Shown here piece by piece: positions 1-64,000 of a stretch of DNA of 64,000 nucleotides. The stretch comes from Blattabacterium sp. (Mastotermes darwiniensis) str. MADAR (GTDB taxonomy: Bacteria > Bacteroidota > Bacteroidia > Flavobacteriales > Blattabacteriaceae), in assembly GCF_000233435.1 (NCBI RefSeq), contig NC_016146.1, positions 387,001-451,000 on the forward strand, in the 5' to 3' direction. Below the pieces are notes generated by a model that saw only the letters and a list, made by a program, of their open reading frames with translations, had not been told where the DNA came from and made no database searches. The position numbers and the translations under genes were made by a program. How positions within the stretch are numbered: the stretch's first letter is position 1; every line of letters begins with the position of its first letter.

Positions 1-497
1 AAGTTAGTTTTGATATTGATGCTAATGGAATACTTCATGTATCCGCAAAAGATAAAGGAACAGGAAAAGAACAATCCATACGAATTGAAACTTCTTCAGG
101 TTTGAACCAAGAAGAAATTGATAAAATGAAAAGAGAAGCAGAAGAAAATGCCCAAAAAGACAAAAAAATTAAAGAGGAAATAGAAAAATTAAATGCTGCA
201 GATAATCAAATTTTTCAAACAGAAAAACAGTTAAAGGATTATGGAAGTAAATTATCTGAAAATAATAAAAAAAATATAGAAAAATCCTTGGAAGAATTAA
301 AAAAAGCCCACAATAAAAAGGATCTATCCTCTATTGATCTTTGCATAAAAAAATTAAGTGAAGCTTGGGCTAACGCTTCACAAGAACTTTATTCTTCTAC
401 TAAAAAAAACGATAAATCAAATAATGATACTGGAAAAAATAAAAATGGGAAAGGAAATGAAAATGTTCAAGACGTAGATTATGAAGAAGTAAAATAA
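1..497 (+). CDS. dnaK: Chaperone DnaK (Hsp70), C-terminal fragment
   Basis: The gene enters from the left edge; the open frame starts at base 3. It covers the last part of the substrate-binding beta domain ([20 protein letters not shown], typical of DnaK), then the helical lid rich in Lys and Glu, then a low-complexity Asn/Lys/Gly linker ending in DVDYEEVK, the usual acidic EEVK-like tail that docks the co-chaperone machinery. About 164 residues are visible. DnaK is the cytosolic ATP-dependent Hsp70 working with DnaJ and GrpE. An internal TTG at 102 is not the real start. The neighbouring psd is convergent, 19 bp away, with no clear terminator between. Confidence 0.97.
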
Positions 498-516
498 AAA
501 AGTAAGGGAGTTTTTG

Positions 517-1170
517 TTATTGTATAATGGAAATTATAGTTTTTCCACCAATAACTTTTTCTCCCTTCTTTATAATTATAATAGATTTTAACGGTAAATA
601 GATATCTACTCGGGAACCAAATTTAATAAATCCAAATTCTTCTCCTTTTTTAGCTAAAAAATTTTTTTTAGCATAAATAATAATGCGACGAGCCAAGAAT
701 CCTGCTATTTGTCGAAATAATATTTTTTGTTTCTCTTTGGTTTCCACTACTGTAGTTGTTCGCTCATTTTGAAACGAGGCTTTTTTATTCCAAGCAAACC
801 AGTATTTTCCTGGATGATATCTAACATAAGTAATTATTCCAGATACTGGAAATCTATTCACATGTACATTAAAAGGAGACATAAATATGGATATACATAT
901 ACAATCTTTTTTTAAATATTCGTTTTCAAAAACACTTTTTATTTCCAATATTTTTCCATCTGCAGGAGAAATAACTTCATTCTCATTATAAGAAAAATTT
1001 CTTTTTGGATTTCTAAAAAAGAAAAGAAAAAAACTATATAACGTAATTAAAAAAAAAGATATAAATAAATTGATAAGTATAGAGAATAAAAAAATGGAAA
1101 TAAAAAAACTTATTAATACAAAAATTAATGAACATATCAAAAACGAAAAACCTTCTTTATGTATTATCAT
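517..1170 (-). CDS. psd: Phosphatidylserine decarboxylase proenzyme
   Basis: Converts phosphatidylserine to phosphatidylethanolamine at the inner membrane. The 217-residue protein is the short type found in Bacteroidetes. Two hydrophobic segments lie in the first about 50 residues, followed by the conserved NVHVNRFPVSG stretch and, near residue 182, FGSRVDIYLP. In this family the proenzyme cleaves itself at Gly-Ser and the serine becomes the pyruvoyl group, so the GSR site is intact. The ATG overlaps the cdsA stop (ATGA), so cdsA and psd are translationally coupled; together they supply two steps of phospholipid synthesis. Confidence 0.95.
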   Translation of the reverse strand: MIIHKEGFSFLICSLIFVLISFFISIFLFSILINLFISFFLITLYSFFLFFFRNPKRNFSYNENEVISPADGKILEIKSVFENEYLKKDCICISIFMSPFNVHVNRFPVSGIITYVRYHPGKYWFAWNKKASFQNERTTTVVETKEKQKILFRQIAGFLARRIIIYAKKNFLAKKGEEFGFIKFGSRVDIYLPLKSIIIIKKGEKVIGGKTIISIIQ

Positions 1171-1973
1171 TTATTTAAAAAAAATACACTAACTGTAGCT
1201 ATAATGGGGATTACAAATATAAAACTATCTAATCGATCCAAAAATCCTCCATGTCCAGGAAACCATATCCCTGAATTTTTAACACTATAAGATCTTTTAA
1301 TAGTAGATTCTACAAGATCTCCAATAGTAGCAAAAATAGGAACAGTAAAAGAAAGAATTACCCAGTATTTTTCCCATATTTTGGATAAATATATTCCTAA
1401 TATCAAACAAAAAAATAAACCTCCAAGAAATCCTTCTACAGATTTCTTAGGAGATATGGATATAGCAATTTTTCTTTTTCCCCATTTCTTCCCTATTAAA
1501 TAGGATAAAGTATCATTTGTCCATATAAGAATAAATGTACCTAAAATTAACTTTTTTCCACCATGTATAGTATATATATAAGAAGCTAAATAGAAAGGCA
1601 TGATGATATAAATTAATCCAAAAATCAAATGACTTACTTGTGCTATTTTCTCTTTATGAGAGTATTTTCTAGAAAACAATTGAATGGTAAAAAATGTTAT
1701 AGAATAAGGGATAAAACATACAATGTATAAAATTAATCCTTTTTCCATAAAAAAATCTATAAATATAGAAAATAAAAAAAAAGAAGAAACTATTTTAATT
1801 AAAAAAGTTTTTGTTTTTGATATAACTAAAAATTCGAATAAACAAAAAAAAGATAATATCATCATTACAATTCTAAAAATCTTTTCTCCTTTTTCAATCG
1901 AAAGAACAATTAGAAGAATATAAATAAAACCAGTAAACAATCTTATAAAAAAATCCAATTTTTTTTTTTTCAT
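1167..1973 (-). CDS. cdsA: Phosphatidate cytidylyltransferase (CDP-diglyceride synthase)
   Basis: Makes CDP-diacylglycerol from phosphatidic acid and CTP, feeding all phospholipids. It has 268 residues with about seven to eight hydrophobic segments. The C-terminal signature is recognisable: STIKRSYSVKNSG followed by PGHGGFLDRLDS. In the family signature the KD pair is nearly invariant, whereas here the codon is AAT (KN), an Asp-to-Asn change; the later DRLD is intact. It starts 9 bp after the ftsH stop and overlaps psd by 4 bp, so ftsH-cdsA-psd look like one transcript. Confidence 0.95.
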   Translation of the reverse strand: MKKKKLDFFIRLFTGFIYILLIVLSIEKGEKIFRIVMMILSFFCLFEFLVISKTKTFLIKIVSSFFLFSIFIDFFMEKGLILYIVCFIPYSITFFTIQLFSRKYSHKEKIAQVSHLIFGLIYIIMPFYLASYIYTIHGGKKLILGTFILIWTNDTLSYLIGKKWGKRKIAISISPKKSVEGFLGGLFFCLILGIYLSKIWEKYWVILSFTVPIFATIGDLVESTIKRSYSVKNSGIWFPGHGGFLDRLDSFIFVIPIIATVSVFFLNK

Positions 1974-1982
1974 TGTTTTAAT

Positions 1983-3941
1983 TTAAGGATGACTTACTGA
2001 AGTCAACATATCTCCAATATCATCAGAAAAAGGCCTATCTCCAAATATTTTTTTCAAATCTTCTCTAAAAATAACTTCTTTTTCTAAAAGTTCGTTAGCC
2101 AGTATAGATAATTTTTTTTCATTATCTTTTAATATTTTTTTTGCCCTTTGATACTGTTCCGTAATAATTTTTGATATTTCTTCATCTATAATTTGCGCGG
2201 TTTTTTCACTATAAGGTTTAGAAAAAGAAAATTCATTTTGTCCTGTAGAGTCGTAATAAGAAATATTTCCAATTCTATCATTCAATCCAAAAATAGCCAC
2301 CATAGATTGCGCTTGTTTAGTTACTCTTTCCAAATCATTTAAAGCTCCTGTTGAGATACTGCTAAAAATTATTTCTTCTGCAGATCTACCCGCTAATAAA
2401 GCGCACATTTCATCCTTCATTTGTTCTGGAGTGGTCAGTTGTCTCTCTTCTGGAAGATACCATGCAGATCCTAAAGATTTTCCTCTTGGAACTATAGTAA
2501 CTTTAACTAATGGAGCAGCATGTTCTAATAGCCAACTTATTGTAGCATGTCCAGCTTCATGATAAGCTATTCTTTTTTTTTCATTTGGTTTTATTATTTT
2601 GTTTTTCTTTTCTAAACCTCCTATAATACGATCGATTGCATCTAAAAAATCTTTATTTTCTATTTTTGATCTATTTCTTCTTGCAGCAATAAGAGCAGAT
2701 TCATTACAAATATTAGCTATATCAGCTCCACTGAAACCTGGAGTCTGTCTAGCCAAAAAATCAATATCTACTTTTTTGGATAGAACAAGTTTTTGAAGAT
2801 GAACACGGAATATTTCTTTTCTTTCATTTAATTCAGGTGGATCCACCAATATAGTTCTATCAAAACGACCAGGACGGAGTAATGCTTTATCTAAAATATC
2901 GGATCTATTGGTAGCAGACAAAACAATTACATTAGTATGAGTTCCAAATCCATCCATTTCAGTAAGTAATTGATTTAAAGTATTTTCTCTTTCATCATTG
3001 GATCCTGCTATGCTACTTTTTCCTCTAGCTCTTCCTATAGCATCAATTTCATCAATAAATATGATACAGGGAGATTTTTCTTTTGCTTTTTCAAACAAAT
3101 CTCTTACTCTAGAAGCTCCCACACCTACAAACATTTCTACAAAATCAGAACCGGATAAAGAAAAGAAAGGGACTTGTGCTTCACCAGCTACAGCTTTAGC
3201 CAATAAAGTTTTCCCAGTTCCAGGTGGTCCTATTAAAAGAGCTCCTTTTGGTATTTTTCCTCCAAGTTTAGTATATTTTTGAGGACTTTTTAAAAATTCT
3301 ACAATTTCTTGAACTTCCTCTTTTGCTCCTTCCAAACCTGCAACGTCTTTAAATGTTATTTTAACATTATCATTTTCATCAAATAATTTAGCTCTAGATT
3401 TTCCAATATTAAATATTTGACCACCAGGTCCTCCTCCAGTAGATCCAATCCTACGGAATACAAAAATCCAAAAAATGATCAGTAATATCAAAAATACTCC
3501 ATAATCAAAAAAAAATTTCGTAATAGTATACTCTTGTTGATTTTTAAAATCAATAATTGTGTCTAGATTATATTTTTTTTTGTATTCTTCAAATTTTCTT
3601 TGAAAGAATTGCAAATCTCCTATTTCAAATTCATATTGTAAAGGAAAAGTTATAAATCTATTATGATTTTCATTTTTTATAATATCATGTGGATTGATAG
3701 AATTTGGATTTTCATGATTGGAAAAAAATTCTTTTTTTAAATAAACATGTACAATTTCTCTGTGCTTTACTATTATTTTTTGCACCTCTCCCTTCATAAG
3801 GATTTCAAAAAAAGTATCTTGATCTATTTTTCTAGGATTAGAAAAAGAAGATTTAAAGAAAAATATTATCAAAAGTATAGCTAGTATAACTGCATAAATC
3901 CAAAAAAAGTTATTTTTTTTTTTCACTTTTTTATCTATCAT
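1983..3941 (-). CDS. ftsH: ATP-dependent zinc metalloprotease FtsH
   Basis: Membrane-anchored AAA+ protease that degrades misassembled membrane proteins and some regulators. Order in the 652 residues: transmembrane helix about 13-30, periplasmic domain, second helix about 145-162, a Gly-rich linker, AAA domain with Walker A GPPGTGKT (238-245), Walker B IIFIDEID (about 293-300) and SRH region, then the peptidase with HEAGH (461-465). All catalytic residues are present. In free-living Flavobacteria the gene usually follows birA-rsfS and precedes a LUD-domain gene; neither rsfS nor the LUD gene is here, and cdsA follows at once. Confidence 0.98.
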
Positions 3942-4220
3942 AAGTTTTCTTCATTTATTTAAATCCAATCAGCATCCTATTTTTACTGATCAAGGTTATT
4001 TTCTATAAAGAATAATTTTTTTTCTTAGAATAGCATTAGTTTTTTTATATTATTTATAAATAACAAAATAATCACAAAAAAATAGAAATGTATTTCTCTC
4101 ATTTTAATTCCTTTTCTTTTATTACAAGACGGAATTTTTACTTATAAATATTATTTAATTTAAGAAAAACAAAAATAAGGTTTTCACTTGAAATTAAATT
4201 TTACAATTTAAAATAATATC
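3942..4220. other. Divergent intergenic region between ftsH and birA
   Basis: These 279 bp separate the ftsH start (minus) from the birA start (plus), so promoters for both directions should lie here. The sequence is nearly all A/T with runs of T, and I could not identify a convincing TAnnTTTG box or a -24/-12 element. I looked for remnants of rsfS, normally between birA and ftsH in relatives, and found no recognisable coding trace. Confidence 0.5.
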
Positions 4221-4970
4221 TTGATAAAATTCATTTGGCCAATATATTTAATTTATCTGCATACAGTAGATTCTACTAATCAATATGTAAAAAGAAGAAA
4301 TAGATATATGAGAAATTGGACTATAGTTTGGTCTATGAATCAAACTAAAGGAAAAGGTTTAGAAAAAAATTATTGGAATGTAGAAAAAGGAAAAAATTTG
4401 ACTTTCAGCGTTTTTTTAAAATCAATCAATTTAGCCCTTGATAAGGGATACATTATAAATTTACTTATAAGCAATGCTATTCATAAAACCTTATTTTTTT
4501 ATAACAAAAACTTTTGGATTAAGTGGCCTAATGACATTATTTTTATGAATAAAAAGATAGGAGGAATTTTGACTGAAAATAGTATTTATCATAGAAAAAT
4601 ACATAGAACTATAATTGGAATTGGATTAAATGTTAATCAAATGAAATTTGATGAAAATTTTCAAGCAACCTCTATGAAAATAATTTTTAACAAAAATTTT
4701 AAACTAGAAAAACTTTTTTACAAATTAATTCTTTCAATACAAAAAGAATATTTATTCTTTACGAGCTATGGAGAAGTTTTTGTAAGAAATTATTATATGA
4801 ATCATCTTTATAGAAAAAACCAAATATCTTATTTCTATAATAATAAAATCAATAAATATATACAAGGAACTATCCGAAATATAACGAAAGAAGGATATTT
4901 GGTTATTGAAGAGAACCATAATAAAAAATTATATTGTTTCTCTACAAAAGAAATAAAACTTATTTATTAG
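4221..4970 (+). CDS. birA: Biotin--[acetyl-CoA-carboxylase] ligase
   Basis: Activates biotin as biotinyl-AMP and attaches it to carboxylase carrier proteins. The 249-residue protein is the short class without the N-terminal DNA-binding domain. Visible motifs are DSTN near residue 17, QTKGKG near 41 (adenylate-binding loop, usually GRG) and IKWPNDIIF near 99 with the catalytic lysine. The R-to-K change in the loop is conservative, but the loop is more basic-poor than usual. No ATG is available; TTG at 4221 places the conserved N-terminus correctly. Its stop overlaps the convergent yidC stop by 4 bp. Confidence 0.9.
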   Translation: MIKFIWPIYLIYLHTVDSTNQYVKRRNRYMRNWTIVWSMNQTKGKGLEKNYWNVEKGKNLTFSVFLKSINLALDKGYIINLLISNAIHKTLFFYNKNFWIKWPNDIIFMNKKIGGILTENSIYHRKIHRTIIGIGLNVNQMKFDENFQATSMKIIFNKNFKLEKLFYKLILSIQKEYLFFTSYGEVFVRNYYMNHLYRKNQISYFYNNKINKYIQGTIRNITKEGYLVIEENHNKKLYCFSTKEIKLIY

Positions 4971-6733
4971 TTTTTTCTAGTTTTTTTTATTATTTCTTGA
5001 ATTCTACAATTCCAGTAATTACGTGTTTTTTTTTTACTTTTATTTCTATTATCCTGAATTTTTTGATGAATTTTATGTTCGTCCAACATAAATTTTTTTA
5101 TAAAGAAAATCAAACCTATATTAATAATATTAGATGTGAAATAATAAAGAGAAAGTCCAGAAGCATAACTATTTATGAAAAATAACATTATTAGAGGCAT
5201 CAAATATAAGAGAAAATGCATATCTATTCCTCCATTTTGATTGGAATAATCTCTTTCATTACTTAATTTTGTATAAATTAAAAGAGCTGATGAGTACAAT
5301 AAAGTAAGTAAACTTATATGATTTCCATAAAATGGAATAGTAAATGGTAATTCAAAAATAGAATCATATGAAGTTAAATCTTTCACCCACAAAAAAGATT
5401 TTCCTCTAAGATTGATTAGAGTAGGAAAAAATTTAAATAATGAATAAAAAATAGGTATTTGAAATAGGCTAGTCAGACATCCAGACATTGGATTAATTCC
5501 TACTTTACGATATAATTCCATCATAGCTTTTTGTTTTTTTAATGGATCTGAATTTATAAATCTTTTATTTAACTCATCAATTTCTGGACGAATTAACTTC
5601 ATCATAGCACTTAACTTGTATTGTCTATAAGTAATTGGAGATAGTATTAATTTGACAACAATAGTCATTAAAATAATAATAATTCCATAATTCAAATTTG
5701 TTTTTTCCAAAAATTGAAAAATGATTAAAAAAAAATATTTGTTAATCCATTTTAAAAAACCCCAACCAAATGGAATAATATTTTCAATCTTTTTTTCATA
5801 TTTTTTTAATGAATAAAAATCCAATGGGCCAAAATAAAATCTAAAAAAAATATTGAAATTTTCTTTTTTTCTTTTTCTTAAAAAAAATTTAGATTTAATT
5901 TTTTTTAAAAAATTTTCTGAATAAAAATTTTCAGAACGAATAAAAACATTTTTCAATGATTTTTCTACCATAAAAACAGAGGCAAAAAATTGTTGTTTGT
6001 GAGCTATCCAATTTAAATCGGATATATTCCTTTCTTCTGAATATTTTTCGGATAAACATTTAATCTTTGAATCCTTATTTTTCTTATAGGAATAATATAC
6101 CTTAGTGTAAGAATTTTCCCAATTTTTATCCTTTTCTAAAGAAAAAATTTTTTGTTCCAAATTAATTGAAACTATTGGATCAATTGTGTGAGGGAGAAAA
6201 TCTATTGTTCGTACAAAAAATACAATATCATACTGATTTTTTTCCCCTATAGTATATATATATTCTATAAAACCTTTTCCGTAAGGATTTTTTGCTCTCA
6301 TTATAAGAATTATATTTCCTCCTTTTTTTTTAAAGAAAAAAGGAGAAAAATATAAAAGGCTTGTATCGATGATTTTCTTATTGTTTTTATAAAAAATCAT
6401 TTTATATGAAAAACTAGAATCTTTTATTAAATAAAGATTTTGACTATGTAAAGAATGAACTGGATTATAAGCCTTATACTTTTTTAAAAGTACTTCATCA
6501 ATAATTCCTCCTAAATTAGAAATTTTAAGTTTTAAAACTTTATTTTCTAATAAATAATCATTTATTTTCTTTTTTGGAAAAGAAAATTTTTTTCCCATGA
6601 AAATTCTTTTTTCAAGAAATTTTTCTGATGAAAATTTTTTTCTAGATACATTGAAATATGTAAAAATTGTTAGTATAACCAATATAAGAAATAAACCAAT
6701 AGTGGATTGATAATCCAAATTTTTATCCTTCAT
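4967..6733 (-). CDS. yidC: Membrane protein insertase YidC
   Basis: Inserts proteins into the inner membrane with or without SecYEG. It has 588 residues: an N-terminal membrane anchor (about 13-28), a large periplasmic P1 domain that is much more K/F/I-rich than in free-living relatives, and a C-terminal five-helix core with the conserved LSPITYRQYKLSAMMK region and GCLTSLFQIPIFYSLF. The C-terminus is basic. The start overlaps the pyrG stop (ATGA), so pyrG-yidC are coupled, as is common in Flavobacteria. Confidence 0.96.
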   Translation of the reverse strand: MKDKNLDYQSTIGLFLILVILTIFTYFNVSRKKFSSEKFLEKRIFMGKKFSFPKKKINDYLLENKVLKLKISNLGGIIDEVLLKKYKAYNPVHSLHSQNLYLIKDSSFSYKMIFYKNNKKIIDTSLLYFSPFFFKKKGGNIILIMRAKNPYGKGFIEYIYTIGEKNQYDIVFFVRTIDFLPHTIDPIVSINLEQKIFSLEKDKNWENSYTKVYYSYKKNKDSKIKCLSEKYSEERNISDLNWIAHKQQFFASVFMVEKSLKNVFIRSENFYSENFLKKIKSKFFLRKRKKENFNIFFRFYFGPLDFYSLKKYEKKIENIIPFGWGFLKWINKYFFLIIFQFLEKTNLNYGIIIILMTIVVKLILSPITYRQYKLSAMMKLIRPEIDELNKRFINSDPLKKQKAMMELYRKVGINPMSGCLTSLFQIPIFYSLFKFFPTLINLRGKSFLWVKDLTSYDSIFELPFTIPFYGNHISLLTLLYSSALLIYTKLSNERDYSNQNGGIDMHFLLYLMPLIMLFFINSYASGLSLYYFTSNIINIGLIFFIKKFMLDEHKIHQKIQDNRNKSKKKTRNYWNCRIQEIIKKTRKN

Positions 6734-8367
6734 ACATAAGGAGTATTCTGTTTTTGATAATCAAATGATTTGTAATTTTTAGAAATTTGTACAAAATAAG
6801 TAAATAATGGATGAGGAGTAATAACTGTACTCTTATATTCAGGATGAAATTGAACCCCTAAGAAAAAAACGTGATTATCTAACTCCATAGCTTCTACTAA
6901 ACCCGTCTCAGGATTTATTCCTACAGGTTTCATTCCAGCATTAGAAAAATCTTCTAAATAAATATTGTTAAATTCATATCTATGACGATGCCTTTCAAAT
7001 ATTTCCTTTTTTTCTCCGTAAATAGAAAAAATTTTAGATCCTTCCATTAAAGAACATTTACAATTTCCTAAACGCATAGTCCCACCTTTTTGAATAATAT
7101 TTTTTTGCTCTTTCATTAGACTAATAACTGGATAAGAAGCATATGGATTAGTTTCATTACTTTCCGCTTCTTGAATCTTTAATACATTTTTAGCAAATTC
7201 TATTACTGCTATTTGCATTCCTAAACATATCCCTAAAAAAGGAATATTTTTTTCTCTCGCATATTTTGCTGAAAGTATTTTTCCTTCTATCCCTCTATTT
7301 CCAAATCCAGGAGCAATCAAAATTCCAGAAATATCATTAAAATATTCTTCCATATTTTTATCATTGATCGCCCCAGAATGAATCCACTTTATACGAACAT
7401 GAATCTCATTTTTTGTTCCTGCATGAATTAATGCTTCAATAATGGATTTGTAAGAATCATGTAAAGAAACATATTTTCCAACCAATGCTATCTTGATTTC
7501 ATATTTAGGATTTTTATATTTCCTTATAAAATTTTTCCATTTTTTCAAATTTGGAGAAACAATAGTGGATAAATTAAAATGATTTAAAACTACTTTATCA
7601 AAGTTTTGTCTATGCAATAAACATGGGATATCGTATATAATTCTTGTATCAATAGATTCAATGACATGCTCTGGTTTTACATTGCAAAACAAAGCTAACT
7701 TATTTCGAATATTTTTGGATATATGTTTTTCTGTTCTACAAACTAGAATATCTGCTTGTATTCCATTTTCCATTAAATTACGAACAGAATGTTGGGTAGG
7801 TTTAGTTTTTATTTCTCCAGTAACTGATATATAGGGTAACAAGGTTAAATGAATAACCAATCCATTATTTTCTCCTAATTCCCATTTCAATTGACGTACA
7901 GATTCAATATAAGGAAGAATCTCTATATCTCCAACAGTTCCTCCTATTTCAGTAATAACTATATCATATGGATTGGATTTTCCTAATATTCGTTTTTTTA
8001 TCTCATTGGTAATATGAGGAATCACTTGAACCGTTTTTCCCAAATAATATCCTTTCCGTTCATTATCAATAACTGTTTTATATATAAGACCAGAAGTAAT
8101 ATTATTATCTTTGGTAGTAGTTTGATCCAAAAAACGTTCATAGTGCCCTAAATCTAAATCTGTTTCAGCTCCATCATTTGTTACAAAACATTCTCCGTGT
8201 TCATAAGGATTTAAAGTTCCTGGATCGATATTAAAATAAGGATCCAATTTTTGGATTGTAATTTTATAACCTCTACTCTTTAATAACATTCCTAATGAAG
8301 CAGAAATAATTCCTTTACCCAATGAGGAAGTAACCCCTCCTGTAACAAAAACATATTTTTTCTTCAT
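6730..8367 (-). CDS. pyrG: CTP synthase
   Basis: Makes CTP from UTP with glutamine or ammonia and ATP. I place the start at the ATG of MKKKYVFVTGGVTSSLGKG (8365-8367), giving 545 residues; the frame stays open for 32 codons upstream, but those residues are low-complexity F/K and not family-like. The N-terminal synthetase domain has the P-loop-like GGVTSSLGKG. The C-terminal class I amidotransferase has the nucleophile in GICLGMQ and the histidine in GVQFHPE. CTP is also the substrate of CdsA encoded nearby. Confidence 0.97.
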   Translation of the reverse strand: MKKKYVFVTGGVTSSLGKGIISASLGMLLKSRGYKITIQKLDPYFNIDPGTLNPYEHGECFVTNDGAETDLDLGHYERFLDQTTTKDNNITSGLIYKTVIDNERKGYYLGKTVQVIPHITNEIKKRILGKSNPYDIVITEIGGTVGDIEILPYIESVRQLKWELGENNGLVIHLTLLPYISVTGEIKTKPTQHSVRNLMENGIQADILVCRTEKHISKNIRNKLALFCNVKPEHVIESIDTRIIYDIPCLLHRQNFDKVVLNHFNLSTIVSPNLKKWKNFIRKYKNPKYEIKIALVGKYVSLHDSYKSIIEALIHAGTKNEIHVRIKWIHSGAINDKNMEEYFNDISGILIAPGFGNRGIEGKILSAKYAREKNIPFLGICLGMQIAVIEFAKNVLKIQEAESNETNPYASYPVISLMKEQKNIIQKGGTMRLGNCKCSLMEGSKIFSIYGEKKEIFERHRHRYEFNNIYLEDFSNAGMKPVGINPETGLVEAMELDNHVFFLGVQFHPEYKSTVITPHPLFTYFVQISKNYKSFDYQKQNTPYV

Positions 8368-8451
8368 ATTTTTATAAAAAAATATTGAAAAATAATTTTC
8401 AAAAAATGAGAAACTTTTTTTTGAAAAAAAACAAAATTTATAATTTTTTTT

Positions 8452-8459
8452 TATATTTG
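8452..8459 (+). promoter_or_regulatory. Bacteroidetes-type -7 promoter box of the SRP RNA
   Basis: The octamer TATATTTG matches the Bacteroidetes housekeeping -7 consensus TAnnTTTG exactly and ends 8 bp before the first paired base of the SRP RNA, the expected distance to a transcription start. A TTG at 8421-8423 is farther away than the usual -33 spacing, so the upstream element is uncertain. Confidence 0.6.
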
Positions 8460-8467
8460 ACAAACTA

Positions 8468-8567
8468 GGAGCAAGTCCTACACAATCAGCTCCCTATAAC
8501 TCCTCCAGGGTGGGAACACAGCAAAGGTAATTAGGTTGTAGCGATGTGATGTAGTTCCGCTTGCTCC
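8468..8567 (+). ncRNA. ffs: Signal recognition particle RNA (4.5S type)
   Basis: A 100-nt RNA closed by a perfect 8-bp helix: GGAGCAAG (8468-8475) pairs with CTTGCTCC (8560-8567). The apical part carries the family-defining SRP54-binding element: a short AGG loop strand, a GTG/CAC helix capped by a GGAA tetraloop, and the opposite AGCAA strand (within 8515-8526). This orientation only works on the plus strand. It is the RNA partner of Ffh in co-translational targeting to the membrane. It lies between pyrG and obgE, opposite in direction to both. Confidence 0.93.
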
Positions 8568-8577
8568 ATTATCGCAT

Positions 8578-9561
8578 TTAAATCGATTGAATAAAATTCA
8601 ACAATTTATTCTTTAATAAGGAAAGACCTTCCTTTGTAAAAGAAGATATAAAAATAATGTCTATTTCTAATTTTAGAAAAATATTTTTGATTTTTATTTT
8701 AATTCTATCATCAATTAAATCTGATTTAGAAATAACCAATAAACGTTTTTTATTTAATAATTTTTTATTAAATTTTTTCAATTCATTCAATAAAATGAAA
8801 TATTCTTTTTTCTTATTTCTTGTTTTTGAAGAAATTAAAAATAATAGAACGGAATTACGTTCTATATGTCTTAGGAAATAATGTCCTAACCCTTTTCCTT
8901 TTGAAGCATTTTCTATAATTCCAGGTAAATCAGCCATTAAAAAAGATTTATAATTCATTGAAACAATTCCTAAATTTGGTCTTTTAGTAGTAAAAGAAAA
9001 ATTTCCTATTTTTGGTCTCGCTTTTGTCATTTTAGAAAGTAAAGTTGATTTTCCTGAATTTGGAAATCCAATTAAACCAACATCGGCCAAAATTTTTAAT
9101 TCTAAAAAGATCCAATTTCCTGTAGTTTTTATACCAGGTTGGGCATAATAAGGAGATTGTGATTTAGAACTTTTAAAAAAAACATTCCCTTTTCCCCCTT
9201 TTCCTCCTTTGAATAAAACCTCTTCTTGATTATCTTTAGTAATTTCTACTATAATAGTTTTATTAATATCTCTAACTATAGTTCCTACAGGAACTTCTAT
9301 AAATAAATTTTTTCCATTTGATCCTGTTATATTATTTCCTTTTCCTGGAGATCCAGATTTTGCTATCCAACGTTTTTTATATCTTAAATGAATATATGTA
9401 TGAAGATTAGAATTCCCTCGTAGAATAATATCTCCTCCTTTTCCACCTGATCCTCCATCAGGCCCCCTTTTTTTTTTATCTCTATGGAAATGAATACATC
9501 CCATTCCTCCATTTCCACTTTTACAATAGATTTTGATAAAATCTATAAAGTTATCTTTCAT
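8578..9561 (-). CDS. obgE: Obg-family GTPase (ribosome assembly)
   Basis: Ribosome-associated GTPase needed for large-subunit maturation. The ATG at 9559-9561 begins MKDNFIDFIKIYCKSGNGG, the usual N-terminus; a TTG six codons upstream is less likely. It has 327 residues: a Gly-rich Obg fold (about 1-156, with repeats such as GGSGGKGGDI), then the G domain with G1 GFPNSGKST, G3 DLPGI and G4 SKSD. A long C-terminal extension is absent. It lies 14 bp after the adk stop, a common pairing in Flavobacteria. Confidence 0.96.
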   Translation of the reverse strand: MKDNFIDFIKIYCKSGNGGMGCIHFHRDKKKRGPDGGSGGKGGDIILRGNSNLHTYIHLRYKKRWIAKSGSPGKGNNITGSNGKNLFIEVPVGTIVRDINKTIIVEITKDNQEEVLFKGGKGGKGNVFFKSSKSQSPYYAQPGIKTTGNWIFLELKILADVGLIGFPNSGKSTLLSKMTKARPKIGNFSFTTKRPNLGIVSMNYKSFLMADLPGIIENASKGKGLGHYFLRHIERNSVLLFLISSKTRNKKKEYFILLNELKKFNKKLLNKKRLLVISKSDLIDDRIKIKIKNIFLKLEIDIIFISSFTKEGLSLLKNKLLNFIQSI

Positions 9562-9575
9562 AAGGAAATACTTTT

Positions 9576-10157
9576 TCAAAGTTTCATAATACTTTTCTCT
9601 ATAAGAAGGGAAATATTTTTTACAGAATAAGAAGCATTAAGTGTAATGATATTATTTTTCCATTTTTTTTCCTTCCAAATAAAAGCAGTTTCCTTATTGT
9701 ATTCTTCTATTCTTCTTTTAACCGTAATAATATTCGTATCATCATTACGATGACTAATCCTTCCTCTTTTCAGAAGTCTATTTATTAATAAGTCTTTTTG
9801 TATACAAAAAGAAAAAATTATGTTGATTTCTCCTAAAGAAAATTCTTGTAATATTTTTTCTAAAGAAAAAACTTGATTTTTTGTTCTTGGATAACCATCA
9901 TAAATAATTCCTTTGGATTGAATATACTTTTTCATTTCAAGATTCAACATATTTGTAGTGATCTTATCGGGAACTAATATTCCTTTATTGATATAATAAC
10001 TAGCAAATTGACCTAAACTTGTTTTATTTTTTATGTGATGTCTAAATATTCTTCCAGGAGATAAATGGATAAACCCAAATTTATTTTCTAATATTTTTGC
10101 TTGAGTTCCTTTTCCACATCCTGGTGGTCCAAATAATATAATGTGTATCATATTCAT
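9576..10157 (-). CDS. adk: Adenylate kinase
   Basis: Interconverts ATP, ADP and AMP. The 193-residue protein is the short-lid form typical of Bacteroidetes. The P-loop is GPPGCGKGTQ (near residues 10-19); the AMP-binding DGYPRT near 90 and the lid arginines in LLKRGRISHRNDD are present. ATG at 10157 or two codons later both fit. It is followed closely by obgE. Confidence 0.96.
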   Translation of the reverse strand: MNMIHIILFGPPGCGKGTQAKILENKFGFIHLSPGRIFRHHIKNKTSLGQFASYYINKGILVPDKITTNMLNLEMKKYIQSKGIIYDGYPRTKNQVFSLEKILQEFSLGEINIIFSFCIQKDLLINRLLKRGRISHRNDDTNIITVKRRIEEYNKETAFIWKEKKWKNNIITLNASYSVKNISLLIEKSIMKL

Positions 10158-10207
10158 ATGATCATATGGAAGAAAAGAAATAAATAAGAAAAAACTGAAC
10201 TTTTCTA

Positions 10208-11596
10208 CTATAGATGAATCGATTTTTCATAGGCATGAAAAATCGATTCTAAAATAGATTCACTCAATGAAGGATGGGGATGAATACATCCCATGATTTC
10301 ATAATTATTAGCTTCTAATTTTCTGGCAACTACAACTTCAGAAATGATTTCCGACACATTGTTCCCAATCATATGACAACCTAACCATTCATCATATTTA
10401 TCGTCAAAAATAACCTTAACAAATCCTTCTGTATTGTTATCACAAATAGATTTTCCAAGATTTCTAAAAGAAAATTTTCCTACTTTAATTTTATATCCTT
10501 TTTCTTTCGCTTGTTTTTCAGTATAGCCCACAGAGGAAATTTCTGGATAACAATAAATACATTTTGGAATATTATTATAATCTATTTTTTGAGGATTCAT
10601 CCCTTTAATATTTTCTACACATGAAATAGCTTCATTTGAAGCTACATGAGCAAAAGATGGTCCTTCTATAACATCTCCAATAGCATAATATCCATCTATA
10701 TTGGTTCTATACTTATCATCTACAATTATGAATCCTTTTTTGTTGGTATGAATACCAATTTCTTCCAATCCTATATCCCAAACATTTGGAATAGGAGTCC
10801 CAATAGTAGATAATGCTATATCCGCTTCTAAAGTAATGTTTTTTATAGGAGTCTGAATTTCAGCTAAAATACCTTTTTTAGAAGAATTTATTTCCTTTAT
10901 AAAAGATGAAGTGTAATTTTTTATTCCTATTTGATCAAAATAAATTTTTAATTGGTCGGAGATATCTTCATCTCCATTTGGAAGAAGTTTGGGAAATAAT
11001 TCTATAATAGTTACTTCAGTCCCCATAGAATGATAAAAATAAGAAAATTCCAATCCAATGGAATCTGAACCCATGACAATCATTTTTTTTGGTAATAGAG
11101 AAAGAGATATAGCTTCCTTATATCCTATAATTTTATCTTTTTGAAATTTTTCTTCTATTTTAGATCTTGATCCTGTAGCTATGATGATATGAGAAGCATA
11201 ACATTCTTCAATTTTTTTTTGATTTTTAAGTATTTCAATTTTTTTTCCATTTTTTAATTTTGCCTTTCCATGAATAACATGGATTCCATTCTTTTTCATT
11301 AAGAATGTTATTCTCTCTCTCATCTTATTCACTACATTTCTACTATTGGAAATAATTTTCCCAAAATCAATCTTTATTTGATTATGTATTCCGAATAAAT
11401 TTTCATTTTTTTTTATTATTTGCAAGGTTTTTGCGCTATTTAATAGAGTTTTTGTTGGTATATATCCCCAATTTAAACCAACTCCTCCCAAACATTCTTT
11501 TTCTACTATAGCTGTTTTCATTCCAAGCTGTGCCGATCGTATAGAAGCAACATAACCACCAGGTCCACTACCTAAAACAATAACATCAAAATACAT
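10208..11596 (-). CDS. lpd: Dihydrolipoamide dehydrogenase (E3) lacking its redox cysteines
   Basis: The family reoxidises dihydrolipoamide in the pyruvate and 2-oxoglutarate dehydrogenases and the glycine cleavage system. ATG at 11594-11596 gives 462 residues with FAD motif GSGPGG (9-14), AIGDV near 305 and the C-terminal HPHPSLSE carrying the His-Glu pair. The active-site disulfide is gone: where relatives have GGVCLNxGCIP, this protein reads GGVGLNWGYIP, so Cys to Gly at residue 40 (codon GGT) and Cys to Tyr at 45 (TAT). The NAD-binding GxGxxG is also altered, GSDSIG with Asp at 178. The frame is otherwise intact and full length. Fold and family are certain; normal E3 activity is not credible from this sequence. 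Confidence 0.92.
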   Translation of the reverse strand: MYFDVIVLGSGPGGYVASIRSAQLGMKTAIVEKECLGGVGLNWGYIPTKTLLNSAKTLQIIKKNENLFGIHNQIKIDFGKIISNSRNVVNKMRERITFLMKKNGIHVIHGKAKLKNGKKIEILKNQKKIEECYASHIIIATGSRSKIEEKFQKDKIIGYKEAISLSLLPKKMIVMGSDSIGLEFSYFYHSMGTEVTIIELFPKLLPNGDEDISDQLKIYFDQIGIKNYTSSFIKEINSSKKGILAEIQTPIKNITLEADIALSTIGTPIPNVWDIGLEEIGIHTNKKGFIIVDDKYRTNIDGYYAIGDVIEGPSFAHVASNEAISCVENIKGMNPQKIDYNNIPKCIYCYPEISSVGYTEKQAKEKGYKIKVGKFSFRNLGKSICDNNTEGFVKVIFDDKYDEWLGCHMIGNNVSEIISEVVVARKLEANNYEIMGCIHPHPSLSESILESIFHAYEKSIHL

Positions 11597-11675
11597 AACA
11601 ATATGATTTTTTATAAATTTACAGATTTTTATTCTCAAATTTTTCATAAATTTATTTTTTTATATTATTCAACGT

Positions 11676-12341
11676 ATGAAATTTTTTATAGATACAGCTA
11701 ACCTAGAAGAAATAAGAAAAGCTCAATTATTAGGTTTATTGGATGGAATAACAACTAACCCCTCTTTAATTTCAAAAGAAATTATTGATAAAAGTGATAT
11801 TTATAATCATTATACCTCCATTTGCAATCTTTTAAAAAGAGAAGAAGGAAATGTTAGCATAGAAGTAATAAGTACAAATTATACGGATATGATCCAAGAA
11901 GGAGAAAAACTTTCACTTTTACATCCAAAAATAGTGGTAAAAATACCGATAAGTAAAGACGGAATTAAAGCAATTAAATATTTATCTAATAAAAATATTA
12001 AAACTAATTGTACCTTAGTTTTTTCATTAGGACAGGCTCTTTTAGCAGCAAAAGTAGGATCTAATTATGTATCTCCATTTATAGGGAGATTGGACGATAT
12101 ATCATATAATGGATTGAGTTTAGTAAAAGAAATAAAAACCATTTATGAATATTACCATTTTAATACTAAAATTTTAGCAGCTTCAATACGAAATCCTTTT
12201 CACATTTTGGAATGTGCTAAAATAGGAATACATGCTGTAACTACTCCATTCAAAGTTATAGATACCCTTTTCTATCATCCATTAACAAAAATAGGATTGA
12301 AAAAATTCTTAAAGGATTACGATAATATTAATGAATCTTAA
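11676..12341 (+). CDS. tal: Transaldolase (short FSA/TalC-type)
   Basis: Transfers a dihydroxyacetone unit in the non-oxidative pentose phosphate pathway. At 221 residues it belongs to the short subfamily that includes fructose-6-phosphate aldolase. It starts MKFFIDTANLEEIRKA, contains GITTNPSLISKE, the Schiff-base lysine in VVKIPIS near residue 89, and TNCTLVFSLGQALLA followed by SPFIGRLDD. Aldolase versus transaldolase activity cannot be decided from sequence alone. The 3' end overlaps convergent rpoZ by 14 bp. Confidence 0.9.
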   Translation: MKFFIDTANLEEIRKAQLLGLLDGITTNPSLISKEIIDKSDIYNHYTSICNLLKREEGNVSIEVISTNYTDMIQEGEKLSLLHPKIVVKIPISKDGIKAIKYLSNKNIKTNCTLVFSLGQALLAAKVGSNYVSPFIGRLDDISYNGLSLVKEIKTIYEYYHFNTKILAASIRNPFHILECAKIGIHAVTTPFKVIDTLFYHPLTKIGLKKFLKDYDNINES

Positions 12342-12639
12342 TTTTTCCATCTAATAAATATTGAATAGAAATGGATGTTGCCTTTGGTAATCTTTCATAA
12401 AATTTGGATAAATCTATTTGTTCTTTGTTTTCAAAAACTTCTTCTAAATTATTTTTGTTAATAAGATTAAATTCTTCTAATTTTTTATCCAAATCCTCTT
12501 TTATTTCAGAATTAATTTTTTGACTAATTTTTTCTAAAATGACAATAGTTTCATAAATATTTTTTCCTGATTTATTTTCCAATTCGATACGATCTACAGT
12601 AATTGTAGTTACTGGAGCCTTAACTTCTTTAAGATTCAT
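12328..12639 (-). CDS. rpoZ: RNA polymerase omega subunit, Bacteroidetes type
   Basis: A 103-residue protein matching the Bacteroidetes RpoZ/Rpb6-like family: MNLKEVKAPVTTITVDRIEL at the start, a KSGKNIYETIVILEKISQKI helix, the charged VFENKEQIDLSKFYERLP stretch and a closing YLLDGKIKIH. Omega helps fold and hold the beta-prime subunit, whose gene is at 40-44 kb. The start overlaps the bamD stop (ATGA), so the two are coupled, as in Flavobacteria. Confidence 0.9.
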   Translation of the reverse strand: MNLKEVKAPVTTITVDRIELENKSGKNIYETIVILEKISQKINSEIKEDLDKKLEEFNLINKNNLEEVFENKEQIDLSKFYERLPKATSISIQYLLDGKIKIH

Positions 12640-13265
12640 AATTGATTTAATAATTTTTTATAAAATATTTTTAATGTTTTTATATTAGGTGAATTTGGAT
12701 ACGATTTAATATATTTATTATACTCTTCAAAAAAATTAAGAACTTTTTCTTTATTATTAGCCAGTTTATATTTAATGATACATATTTGGTATAAAACTTT
12801 CTCTTTAAAATTACTTTTTGGAAAATCCATCAAAAAATTTTGAAAATAAATTAAAGCTGCATTATATTTCTTCATTAAAAAATATGTATGGGCTATATAA
12901 AAATCTTTTTTTTCAAGTCTATTTTCTAATTCTGATAGGAGCTTATGAGCTTCACTTATTTTGTAACTATTTGGATACTTTTTAATAAATTGATTCAATT
13001 CTTCAATTGCTTTTTTAGTTTTTGTTGGATCTAAATCAAAACTTAATGAACTAAGGTAATTATTAAAACTACGTTGAAACAATACATTTTCCTCTGAATC
13101 TTTTTCTAAAAGATTTTTTTTTGAATAAAAATTAAGTTTCCGTAATAAACTTGAAATTTTGTTTTTACAAAAATTCTCCTTTTCTCCATAACATTTCACA
13201 TAACATCCCATCATTATGAACAATGATAAAAAGAAAATTTTGTATAATTTACATCCCATTTTCAT
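12636..13265 (-). CDS. bamD: Outer membrane assembly lipoprotein BamD
   Basis: Periplasmic lipoprotein partner of BamA in outer-membrane protein assembly. It has 209 residues with a signal peptide and lipobox ending MMGC near residue 21, followed by tetratricopeptide-like helices (YLSSLSFDLDPTKTKKAIEELNQFIKKYPNS is the usual first repeat; later repeats show FxKYPNS-type ends). Relatives run about 260-280 residues, so the C-terminus is shortened. The ATG overlaps the ferritin stop (ATGA). It implies that the cell keeps an outer membrane, and its maturation needs LspA. Confidence 0.88.
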   Translation of the reverse strand: MKMGCKLYKIFFLSLFIMMGCYVKCYGEKENFCKNKISSLLRKLNFYSKKNLLEKDSEENVLFQRSFNNYLSSLSFDLDPTKTKKAIEELNQFIKKYPNSYKISEAHKLLSELENRLEKKDFYIAHTYFLMKKYNAALIYFQNFLMDFPKSNFKEKVLYQICIIKYKLANNKEKVLNFFEEYNKYIKSYPNSPNIKTLKIFYKKLLNQL

Positions 13266-13774
13266 TTTTTTTGAAAATTTTTTATATCACGATCCAATAA
13301 ATATAAACATCCTTTATTTTCTCCAATCAATTGAATTTTATCCAATATCGTTTTACTTAATGTTTCTTCTTCTATTTGTTCTTCAACAAACCATTGTAAA
13401 AAATTATAGGTAAAATAATCTTTTTCTTTCAAAGACAATTCTACTAAAAGATTAATCTCTGAAGAAATTTTCTTTTCATGTTCAAATAACTTTTGAAATA
13501 ATTCTTTCAAAGAACCATATGTAGTTTTATTATTAATATGATTATTATCAAAAAAAATATCGGCATATCCACCTCTTTTATTAATATACCTTATTAATTT
13601 CAACATGTGTCTTCTTTCTTCATCTGAATGATCATACAGAAAATTACAGATTCCTTCAAATCCTCCATATTCATGTTCCACCCAAGAAGCCATAGATAAA
13701 TATAATTGAGAAGATTCCAATTCTCTATTCAATTGATTTTTTAATCCTTTTTGGATTTTATTACTAATAAACAT
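13262..13774 (-). CDS. ftn: Ferritin
   Basis: Cytosolic iron-storage protein forming a 24-mer. The 170 residues form the four-helix bundle with ferroxidase ligands visible: Glu in LNRELESSQLYLSMASW, ExxRHM in DHSDEERRHMLK, and Glu/Gln in the third and fourth helices (EEQIEEETLS). Length is normal. It sits upstream of bamD-rpoZ in a tightly spaced minus-strand group after dapA (8 bp gap). Confidence 0.95.
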   Translation of the reverse strand: MFISNKIQKGLKNQLNRELESSQLYLSMASWVEHEYGGFEGICNFLYDHSDEERRHMLKLIRYINKRGGYADIFFDNNHINNKTTYGSLKELFQKLFEHEKKISSEINLLVELSLKEKDYFTYNFLQWFVEEQIEEETLSKTILDKIQLIGENKGCLYLLDRDIKNFQKK

Positions 13775-13782
13775 AAAAAAAA

Positions 13783-14670
13783 TTAAAATTTTGTTATCCT
13801 ATTTGTTCTTAGCAAATATCGAATTTTATTTCTTAAAGAGGAAGATCCACTCAATAATGGTAATCTTACATACGAATTACATATTCCTATAAGATTTAAA
13901 AATGTTTTAATTCCTGTAGGATTTCCTTCTCGATAAAGAAGATCAATCATACTAAATATTTCATAAAAAATAGCAAAAGCCTCTTCTGATTTTTTTTTCC
14001 TTGCTAAGGATATCATTCTAGAAATACTATCAGGTATTCCTTGAGCTATTACGGAAATTACACCTTCTCCTCCTCCTAAAATTATAGGCAGAGAAATAAA
14101 ATCATCCCCTGATATAACACTAAAATTATTTGGTCTTTTTTCTATAATCTTATAGGATTGTAAAATGTTACCAGAAGCTTCTTTTATTCCTACAATATTT
14201 TGAAAATTCTTAGCTAATCGAATAACTGTTTCTGGTAAAACATTAGATCCGGTTCTTTTAGGTACATTATAAACAATAATATTAACATTTGTTTGTCTAA
14301 CAATAGATTTAAAATGTTGGTAAATCCCTTCTTGAGAAGGATTATTGTAATAGGGAGTAACAGTTAAAATAGCTAAAAAATCTGATAAATCGATACTTTT
14401 TATCTTGGCTATAATATCCTCTGTATTATTTCCTCCTATTCCTAATACTAATGGTCTTTTTTTATAGTTAAAACTTTTAATACATTCAATAATATCTCTT
14501 TTTTCTTCTTCTTTTAAAGTAGAAGTTTCAGCGGTAGTTCCTAATATTACCAAATATTCTACTTTATTTCCAACATATTTAACGAGTTTTTCAAGTCCAT
14601 TAAAATCTATATTTCCATTTTTTTTAAAAGGAGTAACCAAAGCTACACCTGTTCCATATAACTTTTTCAT
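13783..14670 (-). CDS. dapA: 4-hydroxy-tetrahydrodipicolinate synthase
   Basis: Condenses pyruvate with aspartate semialdehyde, the first committed step to lysine and diaminopimelate. It has 295 residues. Catalytic residues are visible: the Thr-Thr pair in LGTTAETSTL, Tyr in VYNVPKRTG near 135, and the Schiff-base lysine in GIKEASGN near 163. Start is ATG. The gene supports amino-acid provisioning or cell-wall synthesis. Confidence 0.97.
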   Translation of the reverse strand: MKKLYGTGVALVTPFKKNGNIDFNGLEKLVKYVGNKVEYLVILGTTAETSTLKEEEKRDIIECIKSFNYKKRPLVLGIGGNNTEDIIAKIKSIDLSDFLAILTVTPYYNNPSQEGIYQHFKSIVRQTNVNIIVYNVPKRTGSNVLPETVIRLAKNFQNIVGIKEASGNILQSYKIIEKRPNNFSVISGDDFISLPIILGGGEGVISVIAQGIPDSISRMISLARKKKSEEAFAIFYEIFSMIDLLYREGNPTGIKTFLNLIGICNSYVRLPLLSGSSSLRNKIRYLLRTNRITKF

Positions 14671-14717
14671 AGGATTCTTTTTTTTTATTATAAGAAACAG
14701 ATGTAGATAAATAAAAA

Positions 14718-14987
14718 TTAATCTCTTTTTGCTCTCGGTCTTGCCACAGAAACAATAATATTTCTTCCCATAAATTCTGTTCCATTTAGCTTCTCTATAG
14801 CTTTTTTTGCATTTTCTTCATTAGACATTTCTATAAATCCAAAACCCTTACTTCTCTTATTCGAAGTAGATTCGTCAAAAATAATTTTTGCGTGAGTTAC
14901 CTCCCCTATAGATTCAAAATGTTCTTTTAATTCCTGTTCTGTCATCTCATAAGATAAATTTCCAACGTATAATTTCGTATTGTCCAT
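14718..14987 (-). CDS. RRM-domain RNA-binding protein
   Basis: A single 89-residue RNA recognition motif: RNP2 LYVGNLSYEM at residues 6-15 and RNP1 RSKGFGFIEM near 46-55, with a short basic tail (RPRAKRD). Small glycine-poor RRM proteins like this are common in Bacteroidetes, where they are thought to act as RNA chaperones. The target is unknown. It lies alone between dapA and pncB. Confidence 0.93.
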   Translation of the reverse strand: MDNTKLYVGNLSYEMTEQELKEHFESIGEVTHAKIIFDESTSNKRSKGFGFIEMSNEENAKKAIEKLNGTEFMGRNIIVSVARPRAKRD

Positions 14988-15156
14988 ATAAAATTGTTTT
15001 ATTTAAAAGCAAATTTAGAGAATTTAGAGCAATATTTTCTCCAAAATAGAAAAATATTCCACTTCAACAAGTTTTTTAATTGAATAATTAATTTTATAAG
15101 TAATGATTTTTTATTTTCAATTATTCCAATATTTTACATCAAAAAAAATATTTCTA

Positions 15157-16332
15157 ATGAATGAGCTTGCTATTATTTCGTCTCTATTGGATAATGACTT
15201 TTATAAATTTACTATGCAAAATGCCGTTATAAAATTATTTCCTTTAGCAAAAGCTAGATATGAATTTATCAATCGTGGAAAACATTTTTTTCCAGGAAAT
15301 TTTGTTGATTTATTAAAAAAAAATCTCGATAAGATGGCTAATTTGAAACTTTCAAATGAAGAAAGAATCTTTTTAGAAAAAAATTGCCCTTACTTAGATT
15401 CTAAGTATCTAGATTTCTTAGATCAATATCAATACAATCCCAAAGAGGTTAATGTTTTTCAAAAAGGAAAAAATATACAAATGTATATAGAAGGTTTATG
15501 GAGTCGTACTATTTTATGGGAAGTTCCTCTAATGGCTATAATATCTGAATTATATTATCAATTAACAGGAGCAAAACGTTTTTCAGACAAAAAAATTATT
15601 CATCTCACAAGAAAAAAACTAGAAAAATATAAAAGATTAAACGTAAAATTTGGAGAATATGGAACTAGAAGAAGATTTTCTTATCAAATACATAAATTAG
15701 TATTAGAAGTTTTAATAAGAGAAGGAAAAACTTTTTTTATGGGGAGCAGTAATGTTCATCTATCCCATATATTTTCTATAAAACCTATTGGGACTCATGG
15801 ACACGAGTGGATCATGTTTCATGCAGCTAAATATGGATTTAATATAGCAGATAAGATTGCAATGAAAAATTGGTTGAATATATATGGAAAAAATTTAGGA
15901 ATAGCTTTATCGGATACATATACTTCTCCCATATTTTTTAAAAACTTTGATAAAAAACTAGCTAACCTTTTTGAAGGGATCAGACATGATAGTGGAGATC
16001 CTCTTTTATTTGTTAAAGAAACAATAAATCATTATCAAAAATTGAAAATAAATCCTTTACAAAAAAAAATCATATTTTCTGATAATCTTAATCCATGTAA
16101 AGTCGCTCGTATTTCCTCTTTTTGTAAAAATAAAATCAATCCATTTTTTGGGATAGGTACTAATTTTACCAATGATGTAGGACTACCATCAATGAATATA
16201 GTTATTAAAATGGTAAAGGCTTTTCCAAAAAAAAAATGGACTTCTGTTGTTAAACTTTCTAATGTAAAGGAAAAATCTACAGGAAAAAAAAATACGATTT
16301 TTTTAGCTAAAAAAATTCTTCATATTTCATGA
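15157..16332 (+). CDS. pncB: Nicotinate phosphoribosyltransferase
   Basis: Makes nicotinate mononucleotide from nicotinate and PRPP for NAD synthesis. ATG at 15157 (MNELAIISSLLDNDFYKFTM) matches the family N-terminus; an in-frame ATG 18 codons upstream adds non-conserved residues. It has 391 residues. GTHGHEWIM near 214 includes the histidine that is phosphorylated in homologues, and GIRHDSGDP near 272 binds PRPP. The gene points to NAD salvage from nicotinate. Confidence 0.95.
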   Translation: MNELAIISSLLDNDFYKFTMQNAVIKLFPLAKARYEFINRGKHFFPGNFVDLLKKNLDKMANLKLSNEERIFLEKNCPYLDSKYLDFLDQYQYNPKEVNVFQKGKNIQMYIEGLWSRTILWEVPLMAIISELYYQLTGAKRFSDKKIIHLTRKKLEKYKRLNVKFGEYGTRRRFSYQIHKLVLEVLIREGKTFFMGSSNVHLSHIFSIKPIGTHGHEWIMFHAAKYGFNIADKIAMKNWLNIYGKNLGIALSDTYTSPIFFKNFDKKLANLFEGIRHDSGDPLLFVKETINHYQKLKINPLQKKIIFSDNLNPCKVARISSFCKNKINPFFGIGTNFTNDVGLPSMNIVIKMVKAFPKKKWTSVVKLSNVKEKSTGKKNTIFLAKKILHIS

Positions 16333-16396
16333 ATTTTTATGAACGTTGTTCTTTTTTATGACAGAATGACATTTTATTTTTTTACCTTTATCAATC

Positions 16397-17755
16397 ATGA
16401 ATGAAAAAAATTTTTTTTATATAGAAAGTTATGGTTGTCAAATGAATGTTTCTGATACTGAAATAATAATTTCTATTTTATTGAAAAATGGATTTCTTTT
16501 CACTGAAAATTTAAAAAAAGCAAATATAATATTGTTGAATACTTGTGCTATAAGAGAAAAAGCTGAATTAACCATAAAAAATAGATTACAACAATTAATA
16601 AAAAATAAAAAAAAATCTACATTATTGGGAATTCTTGGATGTTTATCCAAAATATCTGTCTCTATGAGAGACCATTTTTCAAACATAATAGATTTTTCAG
16701 TAGGTCCAGATTCCTATAAAAGCATCCCAAACATAATTAGTTCCTTAATGAAAGGAAAAAAAAACCCCAAGATTTTTTTAAAAAATCAAAAAGAAACTTA
16801 TTCCGATGTAAATCCATTTAGAAAAAAAAATAAAATAACAACCTTTCTAAGTATAACAAGAGGATGTAACAATATGTGTTCTTTTTGTATTGTTCCTTTT
16901 ACAAGAGGAAGAGAAAGGAGTCGTAATCCATACTCCATAATTGAAGAATGCAAAAATTTATACAAAAATGGATTTAAGGAAGTGACTCTTTTGGGTCAAA
17001 ATGTTGATTCTTATTTATGGATTAATGATCAGAAGACAATAAAAATAAATAATGATAAAATAGATTTTTCAAATCTTTTAGATTTATTAGCTACAGAAAT
17101 TCCATTTATGCGAATTCGTTTTTCTACTTCCAATCCTCATGATATGTCCGATAAGGTTATAGAAATAATTTCAAAATATTCAAATATTTGCAAACATATT
17201 CATTTACCGGTACAATCCGGTAGCAATAAAATATTAAAACTAATGAATAGAAAATACACTCGCGAGAAATATCTTTCTTTAATAAAAAAAATTAGATCGA
17301 AAATTCCTGAGTGTTCCATTTCACATGATATTATAACTGGTTTTTGCGATGAAGAAGAAAAAGATCATCAACAAACCATTAGTTTGATGAACGAGGTGAA
17401 ATACAATTATGGTTATATGTTCTCTTATTCTCCTAGACCTGGAACTTATGCTTATAGAAAATTAAAAGATAACGTTCCTGAATATATAAAAAAAAGAAGA
17501 TTAAGAGAAATTATTGATTTACAAAGAAATCATTCTTTTGTTCATATGAAAAAAAATATAGGAAAAATACAAGAAGTTCTAATAGAAGGAGAATCAAAGA
17601 AAAATGATCAGGATTGGTATGGCAAAACTACACAAAATACAGTTGTAGTTTTTCCAAAGTTTCCAAAAAAATATTCAAAAATAGGCGAAACTGTTTTTGT
17701 AAAAATAATTGATTGTACATCGGCTACACTAATAGGAAAGGAAGAAAATAAGTAA
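16397..17755 (+). CDS. miaB: tRNA-2-methylthio-N6-dimethylallyladenosine synthase
   Basis: Radical-SAM methylthiotransferase acting on A37 of tRNAs that MiaA has prenylated; miaA is also in this window. It has 452 residues: UPF0004 domain with cysteines in YGCQMNVSD, NTCAIRE and LGCLSK; radical-SAM CxxxCxxC in RGCNNMCSFCIVP (near 155-167); and a C-terminal TRAM domain ending VKIIDCTSATLIG. Both clusters' ligands are intact. It lies 9 bp ahead of the sigma-54 activator gene. Confidence 0.97.
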   Translation: MNEKNFFYIESYGCQMNVSDTEIIISILLKNGFLFTENLKKANIILLNTCAIREKAELTIKNRLQQLIKNKKKSTLLGILGCLSKISVSMRDHFSNIIDFSVGPDSYKSIPNIISSLMKGKKNPKIFLKNQKETYSDVNPFRKKNKITTFLSITRGCNNMCSFCIVPFTRGRERSRNPYSIIEECKNLYKNGFKEVTLLGQNVDSYLWINDQKTIKINNDKIDFSNLLDLLATEIPFMRIRFSTSNPHDMSDKVIEIISKYSNICKHIHLPVQSGSNKILKLMNRKYTREKYLSLIKKIRSKIPECSISHDIITGFCDEEEKDHQQTISLMNEVKYNYGYMFSYSPRPGTYAYRKLKDNVPEYIKKRRLREIIDLQRNHSFVHMKKNIGKIQEVLIEGESKKNDQDWYGKTTQNTVVVFPKFPKKYSKIGETVFVKIIDCTSATLIGKEENK

Positions 17756-17764
17756 AATCCATAC

Positions 17765-19048
17765 ATGGAATCCATCCACAATATAAAACGAAAATTTAGT
17801 ATTATTGGAAACGACTATGCTTTGCATAGGGCATTGGAAAAAGCCATTCAAGTAGCACCAACAGATATTTCTGTATTAGTTCTTGGAGAAAGTGGAGTAG
17901 GGAAAGAATTTATTCCAAAAATAATTCACCAATTTTCCTATAGAAAACATCATTCTTATATTGCGGTAAATTGTGGCGCTATTCCAGAAGGAACAATTGA
18001 TAGTGAATTATTTGGACATGAAAAAGGCTCTTTTACAGGTGCTACAAGTATGAGAAAAGGATATTTTGAAGGAGCAAATAAAGGAACTATATTTTTGGAT
18101 GAAGTAGGAGAACTCCCTTTAACTACACAAGTTCGTCTTCTTAGAATTTTGGAATCAGGTGAATTTATTAAAGTTGGATCTTCTCAAATACAAAAAACAA
18201 ATATACGTGTTGTTGCTGCTACAAATTTAAATATGTTGGAATCTATTCAAAAAGGAAAATTCAGAGAAGATTTATATTATCGTCTTAATACAATTCAAAT
18301 TAATGTACCTCCTTTACGTTTTCGTAAGAATGATATTGGATTATTGTTTAGGAAATTTTCTAATGATTTTGCGGATAAATATCATATGCCTCCAGTAAAA
18401 CTTACAGAAGAAGCATTAAAATATTTAGAAGATTATCCATGGCCAGGAAATATAAGACAATTAAAAAACCTTACAGAACAAATATCTGTAGTGGAAAAAA
18501 AACGTCTAATTTCCATAGATAAATTAAAAGAGTATATTCCGGATAATATTCCTTCGTTATCTTTTTCTTATTCTAATCCTCATTCAAATAATGAACGCTT
18601 TTTTCAAGATTTTTCCAATGAAAGAGATTTTCTCTATAAAGTATTATTCGATATGAAAAAGAATTTAAATGATTTAAAGCATTTAACATTACAATTGATA
18701 AAAAACAAGAATAACAATAAATTCATAGAAGAAAACCAACAACTTATGAAAAAAGTATTTGGAAATATGATCAATAATAACTCCATTCAGTCCATAATGA
18801 AAGATGGAATTTTTCAATTAGAAGATGCTTCAAAATTTTCTTCTGATGAAAATTTTGATTATGAAGAAATAGAAGAATATTCATCCAAAAATGAAAAGGA
18901 ATTGGAATCCTTTTCCTTGCAAAAAAAGGAAATAGAATTTATTCAGAAAGCTCTAAAAAAAAACAATGGGAAGAGAAGAAAAGCGGCAAAAGAATTAGGA
19001 ATTTCAGAAAGAACATTATACAGAAAGATCAAACAATATGGTCTATAA
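17765..19048 (+). CDS. Sigma-54-dependent transcriptional activator (AAA+, Fis-type HTH)
   Basis: Enhancer-binding protein that would remodel RNA polymerase-sigma-54 using ATP. The 427 residues start directly with the AAA+ domain, with no receiver or sensor domain. Visible motifs are Walker A GESGVGKEF, the sigma-54 contact loop GSFTGA (a common variant of GAFTGA), Walker B IFLDEVGEL, and the arginine-finger region with FREDLYYRLN. After a charged linker, the C-terminus has a Fis-like helix-turn-helix (KAAKELGISERTLYRKIKQY). In Flavobacteria the same gene follows miaB. Whether rpoN is encoded cannot be seen here. A sigma-54-like box lies about 310 bp downstream, before groES. Confidence 0.93.
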   Translation: MESIHNIKRKFSIIGNDYALHRALEKAIQVAPTDISVLVLGESGVGKEFIPKIIHQFSYRKHHSYIAVNCGAIPEGTIDSELFGHEKGSFTGATSMRKGYFEGANKGTIFLDEVGELPLTTQVRLLRILESGEFIKVGSSQIQKTNIRVVAATNLNMLESIQKGKFREDLYYRLNTIQINVPPLRFRKNDIGLLFRKFSNDFADKYHMPPVKLTEEALKYLEDYPWPGNIRQLKNLTEQISVVEKKRLISIDKLKEYIPDNIPSLSFSYSNPHSNNERFFQDFSNERDFLYKVLFDMKKNLNDLKHLTLQLIKNKNNNKFIEENQQLMKKVFGNMINNNSIQSIMKDGIFQLEDASKFSSDENFDYEEIEEYSSKNEKELESFSLQKKEIEFIQKALKKNNGKRRKAAKELGISERTLYRKIKQYGL

Positions 19049-19063
19049 TAAAAAAAATATGTC

Positions 19064-19303
19064 ATGTATTCAACTATATTTCTTGGTTTCTTCATTTTTT
19101 TAACATGTTTATTGCTTATTATAATTATTTTAATACAAAATCCTAAAAAAGGGATTTTTCATCAGTCTTTTATGGAAAAAAATTTTAAGTTATTTGGAAT
19201 TAAACGAACCAATACACTTTTAGAAAAAATTACTTGGATTTTATCTATTTTAATATTTTTTTTGACTTTACTTTTCAATTTATTGTTGAAATCAAATCTA
19301 TAA
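19064..19303 (+). CDS. secG: Protein translocase subunit SecG
   Basis: Small membrane subunit of the SecYEG channel. The 79 residues include two hydrophobic helices (about 2-22 and 48-75) separated by a loop with IQNPKKG, the usual SecG signature after the first helix. The C-terminal Gly/Thr-rich tail of free-living relatives is missing. It starts 15 bp after the activator gene, exactly where relatives carry lptE. Confidence 0.88.
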   Translation: MYSTIFLGFFIFLTCLLLIIIILIQNPKKGIFHQSFMEKNFKLFGIKRTNTLLEKITWILSILIFFLTLLFNLLLKSNL

Positions 19304-19360
19304 TATGTCATTATGGCATTTAATATTAAACAAATGTAAAAAATTACCCAATTCTTTATT

Positions 19361-19376
19361 TGGCATGTTTTTGGCT
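19361..19376 (+). promoter_or_regulatory. Candidate sigma-54 (-24/-12) promoter of groESL
   Basis: The sequence TGGCATGTTTTTGGCT follows the sigma-54 consensus TGGCAYRnnnnTTGCW at all but one defined position (second T of TTGC is G). The critical GG (19362-19363) and GC (19374-19375) are 12 bp apart, the required spacing. A start site near 19387 would leave about a 30-base leader before groES. In such AT-rich DNA a chance match is possible, and no TAnnTTTG box is obvious in this gap. Confidence 0.4.
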
Positions 19377-19417
19377 ATGAATGATTAGTATCGTTAACTT
19401 TAAAAATTATTTTTAAT

Positions 19418-19696
19418 ATGATGGAAGTAAAGATTAAACCTTTAGCAGATCGAGTTCTAGTTCAGCCTGATCCTGCTGAAACAAAAACCTCTTCAGGAAT
19501 CATTATTCCTGATACGGCAAAGGAAAAACCACAAAAGGGAACTGTTATTGCTGTTGGAAATGGAAAAAAGGATGATCCTATGATTCTAAAAAAAGGAGAT
19601 AGAGTTTTATATGGAAAATATTCTGGAACGGAACTAAAATGGGAAGGAGAGGAATATCTTATTATGCGAGAGTCTGATGTAATAGCAATCATATAA
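19418..19696 (+). CDS. groES: Co-chaperonin GroES
   Basis: Ten-kDa lid of the GroEL chamber. It has 92 residues beginning [17 protein letters not shown]; either of the first two ATGs could serve. It contains the mobile loop ([18 protein letters not shown]) and [13 protein letters not shown]. It is followed by groEL after 39 bp, forming the standard bicistronic unit. Confidence 0.97.
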
Positions 19697-19717
19697 TAAT
19701 CCATAACTTGTAATTAA

Positions 19718-21376
<1,659 letters not shown>

Positions 21377-21385
21377 GATTAAGAT

Positions 21386-21428
21386 AAAAAAAAAATAGTG
21401 TCTTTATATAGGACACTATTTTTTTTTA
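21386..21428. terminator. Bidirectional hairpin terminator, groEL / kdsC
   Basis: An A-run leads into TAGTGTC, a 9-base loop, then GACACTA and a run of nine T (left arm ends 21402, right arm begins 21412). The A/T flanks extend the stem and give a T-tail on either strand, so it can stop both groEL and the convergent kdsC transcript. Confidence 0.9.
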
Positions 21429-21436
21429 TTTGATTT

Positions 21437-21940
21437 TCAAAACCAATTTTTTTGAACTTTTAAAGTTTTTTCTATTACGTCTCTAACACATCCTTTTCCA
21501 CCTTTTTTTGGAGAAATATATTTGGATATTTTCTTTACTTCTTGAACAGCATCTATCGGAGAACAAGGCAATGCTACAGTTTTCATGATTTCAATATCAG
21601 GAATATCATCTCCCATATACAATATCCGTTTTTTGGTTATATTCAAAATATGACAATATTCATCCAAATATTTCTTTTTATTATCCACCCCTTGATAGAT
21701 ATGACGAATATTTAGACCTCTTAAACGTCTGAAAACCATTAAATCGCACCCTTTTGTAATTATACACAAATTATATCCTTTTTTTTTTGCTAATTGTATT
21801 GCAAATCCATCTTTAACAAACATTTGACGAACCATATTTCCATCAGGAAATAAATTTAAAGTGCAATTAGTTAATACTCCATCAACATCGAATACAAAAG
21901 TATTAATATCATTCATTATATTTTTATAGTTCTCTTCCAT
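21437..21940 (-). CDS. kdsC: KDO 8-phosphate phosphatase (HAD family)
   Basis: Removes phosphate from 3-deoxy-D-manno-octulosonate 8-phosphate in lipopolysaccharide core synthesis. The 167 residues are the minimal cap-less HAD fold: motif I FDVDGVLTN (near 16-24) and motif III MGDDIPDIEIM. The usual motif II ITG(G/R) reads ITKGCD, an unusual variant. In Bacteroidetes, YrbI/KdsC-like proteins of this length carry this role; a broader HAD activity is possible. It suggests that some KDO-containing surface glycolipid is kept. Confidence 0.82.
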   Translation of the reverse strand: MEENYKNIMNDINTFVFDVDGVLTNCTLNLFPDGNMVRQMFVKDGFAIQLAKKKGYNLCIITKGCDLMVFRRLRGLNIRHIYQGVDNKKKYLDEYCHILNITKKRILYMGDDIPDIEIMKTVALPCSPIDAVQEVKKISKYISPKKGGKGCVRDVIEKTLKVQKNWF

Positions 21941-21993
21941 AATAAAAGTATTATCGTATCATGAATGGAATTGAAAGAGACAACATAACTTTT

Positions 21994-22377
21994 TTATATA
22001 TCTTCAAAATTAATATTTGTATAATCTTTCGTTTCTGAAGTTTTTTTATTATTATCCTTAATTTCTTGATTAAATGTATTATTCTTAAAATCTCTTTGAT
22101 GACGTTCTGAAATAACTTCTCTTCCTTTTTCATTTATAATAAATCGAATCATATCATCAAGTATATTCTGAAATTTAGAAAAATCTTCCTTATATAAATA
22201 TATTTTATGTTTTTTATAAGTAATTTCTCCAGTTTCAGAAAAATTTTTTTTGCTTTCAGTAATGGTTAAATAATAATCACCAGCCCTTGTTTCTCTTGCA
22301 TCAAAAAAATACGTACGACTTCCAGTTTTTAGGGTACGTGAACAAATTTCATTTCTTTTATGTTCTTTTTCTTCCAT
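21994..22377 (-). CDS. PUR-alpha-like DUF3276 nucleic-acid-binding protein
   Basis: Conserved small Bacteroidetes family with a PUR fold. ATG at 22375-22377 (MEEKEHKRNEI) gives 127 residues; a TTG three codons earlier is possible. The core RTYFFDARETRAGDYYLTITES followed by KHKIYLYKEDFSKF is diagnostic. The C-terminal 40 residues are charged and probably disordered. The Borrelia and Bacteroides relatives bind single-stranded nucleic acids; the role here is unknown. Confidence 0.88.
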   Translation of the reverse strand: MEEKEHKRNEICSRTLKTGSRTYFFDARETRAGDYYLTITESKKNFSETGEITYKKHKIYLYKEDFSKFQNILDDMIRFIINEKGREVISERHQRDFKNNTFNQEIKDNNKKTSETKDYTNINFEDI

Positions 22378-22468
22378 TTCAAACAATATTATAAATCATA
22401 AATTAAGCAAATCTAAATAAAAAAAATGGTCCATCCTACTTTTCCAAGTATTATTCAAAATTTTTTTC

Positions 22469-24190
22469 CTAAAGACAACCTAAAGACAAGGAATTTTTAT
22501 TTCCTATTTTAAATATTCTTCCATTTTTTAAAAAAATAATACAATCAAAATCAGATATATAAGATATGTCGTGAGTAATAATAATAATAGTACTACTTTT
22601 TAGATTTTCTTTTATACAACGAATTATTAATTTTCTAGTCTTTTGATCTATAGCAGAAAAACTATCATCCAATATAAGAATTTTTGGATTTCTGATGATA
22701 GCTCTTGCTATACAGATTCTTTGTTTTTGACCTCCCGACAATGTTATCCCTCTTTCTCCTATAATCGTTTCATATCCATCTTTAAAATTAAGAATTTCTT
22801 CTTCTATCATTGCTTTTCTAGCTGCTTCATAGACTCTGCATGGAGAAACTTTTTTAAGACTTCCTAAAGCTATATTATTGTAAATGGAATCTGAAAAAAG
22901 AAAAGAATCTTGGGGGACATACCCTATGTTACTTCTAAAATTATAAAGATTATGATTTTTCAAAGAAAGATTATCAATCAGTATTTCTCCTTGATCAGGA
23001 TCATACAAACGAGATATTAATCTTCCAATAGTTGTTTTTCCAGATCCTGTTTCTCCAGTTAAAATTAAGGTTCCTCCATTTTGGATTGTAAAAGATACTT
23101 TACTTATAGTATTAGATACATTATCTATTTTATTATAAATAAAACTTACATTTATGAATTGAACTTTTCCAAAAATTTTTGTTTTTATCAAATTTTTATT
23201 AAAAATTTCAGGAATTTCTGTTAAAAATTTTCTTATACGAACTTGCGAGACTTTAGCTTTTTCTATAATAGAAACTACCCATCCTAAAATAATAAAAGGA
23301 AAAATTAACACGTTGATATACGTAAAAAATTCTGCAAGAATTCCTATTTCTTTTATTTCTCCTTCAAAATACTTCTTACTTCCAAAAAAAAGAATGGATA
23401 GATGACTGGATCCAATAAAAAAAATAATAATAGTAGATAAAATAGTATCAAATTTTGCTAATTCTATATTTTTTTTTTGATATTTTAATATAATTTTCTT
23501 ATGTTTTTCTTGAAAAAAAACTTCAGAAACAAAAGATTTAATAATATTTATTCCAGAAAATGTTTCTTGCATAAAAGAACAAATAAGAGATTGAGAATTT
23601 TGTATTTCTTCACTTTTTTTGGTAATATAAAAACTTATATAATAAATGAAAATAAAAAGAATTGGAATAGGAAAAACCACATAAAAAGTTAATGTTTTGT
23701 TTAAACGAAACATTTGTATGAATACCATAAAAAATAAAACTAAAAAATTAACGAAATACATAATTCCCGGTCCTATATACTGTCGTATTAAAGACACATC
23801 TTCTGTAAGACGATGCATTAAATCTCCTGTTGAATTTTTCTTATAAAAGGATAAACTTAATTTTTGATAATGAAGAAAAATCTCATTTCTTATATCAAAT
23901 TCAATCATTCTTGACGTAGTGATAATACATCTTCTCATATGGTATTTAACAAATCCACCTATAATTGGTATTATTAAAATAATACACGTGGAAATTACAA
24001 TCTCTGATTGATAAGTATTTTTTTTCGAAAAGTTCGTAAAAATATATTTTATGGTATTAATAGATTTTCCTATATAAGGAATAGGCAGTATTGTTAAAAT
24101 ATTTGATACTAAAATCAATAAAAAACCTATGCACAGACGTAATTTGTATTTACGAAAATATTTTTTGCTAAAAGCAAATAAACTCCACAT
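22469..24190 (-). CDS. ABC exporter half-transporter (MsbA/MDR-like)
   Basis: An inner-membrane permease fused to an ATPase. ATG at 24188-24190 gives 573 residues; a GTG three codons upstream is possible. About six transmembrane helices span residues 10-310. The ATPase has Walker A GETGSGKTT, signature LSGGQKQR and Walker B ILILDDSFSAID. The residue after the Walker B Asp is Asp rather than the usual catalytic Glu, as in degenerate sites of heterodimeric exporters and many Bacteroidetes homologues. Substrate unknown; lipid or lipid A is plausible, as no other exporter of this class is in the window. Confidence 0.9.
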   Translation of the reverse strand: MWSLFAFSKKYFRKYKLRLCIGFLLILVSNILTILPIPYIGKSINTIKYIFTNFSKKNTYQSEIVISTCIILIIPIIGGFVKYHMRRCIITTSRMIEFDIRNEIFLHYQKLSLSFYKKNSTGDLMHRLTEDVSLIRQYIGPGIMYFVNFLVLFFMVFIQMFRLNKTLTFYVVFPIPILFIFIYYISFYITKKSEEIQNSQSLICSFMQETFSGINIIKSFVSEVFFQEKHKKIILKYQKKNIELAKFDTILSTIIIFFIGSSHLSILFFGSKKYFEGEIKEIGILAEFFTYINVLIFPFIILGWVVSIIEKAKVSQVRIRKFLTEIPEIFNKNLIKTKIFGKVQFINVSFIYNKIDNVSNTISKVSFTIQNGGTLILTGETGSGKTTIGRLISRLYDPDQGEILIDNLSLKNHNLYNFRSNIGYVPQDSFLFSDSIYNNIALGSLKKVSPCRVYEAARKAMIEEEILNFKDGYETIIGERGITLSGGQKQRICIARAIIRNPKILILDDSFSAIDQKTRKLIIRCIKENLKSSTIIIITHDISYISDFDCIIFLKNGRIFKIGNKNSLSLGCL

Positions 24191-24270
24191 ACCAAACACA
24201 AAAATACAAACTTTTTAAGTTTAGCCTTTTATTTTTATAATTGTATACTACAATTAATGAAAACATAAGC

Positions 24271-25194
24271 ATGTCAATCCGACGATACTTCAGAATAAGA
24301 AGTTTGCAATTTTTATATGCTCACTATTTATCTAAAATGAATTATGAAAAAGTAGAAAAATACATGCTGAAAAGCATAGAAGAATCTTACGATTTATATA
24401 TTTTTCTTCTTTATTTAATATTAAAAATTAGAGAAGAAGTAATAAATAAAAAACCAAAAATTTCCAATATTTATGAAAATAAAATAGATACATTACAAAA
24501 AATTGCATATAATTCTGTAGTGAAAATATTATCCAATTATTTACTTCAGGAAAATTATGAAAAAATACTTTGGAAAAAACAAGATGAATATATTCTTTTC
24601 CAACTTATAAAAGAAATCAAAAAATCAAAATATTATGAAATATTTATTCAAAAATTTAATTCTTCTTTTGAAGAAGACAAAAATTTTATCATAAAATACT
24701 ACAAAAATTTTTTTATTTCCAATAAAAAATTAATGGAATACATTGAGGATAAATATCCAATAAGTGGATCAGAAAATTTGTACCTATCACATAGAATGGT
24801 ATGTCAAACCTTAAAATCTATAAAATTATCAAAAAACTTTAAGTTATACAATAATGTTTACCAAAACGATGAGAATAAAAAATTTCTTATTGATTTATAT
24901 AGAAATACAATTTCTCATCAAGAAGAGTTCAATGAATTAATTAATGATACATCAAAAAACTGGGATATAAAAAGAATAGCTACCATAGATTTAATTATAT
25001 TGCAAATGGCAATTTGTGAATTCTTATATTTTCCAAATATACCTCCTAGAGCTACCATGAATGAATATATAGAAATTGCAAAGATTTTTTGCATGGAAAA
25101 AAGTAAAATGTTTATTAATGGTATTTTAGATAAAGTGTTCAAATTATTAAACCGAAAAAATAAAATATTTAAAATTGGAAAAGGATTAATATGA
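24271..25194 (+). CDS. nusB: Transcription antitermination protein NusB (long form)
   Basis: Binds boxA RNA with NusE (S10) during rRNA transcription. The ATG at 24271 starts MSIRRYFRIRSLQFLYAHYL, the NusB N-terminus; a TTG at 24241 opens the frame earlier. The 307 residues exceed the 140 of E. coli NusB because Bacteroidetes forms have an inserted/extended N-terminal half. The typical end is visible: WDIKRIATIDLIILQMAICEFLYFPNIPPRATMNEYIEIAK. Overlaps yajC by 4 bp (ATGA). Confidence 0.92.
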   Translation: MSIRRYFRIRSLQFLYAHYLSKMNYEKVEKYMLKSIEESYDLYIFLLYLILKIREEVINKKPKISNIYENKIDTLQKIAYNSVVKILSNYLLQENYEKILWKKQDEYILFQLIKEIKKSKYYEIFIQKFNSSFEEDKNFIIKYYKNFFISNKKLMEYIEDKYPISGSENLYLSHRMVCQTLKSIKLSKNFKLYNNVYQNDENKKFLIDLYRNTISHQEEFNELINDTSKNWDIKRIATIDLIILQMAICEFLYFPNIPPRATMNEYIEIAKIFCMEKSKMFINGILDKVFKLLNRKNKIFKIGKGLI

Positions 25195-25574
25195 TTTTTT
25201 TGTCGGTATTTATTATATTCATGAAAATATTAAAAAACTTTATGATTCCAATATTACAACAAAATACTATAATGAGTACTATTTGGATGTTTGCATTAAT
25301 ATTTATTGTCTTTTACTTTTTTATGATACGTCCTCAAATACGAAAACAAAAAATCGAGAAGAAATTTCAAGAAAACATAAAAAAAGGAAATCACATAGTA
25401 ACAAATTCTGGAATTCATGGAAAAATAATAGAAATAACAGATTATTTTTGCATATTAGAAACTATTGTAGGAAAAATAAAACTTGAGAAGAATACCATAT
25501 CCAAAGAATTGACTCAATTACGTTATGGAAGTAATAAGAAAAAAGAAATAGAAACAATACCTAAAAAAGAATGA
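25191..25574 (+). CDS. yajC: Preprotein translocase subunit YajC
   Basis: Accessory subunit of the Sec-YidC holotranslocon. The 127 residues have a hydrophobic segment (about 27-47) ending FMIRPQIRKQK, the signature of the family, then a small soluble domain with GNHIVTNSGIHGKI. The N-terminal about 25 residues are an extra hydrophobic stretch; a later ATG (25224, 25245 or 25275) may be the real start, but the 4-bp overlap with nusB favours 25191. Also overlaps coaE by 4 bp. Confidence 0.88.
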   Translation: MIFLSVFIIFMKILKNFMIPILQQNTIMSTIWMFALIFIVFYFFMIRPQIRKQKIEKKFQENIKKGNHIVTNSGIHGKIIEITDYFCILETIVGKIKLEKNTISKELTQLRYGSNKKKEIETIPKKE

Positions 25575-26173
25575 AATCATTATTAATCGGATTAACCGGT
25601 AAAATGGGTTCTGGAAAAAGTTTGTTTACATCTTTTTTCCAAAAAAATGGAATTCCTGTTTATTATTCAGATCAAAGAGGAAAAATTATAATGAATCAAA
25701 CGAAAATATTAAAAAAAAATATTATAAAATTCTTTGGAAAAAAATCTTATGAAAATAAAACCATTAATACAAAATTTTTGTCTAAAAAAGTATTTACAGA
25801 TCCTCTTTATTTAAAATTATTATGTTCCATTGTTCATCCATGGGTATTATTAGATTTTAAAAAATGGAGGTCTTCTCAAAAAACATTATATTTAATAAAA
25901 GAATCAGCACTTCTATTTGAAAGTGGAACTTATAAAGATTGTGATTATATCATTACCATTACTTCTCCTACAACAAAAATGATTGAACGAATAATAAAGA
26001 GGGATAAATTAAGTGAAGAACAAATTATGAATCGTTTAAAGATCCAAATATCCAATAAAGAAAGAATCAAATACTCCAATATAATTGTAGAAAATATTCA
26101 AGATATTTCTTTTTTGAAAGAAAAAGCAAAAGAAATTCATCATAAAATTATTATAAATGGGAAAAGGAGATAA
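25571..26173 (+). CDS. coaE: Dephospho-CoA kinase
   Basis: Last step of coenzyme A synthesis. The 200 residues begin MKSLLIGLTGKMGSGKSLF, with the P-loop GKMGSGKS, and contain the conserved HPWVLLDFKKW and ESALLFESG (CoA domain). It is in the overlapping cluster nusB-yajC-coaE-thx, the usual Flavobacteria order. Its last 17 bases overlap the small thx gene in another frame. Confidence 0.94.
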   Translation: MKSLLIGLTGKMGSGKSLFTSFFQKNGIPVYYSDQRGKIIMNQTKILKKNIIKFFGKKSYENKTINTKFLSKKVFTDPLYLKLLCSIVHPWVLLDFKKWRSSQKTLYLIKESALLFESGTYKDCDYIITITSPTTKMIERIIKRDKLSEEQIMNRLKIQISNKERIKYSNIIVENIQDISFLKEKAKEIHHKIIINGKRR

Positions 26174-26300
26174 AAAAACTAGAAGAGGAAAAATAATTAA
26201 TAAAACATATGGAAACCTCCGTCCAAATCCAAGAAATTATAAAAAAAAAAAAAATTATTCATCTCTTTTACCAAAAAAAGAAATAAAATACATTAATTGA
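26157..26300 (+). CDS. 30S ribosomal protein THX (bTHX)
   Basis: A 47-codon frame begins MGKGDKKTRRGKIINKTYGN, matching the small basic THX protein that Bacteroidetes encode right after coaE. It is too short for routine gene finding. The start is inside coaE in another frame. The 3' part runs through an A14 tract (26241-26254) and overlaps the convergent peptidase gene by 46 bp; the residues after the Lys run are not family-like, so the real end may differ by tract slippage or sequence error. Confidence 0.72.
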   Translation: MGKGDKKTRRGKIINKTYGNLRPNPRNYKKKKNYSSLLPKKEIKYIN

Positions 26301-26944
26301 GCTAAGCTTCCTAATGCTGAAACTACATATGTCATAGCCGCCCATCTTAAAGAATCTTTTGCTTGATTATATTCCTGATAATCCACTATATTTTTATTCT
26401 TCAACCAAATCATAGCTCTTCTACTAGCATCAAATTCTATTGGAAGAGTAATTAAAGAAAAAAGAACAACTAAAGAAAATAAACTTATGCCTATTTTAAG
26501 AAAAAAATCATTTTTTCCTCCTGAACTATAAAATATTGTGAGACCAGACATAATAGCAAAATTTGTAAATTTAGAACTAAAATTTAAAATAGGAATCAAT
26601 CGATTACGAAATTTTAACATACTATAACCCAATTTATGTTGCAAAACATGACCACATTCATGAGCTGCAATTGCCGCAGAAACAGTAGAATTTTCATAGT
26701 ATACTTTTTCACTTAAATTAACTGTCCTATTTAAAGGGTTATAATGATCTGTTAATTCTCCTTCCACTGATACAACAGTAACATCATAAATTCCATTATC
26801 CTTCAACATTTTTTCCGCTACTTCTTTTCCACTCATATTGCTGTGTAAACCAAATTGAGAATAGTTACTAAATTTATTTTTTAATATTTGACTTACAATA
26901 ATACTTACAAAAAATATAATCCCTACAATTAAATAATAATTCAT
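26255..26944 (-). CDS. YugP-type membrane zinc metallopeptidase
   Basis: Neutral zinc metallopeptidase family (PF04298). The 229 residues have an N-terminal helix (3-18), the zinc site AAHECGHVLQHK near residue 91, and two or three C-terminal helices (ISLFSLVVLFSLITLPIEFDASRRA is the usual last part with the third ligand region). The physiological substrate is unknown; a role in membrane protein quality control alongside FtsH is inference. The 3' end overlaps thx. Confidence 0.87.
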   Translation of the reverse strand: MNYYLIVGIIFFVSIIVSQILKNKFSNYSQFGLHSNMSGKEVAEKMLKDNGIYDVTVVSVEGELTDHYNPLNRTVNLSEKVYYENSTVSAAIAAHECGHVLQHKLGYSMLKFRNRLIPILNFSSKFTNFAIMSGLTIFYSSGGKNDFFLKIGISLFSLVVLFSLITLPIEFDASRRAMIWLKNKNIVDYQEYNQAKDSLRWAAMTYVVSALGSLAQLMYFISFFGKRDE

Positions 26945-27011
26945 AATAAAATCTGTATAATCAACAAAATTATTAATTTATTAATTAAAATGAAAATTAA
27001 AATCATTGACC

Positions 27012-28313
27012 ATGAATATTCCAACAGTAAATAATCTAAAAAGAGTTGTTATAATTGGTGCTGGATTTGCAGGTTTGCAAGTAGCAAAAAAATTAAAAAG
27101 AGATAAATTTCAAGTAGTCCTTATTGATAAAAATAATTATCATACTTTTCAACCTTTATTGTATCAAGTAGCTACAGCAGGATTAGAACCGGATTCTATT
27201 GCAAATTCTATCAGAAAAATTATCAAGAAAAAAAAAAACTTCTTTTTTAGACTAGCTTATGTCCATTATATCAACACAAAAAAACAGAAAGTATATACAA
27301 ACGTAGGAGAACTTTTTTATGATTATTTAATTCTTGCAACAGGTTCTGTAACTAATTATTTTGGAAATAGAAATATAGAACATTTTTCCCTTCCCATGAA
27401 ATCTATTCCGGAAGCTTTGAATTTAAGAAGTCATATCTTACAAGATTTTGAATCTGCTTTACTTACCAAAGATTCGAAGATAAGGGAAAAACTTATGACT
27501 TTTGTTATTGTAGGAGGAGGACCAACTGGAGTAGAATTGGCTGGAGCTTTAGCTGAAATGAAAAAATATGTTTTACCACATGATTATCCAGATTTAGATA
27601 TCAAACAGATGAATATTCATTTATTACAGGCATCTACAAGATTATTGGATGGAATGTCTGAAAAGTCTGCTCAACAAGCATTCAAAAATTTAGAAGAATT
27701 AGGTGTAAATGTCTGGTTGGATTGTTTGGTTAAAGATTACGATGGACAAATAGTTTTTATAGATAAAAATAAAAAAATAGAATCTTATAATGTTATATGG
27801 GCTGCAGGTGTTAAAGGAGCTATGATCAAAGGTTTTCTAAATGAGGACATGTTGAACAGTCAAAGAATTTTAGTGGATAACTCTCTTAAAACTTTAAGAT
27901 ATAATAATATTTTTGCTATCGGAGACATAGCTTGTATGATTACAAATAAATCTTATCCAAACGGTCATCCTATGACTGCTCAACCTGCTATCCAGCAAGG
28001 AAATTTTATTGCTAATAATTTTAACCACTATTTACTGGATAAAAAACCAATAAAACCTTTTAGATATAAAAATCTAGGAACTATGGCTACTATAGGAAGA
28101 AATAAAGCAGTATGTGATTTTCCTTACTTTAGATTGAAAGGTTTTTTAGCATGGTTTATTTGGATGTTCGTTCATTTAGTAGGTTTAATAGGTTTTAGAA
28201 ATAGAGCAATAGCTTTAACCAATTGGATTATTCAATATTTTCACTATAACAAAAGCGTTAGATTAATTATAAGACCTTTTAATAGAAAAAACAATCAATT
28301 AAAAAAAAATTGA
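27012..28313 (+). CDS. ndh: Type II NADH:quinone oxidoreductase
   Basis: Single-subunit, non-proton-pumping NADH dehydrogenase passing electrons to menaquinone. ATG at 27012 (MNIPTVNNLKRVVIIGAGFAG) gives 433 residues. FAD motif GAGFAG (near 15-20), NAD motif VGGGPTGVELAG near 165, and FAIGDIA near 300 are present. A C-terminal hydrophobic/amphipathic stretch (LAWFIWMFVHLVGLIGF) should anchor it to the membrane. It fits the menaquinone genes that follow. The 3' end overlaps convergent menF by 19 bp. Confidence 0.93.
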   Translation: MNIPTVNNLKRVVIIGAGFAGLQVAKKLKRDKFQVVLIDKNNYHTFQPLLYQVATAGLEPDSIANSIRKIIKKKKNFFFRLAYVHYINTKKQKVYTNVGELFYDYLILATGSVTNYFGNRNIEHFSLPMKSIPEALNLRSHILQDFESALLTKDSKIREKLMTFVIVGGGPTGVELAGALAEMKKYVLPHDYPDLDIKQMNIHLLQASTRLLDGMSEKSAQQAFKNLEELGVNVWLDCLVKDYDGQIVFIDKNKKIESYNVIWAAGVKGAMIKGFLNEDMLNSQRILVDNSLKTLRYNNIFAIGDIACMITNKSYPNGHPMTAQPAIQQGNFIANNFNHYLLDKKPIKPFRYKNLGTMATIGRNKAVCDFPYFRLKGFLAWFIWMFVHLVGLIGFRNRAIALTNWIIQYFHYNKSVRLIIRPFNRKNNQLKKN

Positions 28314-29371
28314 GAAAGAATATTTTTTATTTTATTTTCTGTTTCTAAATATTCTTTATCTACATTACTAGATCTAGTAATTCCACTTCCTGCATATAGG
28401 GTTATTTCTTTTTTATCCATTCTTATCCTTGCACATCTTAGGTTGAGATACAATTCCATATTCATTCCATTTACAGGACCAAAGTATCCTGTATAAAAAT
28501 TTCTATTGCATTCTTCATTTTTTTGAATAAAATCTAACGAACTTCTTATAGGAAAACCACATATAGAAGGAGTTGGATACATATGATATAATATATCATA
28601 ATAATCTGGATTTTTAAAAAAATAAAAATTAATAGGAGTTTCTAAATGATGTATAGTTCCTAAATCCATAATCCTAGTTTTTTGTATAGAAAGAATCCCT
28701 GAATAATGTTTTTTTAAAAAATTAACAATATATCTTACTACAATTTCATGTTCTTCTATTTCTTTTTTTGTCCAATTATTATTTCCAATAGGAATAGTAC
28801 CAGCTAGTGCTACAGTTTTTAATTTTTTTCCATGAGATTTCATTAATAATTCTGGAGAAGCTCCTAACCATAAACCATGATCAAAATCATACCAAAGAGT
28901 AACAAAAGCTTTAGGATAAGACAAAATTAGTCTTTGAAAAGTTTCTTTTAAATAAAAATTATGGAATGAAATCTTCATCAATCTAGATAAAACTACTTTT
29001 TTAAAATATTTATTTTTAATAAATTCAATAGCTTTTTTAATCATATTCTTGTATGTATGAGAATAAATTAAAAAAGAAGAAATTTCTTGATACGAAAAAA
29101 AATCATTATGATTTATCAATGTTTTGATAGAAAATATATTTTCTATATCTACAAAATATATTTTATCCGTATATATTCTTATGATAGTATCATGGTTAAA
29201 ACTTCCAATTAAAAAAAAATTTTCTTTTATTTTACTAGTTTCATTTTTTTTTGAATAAAAATATATTCTATTTTCACAAGGTTTTTTAAATACAACAAAA
29301 CTTTCATTCTTCCAATATTTTTTTATTATTTTCTTGTATAAACTGGTAATGCTTACTCGTATAAAAACCAT
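28295..29371 (-). CDS. menF: Isochorismate synthase
   Basis: Converts chorismate to isochorismate for menaquinone. The 358 residues have the chorismate-binding core: KKVVLSRLMKISF, LWLGASPELLMK, TVALAGTIP, DLGTIHHLETPI, YPTPSICGFP and FYTGYFGPVN. The C-terminal conserved set is complete, and the N-terminal third is divergent and shortened. A siderophore role (entC) is unlikely given the context with ndh and a thioesterase. The product of aroC, at 35-36 kb, is its substrate. Confidence 0.88.
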   Translation of the reverse strand: MVFIRVSITSLYKKIIKKYWKNESFVVFKKPCENRIYFYSKKNETSKIKENFFLIGSFNHDTIIRIYTDKIYFVDIENIFSIKTLINHNDFFSYQEISSFLIYSHTYKNMIKKAIEFIKNKYFKKVVLSRLMKISFHNFYLKETFQRLILSYPKAFVTLWYDFDHGLWLGASPELLMKSHGKKLKTVALAGTIPIGNNNWTKKEIEEHEIVVRYIVNFLKKHYSGILSIQKTRIMDLGTIHHLETPINFYFFKNPDYYDILYHMYPTPSICGFPIRSSLDFIQKNEECNRNFYTGYFGPVNGMNMELYLNLRCARIRMDKKEITLYAGSGITRSSNVDKEYLETENKIKNILSQFFFN

Positions 29372-29372
29372 A

Positions 29373-29801
29373 CTATTTTTTTGGGATTATTATATTGGTC
29401 ATTTTACAAAAACTAATAACATCTTTATTTTCATTAGAAATATTCATTTTTATAAAATGAATGGTTCTTCCTTTATGAATTAGCTTTGCCTTTGCAAATA
29501 GTGTTCCTTTTCTAATATTTCGTATGTGATTGGCGGAAATTTCCACATTGAAAACGTTAAAAATTTTTTGATTGACATTTATAATAGATAATGAACTTCC
29601 AACACTTTCTGCCAAAGCTATTGTAGCTCCTCCATGAAGAAAACCCATTGGCTGAAGTACATTTTTATTTATTGACATTTTCGCTATTAAAGTATTTATA
29701 TTTATCCCTATACCAATGTATTTTATTTTCAGAGTTTGCATCAAAGTATTTTTTCTTAAACTATTCAATTCTTTTAATAGTTTTTCATTGATTTTTTTCA
29801 T
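29373..29801 (-). CDS. Hotdog-fold thioesterase, probably DHNA-CoA hydrolase
   Basis: The 142-residue PaaI/YdiI-type hotdog protein shows the family core QPMGFLHGGATIALAES (near 51-67), with the catalytic acidic residue in AES, and a final HKGRTIHFIKMNI. In menaquinone synthesis such an enzyme releases 1,4-dihydroxy-2-naphthoate from its CoA ester (MenI). Its position 1 bp upstream of menF in the same direction supports that role; the sequence alone does not prove it. Confidence 0.8.
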   Translation of the reverse strand: MKKINEKLLKELNSLRKNTLMQTLKIKYIGIGININTLIAKMSINKNVLQPMGFLHGGATIALAESVGSSLSIINVNQKIFNVFNVEISANHIRNIRKGTLFAKAKLIHKGRTIHFIKMNISNENKDVISFCKMTNIIIPKK

Positions 29802-29932
29802 ATATCATAAAAAAAATTCCATAAAATTTAATCTATGGACCTTCATTAAATAACTCTATAATAAAATGAATAATATTAAATTTACGTTATTAAATATTTT
29901 GTACATTCTAACTTTAAAAAAATAAACCATCA

Positions 29933-30472
29933 ATGAGAAAAAAAGAGTTTTTTATTCCTTTAATTGGAAAAAAAAATAAAATTATTGGTTTCGAAAAAAA
30001 AGAAAAAATTCATACAATAGGATTATTACACAGTGCAGTTTCTGTATTTGTATTTAATAGTAAAAAAAAAAATCAAAAAATGTTAATGTTACAAAAAAGA
30101 TCCTCACAAAAATATCATTCTTCACTACTTTGGACTAATACATGTTGTAGCCATCCTAGAAAAAACGAATCTATTTTAACAGCAGCACATCGTTGTTTAA
30201 TAGAAGAAATGGGCTTTGATTGTTTTTTAGAGAAAAAATTTTGTTTCACTTACCGTGAATTGTTAAATAATGGATTGATAGAAAATGAATTAGATCATGT
30301 TTTTGTAGGATATTATTCATATTCTCCAATCATCAATTATAAAGAAGTAGATAATTGGAAATGGATAACTTTAAACAAATTAATTGAAGATATCCATATA
30401 TCTCCAGAATCTTACACCATATGGTTTAAAATTATTATCAAAAAGTATTTAAAACAATTAGATTTTAATTAA
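29933..30472 (+). CDS. idi: Isopentenyl-diphosphate delta-isomerase, type I
   Basis: Interconverts IPP and DMAPP, precursors of the menaquinone side chain, undecaprenyl phosphate and the MiaA prenyl group. The 179-residue Nudix-fold enzyme has catalytic Cys in TNTCCSHPRKNES (near 65) and the Glu region ENELDHVFVG (near 120). Start is ATG. It is 6 bp ahead of queD and 131 bp from the divergent thioesterase gene. Confidence 0.95.
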   Translation: MRKKEFFIPLIGKKNKIIGFEKKEKIHTIGLLHSAVSVFVFNSKKKNQKMLMLQKRSSQKYHSSLLWTNTCCSHPRKNESILTAAHRCLIEEMGFDCFLEKKFCFTYRELLNNGLIENELDHVFVGYYSYSPIINYKEVDNWKWITLNKLIEDIHISPESYTIWFKIIIKKYLKQLDFN

Positions 30473-30478
30473 TAAATA

Positions 30479-30889
30479 ATGAAAGCAACTATAAGTAGAA
30501 AAGGATATTTTAGTGCGGCACATAAACTTTACAATAATCATTGGAATCGTCATAAAAATATTGAAACTTTTGGAAAGTGCGCTTATTTAAATTATCATGG
30601 ACATAATTATGAATATATTGTTAGTATTACAGGAGAAGTAGATCCAGAAACTGGATTTGTTTTCAGTATCCAAAAATTAAAAAATCTTCTCCGTGAAGAA
30701 ATAGAAGTAATTTTTGACCATAAAAATATTAATTTAGATATAAAGGAGTTTTCTGTAATTAATCCAACAACAGAAAATATTGTCATTTTTATTTGGAATA
30801 GAATAAATCAAAAAATAAATCCTCATTTAGATTTAAAGATTACCTTGTACGAAACTACTAAAAATTTTGCAGAATATAATGGATCATAA
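30479..30889 (+). CDS. queD: 6-carboxytetrahydropterin / 6-pyruvoyltetrahydropterin synthase
   Basis: Zinc enzyme acting on dihydroneopterin triphosphate. The 136 residues have the first zinc His in FSAAHKL, the catalytic Cys in FGKCAYLNYHGHNYEY with the other two zinc His, and a C-terminal TENIVIFIWNRI helix with LYETTKNFAEY. Presence of Cys argues against the Glu-type (PTPS-III) folate bypass. Queuosine synthesis is the likely pathway, but no other que gene is visible in the window. Confidence 0.88.
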   Translation: MKATISRKGYFSAAHKLYNNHWNRHKNIETFGKCAYLNYHGHNYEYIVSITGEVDPETGFVFSIQKLKNLLREEIEVIFDHKNINLDIKEFSVINPTTENIVIFIWNRINQKINPHLDLKITLYETTKNFAEYNGS

Positions 30890-31997
30890 TATTTTGAAAA
30901 AAACTACTTTATACGATAATCACATACAATTAGGAGCTAAAATGATTTCTTATTCCGGTTTTTCCATGCCTCTTCAATATATCTCTTCATTAGTAGAGCA
31001 TATGACTGTAAGAAAAAACGTTGGAATATTTGATGTTAGTCATATGGGAAAATTTATTTTAAAAGGAAAAACTTCCAATAATTTTCTCCAATATTTAACT
31101 ACCAATAATCTATCTAATATAAAATCTGGACAAGCACAATATACTTGTTTCATTAATAATTTTGGAGGGATTATAGATGATTTAGTCATTTATAAAATTT
31201 CAGAAATAGAATTTTTACTTATAGTTAATGCAGTCAATATTGATAAAAACAAAAAATGGATCAATCATCATATTATTAATAACAATGTGGATTTGAAATT
31301 TCAAGATTTATCTTTAAAATATTCTATTTTATCCGTACAAGGACCACTATCTTTAGATGTTCTTCAACCATTTACCAATATTTCATTATCCAATATCCCT
31401 TTTTATCATTTTGAAATAGGAAAATTTTTAGGAATAGATGGAGTATTAATATCTCGTACAGGATATACTGGATCCGAAGGAATGGAAGTCTATATACATA
31501 ATAAATATGTAGAATCTATATGGAATGAAATCCTAAAAAAAGGACAGTCCTTGAATATAAAACCTTGTGGAATAGCAAGTAGAGATTCATTAAGAATAGA
31601 AATGGGATACCGTTTATATGGTCAAGACATTTCAGAGAATGTTACACCTATAGAAGCTGGATTACATTGGATCATAAAATTTAACAAACAATTTATTGCA
31701 AGAAACATATTGCAAAAACAAAAAAGAGACGGAATATATAAAAAATTTATATCTTTCGTCATAGAAAAGAAAGGAAAAATCCCCAGAAAAGGATATTTAT
31801 TAAAAGATAAAAAAAATTATACTGTAGGAACGGTAACTTCTGGTGTATTTTCTCCTCTATTAAAAAAAGGAATAGGATTAGGTTTTTTTACAGAAAATAT
31901 AATGGATAAAAATAATCTTTTTATTTCAATAAGAAACAAAAATATTCCTATCAAAATTGTAAAATTACCCTTCATTAAAAAATTTATTTCTTATTGA
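30879..31997 (+). CDS. gcvT: Aminomethyltransferase (glycine cleavage T protein)
   Basis: Transfers the one-carbon unit from aminomethylated H protein to tetrahydrofolate. ATG at 30879, overlapping queD by 11 bp, gives 372 residues starting MDHNILKKTTLYDNHIQLGA. Conserved GIFDVSHMGKF near 49-59, the TRTGYTGSEGMEVY segment and RDSLRIEMGYRLYGQDI are intact. The system also needs the L protein (lpd), whose copy in this window has lost its redox cysteines. Confidence 0.94.
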   Translation: MDHNILKKTTLYDNHIQLGAKMISYSGFSMPLQYISSLVEHMTVRKNVGIFDVSHMGKFILKGKTSNNFLQYLTTNNLSNIKSGQAQYTCFINNFGGIIDDLVIYKISEIEFLLIVNAVNIDKNKKWINHHIINNNVDLKFQDLSLKYSILSVQGPLSLDVLQPFTNISLSNIPFYHFEIGKFLGIDGVLISRTGYTGSEGMEVYIHNKYVESIWNEILKKGQSLNIKPCGIASRDSLRIEMGYRLYGQDISENVTPIEAGLHWIIKFNKQFIARNILQKQKRDGIYKKFISFVIEKKGKIPRKGYLLKDKKNYTVGTVTSGVFSPLLKKGIGLGFFTENIMDKNNLFISIRNKNIPIKIVKLPFIKKFISY

Positions 31998-32001
31998 TCG
32001 A

Positions 32002-33387
32002 ATAAAAAAAATATATACTACATATTCACAAGATATAAAAAAAAATCTTCTATTGTCCATTCCTGTCTTTTTTACTCAACTAGGTGTTATAATCGTTGGT
32101 TTATCTGATAATATAATGATTGGTTTTTTTTTAGGGAAGGAAGCCTTAGCTGCAGTTTCAATATCCAATGCCGTATTTTTTATAATTGTCGTTTTTGGAT
32201 TTGGAATATCTACATCCATTTCTTCTTTAATAGCATCTGTAGATGCAAAACATGAATATAAAAAAGGAGCAATTATTTTTTATAATGGATTGATAATCAA
32301 TTTAGGATTATCAATCCTCATGTATATTTTTATACATATTTTTTTTTATATATTCCCATATTTAGGACAACCTAAAGAAATTTTAAATGAAGCAATATCC
32401 TTTTTAAGGATTATGGCTTTTTCTTTTATTCCATGGATGATATTCGAAGTCTTTAGGAAATTTTCAGAAGGATTATCTATAGTTTTCCCTAGTTTAATTA
32501 TTACTTGGATTTCGGCTTTCATTAATATTGTGCTTAATTATTCATTCATTAATGGTTACTATGGAATTCCTAAATTAGGAATTTCAGGAATAGCCTATGC
32601 AACTTTAATCTCTCGTATAACCATGTTGATAGGAATAAATTTTTTATTATATAACTACAAAAAAGTTCGTGATTACTACAATCACTTTAAATATTTCTTA
32701 TTGAAAAAAAAATATTTAAAAAAAATCCTTAAAATAGGAATTCCTTCTGGACTACATATGTTATTTGAGATGAGCGCTTTTTCTATCTCTTCTTTTATAT
32801 CTGGAAAATGTGGAGTAAAAGAATTAGCCGCACATCAAATAGTTATTAGTCTTGTATCCTCTACCTTTCTTCTTAGTACAGGATTTTCTGTAGCTGCAAC
32901 TATTAGAATAGGACATCAATTATCATTAAAAAATTATTCTGAATTAAGAAGAATAGGATGGTCTGTTATATTTATGGGAATAATTTTTATGTTAATATGT
33001 AGTTCTATATTTTTATTGTTTAGAAATCGTATTCCTTATTTCTATATAAAAAATAACGACCATGAAGTAATTCATCTAACAGAAAAAATGATCGTAACTG
33101 CTAGTATCTTTCAATTATCCGATGTAATTCAAGGAATAATCATTGGTGCGTTAAGAGGAATACAAGATGTAAATGTTCCTATGTGGATCAGTTTTTTTTC
33201 TTACTGGATAATAGCATTACCTATAGAATGGATACTTTCTATATATTTAAAAATGGGAGTAAATGGAGTTTGGATAGGATTGTGTTTAGGAATAACAATA
33301 TCAGCTTTGCTTCTTATTGTAAGATATGAAACTGTTACCAAAAAACTTATAAGAAAATATCAAAAAAAATTGATCGATAATCATTAA
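32002..33387 (+). CDS. MATE-family multidrug/sodium antiporter with non-standard start
   Basis: Twelve-helix exporter driven by an ion gradient. The body (IPVFFTQLGVIIVGLSDNIMIG onward) is a complete MatE pair, about 445 residues. The usual N-terminal lead-in is encoded upstream of the first standard start: in-frame codons from 32002 read IKKIYTTYSQDIKKNLLLS. The only standard start codon is TTG at 32053, inside helix 1; upstream, only ATA (32002, 32011) or ATT (31993) are available. I place the start at ATA 32002 by resemblance to MKK-type leaders, with low certainty on that point. The substrate is unknown. Confidence 0.8.
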   Translation: MKKIYTTYSQDIKKNLLLSIPVFFTQLGVIIVGLSDNIMIGFFLGKEALAAVSISNAVFFIIVVFGFGISTSISSLIASVDAKHEYKKGAIIFYNGLIINLGLSILMYIFIHIFFYIFPYLGQPKEILNEAISFLRIMAFSFIPWMIFEVFRKFSEGLSIVFPSLIITWISAFINIVLNYSFINGYYGIPKLGISGIAYATLISRITMLIGINFLLYNYKKVRDYYNHFKYFLLKKKYLKKILKIGIPSGLHMLFEMSAFSISSFISGKCGVKELAAHQIVISLVSSTFLLSTGFSVAATIRIGHQLSLKNYSELRRIGWSVIFMGIIFMLICSSIFLLFRNRIPYFYIKNNDHEVIHLTEKMIVTASIFQLSDVIQGIIIGALRGIQDVNVPMWISFFSYWIIALPIEWILSIYLKMGVNGVWIGLCLGITISALLLIVRYETVTKKLIRKYQKKLIDNH

Positions 33388-33439
33388 CGATTAAATATCT
33401 ATATTTGTTTCGTAACAAATAAAAAATAAATGTCTTTTG

Positions 33440-35098
33440 ATGGAAACATTTAAAGAATATAACTTTTTAAGCCCTAAAATTATTCAAGCTTTAGAAGATA
33501 TAGGATTTCTATCTCCAACTACTATACAAAAGAAAGTAATTCCATTCTTGTTGAAATCAGAAAAAGATATAATAGCTTTAGCTCAAACAGGAACTGGAAA
33601 AACTGCTTCTTTTGGATTGCCAATAATCCAAAAGATAAATTTAGAATTGGATTATCCTCAAGCATTAATATTATGTCCAACAAGAGAACTATGCATACAA
33701 ATAACACGTGATCTTTGTTGTTATTCAAAATATATTTCATTGATGAAAATTATTCCATTATATGGAGGAGTAAAAATAGATAATCAAATAAAATCTTTAC
33801 ATAATAAAAAAACTCACATTATTGTTGGTACACCAGGAAGAATTCTTGATTTAATAAGAAGAAATGAATTGCATTTATCCAATATAAAATATTTAGTAAT
33901 TGATGAAGCAGATGAAATGCTTAACATGGGATTTAAAGAAGAATTAGATTCTATAATGATAAAATTACCGAAAAGAAGACAAAATTTGTTATTTTCAGCC
34001 ACAATGTCTAAATATATGAATGTTATAGCACATTCTTATTTAATGGATCCTATAGAAATTATTACAGGGAAAAAAAATATTGGATCCGATGATGTGAAAC
34101 ATATTTATTACATAAGTAATCCTAATAAAAAATATTTAGCTTTAAAACGTATTGTGGACATAAATCCAGATATTTATGGAATTATATTTTGCCGAACCAG
34201 AAAAGGAACTAAAGAAATAGCGGAATCATTAATTCAAGATGGATATAATGCAGATGCTCTTTATGGAGATCTCTCACAAGCACAACGTGAGTTTGTGATG
34301 AATAGATTTAGAAAAAAAAAATTACAATTTCTTGTAGCCACAGATATTGCTGCTCGTGGAATAGATATAAATGATATTACTCATGTTATAAACTATAATC
34401 TTCCAGATGAAAGTGAAATTTATGTGCACAGAAGTGGTCGTACGGGTAGAGCTGGAAATACAGGAATTTCTGTTTCTATTATTCATTATAGAGAAATTAG
34501 AATTTTACGAGAATTTGAAAAAAAAATTGGAAAAAAATTCGAAAAAATTATGATCCCTTCTGGGAAAGAAATATGTCAAAAACAACTTCTACACTTTATA
34601 GAAAAAGTAAAAAATGTTGTTGTTGATGAACCATCAATAACCAAATTTTTCCCGGACATACAAAAAAAATTAGAATCATTTGATAGAGAAGAATTAATCA
34701 AACGTTTCTCTTGGATAGAGTTTAATCGTTTTATTTCTTATTATAACAACTATGAAGATGATATTAATAATGAAATTTATTCATCAAAAATTGATTCTTC
34801 AATGATTCATGTAAAAAAGAAAAAATATTTTGTAAAATCAAAAAAACTTAAAAAAGAATCTTTTTCCAAACTTTTCTTAAATATAGGATATAAAGACCAT
34901 TTAACAAAATTAAGATTGATAAATTTAATCAATGAAGCAGTTAGTACTAAAAAATCACGTATTGATATTGGAAATATAGAAATTTTATCAAATTTTTCCT
35001 TATTTGAAGTAAAAAAATGTTATCAAAAAAAAATATTAATGGGGATAAGTAAAATAAATCATTTTGGAAAACCTATTTTTATAAAGATAAAAAATTAA
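33440..35098 (+). CDS. deaD: DEAD-box ATP-dependent RNA helicase (DeaD/CsdA type)
   Basis: Unwinds RNA in ribosome assembly and mRNA turnover. ATG at 33440 gives 552 residues. Helicase motifs in order: AQTGTGKT, PTRELC, GTPGR, DEAD (as IDEADEML), SAT, ARGIDI and HRSGRTGR. The last about 75 residues (KLFLNIGYKDHLTKLRLINLI onward) form a DbpA-type RNA-binding RRM. It is the likely single general DEAD-box helicase here. Confidence 0.94.
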   Translation: METFKEYNFLSPKIIQALEDIGFLSPTTIQKKVIPFLLKSEKDIIALAQTGTGKTASFGLPIIQKINLELDYPQALILCPTRELCIQITRDLCCYSKYISLMKIIPLYGGVKIDNQIKSLHNKKTHIIVGTPGRILDLIRRNELHLSNIKYLVIDEADEMLNMGFKEELDSIMIKLPKRRQNLLFSATMSKYMNVIAHSYLMDPIEIITGKKNIGSDDVKHIYYISNPNKKYLALKRIVDINPDIYGIIFCRTRKGTKEIAESLIQDGYNADALYGDLSQAQREFVMNRFRKKKLQFLVATDIAARGIDINDITHVINYNLPDESEIYVHRSGRTGRAGNTGISVSIIHYREIRILREFEKKIGKKFEKIMIPSGKEICQKQLLHFIEKVKNVVVDEPSITKFFPDIQKKLESFDREELIKRFSWIEFNRFISYYNNYEDDINNEIYSSKIDSSMIHVKKKKYFVKSKKLKKESFSKLFLNIGYKDHLTKLRLINLINEAVSTKKSRIDIGNIEILSNFSLFEVKKCYQKKILMGISKINHFGKPIFIKIKN

Positions 35099-35104
35099 TA
35101 AATT

Positions 35105-36193
35105 ATGGCTGGTAATATTTTTGGACATTTGTTTAGGGTTACTACTTTTGGAGAAAGTCATGGAAATGCTTTAGGCGGTGTTATCGATGGATGTCCAGCA
35201 GGTATAGAATTAGATTTTGAAGAAATTCAAAATGAATTAAATCGTAGAAGACCGGGACAATCATCTATTGTTACTCAAAGAAATGAACCAGATAAAGTAA
35301 ATTTTCTTTCTGGAATTGTAGATAAAAAAACTACAGGAACTCCTATTGGATTTTTAATCTACAATAAAGATTATAAATCTGAAGATTATAATCATCTACG
35401 AAATGTATATCGTCCTTCTCATTCAGATTTTACATATGAAAAAAAATATGGAATAAGGGATTATAGGGGAGGAGGTCGTTCTTCTGCTCGTGAAACAATA
35501 TGCAGAGTAGTAGCTGGATCTATTGCTAAACAAGTAATAAAAAACATTCATATACTGTCCTATGTTTCTTCCGTAGGAAACATCTCAATAAATAAATCTT
35601 ATCAAGATCTTGATCTATCGAAAAAAAATATAGAAAAATCACCTATAAGATGTCCAGATCCACATACTGAAAAAAAAATGATGTCTTTAATTCATAAAAT
35701 GAAGAAAGAAGGAGATACTGTGGGAGGTACAATTACTTGTGTAATAAAAAATGTTCCATCAGGAATGGGAGAACCTGTTTTTGAAAAATTACATGCTGAA
35801 TTAGCAAAAGCAATGCTTTCAATTAATGCAGTTAAAGGATTTGAATATGGTAGTGGTTTTTCTGGATCTAAATTAACAGGTTCTCAACATAATGATTTAT
35901 TCAATACGGATCAAAGTACTAAAACTAATTTATCTGGGGGAATACAAGGTGGTATATCAAACGGAATGGATATTTATTTTAGAATAGCCTTTAAACCCGT
36001 TGCTACAATCATGAAAAAACAAAAAACAATAGATAAATATGGAAATTTCGTTTTTATAGAAGGAAAAGGAAGACATGATCCTTGTGTACTTCCTCGTGCT
36101 ATTCCCATTGTAGAATCTATGACTGCTTTGGTTTTAGCAGATTATTGGATGTTTAAAAAGTTATCTAAATATTCTCAAATTCATCAAGATTGA
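35105..36193 (+). CDS. aroC: Chorismate synthase
   Basis: Final shikimate step, FMN-dependent. The 362 residues show all signature blocks: [18 protein letters not shown] (near 15-32), [26 protein letters not shown] and [13 protein letters not shown]. Start is ATG. Supplies chorismate for aromatic amino acids, folate and menaquinone (menF in this window). The stop overlaps the miaA start. Confidence 0.97.
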
Positions 36194-37119
36194 AATTTCT
36201 CATTTCTATTTTGGGACCAACAAGTGTTGGAAAAACATCTATTTCACTTTTTTTAGCAAAAAAATTGAAAACAGAAATTCTATCTTGTGATTCCAGACAA
36301 TTCTATAAGGAACTAAAAATAGGTACTTCCATGCCTACTTTGGAAGAACTTAGCTCTATTCCTCATCATTTTATAGGACATTTAACCATTCATCAAATTT
36401 ATAATGCAAAGTATTTTGAAAGAGATTCTTGTAATAAAATGAATGAATTATTTCACAAATACTCTATTTTAATTATGGTAGGAGGATCGGGGTTGTATGA
36501 AAAAGCAGTTACAGATGGATTATCGGATATTCCTTATATCGATTCAAATATTAGAAAGAATTTAATTTATAATTTCAAAAAAAAAGGAATTTCTTTTTTA
36601 CAGAAGGAAGTAAAAAAATATGAAGGATTTCCAATTCATTTAGATTTTAACAACCCAATACGTTTAATTAGATTTTTAGAAATAGTTAAATCTACTGGTT
36701 CTCTTCCTTCTTTTTTCTTCAAAAGAAAATCAAAAAAGAATTTTACTGTTATAAAAATAGGATTAATTCTACCAATAAATGAAATTTATTTCCGAATAAG
36801 TAACAGAGTAGAAAAAATGATTCAAAATGGACTATTGAACGAAGCAAGAAAATATTACTCTTATAGACATTTAAATAGTTTAAAAACCATAGGATACAAA
36901 GAATTATTTGATTTTTTTTATAAAAAAAAAACTTCTATTCAAGAAGTTATAGAAAAAATAAAAAAAAACACTAGAAAATATGCAAAAAGACAATTAACAT
37001 GGTACAGAAAAGATCCTTCGATAACATGGTTTCATCCAAAAGAAAAAGAAGAAATATTTTCTTTTATTTTAAAGAAAGTGGGCAATACTGGATTTGAACC
37101 AGTGACCTCCTGCTTGTAA
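36190..37119 (+). CDS. miaA: tRNA dimethylallyltransferase
   Basis: Prenylates A37 of UNN-reading tRNAs, the step before MiaB. The start is TTG at 36190, overlapping the aroC TGA. The 309 residues contain the P-loop GPTSVGKTS (9-17), [10 protein letters not shown] and the RQLTWYRKD end of the family. Odd end: the frame runs on into the antisense of the tRNA-Val gene, so its last 13 residues ([13 protein letters not shown]) and stop codon come from tRNA sequence. The ancestral stop must have been lost. Confidence 0.93.
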
Positions 37120-37154
37120 AACAGATGCTCTAAACCAAACTGAGCTAATTGCCC
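37079..37154 (-). tRNA. tRNA-Val (UAC)
   Basis: A full cloverleaf of 76 nt on the minus strand: acceptor GGGCAAT/ATTGCCC (perfect), D arm GCTC/GAGC, anticodon loop TTTACAA with anticodon TAC, T loop TTCAAAT, discriminator A, no encoded CCA. The anticodon stem has two G-U pairs at its ends. The gene overlaps the 3' end of miaA by 41 bp (antisense) and the last 10 bp of folC (same strand). Confidence 0.96.
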
Positions 37155-38419
37155 TTGTTTTCCAAATGTAAGGAAAAATTTAAAATTAAAACTTCAGATA
37201 CAACAAAAGTACTTCCACTTATCAAAATCAAATCCCTTTTTTTAGATTTGTATTGAGCGTATAAAAAAGCTTTTTTTACAGAAGTAAAAAAATTTACTTT
37301 TTTGTTTTTATTAAAAATTCTCTTTACCAATATTTTTAAATCATGAATAGGAAATTTCCTTTCTATATTTGGTTGACAAAAATAATAAAAAGCTTCAGTA
37401 GGAAAATATTTTAATAACTTTTCTACTTTTTTTTCTTTTACAAAACCTAATACTAAATGTAAGTTTTGATACGATTCTTTTTTTAATTGGTTACTCACCA
37501 TAAAAAACCCATCTTCATTATGAGCAATATCACAAATAATTTTTGGATTATTCCGTAATATATGCCAACGTCCTTTTAAATTGGTATTTTTAATAACATT
37601 TTTCAATCCATTTCTTATAGATTTATTCGAAACAAAAACATTTTTTTTTTTCTGTAAAATATCTATAGTATTTAACACAATTATTTTATTGAAATTTTGA
37701 TAGTTGGCTTCCAAAGGAATTTGATATTTAGAATAATCTTTTATATATTTTGAAAAATATATAGGAGAATTTTTTTTTAAAGCTTCTTTCAAAAAAAGTA
37801 ATTTTATATTATTTGATATTCTATTTCCAATTAGAACCGATATATTTTTTTTTATAATTCCTGCTTTTGCTAAAGCTATTTCCAATAGATCTTTTCCAAG
37901 AATTTCCGTATGATCTTCACTAATATTAGTAATTACGGATATTTCAGGACATATAATATTAGTAGAATCTAAAAGACCTCCCATTCCTACCTCAATTACT
38001 GCTATATAAATTTTTTTTTCTTTAAAATATTGAAAAGCTAAAGCAGTATTCATTTCAAAAAAAGAAATTTGTTCTTTCTCTATAATTTTTTTATTATCCT
38101 TGATAAAATCTATGATAAAATCTTTTTCTATTAACAATCCATTACAGCTAATTCTTTCTCTAAAATCCACTAGATGAGGAGAAGTCAACCAACCAACATT
38201 ATACTTTTCTTCTTGTAAAATGGAAGATAACATATGAACTGTAGATCCTTTTCCATTTGTTCCCCCTACATGAATACTTTTAAAACAATTTTGAGGATTT
38301 CCTAAATAAGAACAAAAAGTTTGTATTCTTTTTAAACCTGGTTTATATGATTTTAATCCAATATTTTGATAAATTGGTAAACGATTAAAAATCCATTGAA
38401 CAGTTTCAAAATAATTCAT
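37145..38419 (-). CDS. folC: Folylpolyglutamate / dihydrofolate synthase
   Basis: Adds glutamate to dihydropteroate and folates. The 424 residues have the P-loop HVGGTNGKGST (near 51-61), the NISEDH loop and the Mur-ligase-like C-terminal domain with DIAHNEDG. Start is ATG. The final codons GGC AAT TAG are the first bases of tRNA-Val, so the stop codon itself lies in the tRNA acceptor/D-arm. Retention fits a tetrahydrofolate-dependent GcvT. Confidence 0.94.
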   Translation of the reverse strand: MNYFETVQWIFNRLPIYQNIGLKSYKPGLKRIQTFCSYLGNPQNCFKSIHVGGTNGKGSTVHMLSSILQEEKYNVGWLTSPHLVDFRERISCNGLLIEKDFIIDFIKDNKKIIEKEQISFFEMNTALAFQYFKEKKIYIAVIEVGMGGLLDSTNIICPEISVITNISEDHTEILGKDLLEIALAKAGIIKKNISVLIGNRISNNIKLLFLKEALKKNSPIYFSKYIKDYSKYQIPLEANYQNFNKIIVLNTIDILQKKKNVFVSNKSIRNGLKNVIKNTNLKGRWHILRNNPKIICDIAHNEDGFFMVSNQLKKESYQNLHLVLGFVKEKKVEKLLKYFPTEAFYYFCQPNIERKFPIHDLKILVKRIFNKNKKVNFFTSVKKAFLYAQYKSKKRDLILISGSTFVVSEVLILNFSLHLENKGN

Positions 38420-38503
38420 CAGTATATATTTATAACAAAAATAGATTTTTTATAAAAAAATCATTAAATTTGTCGATTTTTTACAATTTAATTATTTACG
38501 ATA

Positions 38504-40180
38504 ATAAAATCACATTTACACTTTATTGAAAAAATTATAGAAGAAGATATAAAAAATGGGTTTCCAATTGAAAAAATTAGATTTAGATTCCCACCAGAAC
38601 CAAATGGTTATCTTCATATTGGACATGTTAAGGCCATGTATCTAAATTTTGAATTGGGAAAAAAGTATAAAGCTCCAGTAATTTTAAGATTTGACGATAC
38701 CAATCCTATTGGAGAAGAAAATAAATTTATAGAATCTATAAAAAAAGATATACGATTTTTTGGCTTTGAATGGAGTCAAGAAGGTTATGCTTCGGATTAT
38801 TTTCAAAAACTTTATGAATGGGCTATAAAACTTATTAAAATAAATAAAGCTTATGTGGATGATCAACCTAAAAATATAATACAATTACAAAGAAAAAATC
38901 CTTTTGAATATGGAATTCATAGTGATTATAGAAATAGATCCATCCAAAAAAATTTAGATTTATTTGAAAAAATGAAAAACGGTTTCTTTGAAGAAAAATC
39001 ATGTGTATTAAGAGCAAAAATAAACATGAATTCTTCCAACATGAATATGAGAGATCCAATAATGTATAGAATATTAAAAAAAAAACATCATCGTACAAAA
39101 AACCAATGGTGTATTTATCCAACTTATGATTGGACTCATGGTCTATGTGATTATATTGAACAAATATCTCATTCATTATGTTCCTTAGAATTTGAAAATA
39201 GACGTCCTTTATACAATTGGTATCTAGATCAAATTTGTGAAAAAAATAAAATAAGACCTAAACAAATAGAATTTTCAAGATTAAACTTGAGTCATTCTAT
39301 AACTAGTAAAAGAAAAATACAATACTTAATAGAAAAAAAAATAATACAATCCTGGGAAGATCCACGTCTTTTTACCATAGCTGGATTGCGTTGTAGAGGT
39401 TACACTGCTATAGCTATAAAAAATTTCATTCAAGAAATAGGAATCACAAAAAGAAATAATATTATTGACACATCTCTTTTAGAATTTAGAATTAGAGAAC
39501 ATTTGAATAAAATATCGCCTAGAGTAATGGTTGTATTAGATCCTATAAAACTTATCATTGATAATTATTCTTCCAATTATACTGAATGGGTTAATGCAGA
39601 AAATAATCCAGAAAATCCAAAATTTGGATGTAGAAAAATCCCTTTTTCTAAATTTTTATATATTGAAAAAAATGATTTTTTAGAAAAAAAAAGAAAAAAA
39701 TTTTTTAGACTTTCAATTGGACAAGAAGTAAGACTTAAAAATGCTTACATTATTAAAGCCAATTCTATAGTAAAAGATTCTAATGAAAAAATTATAGAAA
39801 TACATTGTTCCTATGATCCTACAAGCAAATCTGGTAAAAAAGTAAAAACGGAAAAAAAAGGAAGAATAAAAAGCACTTTACACTGGGTTTCTATCAAACA
39901 TTCCATTCCTATACAAATACATCTATATTCTCCTCTTTTCTTAAAAAGAGATACAAATAAAAATTTTAAAAAATATATTAATCCAAAATCAATAGAAAAA
40001 ATAATGGCTTATGCAGAACCATCCATTCGGAATGCAAAAAAAGGAGATCATTTCCAGTTCCAAAGAATTGGATATTTTTATGCAGATAATTACAATGATC
40101 AACTAGTTTTTCATAAGACAGTTTCTATTAAGGATAAATGGAACAAAATCAACAATAAATCTAAATCAGAAAATTTCTGA
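38504..40180 (+). CDS. glnS: Glutaminyl-tRNA synthetase without an AUG start
   Basis: Class I synthetase charging tRNA-Gln. The frame holds 558 codons from ATA at 38504. The catalytic HIGH motif ([12 protein letters not shown], 38591-38626) lies upstream of the first in-frame ATG (38636), so that ATG cannot be the start. Between the upstream in-frame stop (38489) and the motif there is no ATG, GTG or TTG; ATA at 38501 and 38504 precede [14 protein letters not shown], the expected N-terminus. The KMSKS equivalent is TSKRK, and the C-terminal anticodon-binding beta-barrels are complete. The 3' end overlaps rpoC by 15 bp. Confidence 0.9.
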
Positions 40181-43100
40181 TATAGTATTTTCATATTCTA
40201 TTAAACCAGTTCCTGCAGGAATTTTATGACCTACAATAACATTTTCTTTTAATCCATATAAATTATCGGTTTTACTACTAATAGCTGCTTCACTTAAAAC
40301 TTTTGTAGTTTCTTGAAAAGAAGCTGCAGATATAAAAGATTTAGTTTGTAAAGCTGCTCTTGTAATTCCCTGTAATATAGGTCTTGCCGTTGCTGGAATC
40401 GCATTTCTAGTTTTTATCAGTTTCTTCTTTTTATATTTTAAAACTGCATTTTCATTTCTAAAATCTCTACAACTAATCAGATCTCCAAATTGAAATATTT
40501 CAGAATCTCCAGGATCTTCAACCACTTTCATTCTAGATATTCTATCATTTTCTTCTATAAAATCATCTTTATATTCAATATTTCCTTCTAAAAATCTGGT
40601 ATCTCCGACTTCTAGAACTTCTACCTTTCGCATCATTTGTAAAACAATTACCTCAAAATGTTTATCATTGATTTTTACTCCCTGCAAACGATATACTTCT
40701 TGTATTTCTTTAACTAAATATTCTTGAACTGCTCTAGCTCCTTGGATATTTAAAATATCATTTGGAGTAACAGCCCCATCTGATAAAGGCATTCCTGCCT
40801 TTACATAATCATTCTCTTGAACAAGAATCTGATTAGAAAGTTTAACGAGATATTTTCTAATTTCTCCTGTTTTAGACTCAACAATAATTTCTCTATTCCC
40901 TCTTTTTATTTTTCCATGACTTACTATTCCATCCATTTCTGATACTACAGCTGGATTAGAAGGATTACGAGCTTCGAATAATTCAGACAAACGAGGCAAT
41001 CCACCTGTAATATCTCCAGATTTAGCAGATTTCCTAGGAACTTTCACCAAAATTTTTCCTACTTCTATTTCTTCTTTATCCTCTACCATTAAATGAGCAC
41101 CTACCGGTAAATTATAGACTTTCAGTTCTTCATCATTATCATCAATGATTTTTAATGTTGGTATCAAATTCTTATTCCTTACTTCTGTAATAACTTTTTC
41201 TTTAAATCCAGTTTGTTCATCTATTTCTACTTGATAGGTAATTCCTTGTTCTAAATGTTGATAAGATATTCTTCCACTATATTCTGCTACAATAACAGCA
41301 TTATACAAATCCCATTTACATATCTTATCTCCTTCTTTTAATTTATCACCAGATTTAACATATAAAGTAGATCCATAAGGAATATTATGAACCATTAAAA
41401 TAGATGATTTATTTTGATTAAAAAGTTTCATTTCTGCAGAACGAGAGACTACAACATCTACTTTTTTTCCATAATCATTTTTTATTTGTACAACTTTCAA
41501 GTCTTCAAACTCTATAATTCCATCATATTTTGCTTGTATTTGTGAAGATTCTGTAATATTTCCAGCTGTTCCCCCAACATGAAAAGTTCTAAGAGTTAAT
41601 TGAGTTCCAGGTTCTCCAATAGACTGAGCAGCAATAACTCCTACAGCTTCTCCTTTTTGAACTATTTTTCCTGTAGATAGATTTCTTCCATAACATTTAG
41701 AACAAATACCCATTTTAGATTCACAAGTGAGAGGAGAACGAACCTCCACAAATTCTATCCCAGACTTCTCAATTGTATACGCAATTTTTTCGTCAATTAT
41801 TTCTCCAGAAGAAACTATTACTTGATTATTTTCAGGATGACAAACATCGTTTAAAGATATACGTCCTAAAATTCTATCGAATAACGTCTCAACTATTTCT
41901 TCATTTTTTTTTAAGGAATAAATTTTTAAACCACGCAAAGTTTTACAATCCTCCATTTTGATAATCACATCCTGTGCTGCATCGACTAAACGTCGTGTAA
42001 GATATCCTGCATCTGCAGTTTTTAGAGCTGTATCTGCTAATCCTTTGCGAGCTCCATGAGTAGATATAAAATATTCTAAAATAGAAAGTCCTTCTCTAAA
42101 GTTTGATAAAATCGGATTTTCTATAATCTCTCCACTAGAAGATCCTGCTTTTTGAGGTTTAGCCATCAAACCCCGCATTCCAGAAAGTTGACGAATTTGT
42201 TCCTTAGATCCTCTAGCTCCTGAATCCAACATCATGTACACAGGATTAAAACCCTGTTTATCCTCACGCATATGTTTCATTACTTTTTCTGTGAGCATAG
42301 AATTTGTGTTGGTCCATACATCAATAACTTGATTGTAACGTTCATTATTGGTTATTAAACCCATATTATAATTCATTTTTACATTATCAACTTGCTTGAT
42401 AGCATGATCAACCATATCCTTTTTATCATCCGGTATAATAATATCCCCTAATCCAAAAGAAAGACCTCCTTTAAATGCATTATAGAATCCTAATTCTTTA
42501 ATATCATCTAAAAATTTTGCAGTAGTAGGAACATCTGTAAAATGTAAAATTTTTCCTATAATCTCTCTTAAAGATTTTTTCGTAAGAGATTCGTTAATAT
42601 ATCCTACTTTTTTAGGAACAACTTTATTAAATAACACTCTCCCTACAGTAGTTTCTATCAATTGATTAGATAATGAATTATTATCTTTTCGAACAGATAC
42701 TTTTACTCTAATTACGGCATGCAATTCTACTATATTTTGATTGTAAGCTATTTCTACCTCCTCTGAAGAATAAAAAGTAAGATTTTCTCCTTTTACTTTT
42801 CTATTATTTGAGGAATATAATGGTTTAGTCATGTAATACAATCCCAACACCATATCTTGAGATGGAACAGTTATAGGGGATCCATTAGCAGGATTCAATA
42901 TATTTTGAGAAGCCAACATCAGGATTTGAGCTTCTAAAATAGCTCCAGGAGACAAAGGCAAATGTACGGCCATTTGATCTCCATCAAAATCTGCATTAAA
43001 AGCTGCACAAACTAAAGGATGTAATTGAATAGCTTTTCCTTCTATTAATTTAGGTTGAAAAGCTTGAATACCCAATCTATGTAAGGTAGGAGCTCTATTC

Positions 43101-44404
43101 AACAATACAGGATGACCTTTCAATACATTTTCCAAAATATCCCATATCATGGGATCTCTTTTATCAATAATTTTTTTAGAAGATTTTACAGTTTTTACTA
43201 TTCCTCTTTCAATCAATTTTCTTATAACAAAAGGTTTATAAAGCTCTGCAGCCATATCTTTAGGAAGTCCACATTCATGCAATTTTAAATGAGGCCCTAC
43301 TACAATAACTGAACGAGCAGAATAATCTACTCTTTTTCCAAGAAGATTCTGTCTAAAACGACCTTGTTTTCCTTTTAAAGAATCCGATAAAGATTTTAAA
43401 GGACGATTAGCTTCAGACTTTACTGCAGAAACTTTTCTTGAATTATCAAAAAGAGAATCTACAGCTTCTTGAAGCATTCTCTTTTCATTTCTAAGAATCA
43501 CTTCAGGAGCTTTAATCTCTATAAGTCGTTTCAAACGATTATTCCTTATAAGAACACGACGATACAAATCTGTCATATCAGAAGCTGCATAACGACCTCC
43601 ATCCAAAGGGACCAAAGGACGTAATTCAGGAGGAATAACAGATAAAACATGAATAATCATCCAAGAAACATTTCCTCCATTTTTTTTACCTTCTCTAAAT
43701 GATTCTACTATTTGTAAGCGTTTTAATGCTTCAGTTTTTCTTTGTTTTGACGTTTCATTTTTAGCTTGATTTCTTAATTCAAAAGATAAAACATCTAAAT
43801 CTAGACGATTTAAAAGATCCTCTATACAATCTGCTCCCATTTTAGCTATAAATTTATTTGGATCTGCATCCTCTAAAAACTGATTTTCTTTTGGAAGTTT
43901 TTGTAAAACAGATAAATATTCTTCTTCTGTAAGAAAATCTCCTTTTTGTAAACTAGTTCCATCTTTACGAGATGCTATCCCACCTTGTATTACCACATAC
44001 CGTTCATAATAAATGATCATATCCAGCTTTTTAGATGGGTAACCTAATAAATAGCCTATTTTGTTAGGGGAAGAACGAAAACACCAAATATGAACTACAG
44101 GAACAACAAGACTAATATGTCCCATACGTTCCCTCCTCACTTTTTTCTCAGTAACTTCAACTCCACATCTATCACAAACAATTCCTTTGTAACGAATTCT
44201 TTTATATTTTCCACAAGCACATTCATAATCTTTGACTGGACCAAAAATACGTTCACAAAAAAGACCATCTCTCTCAGGTTTATGAGTTCTGTAATTGATT
44301 GTTTCTGGTTTTAAAACTTCTCCATGAGATTCTTTTAATATAGATTCTGGAGATGCCAACCGAATTGTAATTTTTTTAAATCTATTATTTTTTTTTCTAT
44401 TCAT
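40166..44404 (-). CDS. rpoC: RNA polymerase subunit beta-prime
   Basis: Largest core subunit, 1412 residues. Zinc site 1 ([20 protein letters not shown], near residue 62), the catalytic Mg loop NADFDGDQ near 474-481, and zinc site 2 ([11 protein letters not shown]) are intact, as is the trigger-loop region [18 protein letters not shown]. The usual about 1400-1430 residues of Bacteroidetes is kept. Directly follows rpoB (22 bp). Confidence 0.98.
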
Positions 44405-44426
44405 TTTTTATAACGGATAATAATTT

Positions 44427-47400
44427 TTACTCTTCTAAATTAATATCCAAACCTAATCCTTTCAATTCATAACATAAAACATTAAAAGATTCTGGATTAT
44501 TTGGTTCTGGCATAGGATCTCCTTTAACTATTGCTTCATAAGTTTTAGCCCTTCCTATAACATCATCTGATTTCACCGTTAATATTTCACGTAATATATT
44601 GGAAGCTCCAAAAGCTTCTAAAGCCCAAACTTCCATTTCTCCAAAACGTTGACCTCCGAATTGAGATTTCCCTCCTAAAGGTTGTTGAGTAATAAGAGAA
44701 TAAGGACCTATAGAACGAGCATGCATTTTATCATCTACCATATGACCAAGCTTTAACATATATATGACTCCTACTGTTGCAGGTTGATCAAATCTCTCTC
44801 CAGTTCCTCCATCAAACAAATAGGTTGTTCCAAAACGAGGAATTTCAGCTTTATCCGTATATTCCGATATTTTTTCTATGCTAGCTCCATCAAATATAGG
44901 TGTAGCAAATTTAGTATTTAACTTATATCCCGCCCAACCTAATACTGTTTCATATATCTGTCCAATATTCATCCTAGACGGAACTCCTAATGGATTTAAA
45001 ACAATATCTACGGGACTTCCATCTTCTAAAAATGGCATATCTTCTTCACGAAGGATACGCGCTACTACTCCTTTATTTCCATGCCTACCAGCCATTTTAT
45101 CTCCTACTTTTAACTTTCTTTTTTTTGCAATATAAACTTTAGCCATTTTTACAATACCGGAAGGTAATTCATCTCCAACCGTAATAGAAATTTTTTTATG
45201 TTTCAAAACACTATTTAAATCATTAACCGAAATCTCATAATTGTGTAATACTTCCGATACAAGATTATTGGTTTCTACATCATCAGTCCAATTGTATGGA
45301 TCTATTACTGAATAATCCGATATTCTATTAAGTAATTTTAAGGTAAATTTAGTTCCTTTCTCTATTATTTTTCTTTCATTATTCCAAAATATTTTTTTAG
45401 AAATCTTTCCATGCAAAATAGTACACAATTTTTGTAATAACTTATTTCTTAAATCCGAAAATTTTTTATTGTGTTCTTTTTCTAGACGTTCTATCTGCAT
45501 TCTATCCTTAGCTCTAGATTTTTTATCTTTTATGCTTCTAGTAAATAGTTTTGTATCAATTACAACTCCAAATAAGGAAGGTTCTGCTCTTAAAGAAGCA
45601 TCTTTTACATTTCCTGCTTTATCTCCAAAAATAGCTCTTAATAATTTTTCTTCTGGAGTAGGATCAGATTCTCCTTTTGGAGTTATTTTTCCAATAAGTA
45701 TATCACCAGGTTTCACTTCGGCTCCAACACGAATAATCCCATTTTCATCCAAATTTTTAGTAGCTTCTTCACTAACATTGGGAATGTCATTGGTTAATTC
45801 TTCCATTCCTAATTTTGTATCACGGACATCTAAAGAATACTCCTCTATATGAATAGACGTAAACCAATCTTCACTCACTACCTTTTCTGAAATAAGTACT
45901 GCATCTTCAAAATTGTATCCATTACAAGGAATAAAAGCAGCTCTTAAATTCCTTCCTAAAGCCAATTCTCCATTTTCAGTAGCATATCCTTCACACAATA
46001 TTTGTCCTTTTACTATTCTCATTCCTTTTTTAACAATAGGTTTTAAATTGATACATGTATTTTGATTGGTTTTTCTAAATTTGATCAAATCATAAACCAG
46101 AATTTCAGAATCAAAACTCACCATAGATTCTTTTTCCGTTTGATCATAACGAATAATTATTTTTCTTGCATCAATGTATTCTACTATTCCATTACTTCTT
46201 GCATTAATTAAAATACGAGAATCCCTTGCTACTACTTTTTCTAATCCTGTTCCTACAATAGGTTGTTCAGGTTTCAATAGTGGAACGGCTTGACGCATCA
46301 TATTGGATCCCATAAGTGCTCTATTCGCATCATCATGTTCCAAAAAAGGAATTAAAGAAGCAGATATGGAGGCTATTTGATTGGGATAAACATCTACATA
46401 ATCTACTTGTTCCGGTTTTACTATTGGAAAATCTCCATCTTCACGAGCTATAATTCTATCAGAAATAAAATTACCATATCTATCTACAGCATTGGCTTGT
46501 GCGATAATTTTTCCTTCTTCCTCTTCTGCACTTAAATATTTTACCTTAGATTTAAAATCTACTTTTCCATTTTTTGTTGACCTATAAGGAGTTTCTACAA
46601 AACCCATTTTATTTACCTTTGCAAAAACAGAAAGAGAAGAAATTAATCCAATATTTGGCCCTTCTGGAGTTTCAATAGGGCATAACCTTCCATAATGAGA
46701 ATAATTCACATCTCTTACTTCAAACCCCGCTCTTTCCCTAGATAATCCTCCAGGACCTAAAGCCGATAATCTTCTTTTGTGTGTTATTTCAGACAATGGA
46801 TTAGTCTGATCCATAAATTGAGATAATTGATTGGTTCCAAAAAAAGTATTTATAACGGAAGATAACGTTTTAGAATTAATCAAATCTATTGGCATAAAAA
46901 CCTCATTATCTCGAACATTCATACGTTCTCTAATAGTTCTAGACATCCTGGATAAACCAATACTAAATTGAGTATAAAGTTGTTCTCCTACAGTTCTAAC
47001 ACGTCTATTGGACAAATGATCTATATCATCTACCTCTCTTTTAGAATTAAACAAAGCATTCAAATGTTCAACTATAGCAATAATATCCTCTTTAGTCAAC
47101 ACTAAGTGATTTGGATCAATATTTAAACCAAGACGTTTATTTAATCGATATCTCCCTACAGGTCCTAAACTATATCTAGAATCGGAAAAAAATAGCTTAT
47201 CGATAATTCCTCTAGCTGTTTCTTCATCTGGTGGATCTGTATTCCTAAGTTGTCTATATATATATTCTACCGCTTCCTTTTCCGAATTTGTAGGATCTTT
47301 TTGCAAGGTATTATAAATAATAGAATAGTCTTTCTTCTTTCCACTTTCTTTATGCAACCAAATTATTTTGATCTTATGTTGAATAATTAGATCAATATGC

Positions 47401-48242
47401 TCTTTTTTTAGAATAACATCTCTATCTATTAGAATTTCATTTTTTTCTATGGATATAACTTCTCCTGTTTCTTCATCCACAGAATCTTCATGCCAAATAT
47501 TCAATATTCTAGCAGCTAAAATTCTGTTCAAAATATTCTTTTTATTTTCTTCATTAACTTCAAATTCTTCTGCTAAATCAAATATTTCTAATATATTTTT
47601 GTCTCTTTCATATCCAATAGCACGCAATAAAGTTGTCATTGGTAATTTTTTCTTTCTATCAATATACGCATACATAACATTGTTAATGTCTGTAGCAAAT
47701 TCAATCCAAGAACCTTTAAAAGGAATAACTCTTGCAGAATATAATTTTGTTCCATTTGCATGATGAGATTGTCCAAAAAAGACACCAGGAGAACGATGTA
47801 ATTGAGAAACAATTACACGTTCCGATCCATTAAAAATAAAAGATCCAGAAGGAGTCATATAGGGATAATTTCCTAAATAAACATCTTGATATACAGTTTC
47901 AAAATCCTCATGTTCTGGATCCGTACAATACAGTTTCAATTTTGCCTTTAAAGGAACACTATAAGTCAACCCCCTTTCAATACATTCTTCTATAGAATAT
48001 CTAGGATAATCTATAGAATATCCTTTAAATTCTAAAACAAAGGAATTCCTTGCATCAGAAATTGGAAAATTTTCTGTAAAAGCTTTAAATAATCCTTCGT
48101 TTTTTCTTTCTTCCGGTTTTGTATCAATTTGAAAAAACTCTTTAAAAGATTTTATTTGAATATCCAAAAAATCAGGATACTCTACTTTTTCTTTCACTGA
48201 TGCAAAAGTAATTCTTTCTGATTCTTTTTCTGTATTCACCAA
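44427..48242 (-). CDS. rpoB: RNA polymerase subunit beta
   Basis: Core subunit of 1271 residues with the rifampicin-region sequence [36 protein letters not shown] and the C-terminal AWALEAFGA-like block ([17 protein letters not shown]). Susceptibility-type residues in the rifampicin region look like wild type. The start reads TTG GTG AAT; aligned with the relatives' M-V-T/N beginning, TTG at 48242 takes the ATG's place, and a stop lies two codons upstream. Confidence 0.97.
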
Positions 48243-48292
48243 ATCTTACAGTATTTTAAACTTTTATAAAAAAAAACCAAAAATTATATTTT

Positions 48293-48673
48293 TTATTTCA
48301 ATTCCACTTCAGCTCCTATTTCCTCAAGTCTCCTTTTTAAGTCTTCTGCTTCTTTTTTTCCAACAGATTCTTTGAGCACATTTGGAATATTATCCACCAA
48401 TTCTTTGGACTCTTTAAGTCCTTTTCCAGTAATTTCTTTAACTAATTTTACAACAGCTAATTTAGAATTCCCTGATGATTTTAAAATTAAATCAAAAATA
48501 TTCTTTTCTTCTTCTTTTTTTTCGGAATATTTTTCTTTATCAGAAGATGCTACTGATGAAACTAAAAGAGGATTAGTAGGTTCAATCCCATACTCTTTTT
48601 TTAAAAAAGAAGCTAATTCATTAACTTGTTTAATAGTAAGATTAACCAATTGTTCTGCTAACTTTTCTATCAT
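48293..48673 (-). CDS. rplL: 50S ribosomal protein L7/L12
   Basis: Stalk protein that recruits translation factors. The 126 residues are a helical N-terminal dimerisation part (IEKLAEQLVNLTIKQVNELASFLKKEYG), an acidic hinge that is short and Lys/Glu/Ser-rich rather than Ala-rich, and the globular domain with KLAVVKLVKEITGKGLKESKELVD. Follows rplJ after 1 bp. Confidence 0.97.
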   Translation of the reverse strand: MIEKLAEQLVNLTIKQVNELASFLKKEYGIEPTNPLLVSSVASSDKEKYSEKKEEEKNIFDLILKSSGNSKLAVVKLVKEITGKGLKESKELVDNIPNVLKESVGKKEAEDLKRRLEEIGAEVELK

Positions 48674-48674
48674 T

Positions 48675-49223
48675 TTATTTCTTTTTTTTATTTTTACCTA
48701 AAGACAATATTCCTAGAATATTATGTATTTTATGTTCTCCTAATTTTAAATAAAAAAGGATATTTTCAATTGGATTTCGAAGGATATTCAAAATATCAAT
48801 TATAAGATCTTTTTTAGACTTAATATTAAGCAATAGATCCAAATCTTTATTTCCAAAATAAAAACAGTCTTCCACATATGCTCCTTTCAAATAAGGTTTT
48901 TCTATTTTCTCTTTATAATGAAAATCTTTTATAACTCTTGATGGAGTACTTCCTAAAGTAGAAAATAAAATAGAGGTATTCCCATTTAATATAGGAAAAA
49001 AAGTATTGAATTTTTTATTGCAAATTTTTCCTAAAGCTTTTCTCAGTAAAGTATTTTTTACTACTTTCATTTTAACATTATATTCATGAAAATTTTTTCT
49101 AAGAATAGAAACTTGATTAGAATTTAAATCAGATATATCAATTAAATATATAGTAGCATTATTATTATCCGATAATAAAGAAATTAATTCTAATAGTTCT
49201 TTTCTTTTTTTTTCTTTCTTCAT
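48675..49223 (-). CDS. rplJ: 50S ribosomal protein L10
   Basis: Base of the L7/L12 stalk. The 182 residues have the N-terminal rRNA/L11-binding domain (IYLIDISDLNSNQVSILRKNFHEYNVKMKVVKNTLLRKAL) and C-terminal helices for L12 dimers. The sequence is divergent from free-living relatives. The start overlaps rplA (ATGA), so no separate L10 leader exists. Confidence 0.94.
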   Translation of the reverse strand: MKKEKKRKELLELISLLSDNNNATIYLIDISDLNSNQVSILRKNFHEYNVKMKVVKNTLLRKALGKICNKKFNTFFPILNGNTSILFSTLGSTPSRVIKDFHYKEKIEKPYLKGAYVEDCFYFGNKDLDLLLNIKSKKDLIIDILNILRNPIENILFYLKLGEHKIHNILGILSLGKNKKKK

Positions 49224-49933
49224 TCTTTTACAAAACTTTTAACATCCAAAGATATACTATTACTCATGGTAGTAGATAGATAAATACTTTTTATTCCTTT
49301 ATAATAATAGGATTTACTACGGATAACACGAATAATTTTTTTCATCAAAGTCGTTAAATTATCCGATAAACATTTTGGAGAAAAAGAAACCCTTCCAATA
49401 GAAGTATGAATAATTCCAAAACGATCTACCTTAAACGATATTTTACCAGATTTAATTTCTTTAATGGATTTTCCTGGATTAGTAGATACTGTGTCCAATC
49501 TAGGATTCGGCATTAATCCTTTTGGTCCTAATATCTTTCCTATGGATACCAATTTATTCATAATTAATGGCATAGTAATTATAACATCTATTTCCATCCA
49601 TCCAGATTTAATCTTTTCTATGTAATCATCTAATCCTACATAATTTGCCCCAGCTTCTTTAGATTCTAATTCTTTATCTTTAGTAACTAAAGCTAAAATA
49701 CGAATATTTTTTCCTGTTCCATGTGGTAATCGAACAGTTTCTCGTCCCATTTGATTTGATGAGGAGGAAATATGTGGATCTATTCTTAAACGAACAGAAA
49801 CATCCACAGATGCATCAAATTTAACAAAAGATATTTCTTTAACAAGAGAAGAAGCTTCTTCTAAAGAATATTTTCTCTTATTATCTATTTTTGCTAGAAT
49901 TATTTTTCTATTTTTAGTTAATCTTATTGACAA
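49220..49933 (-). CDS. rplA: 50S ribosomal protein L1
   Basis: The 237 residues have the two-domain L1 fold; signature LMPNPRLDTVS (near 143) and IGRVSFSPKCLSDNL are present. The start is TTG at 49931-49933, with no ATG in reach. Coupled to rplK (8 bp) and rplJ (4-bp overlap). Confidence 0.95.
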   Translation of the reverse strand: MSIRLTKNRKIILAKIDNKRKYSLEEASSLVKEISFVKFDASVDVSVRLRIDPHISSSSNQMGRETVRLPHGTGKNIRILALVTKDKELESKEAGANYVGLDDYIEKIKSGWMEIDVIITMPLIMNKLVSIGKILGPKGLMPNPRLDTVSTNPGKSIKEIKSGKISFKVDRFGIIHTSIGRVSFSPKCLSDNLTTLMKKIIRVIRSKSYYYKGIKSIYLSTTMSNSISLDVKSFVKE

Positions 49934-49941
49934 TGAAATTA

Positions 49942-50373
49942 TTATTTATAAATTTCTATCCCCATAGAACGTGCTGTTCCAGATACCATGGATATAGCAG
50001 CTTCAATTGAGAAACAATTCAAATCTTCCATTTTATTTTCCGCAATTATTTTGATTTTATTCAAACTTATTTTTCCAATTTTAGAACGATTTGGTTCCTT
50101 AGATCCTTTCTCTAATTGTATTGCATTAAGTAACTGAATAGATACTGGAGGTTTCTTAATTACAAAATCAAAAGATTTATCTTCATATATAGTAAGGATC
50201 ACTGGACATATTTTTCCATTCCATTCTTCTTTAGTTCGTAAATTGTACTGTTTACAGAATTCCATTATATTCACTCCAGAACTTCCTAAAATAGGACCAA
50301 TAGGAGGAGAAGGATTTGCTTTTCCTCCAATTATATTTTGGATTTTTATTCTTTTTACTACTTTTTTATCCAT
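49942..50373 (-). CDS. rplK: 50S ribosomal protein L11
   Basis: The 143 residues cover KIQNIIGGKANPSPPIGPILGSSGVNIMEFCKQYN, the usual N-terminal domain, and the thiostrepton-region C-terminal domain. The last part (AISMVSGTARSMGIEI) matches the family end. The ATG shares one base with the nusG stop (TAATG), so translation is coupled. Confidence 0.96.
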   Translation of the reverse strand: MDKKVVKRIKIQNIIGGKANPSPPIGPILGSSGVNIMEFCKQYNLRTKEEWNGKICPVILTIYEDKSFDFVIKKPPVSIQLLNAIQLEKGSKEPNRSKIGKISLNKIKIIAENKMEDLNCFSIEAAISMVSGTARSMGIEIYK

Positions 50374-50930
50374 TAAATCTTTTCTATTTGTGTAAAATTC
50401 AATTCTAATGGAGTCCTCCTCCCAAAAATTAAAACTGATAATTCTAGTTTTCTTTTTTCTTCATTAATTTTCTCTATAGTTCCATTGAATCCATTAAAAG
50501 GACCATCTATAACCTTGATCGTTTCCCCAATTACAAAAGGAATACTTATATTTTCATAGCTTTCTGATAATTGATCTATTTTCCCCAACATCTTATTCAC
50601 TTCTTCTTTTCTCATTGGAATAGCGGAACCACCTTTTCCTTCACTTAAAAAATTAATAACACCGGGAACATTTTTAATGGCGTGTACAGCTTCTCCTTCC
50701 AGATTAGCTTCTATCATCACATATCCAGGATAATAAACTTTTTCCCTATGAATTTTTTTTCCCTTTCTCATTTGTATAACTTTTTCAATGGGAACCAAAA
50801 CCTTTCCTATATGTTCTTGAAATCCATTATTTCTAATTTCATTCTCAATATATGATTTTATCTTATTTTCTTGACCACTAATGGTTTTTAGAACATACCA
50901 TTTTCTTTCTAAACTTTCTAAATCACTCAT
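50373..50930 (-). CDS. nusG: Transcription elongation factor NusG
   Basis: Binds RNA polymerase and couples it to ribosomes or Rho. ATG at 50928-50930 (MSDLESLERKWYVLKTISGQE) gives 185 residues; the frame is open upstream but those residues are not family-like. NGN domain, then a KOW motif (FVIGETIKVIDGPFNGFNGTI). It sits between secE and rplK as in most bacteria. Confidence 0.96.
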   Translation of the reverse strand: MSDLESLERKWYVLKTISGQENKIKSYIENEIRNNGFQEHIGKVLVPIEKVIQMRKGKKIHREKVYYPGYVMIEANLEGEAVHAIKNVPGVINFLSEGKGGSAIPMRKEEVNKMLGKIDQLSESYENISIPFVIGETIKVIDGPFNGFNGTIEKINEEKRKLELSVLIFGRRTPLELNFTQIEKI

Positions 50931-50940
50931 CAATTTTTTT

Positions 50941-51126
50941 TTATAAGGAAAACAATTTTTTAATAAAAAAAATAAACAAACCATCTACACCATATAAAAA
51001 CATAGATAGAAATATAGAAAAAAACGACACTATTAGTGTAGTAATTTGCAAATCTACCCACTTAGGCCATGTAATGCAATAAAAAAATTCATCATAAATC
51101 TCAAAAAAAAAATTATTTTTTTTCAT
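50941..51126 (-). CDS. secE: Protein translocase subunit SecE
   Basis: Essential subunit of the SecYEG channel in its minimal form. The 61 residues are an amphipathic N-terminal helix with the conserved ITWPKWVDLQITT and one transmembrane helix (about 30-55). Sequence identity is low, but the WP motif, size and position between tRNA-Trp and nusG settle it. Confidence 0.9.
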   Translation of the reverse strand: MKKNNFFFEIYDEFFYCITWPKWVDLQITTLIVSFFSIFLSMFLYGVDGLFIFFIKKLFSL

Positions 51127-51136
51127 ATTTTATTTG

Positions 51137-51209
51137 CACGGATGGTAAGAATCGAACTTACGACCTTCGGTTTTGGAGACCGATGCTCTACCAACTAAGC
51201 TACATCCGT
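51137..51209 (-). tRNA. tRNA-Trp (CCA)
   Basis: A 73-nt cloverleaf: acceptor ACGGATG/CATCCGT, anticodon stem TCGGT/ACCGA with loop CTCCAAA (anticodon CCA), T arm GTAAG/CTTAC, discriminator G as expected for Trp. It sits between tuf and secE, the standard Bacteroidetes arrangement. Confidence 0.97.
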
Positions 51210-51220
51210 TTGATGAAATA

Positions 51221-52411
51221 TCATCCATCCATAATTTTAATAACTTGTCCTGCTCCAACCGTTTTTCCTCCTTCACGAATAGCAAAACGTAAGTTTTCAT
51301 TCAAAGCAACTGGCTGATGTAAATCTACTTCCATAGAAATATTATCCCCCGGCATAACCATCTCTACTCCTCCTAATAAATGAATCACCCCAGTAACATC
51401 TGTAGTTCTCAAATAAAATTGAGGACGATATTTATCATGAAAAGGAGTATGCCTACCTCCTTCCTCTTTTGTAAGTATATACACCTCAGCTCTAAATTTT
51501 TTGTGAGGGGTTATAGATCCTGGTTTTCCTATGACCATTCCACGTCTGATATCTTTTTTATCTATTCCACGTAATAGCAATCCTACATTATCACCTGCTT
51601 GACCTTTATCCAAAATTTTACGAAACATTTCCACTCCCGTGACTGTGGATGATAGTTTGATTTCTGCAAGACCTACAATATCTACCAAATCTCCTGTATT
51701 TATAATTCCACTTTCAATACGTCCTGTAGCTACAGTTCCCCTACCAGTTATGGTAAATACATCTTCTATAGGCATTAAAAATGGTTTATCCATTTCACGA
51801 ACTGGTTCTGGAATATATTCATCTAAAATATTCATAAGTTCCTGAATTTTTTTAACCCATTTTTTATCTCCATTCAAAGCTCCTAAAGCGGATCCTTGTA
51901 CAATAGGAATCTTATCCCCTTCATATTCATATTTAGAAAGCAATTCTCGTATTTCCATTTCCACCAATTCTAATAATTCTGGATCATCTACTTGATCTAC
52001 TTTATTCATAAAAACAACTATTTTAGGAACTCCTACTTGACGTGCCAATAAAATGTGCTCCCTGGTTTGAGGCATAGGACCATCTGTAGCAGCCACTACC
52101 AAAATAGTTCCATCCATTTGAGCTGCTCCAGTAATCATATTTTTAATATAATCGGCATGTCCTGGACAATCGACATGGGCATAATGTCGTTTATTCGTTT
52201 CATACTCTACATGAGAAGTATTTATGGTAATTCCTCTAGCCTTCTCTTCTGGAGCATTATCAATTGCATCAAAACTTTTTTCCTCTGCCAATCCCATTTC
52301 TGATAATACTTTTGTAATAGCTGCTGTTAAAGTCGTTTTTCCATGATCCACATGACCTGTGGTCCCTATATTCAAATGTGGTTTGTCACGTTTAAATTTT
52401 TCTTTTGCCAT
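51221..52411 (-). CDS. tuf: Elongation factor Tu
   Basis: Delivers aminoacyl-tRNA to the ribosome. The 396 residues are complete: G1 GHVDHGKT (20-27), G3 DCPGHADY, G4 NKVD and G5 SAL, then domains 2 and 3. It is less AT-biased than most genes here. Flanked by tRNA genes on both sides, suggesting a mixed tRNA/mRNA transcript. Confidence 0.98.
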
Positions 52412-52435
52412 GATTTTCTTAAATTTTTAATAGAA

Positions 52436-52507
52436 AGCCAATGGCGGGAATTGAACCCGTGACCTCTTTCTTACCAAGAAAGTGCTCTCCCACTGAGCTA
52501 CATTGGC
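52436..52507 (-). tRNA. tRNA-Thr (GGU)
   Basis: A 72-nt cloverleaf with acceptor GCCAATG/CATTGGC, anticodon stem CTTTC/GAAAG and loop TTGGTAA (anticodon GGT), T loop TTCAATT, discriminator T. The T stem has one A-C mismatch (position 49-65). It reads ACC/ACU codons. Confidence 0.95.
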
Positions 52508-52516
52508 CATAAATGG

Positions 52517-52590
52517 AGCGGAAGACGGGATTCGAACCCGCGACATTCAACTTGGAAGGCTGATGCTCTAACCAACTGAGCTACTTCCGC
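52517..52590 (-). tRNA. tRNA-Gly (UCC)
   Basis: A 74-nt cloverleaf: acceptor GCGGAAG/CTTCCGC, anticodon stem TCAGC/GTTGA (one G-U), loop CTTCCAA with anticodon TCC, T arm GCGGG/CCCGT, discriminator T. Complements the GCC isoacceptor at 59664. Confidence 0.97.
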
Positions 52591-52599
52591 AATTAAAAA

Positions 52600-52683
52600 T
52601 GGGGAGAGCAGGATTTGAACCTGCGAAGGCAAAGCCAACAGATTTACAGTCTGTCCTCGTTAACCATACTTGAGTATCTCCCC
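52600..52683 (-). tRNA. tRNA-Tyr (GUA)
   Basis: An 84-nt class II tRNA with a long variable arm, as expected for bacterial tRNA-Tyr. Acceptor GGGGAGA/TCTCCCC, anticodon stem ACAGA/TCTGT, loop CTGTAAA with anticodon GTA, T arm GCAGG/CCTGC, discriminator A. Confidence 0.97.
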
Positions 52684-52695
52684 AAAAAAAAAATA

Positions 52696-52769
52696 AGCCG
52701 GAGGAGGGATTCGAACCCACGACACCGAGATTACAAATCACGTGCTCTGACCATCTGAGCTACACCGGC
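52696..52769 (-). tRNA. tRNA-Thr (UGU) with three U-U mismatches
   Basis: A 74-nt cloverleaf with loop TTTGTAA (anticodon TGT), D stem GCTC/GAGC and T loop TTCGAAT intact. Three stems each have one U-U opposition: acceptor GCCGGTG against CTCCGGC (6-67), anticodon stem CGTGA against TCTCG (29-41) and T stem GTGGG against CCCTC (50-64). Family members have a pair or G-U there. It is probably still the reader of ACA/ACG codons, since no other copy is in the window. Confidence 0.88.
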
Positions 52770-52831
52770 TATTTCATGATCAACACAATTGTTCACTAAC
52801 AATGGAAATCAGGTGGATACAAATCTATAGA

Positions 52832-52873
52832 GATTTTTATAATTCTCAAAAAAATAATGAGAATTATAAAATC
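52832..52873. terminator. Bidirectional hairpin between lspA and the tRNA cluster
   Basis: GATTTTTATAATTCTCA (52832-52848) pairs with TGAGAATTATAAAATC (52858-52873) around a 9-base A-rich loop, a 16-bp stem with one bulged base. It begins inside the last codons of lspA and can end that transcript ahead of the tRNA-tuf unit. It is A/T-rich, so efficiency is uncertain. Confidence 0.7.
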
Positions 52874-53513
52874 TTTACATGTTTAATCTTTTTTTTAAAA
52901 ATTAACAATAAAATAAAACCAATAAATATTACAAAATCGGATAAATTAAAAACAGGTCTAAAGAATTTAAAATTATAACCCCCAAAAAGTGGAATACAAT
53001 AGGGAATATAAAAATCAATTATAGGAAAATAAAACATATCTACTACGCATCCTTCCATAAAGGAAGCATATCCACCAACTCCACTAACAAAACTTTTCCA
53101 AGAACGTATCTTAGAAATTCCTGAATAGGCGATCCATTTATGATCTTCTCTATTATAAACGGTTCCTGTATCAAATAATAAACCATAAAAAATACTATCC
53201 AAAAGATTGCCTATAGCTCCTGAGAGGATAAAAACAACAGGAACCATCAAATAATTCGAAGATTTATTTTTTACATTTTTATAAATAAAAAAAAATAAAA
53301 ATAAAACAAAAATAAAACGAAAAACACTTAATAAAATTTTTCCAAAATATCCAGGAGCAAGATGAATTCCATAAGCCATTCCAGGATTTTCTATAAATAA
53401 AATCCAAAAAAAGGGAAATATGGAAAAGCCACTTCCAAGTTCAAAATGAGTTTTTATATAAATTTTTAAGATCTGATCTATAAATAGAATGATAAAAAAA
53501 AAATTTTATTCAA
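52864..53513 (-). CDS. lspA: Lipoprotein signal peptidase (LspA), start out of frame across an A10 tract
   Basis: Cleaves signal peptides of lipoproteins at the inner membrane. From 53380 to 52864 the frame encodes MAYGIHLAPGYFGKI and the rest of the enzyme, with catalytic Asp in GNLLDSIFYG and FNLSDFVIF. Reading upstream in frame continues true LspA: IDQILKIYIKTHFELG and ILFIENPGMAYG (to 53490). No start codon exists in that frame; it meets a stop just past an A10 run (53494-53503). With one more base in the run, TTG at 53513 would give MNKIFFFIILFIDQ, the right N-terminus. Either slippage, a non-standard ATT/ATC start, or a recent frameshift. Confidence 0.8.
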
Positions 53514-53563
53514 AATTTATTGTTTTAAAAACGCAATAAAACGTTCTTTAAAATACACCCTTT

Positions 53564-56500
53564 TTATTCTCTTCTAATCAATATGTATATTGAATCTTTT
53601 TCAAAATCTACCTTAATTCCTTTTCTTTTTATATTTTCTTCCAATACAAGATCTACAGAAAGAGTTTCTTGACAAATAAACTCTTTGTTCTTATGGATGA
53701 TAGATTGTATTTTTTGAATAGCGTTTATATATAAGAATATTTTATCAATCACCTTGTATTTACACTTTTTTCTCAATTTTTGTATATGTCTAATTATTTC
53801 TCTTATCAAACCTTCTTCCCAAAGAAAACTCGTAATTTCCAAATCTAAAGCTATAGTCAATTCATTATCGAATAGGATAGACCAATTCCCAATGAATTCA
53901 GTAGTAATTTTAACATCTTTTAAAAAAAGTGCGATTTTTTCTCCTTGAAAAGAAAAAATATATTTTTTTTTTAGTTCTATTTCTTGAATATTCTCCTGAG
54001 AAAATTTTTTTATTATTTCAGATATTTCCTTGGTTTTATTTCCAAATCTAGGACCCAAAGATCTATAATTTGGTTGAATATGTTTTACTAATTTTAAATA
54101 TTTGTGAGGATCCGTAAATTCAATGTTTTTTACATTGATTTCTTGTTTAAGAATATCATATGTTTTTTGTTGTAATCCCAAACGTATTTTTTCATCATGA
54201 ATCAAAATGAGCAATCTTTGCAGAGGTTGACGAATCTTTATCCCATTTTTTTTTCTTATAGAGAAAACCATAGTAGTAATCTTTTGAACTAAAAGCATAC
54301 GTTTTTCTAAATCTTCATTGACCAAACTAGAATTAAAATCTGGAAAACTAGTCAAATGAATGCTTTCAAAGTTCTCTTTTCTTGTAATAGAATTGAGATC
54401 TATATACAATTTTTCAGAAAAAAATGGAGCAATAGGAGATAATAATTTGGAAATAGTAATCAAACATTTATAAAGTATTTGATATGCCGAAATTTTATTT
54501 TTTGTATATTCTTCTTTCCAAAATCTTCTACGACATAACCTTACGTACCAATTACTTAACTTTTCTAATACAAAAAATAAAATAGTACGAGCAGCTTTGG
54601 TGGGATTGTAATCTGAATAGGATTCATCCACTATTTTAATCATCGTATTTAATTCAGAAAGGATCCAAAGATCTAATTCTGTATAATTTTCTAAAGAACA
54701 ATCCTCTTCTTGATAAGAAAAACCATCTATATTAGCATACAAAACAAAAAAAGAATAAACATTATAAAGTGTCCCAAAAAATTTATTGATTCCTATATGA
54801 ATTCCTTTGATGTCGAATTTTAAATTTTCCCAAGGTTCAGAATTAAATACAATATACCAACGTATTGCATCAGGTCCATAATGCTCTATTAAATCAAAAG
54901 GGTTTATAGTATTTCCTTTACTTTTAGACATTTTATGTCCTTTTTTATCCAAAACCAAACCGGTAGATACAACATTTTTATATGCTACAGAATTAAACAA
55001 TAAAGAACTGATAGTATGCAAGGTAAAAAACCACCCTCTTGTTTGATCTATTCCTTCTGCAATAAAATCTGAAGGAAAAAATAGACATTGATCAATATAT
55101 TCCTTATTCTCAAATGGATAATGAAATTGAGCATATGGCATAGCTCCAGAATCAAACCATACATCTATTAAATAAGGCTCTCTTTTCATTGGAATTCCTC
55201 TACTAGAAACCAATACAATTTGGTCTATAAAAGGTCGATGTAAATCGATTTTTTCATAATTTTCATCTTTCATATCATCAGGAATAAAATTTTCCAAAAT
55301 ATTATGAGACATAAATCCATATTCAATAGACTTTTTAATTTCTAGAATCAATTCTTTAATTGATCCTATAACTAATTCTTCTTTTCCATCTTTTGTTCTC
55401 CAAATTGGTAAAGGAGTCCCCCAATATCTAGTACGTGATAAATTCCAATCTTTTATATTTTTTAACCAGGAATAAAAACGTTTTTTTCCTATAAATTTAG
55501 GATACCAATTGATTTCTTTATTCAAAAAAATTAATTTTTCTTTTGATTTTGTTGTTTGGATGAACCATGATTCTAAAGGATAATAAATAATTGGTTTCTC
55601 AGTCCTCCAACAGTGTGGATAAAAATGTGTATACATTTCTACTTGGAAAACTTTTTTTTCTTTTTCAAGAAAAGAAACAATCTCTTGATCGACTGAAACG
55701 GATTTTGTATTTCTTTTTGGATCGAAATCATTTTTTACGTATTTTCCCCCAAATCCATGAGGATAACTATCCAAAAATCTCCCTTGCATATCCACTAGAG
55801 GAACAGGAATATTTTCTTTGTTTAATACCAACATAGATGGGATTTTATTTCTTCTAGCTACCGTTGAATCATCGATACCAAATGTAGGAGCTATATGAAC
55901 AATTCCAGTTCCTTCCATTTCATTTACAAAATGACCTTCTACAACTTGAAAAGCGTTTTCTTCTTTTTTATAAGGTTTAAACCAAGGCAATAATTGTTCG
56001 TATCGGCTTTTAATGAGTTTATTTCCTTTAAATTTATATGCAATAAAATAAGGGATTTTATTATCTTTCTTTTCAATATTTAATTGATCCAATTCATAAT
56101 TATTAGATACGGGATAAAATTTATTTGGCAATAATATTTTATGAATCAATTTTTCAGCAAAAATAATATTTTCCTTTGAAAAAGAATAGGAACAATAAGT
56201 TCTAACTAAAACATAATCTATGTTAGATCCAATAGCTAATGCTGTATTGGATGGAATAGTCCAAGGAGTTGTAGTCCAAACAATTAAATATGTATTCCCT
56301 GAAAATTCTTGAATCTCTTTTGGTAAAGTTTTTTTTTTAGTTTTAAATTTTAAAATAGGAGCTATTTGTTTTACCTTCTTATAGGTACCTGGCATATTCA
56401 ATTCATGATAACTTAATCCTGTTCCTGCGGAAGGGGAATAGGGTTGAATGGTATAATCGGGATAAAGAATTTTTTTATGATATAGTTTTTTTATCAACCA

Positions 56501-57004
56501 CCATACACTCTCTATATATTTTGTATTGTATGTAATGAATGGTTTTTCTAAATCCAGCCAATACCCCATTTTTTCCGTAAATTCCATCCATTTTTTCATA
56601 GAATCATTAACAAAACATTTACAAATTCTATTATACTTTTCTATGCTAATACTTTTTCCTATATCGTTTTTAGTAATTCCTATTTTTTTTTCTACATTTA
56701 ATTCAATAGGTAATCCATGAGTATCCCATCCAGATTTTCTAATAACTTTTTTTCCTTTAAGAGTATGATATCTACAAAATATATCTTTTATCGTTCTGGA
56801 TACTGTATGATGTATTCCAGGTTGACCATTTAAAGAAGGAGGCCCTTCATACAAAACATAACAACTATATTTTTTATTTTTACTAAAAATATTTCTAGAT
56901 TGAAAACTTTTTTGAAATATTTTGTTTTTTTTCCAAAATTTATCTATTTCTCTATAAATCTCTTTGAGATCCAATTTTTTGTATTCTTTAAACCTTTTTG
57001 ACAT
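53564..57004 (-). CDS. ileS: Isoleucyl-tRNA synthetase
   Basis: Class I synthetase of 1146 residues. HIGH-type motif GQPGIHHTVS (near residues 60-69), editing CP1 domain with TTPWTIPSNTALAIG, KMSKSKGN near 691, tRNA-binding WENLKFD and C-terminal anticodon domain including KNGIKIRQPLQRLLI. It is the eukaryote-like long type usual for Bacteroidetes. Start is ATG. Confidence 0.97.
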   Translation of the reverse strand: MSKRFKEYKKLDLKEIYREIDKFWKKNKIFQKSFQSRNIFSKNKKYSCYVLYEGPPSLNGQPGIHHTVSRTIKDIFCRYHTLKGKKVIRKSGWDTHGLPIELNVEKKIGITKNDIGKSISIEKYNRICKCFVNDSMKKWMEFTEKMGYWLDLEKPFITYNTKYIESVWWLIKKLYHKKILYPDYTIQPYSPSAGTGLSYHELNMPGTYKKVKQIAPILKFKTKKKTLPKEIQEFSGNTYLIVWTTTPWTIPSNTALAIGSNIDYVLVRTYCSYSFSKENIIFAEKLIHKILLPNKFYPVSNNYELDQLNIEKKDNKIPYFIAYKFKGNKLIKSRYEQLLPWFKPYKKEENAFQVVEGHFVNEMEGTGIVHIAPTFGIDDSTVARRNKIPSMLVLNKENIPVPLVDMQGRFLDSYPHGFGGKYVKNDFDPKRNTKSVSVDQEIVSFLEKEKKVFQVEMYTHFYPHCWRTEKPIIYYPLESWFIQTTKSKEKLIFLNKEINWYPKFIGKKRFYSWLKNIKDWNLSRTRYWGTPLPIWRTKDGKEELVIGSIKELILEIKKSIEYGFMSHNILENFIPDDMKDENYEKIDLHRPFIDQIVLVSSRGIPMKREPYLIDVWFDSGAMPYAQFHYPFENKEYIDQCLFFPSDFIAEGIDQTRGWFFTLHTISSLLFNSVAYKNVVSTGLVLDKKGHKMSKSKGNTINPFDLIEHYGPDAIRWYIVFNSEPWENLKFDIKGIHIGINKFFGTLYNVYSFFVLYANIDGFSYQEEDCSLENYTELDLWILSELNTMIKIVDESYSDYNPTKAARTILFFVLEKLSNWYVRLCRRRFWKEEYTKNKISAYQILYKCLITISKLLSPIAPFFSEKLYIDLNSITRKENFESIHLTSFPDFNSSLVNEDLEKRMLLVQKITTMVFSIRKKNGIKIRQPLQRLLILIHDEKIRLGLQQKTYDILKQEINVKNIEFTDPHKYLKLVKHIQPNYRSLGPRFGNKTKEISEIIKKFSQENIQEIELKKKYIFSFQGEKIALFLKDVKITTEFIGNWSILFDNELTIALDLEITSFLWEEGLIREIIRHIQKLRKKCKYKVIDKIFLYINAIQKIQSIIHKNKEFICQETLSVDLVLEENIKRKGIKVDFEKDSIYILIRRE

Positions 57005-57098
57005 AATGAATTATAATTCAAAAACAAGGTTTTTTTATTGATTTACTCAATCCAACTTCATCAAAAGAATCCCTTATTTTAAAAATTTTACACTAGGT

Positions 57099-59651
57099 AT
57101 GAACAAAAACAAAAATTCTTTAAAAAAAGAAGATACTCCTTTGATCAAGCAATATAATGATATAAAATCTAAATATCCAAATACTATACTGTTATTTCAA
57201 GTAGGAGATTTTTATGAAATTTTTGGAGATGATGCTATAAAATGTTCTAAAATATTGGATATAGTTTTGACTAAACGATCCAATAATAAAAATACCATTA
57301 TTCATTTAGCAGGATTTCCTTATCATTCTTTAAATACTTATTTACCAAAATTAATACGATCAGGACATCGTGTAGCTATTTGTGATCAACTAGAGGAAGC
57401 AAAAAAAGGAAAAAATAATATAGTAAAAAGAGGAGTAATAGAATTAGTGACTCCAGGAACGGCTATAGATGAAAATATTTTACAAACTAAATCAAATAAT
57501 TTTTTAGCTTCCATTCATGTGGGGAAAAAAAAATTAGGATTAAGTTTTTTAGATATTTCTACAGGAGAATTTTTTGTAACAGAAGATAAAAAAGAAAATA
57601 TCCTGCAATATTTAAAACATTTTAATCCAAGTGAAATTCTTTTCCAGAAAAAAGAAAAAAAGTTTTTTGAAGAGTTTTTAAAAGACAAATATTATACTTT
57701 TTTAATAGAAGATTGGATATTCAATTATTCATTTTCTTATGAAAAATTAATTTCTCATTTTCAAACAAATTCTTTAAAAGGATTTGGAATAGATGATTTA
57801 AAATTAGGAATTACTGCGTCTGGCGTTATATTAAACTATTTATATGAAACTCAACACTATAAAATAAAACATATTTACAATATAAAAAAAATAAAAAAAG
57901 AGGATCATTTATGGATCGATGATTTTACCTTTCGAAATTTAGAAGTATTCCGTTGTTTTAACAAACAAGGAGTCTCCCTAATTGATATCATCGATAAAAC
58001 AAACACTCCTATGGGAGGAAGATTATTAAAACATTGGATTCATTTTCCTCTAATAGACATTATTCATATAGAAAAACGTCATAGAATAGTAGAAGAACTT
58101 TTTTCTAATGTTTCTATTCGTACTTTTCTCCAAAAAGAACTTAAGGAAATCTATGATATAGAACGAATCATTTCTAAAATGTCTATTGAAAAAATTTCAC
58201 CACGTGAAGTAATTACATTATATAAATCTTTAATGTCCATTGTAAGAATACAAAAAAAATTCTTATCCAATCAAAAATCTAAAATTTTTTTAGAAATTGG
58301 AAATTCATTCCAAGATTGTAACATAATATCTAAAAAAATTGTAAATACAATACATCAAGATCCTCCACATCATATTGAAAAAGGAAATGTAATAGTAAAA
58401 GGGTTTTCTAAAGAATTGGATGAAATTCGTCATTTATATTTTTCCAAAAAAGAATATTTAGAACAACTATGTTCCATCGAACAATTCAATACAGGTATTC
58501 ATAATTTGAAAATTGGTTATAACAATATTTTTGGATATTTTTTTGAAGTAAGAACTTCAAAAAAAGATAAAGTTCCATCTCATTGGATACGAAAACAAAC
58601 ATTAACTAATTCTGAACGATATACTACCGAAAAATTAAAGAATTATGAGGCGCAAATTTTAAATGCAGAACAAAAAATACTTTCTATTGAAAAAGAAATT
58701 TTTCATAATTTAATCAATCAATTGTTAAAATATATAAAACCCCTACAAGAAAATGCAAAAATAATTGCAGAATTGGATGTATTATATTCATTTTCTATTT
58801 CTGCATTAGAAAATAATTATGTAAAACCAAAGGTCAATCATTCGTTTGGTTTATGTATAAAAAAAGGAAGACATCCTGTTATTGAAAGACAATTTCTATC
58901 AACCACATCATATATTCCTAATGATATAATTTTAAATAAGCTGAATCAACAAATATTGATAATAACGGGGCCTAATATGTCCGGAAAATCAGCCATTCTT
59001 CGTCAAACGGCTCTTATTATATTAATGGCTCACATAGGAAGTTTTGTCCCAGCTCAATATGCAGAAATAGGTTTAATAGATAAAATATTTAGCAGGGTAG
59101 GAGCATCCGATAATATTTCTTTAGGAGAATCTACTTTTATGGTAGAAATGAATGAAACCGCAAATATATTAAATAATCTTTCTAAAAGAAGTTTTCTTAT
59201 CTTAGACGAAATAGGAAGAGGAACCAGCACTTATGATGGAATTTCAATTGCTTGGTCTATTGTGGAATTTTTACACAAAAGTCATTTTCAACCCCTTACT
59301 TTATTTGCTACTCATTATCATGAATTAAATAAAATGAGTTTTTCTTTTAAAAGAATTAAAAATTATCATGTTTATGTAAAAGAAATTGATGAAAATATTA
59401 TTTTTATGCGCAAAATGATTGAGGGAGGAAGCGAACATAGTTATGGAATTCACGTTGCTAAAATTTCAGGAATGCCTATAGCAGTTATTCATAGAGCAAA
59501 AGAAATATTAAAAAAATTGAATGAAAAAAATTATAAAAAATCTTTTTTATCCAAAAAAAAAGCCTATTTTTTATTGAGAGAGATAACAAACGTTTTGAAT
59601 GAAATGGATATTGATTCTCTTAATTCCATAGATGATGAAAATAAAAAATAA
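57099..59651 (+). CDS. mutS: DNA mismatch repair protein MutS
   Basis: Recognises mismatches. The 850 residues include the mismatch-reading Phe-x-Glu in VGDFYEIFG (near 35-43), lever and clamp domains, and the ATPase with Walker A GPNMSGKSA (near 624), Walker B ILDEIGRGTS and the final HTH with VAKISGMPIAVIHRAKEIL. Retention of MutS is not universal in reduced endosymbionts and is relevant to the many homopolymer tracts seen. Confidence 0.97.
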   Translation: MNKNKNSLKKEDTPLIKQYNDIKSKYPNTILLFQVGDFYEIFGDDAIKCSKILDIVLTKRSNNKNTIIHLAGFPYHSLNTYLPKLIRSGHRVAICDQLEEAKKGKNNIVKRGVIELVTPGTAIDENILQTKSNNFLASIHVGKKKLGLSFLDISTGEFFVTEDKKENILQYLKHFNPSEILFQKKEKKFFEEFLKDKYYTFLIEDWIFNYSFSYEKLISHFQTNSLKGFGIDDLKLGITASGVILNYLYETQHYKIKHIYNIKKIKKEDHLWIDDFTFRNLEVFRCFNKQGVSLIDIIDKTNTPMGGRLLKHWIHFPLIDIIHIEKRHRIVEELFSNVSIRTFLQKELKEIYDIERIISKMSIEKISPREVITLYKSLMSIVRIQKKFLSNQKSKIFLEIGNSFQDCNIISKKIVNTIHQDPPHHIEKGNVIVKGFSKELDEIRHLYFSKKEYLEQLCSIEQFNTGIHNLKIGYNNIFGYFFEVRTSKKDKVPSHWIRKQTLTNSERYTTEKLKNYEAQILNAEQKILSIEKEIFHNLINQLLKYIKPLQENAKIIAELDVLYSFSISALENNYVKPKVNHSFGLCIKKGRHPVIERQFLSTTSYIPNDIILNKLNQQILIITGPNMSGKSAILRQTALIILMAHIGSFVPAQYAEIGLIDKIFSRVGASDNISLGESTFMVEMNETANILNNLSKRSFLILDEIGRGTSTYDGISIAWSIVEFLHKSHFQPLTLFATHYHELNKMSFSFKRIKNYHVYVKEIDENIIFMRKMIEGGSEHSYGIHVAKISGMPIAVIHRAKEILKKLNEKNYKKSFLSKKKAYFLLREITNVLNEMDIDSLNSIDDENKK

Positions 59652-59663
59652 AGGTTTTTATTC

Positions 59664-59736
<73 letters not shown>

Positions 59737-59745
59737 TCCATATTA

Positions 59746-59832
59746 GCCTGGGTGGTGGAATTGGTAGACACACAGGACTTAAAATCCTGTGATCATTATA
59801 CGATCGTACGGGTTCAAATCCCGTCCCAGGTA
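59746..59832 (+). tRNA. tRNA-Leu (UAA)
   Basis: An 87-nt class II tRNA with a long variable arm. Acceptor GCCTGGG/CCCAGGT (first pair G-U), anticodon stem CAGGA/TCCTG, loop CTTAAAA with anticodon TAA, T arm ACGGG/CCCGT, discriminator A typical of Leu. Ends 4 bp before the convergent guaB stop. Confidence 0.97.
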
Positions 59833-59836
59833 TTTT

Positions 59837-61303
59837 TTATTTTATACAATAATTGAAATAATTGGGAGATTCTTTCGTTATACTCACACTATGTGGATGA
59901 TTCTCTTTTAATCCAGAATTTGTGATCCTTACAAATTTTCCCATTATCATCAATTCTTTAATGGTTGATACTCCACAATAACCCATTCCAGAACGTAATC
60001 CTCCACATATCTGATAAATAACATCTTTCATTGCCCCTCTATAAGGAACTCTTGCTTCTATTCCTTCTGGAACATACTTTTCGTTAAAATGAAAATAACG
60101 ATCTCCACTTCCTTTTTTCATAGACACTAAAGACCCCATACCTACATATGTTTTAAACTTTCTTCCTTGAAAAATAATTTCTTCTCCCGGGGCTTCATCT
60201 GTTCCTGCAAATAAACTACCAATCATCACAGAACTTGCTCCAGCAGCAATAGCTTTTACTATATCTCCTGAATATCTTATTCCACCATCAGAAATAACAT
60301 TAACATTTCTTGTTTTTGCATATTCATAAACATCATTGATGGCAGTAATTTGAGGCATTCCAACACCAGCTATAACTCTTGTTGTACAAATAGAACCGGA
60401 TCCTATTCCTACTTTTAAAATAGTAGATCCCGCATCTATCAAATCTTTTGCAGCTTTCCTAGTTACAACATTACCAGCTACTAAGGTTAATTTTGGAAAA
60501 TTATTTCGAATAGATTTTATTGTTTTCAACACCCCAATAGAATGACCATGAGCCGAATCTATAACGATCAGATCTACACCAAATTTCATTAGGGCTTCTA
60601 CTCTATCTAAAGTATTTTTATCCGTTCCTACAGCTGCTCCTACACGTAAACGACCTTTGGAATCTTTACAGGCATTGGGATATTCTATTAAATTATCTAT
60701 ATCTCTAATTGTAATTAAACCTACTAATTTTTGAAAATCATCTACAATAGGTAATTTTTCTATTCTTTCTTTCAAAAGAATATTTTTTGCTTTTTCTAGA
60801 GTTATATTTTTTTTGGTAGAAGTGATCAAATTTTCTTTTGTCATCACATCTTCTACCAAGGAATCTAAATCCATACGATACTTGATATCTCTATTGGTTA
60901 TAATTCCAACTAAAGTATGATCTTTTTCAACAACAGGAAGTCCAGAAATATGATAGGTATTCATAAGGAATCGTGCTTCTCGAAGTGTAGAATTTCTAGA
61001 AAGGGTTATTGGATCATCTATCATTCCACTTTCACTTCTTTTTACCTTATAAACTTCCTCTGATTGATTTTTGATATTCATATTCTTATGAATAATTCCT
61101 ATACCTCCTTCTCTAGCTATGGATATAGCTAAAGAAGATTCCGTCACTGTATCCATAGCAGAACTTAATATAGGAATATTTAGTGTAATATCAAACGTTA
61201 AAGAAGTCTTAAGAGATACTTCTGATGGAAGAATTGAAGAATAAGATGGAACTAGTAATACATCATCAAAAGTTAAGGCTTCTTTTAAAATCTTTTTATT
61301 CAT
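59837..61303 (-). CDS. guaB: IMP dehydrogenase
   Basis: Oxidises IMP to XMP for GTP synthesis. The 488 residues form a TIM barrel with two inserted CBS domains (about 95-210; [11 protein letters not shown] and [11 protein letters not shown]). Active-site Cys in [15 protein letters not shown] near residue 304 and the flap with [10 protein letters not shown] are intact. Start is ATG. Confidence 0.98.
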
Positions 61304-61508
61304 AATATTTAAATTTTTTTTCTATAATTTTTATTAAAAAAATATATAATATCCTTATTTTCAAGGAAAAAATAAAAGTCCAAACCTATGTGTAACATTC
61401 CATCATTCATTCTGTTTATTTATTATGGAATAAATACATATTTTTTCATGTCAAATTTTTATATAAATTTGTCCATAATATGTTATAACTGAAATACTAT
61501 TGATTATG

Positions 61509-61769
61509 ATGAAAAAATTAAGAATTATCATTGCAACTATTTTTTTAGCAATATTTTTATTTACAAGTAGTTGTAATAACAAGTCTAAAAACGAGAATCC
61601 CTCTCCAACAACCGAAGAGGAAAAAACATCCAATACTAACAATGAAAATCCAACAAATACAACTCCTCCTACTACACCTAGTGATGAGGAATCATCAAAA
61701 AATGAGGAATCTTCATCCAACAACAAAGATAAGGTAAATACAGAGGAGAACGAGAAAAATAATAAATAG
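61509..61769 (+). CDS. Small low-complexity lipoprotein of unknown function
   Basis: ATG at 61509 (another at 61506) encodes 86 residues. Residues 1-21 are a clear signal peptide (MKK, hydrophobic IIIATIFLAIFLF) ending TSSC, a lipobox with Cys22. The mature about 65 residues are only N, T, S, E, P, K and D with no hydrophobic core, so disordered and likely displayed on an envelope face. No family recognised. It stands alone on the plus strand between minus-strand genes, with 205 bp upstream and a strong hairpin just after it, so it is probably a real, self-contained transcription unit. Confidence 0.72.
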   Translation: MKKLRIIIATIFLAIFLFTSSCNNKSKNENPSPTTEEEKTSNTNNENPTNTTPPTTPSDEESSKNEESSSNNKDKVNTEENEKNNK

Positions 61770-61778
61770 AAAAAAAAA

Positions 61779-61814
61779 GCAAGGAAGAGAAAAAAAATCT
61801 CTCCCTTGCCTTTT
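61779..61814. terminator. Bidirectional hairpin terminator, lipoprotein gene / rplS
   Basis: GCAAGGAAGAGA (61779-61790) pairs with TCTCTCCCTTGC (61798-61809) with a single A-C mismatch, around an A-rich loop, flanked by an A run on the left and TTTT on the right. It lies 9 bp after the lipoprotein stop and just beyond the rplS stop, so it can serve both convergent genes. Confidence 0.85.
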
Positions 61815-61816
61815 GA

Positions 61817-62161
61817 TTAACTTTTTACTCTAGCCTTTTTTCCCTTCAGAAACCTTAAATAATAGATTTTAGATCTACGAACCTTTCCCCTTTTATTCAC
61901 TTCTATTTTTTGTATACTGGGTTGATTCAAAATGAATATACGTTCAATTCCGATATTTCCACTCATTTTACGTACCGTAAAAGTTTTTGTCAACCCTTTT
62001 CCTTTTTTCTTGATAACCAATCCTTTAAAAGATTGAATTCTTATTTTTTCTCCTTCTTTGACTTCAAAAAATACAGTTATGGTATCTCCAGAATTAAATA
62101 AAGGAAAATGATTTTTTTTAATCCATTTCCTCTCTATATATTCTACAAAATTATTCGACAT
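61817..62161 (-). CDS. rplS: 50S ribosomal protein L19
   Basis: The 114 residues show the L19 pattern: FNSGDTITVFFEVKEGEKIRIQSFKGLVIKKKG, then FTVRKMSGNIGIERIFILNQPSI and the end RRSKIYYLRFLKGKKARVK. Sits at the subunit interface. Starts 1 bp after glmM, probably co-transcribed. Confidence 0.96.
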   Translation of the reverse strand: MSNNFVEYIERKWIKKNHFPLFNSGDTITVFFEVKEGEKIRIQSFKGLVIKKKGKGLTKTFTVRKMSGNIGIERIFILNQPSIQKIEVNKRGKVRRSKIYYLRFLKGKKARVKS

Positions 62162-62162
62162 A

Positions 62163-63557
62163 TTAAAACGAATTTTTTATTTCATATAAAATTTCTTTTT
62201 CCAAAAAATTGACTCTTTCTCTTAAAGAACTTTCTATATGTATTCGAACTATATTTTCAGTATTAGATTTTCTTATGTGAATCCATTCATTATTCAGAAA
62301 ATATATCTTAATCCCATCTTTTAAATTCATTTTTTTTCCTTTATATTTCCTTTTTATTCTTTCTAATATTTTTCCAATTTTTTTATTGGAAGATAATCGA
62401 ATTTTTTTTTTCGACATAAAATAATTGGAATATCTTTTTTTTAATTCGGTTAACGATATTTTAGAAAGTTTGGAGATATAAGTTAAAAATAAAGCTATTC
62501 CCACTAAGGCATCTCTTCCATAACGTAAATCTGGATAAATGATACCTCCATTTCCTTCCCCACCAATAACTGCCTTAACCTCTTTCATTTTCTTAACAAC
62601 ATGAACTTCTCCTACAGAAGTCGCATAATAAGGAACTCCTTTATTTATAGATAAATCTTTTAAAGCCTGAGAAGAAGATAAGGTAGTAACAATAGATCCT
62701 AATTTTTCTTTCAATATATAATCAGCAACAGATACTAAAGTATATTCTTCTCCAAAAAAATCTCCATTCTCACAAATAAAAACAACTCTATCCACATCAG
62801 GATCTACAGCAATTCCTAAATCTGCTCCAACTTCTGAAACCTTTTTACAAATTTCTCTTAAATTTTTTTCAATAGGTTCAGGATTATGAATGAAATCTCC
62901 ATGAGGGTCACAATACATTTTTACTACTTTAGCTCCAAAATATTCTTCTAAAAGTATTGGAACGGCTATTCCTCCTGTAGAATTAATTCCATCTACTACT
63001 ATTTTAAATTTATATTTCTGGATTATTTTTTCATCTACCAATGGTAAAGAAAGAATGGTTTCTATATGTTGATGAATATAATTTTTTCTATAGAAATGAG
63101 AACCTAATTGATCCAAAGAGGCAAAATTAAAATATTCTTTTTCTACAATATAGGATAATTTTTCTATATCTTTTTCCGATAAAAATTCTCCTTTAGAATT
63201 AAACATCTTCAATCCATTCCAATTTTTTGGATTATGACTTGCAGTTAACATAACTCCACCATCCGCTTTTTCATTCATTACGGCTATTCCAACAGTAGGA
63301 GTAGTCGATAAACCAATATCAATAACATCGATTCCAAGACTTTGAAAAGTAATAACCAAAAACTGTTGAAACATAGAAGAAGTTGTACGACCATCCCTCC
63401 CCAATATGACCAGATACCTGTTTTTATTTTTATATTTTTTTTTCATCCAGGAAACATATCCTGAAGAAAATTTTATAATTTCTATAGGAGAAAAACCTTT
63501 CCCTACTTTTCCTCCCAATGTTCCTCTTATTCCAGATGAAGATTTTACAAGTGTCAA
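62163..63557 (-). CDS. glmM: Phosphoglucosamine mutase
   Basis: Converts glucosamine-6-phosphate to glucosamine-1-phosphate for peptidoglycan and lipid A precursors. The 464 residues have the phosphoserine loop TASHNPKNWNGLK (Ser near residue 101), metal-binding DPDVDR near 243 and the sugar loop GEGNGG. Related phosphomannomutases look similar; the Bacteroidetes GlmM start MTLVKSSSGIRGT favours GlmM. The start is TTG (63555-63557) in place of the ATG. Confidence 0.87.
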   Translation of the reverse strand: MTLVKSSSGIRGTLGGKVGKGFSPIEIIKFSSGYVSWMKKKYKNKNRYLVILGRDGRTTSSMFQQFLVITFQSLGIDVIDIGLSTTPTVGIAVMNEKADGGVMLTASHNPKNWNGLKMFNSKGEFLSEKDIEKLSYIVEKEYFNFASLDQLGSHFYRKNYIHQHIETILSLPLVDEKIIQKYKFKIVVDGINSTGGIAVPILLEEYFGAKVVKMYCDPHGDFIHNPEPIEKNLREICKKVSEVGADLGIAVDPDVDRVVFICENGDFFGEEYTLVSVADYILKEKLGSIVTTLSSSQALKDLSINKGVPYYATSVGEVHVVKKMKEVKAVIGGEGNGGIIYPDLRYGRDALVGIALFLTYISKLSKISLTELKKRYSNYFMSKKKIRLSSNKKIGKILERIKRKYKGKKMNLKDGIKIYFLNNEWIHIRKSNTENIVRIHIESSLRERVNFLEKEILYEIKNSF

Positions 63558-63664
63558 AAATTAATTGGATTTTTATTATTACAAAAATACAAAATTTTTA
63601 CTCAAATTCTATAGCCTAAAAGATAGAAACTTTTTTTTTGATACATTTGATACAAAAGAATTAT

Positions 63665-64000
63665 TCATTCTGATAAATAATCGTTATCCTCATCAATAGT
63701 TTCAATGAAAAAACTTTCTTGATCAAGAATGTTTTTTTTGTAATCTTCTTCCCATCCAGAAGATGATATTTTCTTTTCTTCAAAATCCATAAATTTAACC
63801 TGATCACTTATAAATCTTAGACGAACCTTTCCCAATCCTCCGTTTCTATGTTTAGCAATAATTATTTCCGCTTGACCAATACAAGAATCTTTTTCCTCAG
63901 TATCCCAAGTATGGAATCCATAATATTCAGGTCTATAAATAAACAAAACAATATCGGCATCTTGTTCAATAGCTCCTGATTCACGTAAATCAGATAACAA
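63665..64000 (-). CDS. dnaB: Replicative DNA helicase DnaB, C-terminal fragment
   Basis: The gene runs off the right edge; 111 residues of the C-terminus are visible. The sequence LSDLRESGAIEQDADIVLFIYRPEYY is the RecA-fold end characteristic of DnaB, followed by AEIIIAKHRNGGLGKVRLRF with the arginine finger region. A variable acidic tail ends in DNDYLSE. It unwinds DNA at the fork as a hexamer. Confidence 0.95.
   Translation of the reverse strand: MLSDLRESGAIEQDADIVLFIYRPEYYGFHTWDTEEKDSCIGQAEIIIAKHRNGGLGKVRLRFISDQVKFMDFEEKKISSSGWEEDYKKNILDQESFFIETIDEDNDYLSE

Follow-up and report, generated by a model that had tools for sequence, protein, structure and literature searches.

Across the genus Blattabacterium, catalytic residues of a second dihydrolipoyl dehydrogenase (E3), LpdB, have been lost in several genomes, yet purifying selection on the protein continues. 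We consider it rather probable that, on repeated occasions, a redundant E3 became a pseudoenzyme that still binds FAD and was retained for a structural role. The gene lies in the window, the whole stretch of 64,000 nucleotides analysed here, which covers positions 387001-451000 of the 587,248-bp chromosome of Blattabacterium sp. (Mastotermes darwiniensis) str. MADAR (the assembly has a second contig of 3,088 bp). The lpdB reading frame contains 479 amino acids counted from its first ATG and 462 from Met18 (position 11596), which is probably the start of LpdB, since it agrees with the start in the family; all residue numbers of LpdB are counted from Met18. The protein scored 492.4 bits against the TIGR01350 profile, above the curated cut-off of 408.8, and carried both Pfam domains, PF07992 and PF02852, the latter being the dimerisation domain. 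Its best sequence match among solved structures was 6uzi, a dihydrolipoyl dehydrogenase from Flavobacteriia, and an AlphaFold model built on a two-sequence alignment reached a mean pLDDT of 31, too low to be informative. The gene, its neighbours and the motif positions are listed in Table 1.

Table 1. Location of lpdB, its neighbours and the motif residues of LpdB (positions are those of the window)
Feature	Position	Strand	Basis
lpdB, E3 paralogue lacking the redox disulfide	10208..11647	-	ORF, profile and Pfam
adk, next gene downstream of lpdB	9576..10157	-	ORF list, comparison with relatives
obgE, downstream of adk	8578..9579	-	ORF list, comparison with relatives
Transaldolase-like gene, divergent neighbour upstream of lpdB	11676..12341	+	Flank conserved in relatives
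Codon 40, GGT (Gly), replaces first (interchange) Cys	11477..11479	-	
Codon 45, TAT (Tyr), replaces second (flavin-side) Cys	11462..11464	-	
Codon 178, GAT (Asp), replaces second Gly of NAD-domain GxGxxG	11063..11065	-	
Active-site His441...Glu446 (HPxxxE), kept	10259..10276	-	
Asp308 of YAIGD (FAD contact), kept	10673..10675	-	

The active-site stretch of LpdB, GGVGLNWGYIPTK, lacked the CxxxxC redox-active disulfide, and we found the same two replacement codons at the same positions (Gly40 and Tyr45) as had been given in a preliminary description of this DNA. In addition to these two cysteine losses, which that description had listed, the NAD-binding GxGxxG motif was broken by a lesion at position 178 (G178D). 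Lys49, the FAD GxGxxG, YAIGD, His441 and Glu446 were all unchanged, in agreement with the earlier statement that the FAD motif and the C-terminal His-Glu pair are intact. Among 130 residues invariant across the 39 Cys-bearing LpdBs compared below, six were altered in this strain (C40G, C45Y, G178D, L315F, P376S and T430N), and three of the six (C40, C45 and G178) are catalytic or cofactor residues, with a hypergeometric P of about 0.0002-0.006 according to the number of sites deemed catalytic, these sites having been picked post hoc. Because the CxxxxC pair is missing, LpdB should be unable to carry out E3 chemistry, as had been proposed and as we accept from its sequence. It is expected to be without NAD+-dependent dihydrolipoamide oxidation and is predicted to fold and to bind FAD.

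E3 chemistry itself does not appear to be lost from the genome, where only the second copy, LpdB, looks dead. The other Lpd, LpdA, is canonical and keeps both cysteines. It lies at chromosome positions 460564-461991, 9.6 kb beyond the end of the window, and has the active-site stretch GGTCLNVGCIPSK and intact NAD and His-Glu motifs, so the earlier suggestion that another E3 exists proved right. The genome also contained E1 and E2 of PDH, OGDH and BCKDH, together with GcvP, GcvH and LipA; in alignments inspected by eye, the lipoyl lysines of the three E2 proteins and GcvH were kept, as were the subunit-binding segments and catalytic motifs of the three E2s. Because LpdA is canonical and the lipoyl enzymes are present, E3 chemistry has both a supplier and customers. 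The alternative once offered, that lipoamide-dependent enzymes are being lost, found no support, and such a loss is ruled out as the cause of the change in LpdB, the lipoyl enzymes checked being present. E2, GcvH and LipA were likewise intact in the other disulfide-less genomes, G015 excepted; this 511-kb genome held only two E2 genes against three in the other 48, and the counterpart of the BCKDH E2 was missing. Separately, near residues 424-428 (window about 10313-10327), the C-terminal domain of LpdB carried ARKLE in place of the AMEF(R) of LpdA, and the basic form of this motif was common to the LpdBs of other Flavobacteriales. The position of the charge difference, presumably an E2-docking residue, is Lys in LpdB and Glu in LpdA; E2 docking may differ between the two types of E3.

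We compared 49 Blattabacterium genomes, in which this strain is designated G000. LpdA was present and canonical in every one, with both cysteines kept, and LpdB was found in 47. The first Cys was gone in eight of these 47 LpdBs, replaced by Gly in G000, Tyr in G009, G010, G011 and G040, Ser in G015 and G023, and Phe in G030; the second was gone as well in three of the eight (G000, G030 and G040), and all 39 LpdBs with the first Cys kept both. The sister genomes G006 and G014 had deleted lpdB, which must therefore be dispensable in them, and retained the flanking genes, including adk and obgE. Both cysteines were present in each of the 16 outgroup copies examined within the order, one of which came from a member of the same family with a genome of 300 kb, and intact Blattabacterium LpdB was about 50-54% identical to copies from other Flavobacteriales. 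LpdB is the E3 type most closely shared by nearly all relatives in the order, and LpdA is the other type. In a FastTree phylogeny built from LpdA and ten neighbouring genes, G000 stood separate from the other losing genomes, and G039, with both cysteines, divided G009 and G030 from the clade of G015, G011, G023, G010 and G040, with support of 0.998-1.000 at the relevant nodes. Because the intact G039 sits between losing clades, the Cys was lost independently at least three times, provided that it was never regained. The ten genomes with a disulfide-less or deleted LpdB were among the eleven smallest (Mann-Whitney P 9e-7, shared ancestry ignored).

The residues around the two cofactors fared differently. 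The FAD GxGxxG, Glu32, the ATG motif and the glycine of YAIG were kept in 47 of 47 LpdBs, whereas the NAD GxGxxG was altered in seven of the eight disulfide-less LpdBs (G009 alone keeps it) versus none of the 39 Cys-bearing ones. Position 178 was D or N in five of the seven other disulfide-less LpdBs and never in the 39 with Cys. The catalytic His441 had become Tyr in four of the eight (G009, G010, G015 and G040), and the reading frames of the disulfide-less LpdBs were still open. An error in the assembly or base calls at codons 40 and 45 is extremely unlikely, because two separate substitutions would be needed there, with a third in the NAD motif, and because seven other assemblies show the same class of loss.

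To describe selection after the loss, we used an MG94-type branch codon model with 20 taxa, in which there was no among-site rate variation and synonymous change was near-saturated. Against a background omega of 0.124, LpdB had an omega of 0.129 on the G000 branch (omega = 1 rejected, 2dlnL 46), where the loss may be recent, of 0.169 at the G009 and G030 tips (2dlnL 131) and of 0.189 within the five-genome clade (2dlnL 354). On post-loss branches, LpdB was significantly relaxed, 1.5-fold, from 0.124 to 0.184 (2dlnL 17.7), and LpdA showed no relaxation on the same branches. The cleanest case is that of G010 and G040, which share the inherited loss of the first Cys, the NAD Gly, Pro and His, and whose tips are therefore wholly post-loss; there, LpdB omega was 0.197 (omega = 1 rejected, 2dlnL 88), and the same test put adk at 0.202 and a further neighbouring gene at 0.184.

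These values bear on whether LpdB is merely a redundant copy undergoing slow decay, with catalysis hit first, the frame next, and no function retained. Such decay would fit the concentration of damaged or deleted copies in the smallest genomes and the omega raised in LpdB only, and both the deletions in G006 and G014 and the 1.5-fold rise, accompanied by the loss of further catalytic residues, speak against retention of a pseudo-E3. However, omega on wholly post-loss branches was about 0.20, like that of neighbours such as adk, the FAD motifs were never struck, and free evolution along a branch of the length of G000 would collect about 19 stops (about 20 over such lengths), leaving slow decay a less likely account. 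Its best case is this strain taken alone, in which LpdB may have lost its disulfide only lately: for a loss within the last tenth of the branch, the absence of stops would have P = 0.034 and omega would be little informative. Open frames could also reflect the gene order lpdB-adk-obgE on one strand, with frame-breaking mutations selected against for the sake of the downstream genes, and G006 and G014 do keep adk and obgE though lpdB is missing. This polar constraint would account for open frames but not for low omega at missense sites, and we think it very improbable.

The preferred reading, a retained pseudo-E3, would run as follows. LpdA would supply E3 chemistry for PDH, OGDH, BCKDH and glycine cleavage, and catalysis by LpdB would be redundant beside it; in shrinking genomes, the LpdB disulfide, and usually the NAD site as well, would then have been lost at least three times, with the protein kept full-length, FAD-binding and under purifying selection. 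LpdB would form a flavin-stabilised dimer, either a homodimer or a heterodimer with LpdA, that is structural and holds or docks something without turnover of lipoamide or NADH. LpdB thus described probably has a non-enzymatic job; it would lack E3 and diaphorase activity, its role would be structural, and the pattern in relatives would also apply to this strain. The preliminary description had likewise envisaged a different role, and of its two examples, the structural one is the best remaining reading, given that purifying selection persists in relatives, and the NADH/FAD diaphorase is weakened by the broken NAD motif. More tentatively, and at somewhat less than even confidence, we propose that the E3 type shared with relatives was converted repeatedly and in parallel to a scaffold that binds FAD without redox activity, and that selection maintains this scaffold in genomes of 0.51-0.6 Mb.

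In E3 dimers, both subunits contribute residues to the active site. LpdB might accordingly pair with LpdA and lend its His441-Glu446 to the LpdA Cys site, its own Cys and NAD sites being unneeded, and LpdB of this genome does keep His441-Glu446 while having lost its own cysteines and NAD Gly. However, such lending cannot be the general reason for retention, because four disulfide-less LpdBs are without His441, and LpdA gave no sign of co-adaptation, because in G000 it was unchanged at all 153 conserved sites; we regard this catalytic heterodimer as unlikely. Still less likely is a flavin oxidoreductase that works without disulfide chemistry, passing electrons from NADH to quinone or oxygen in the manner of yeast Irc15p or M. 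tuberculosis LpdA. The FAD site of LpdB is intact, and Irc15p, without both cysteines, is still an NADH-reducible flavoprotein (PMC6296175), but the NAD GxGxxG is broken here by G178D and in six of the seven other disulfide-less LpdBs, which makes a simple NADH diaphorase improbable.

The biosynthesis of riboflavin was also variable in the genus. Lumazine synthase (ribH) was absent in ten of the 49 genomes, four with intact LpdB (G008, G033, G039 and G041), four with disulfide-less LpdB (G009, G015, G030 and G040), and G006 and G014, which suggests that riboflavin synthesis was lost on several occasions. In G006, 64 ORFs of this strain were without a match or weakly matched, among them genes of the riboflavin, folate and sulfate-assimilation pathways and serC-like ones (named by eye). 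A link between the loss of riboflavin genes and that of LpdB, as combined in G006, is ruled out, because ribH is absent both with intact and with disulfide-less LpdB. In this strain, ribD (G000, contig C1, 464712-465742, outside the window) was split into deaminase and reductase halves in two overlapping frames, the shift lying near an A-rich run of lysine codons; riboflavin synthesis may therefore rely on slippage here or be impaired.

A dead duplicate should be discarded from genomes this small, and LpdB instead keeps a full frame and a low omega. Its retention separates the E3 fold and FAD-dimer function from the chemistry, and offers natural mutants for other roles of E3; if true, the scaffold reading would show that lipoamide dehydrogenase has a function apart from catalysis, one able to outlast its chemistry. 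Caution is warranted with profile-based annotation, which labels the disulfide-less copies 'dihydrolipoyl dehydrogenase'. A literature search on Blattabacterium and lipoamide dehydrogenase, with the original Mastotermes symbiont genome paper outside its reach, returned no mention of the LpdB loss.

In pseudoenzymes generally (PMC5106787, PMC10211241), the fold is kept, catalysis is lost and the protein is conserved, and LpdB resembles this general picture in its predicted fold and its conserved sequence with catalytic residues gone. LpdB is of the same type as the Flavobacteriia dihydrolipoyl dehydrogenases, but the outgroup copies all have both cysteines. Among E3-fold flavoproteins, M. tuberculosis LpdA (Rv3303c) and the soluble transhydrogenase SthA lack at least one active-site Cys and the catalytic His (PMC6296175); they differ in keeping pyridine-nucleotide-dependent activities (quinone reductase and transhydrogenase, respectively), and LpdB scored over the Lpd cut-off and far under those curated for SthA and for quinone dehydrogenase. 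The nearest described analogue is yeast Irc15p, which is rapidly reduced by NADH and associated with microtubules (PMC6296175). Like LpdB, Irc15p is an Lpd paralogue beside a canonical Lpd (Lpd1p), has neither Cys, and keeps the His-Glu pair and an intact FAD motif. By contrast, the NAD glycine motif of LpdB is broken too, making it doubtful that its FAD is reducible by NADH, and LpdB is a bacterial protein in which the disulfide was lost several times independently within one genus.
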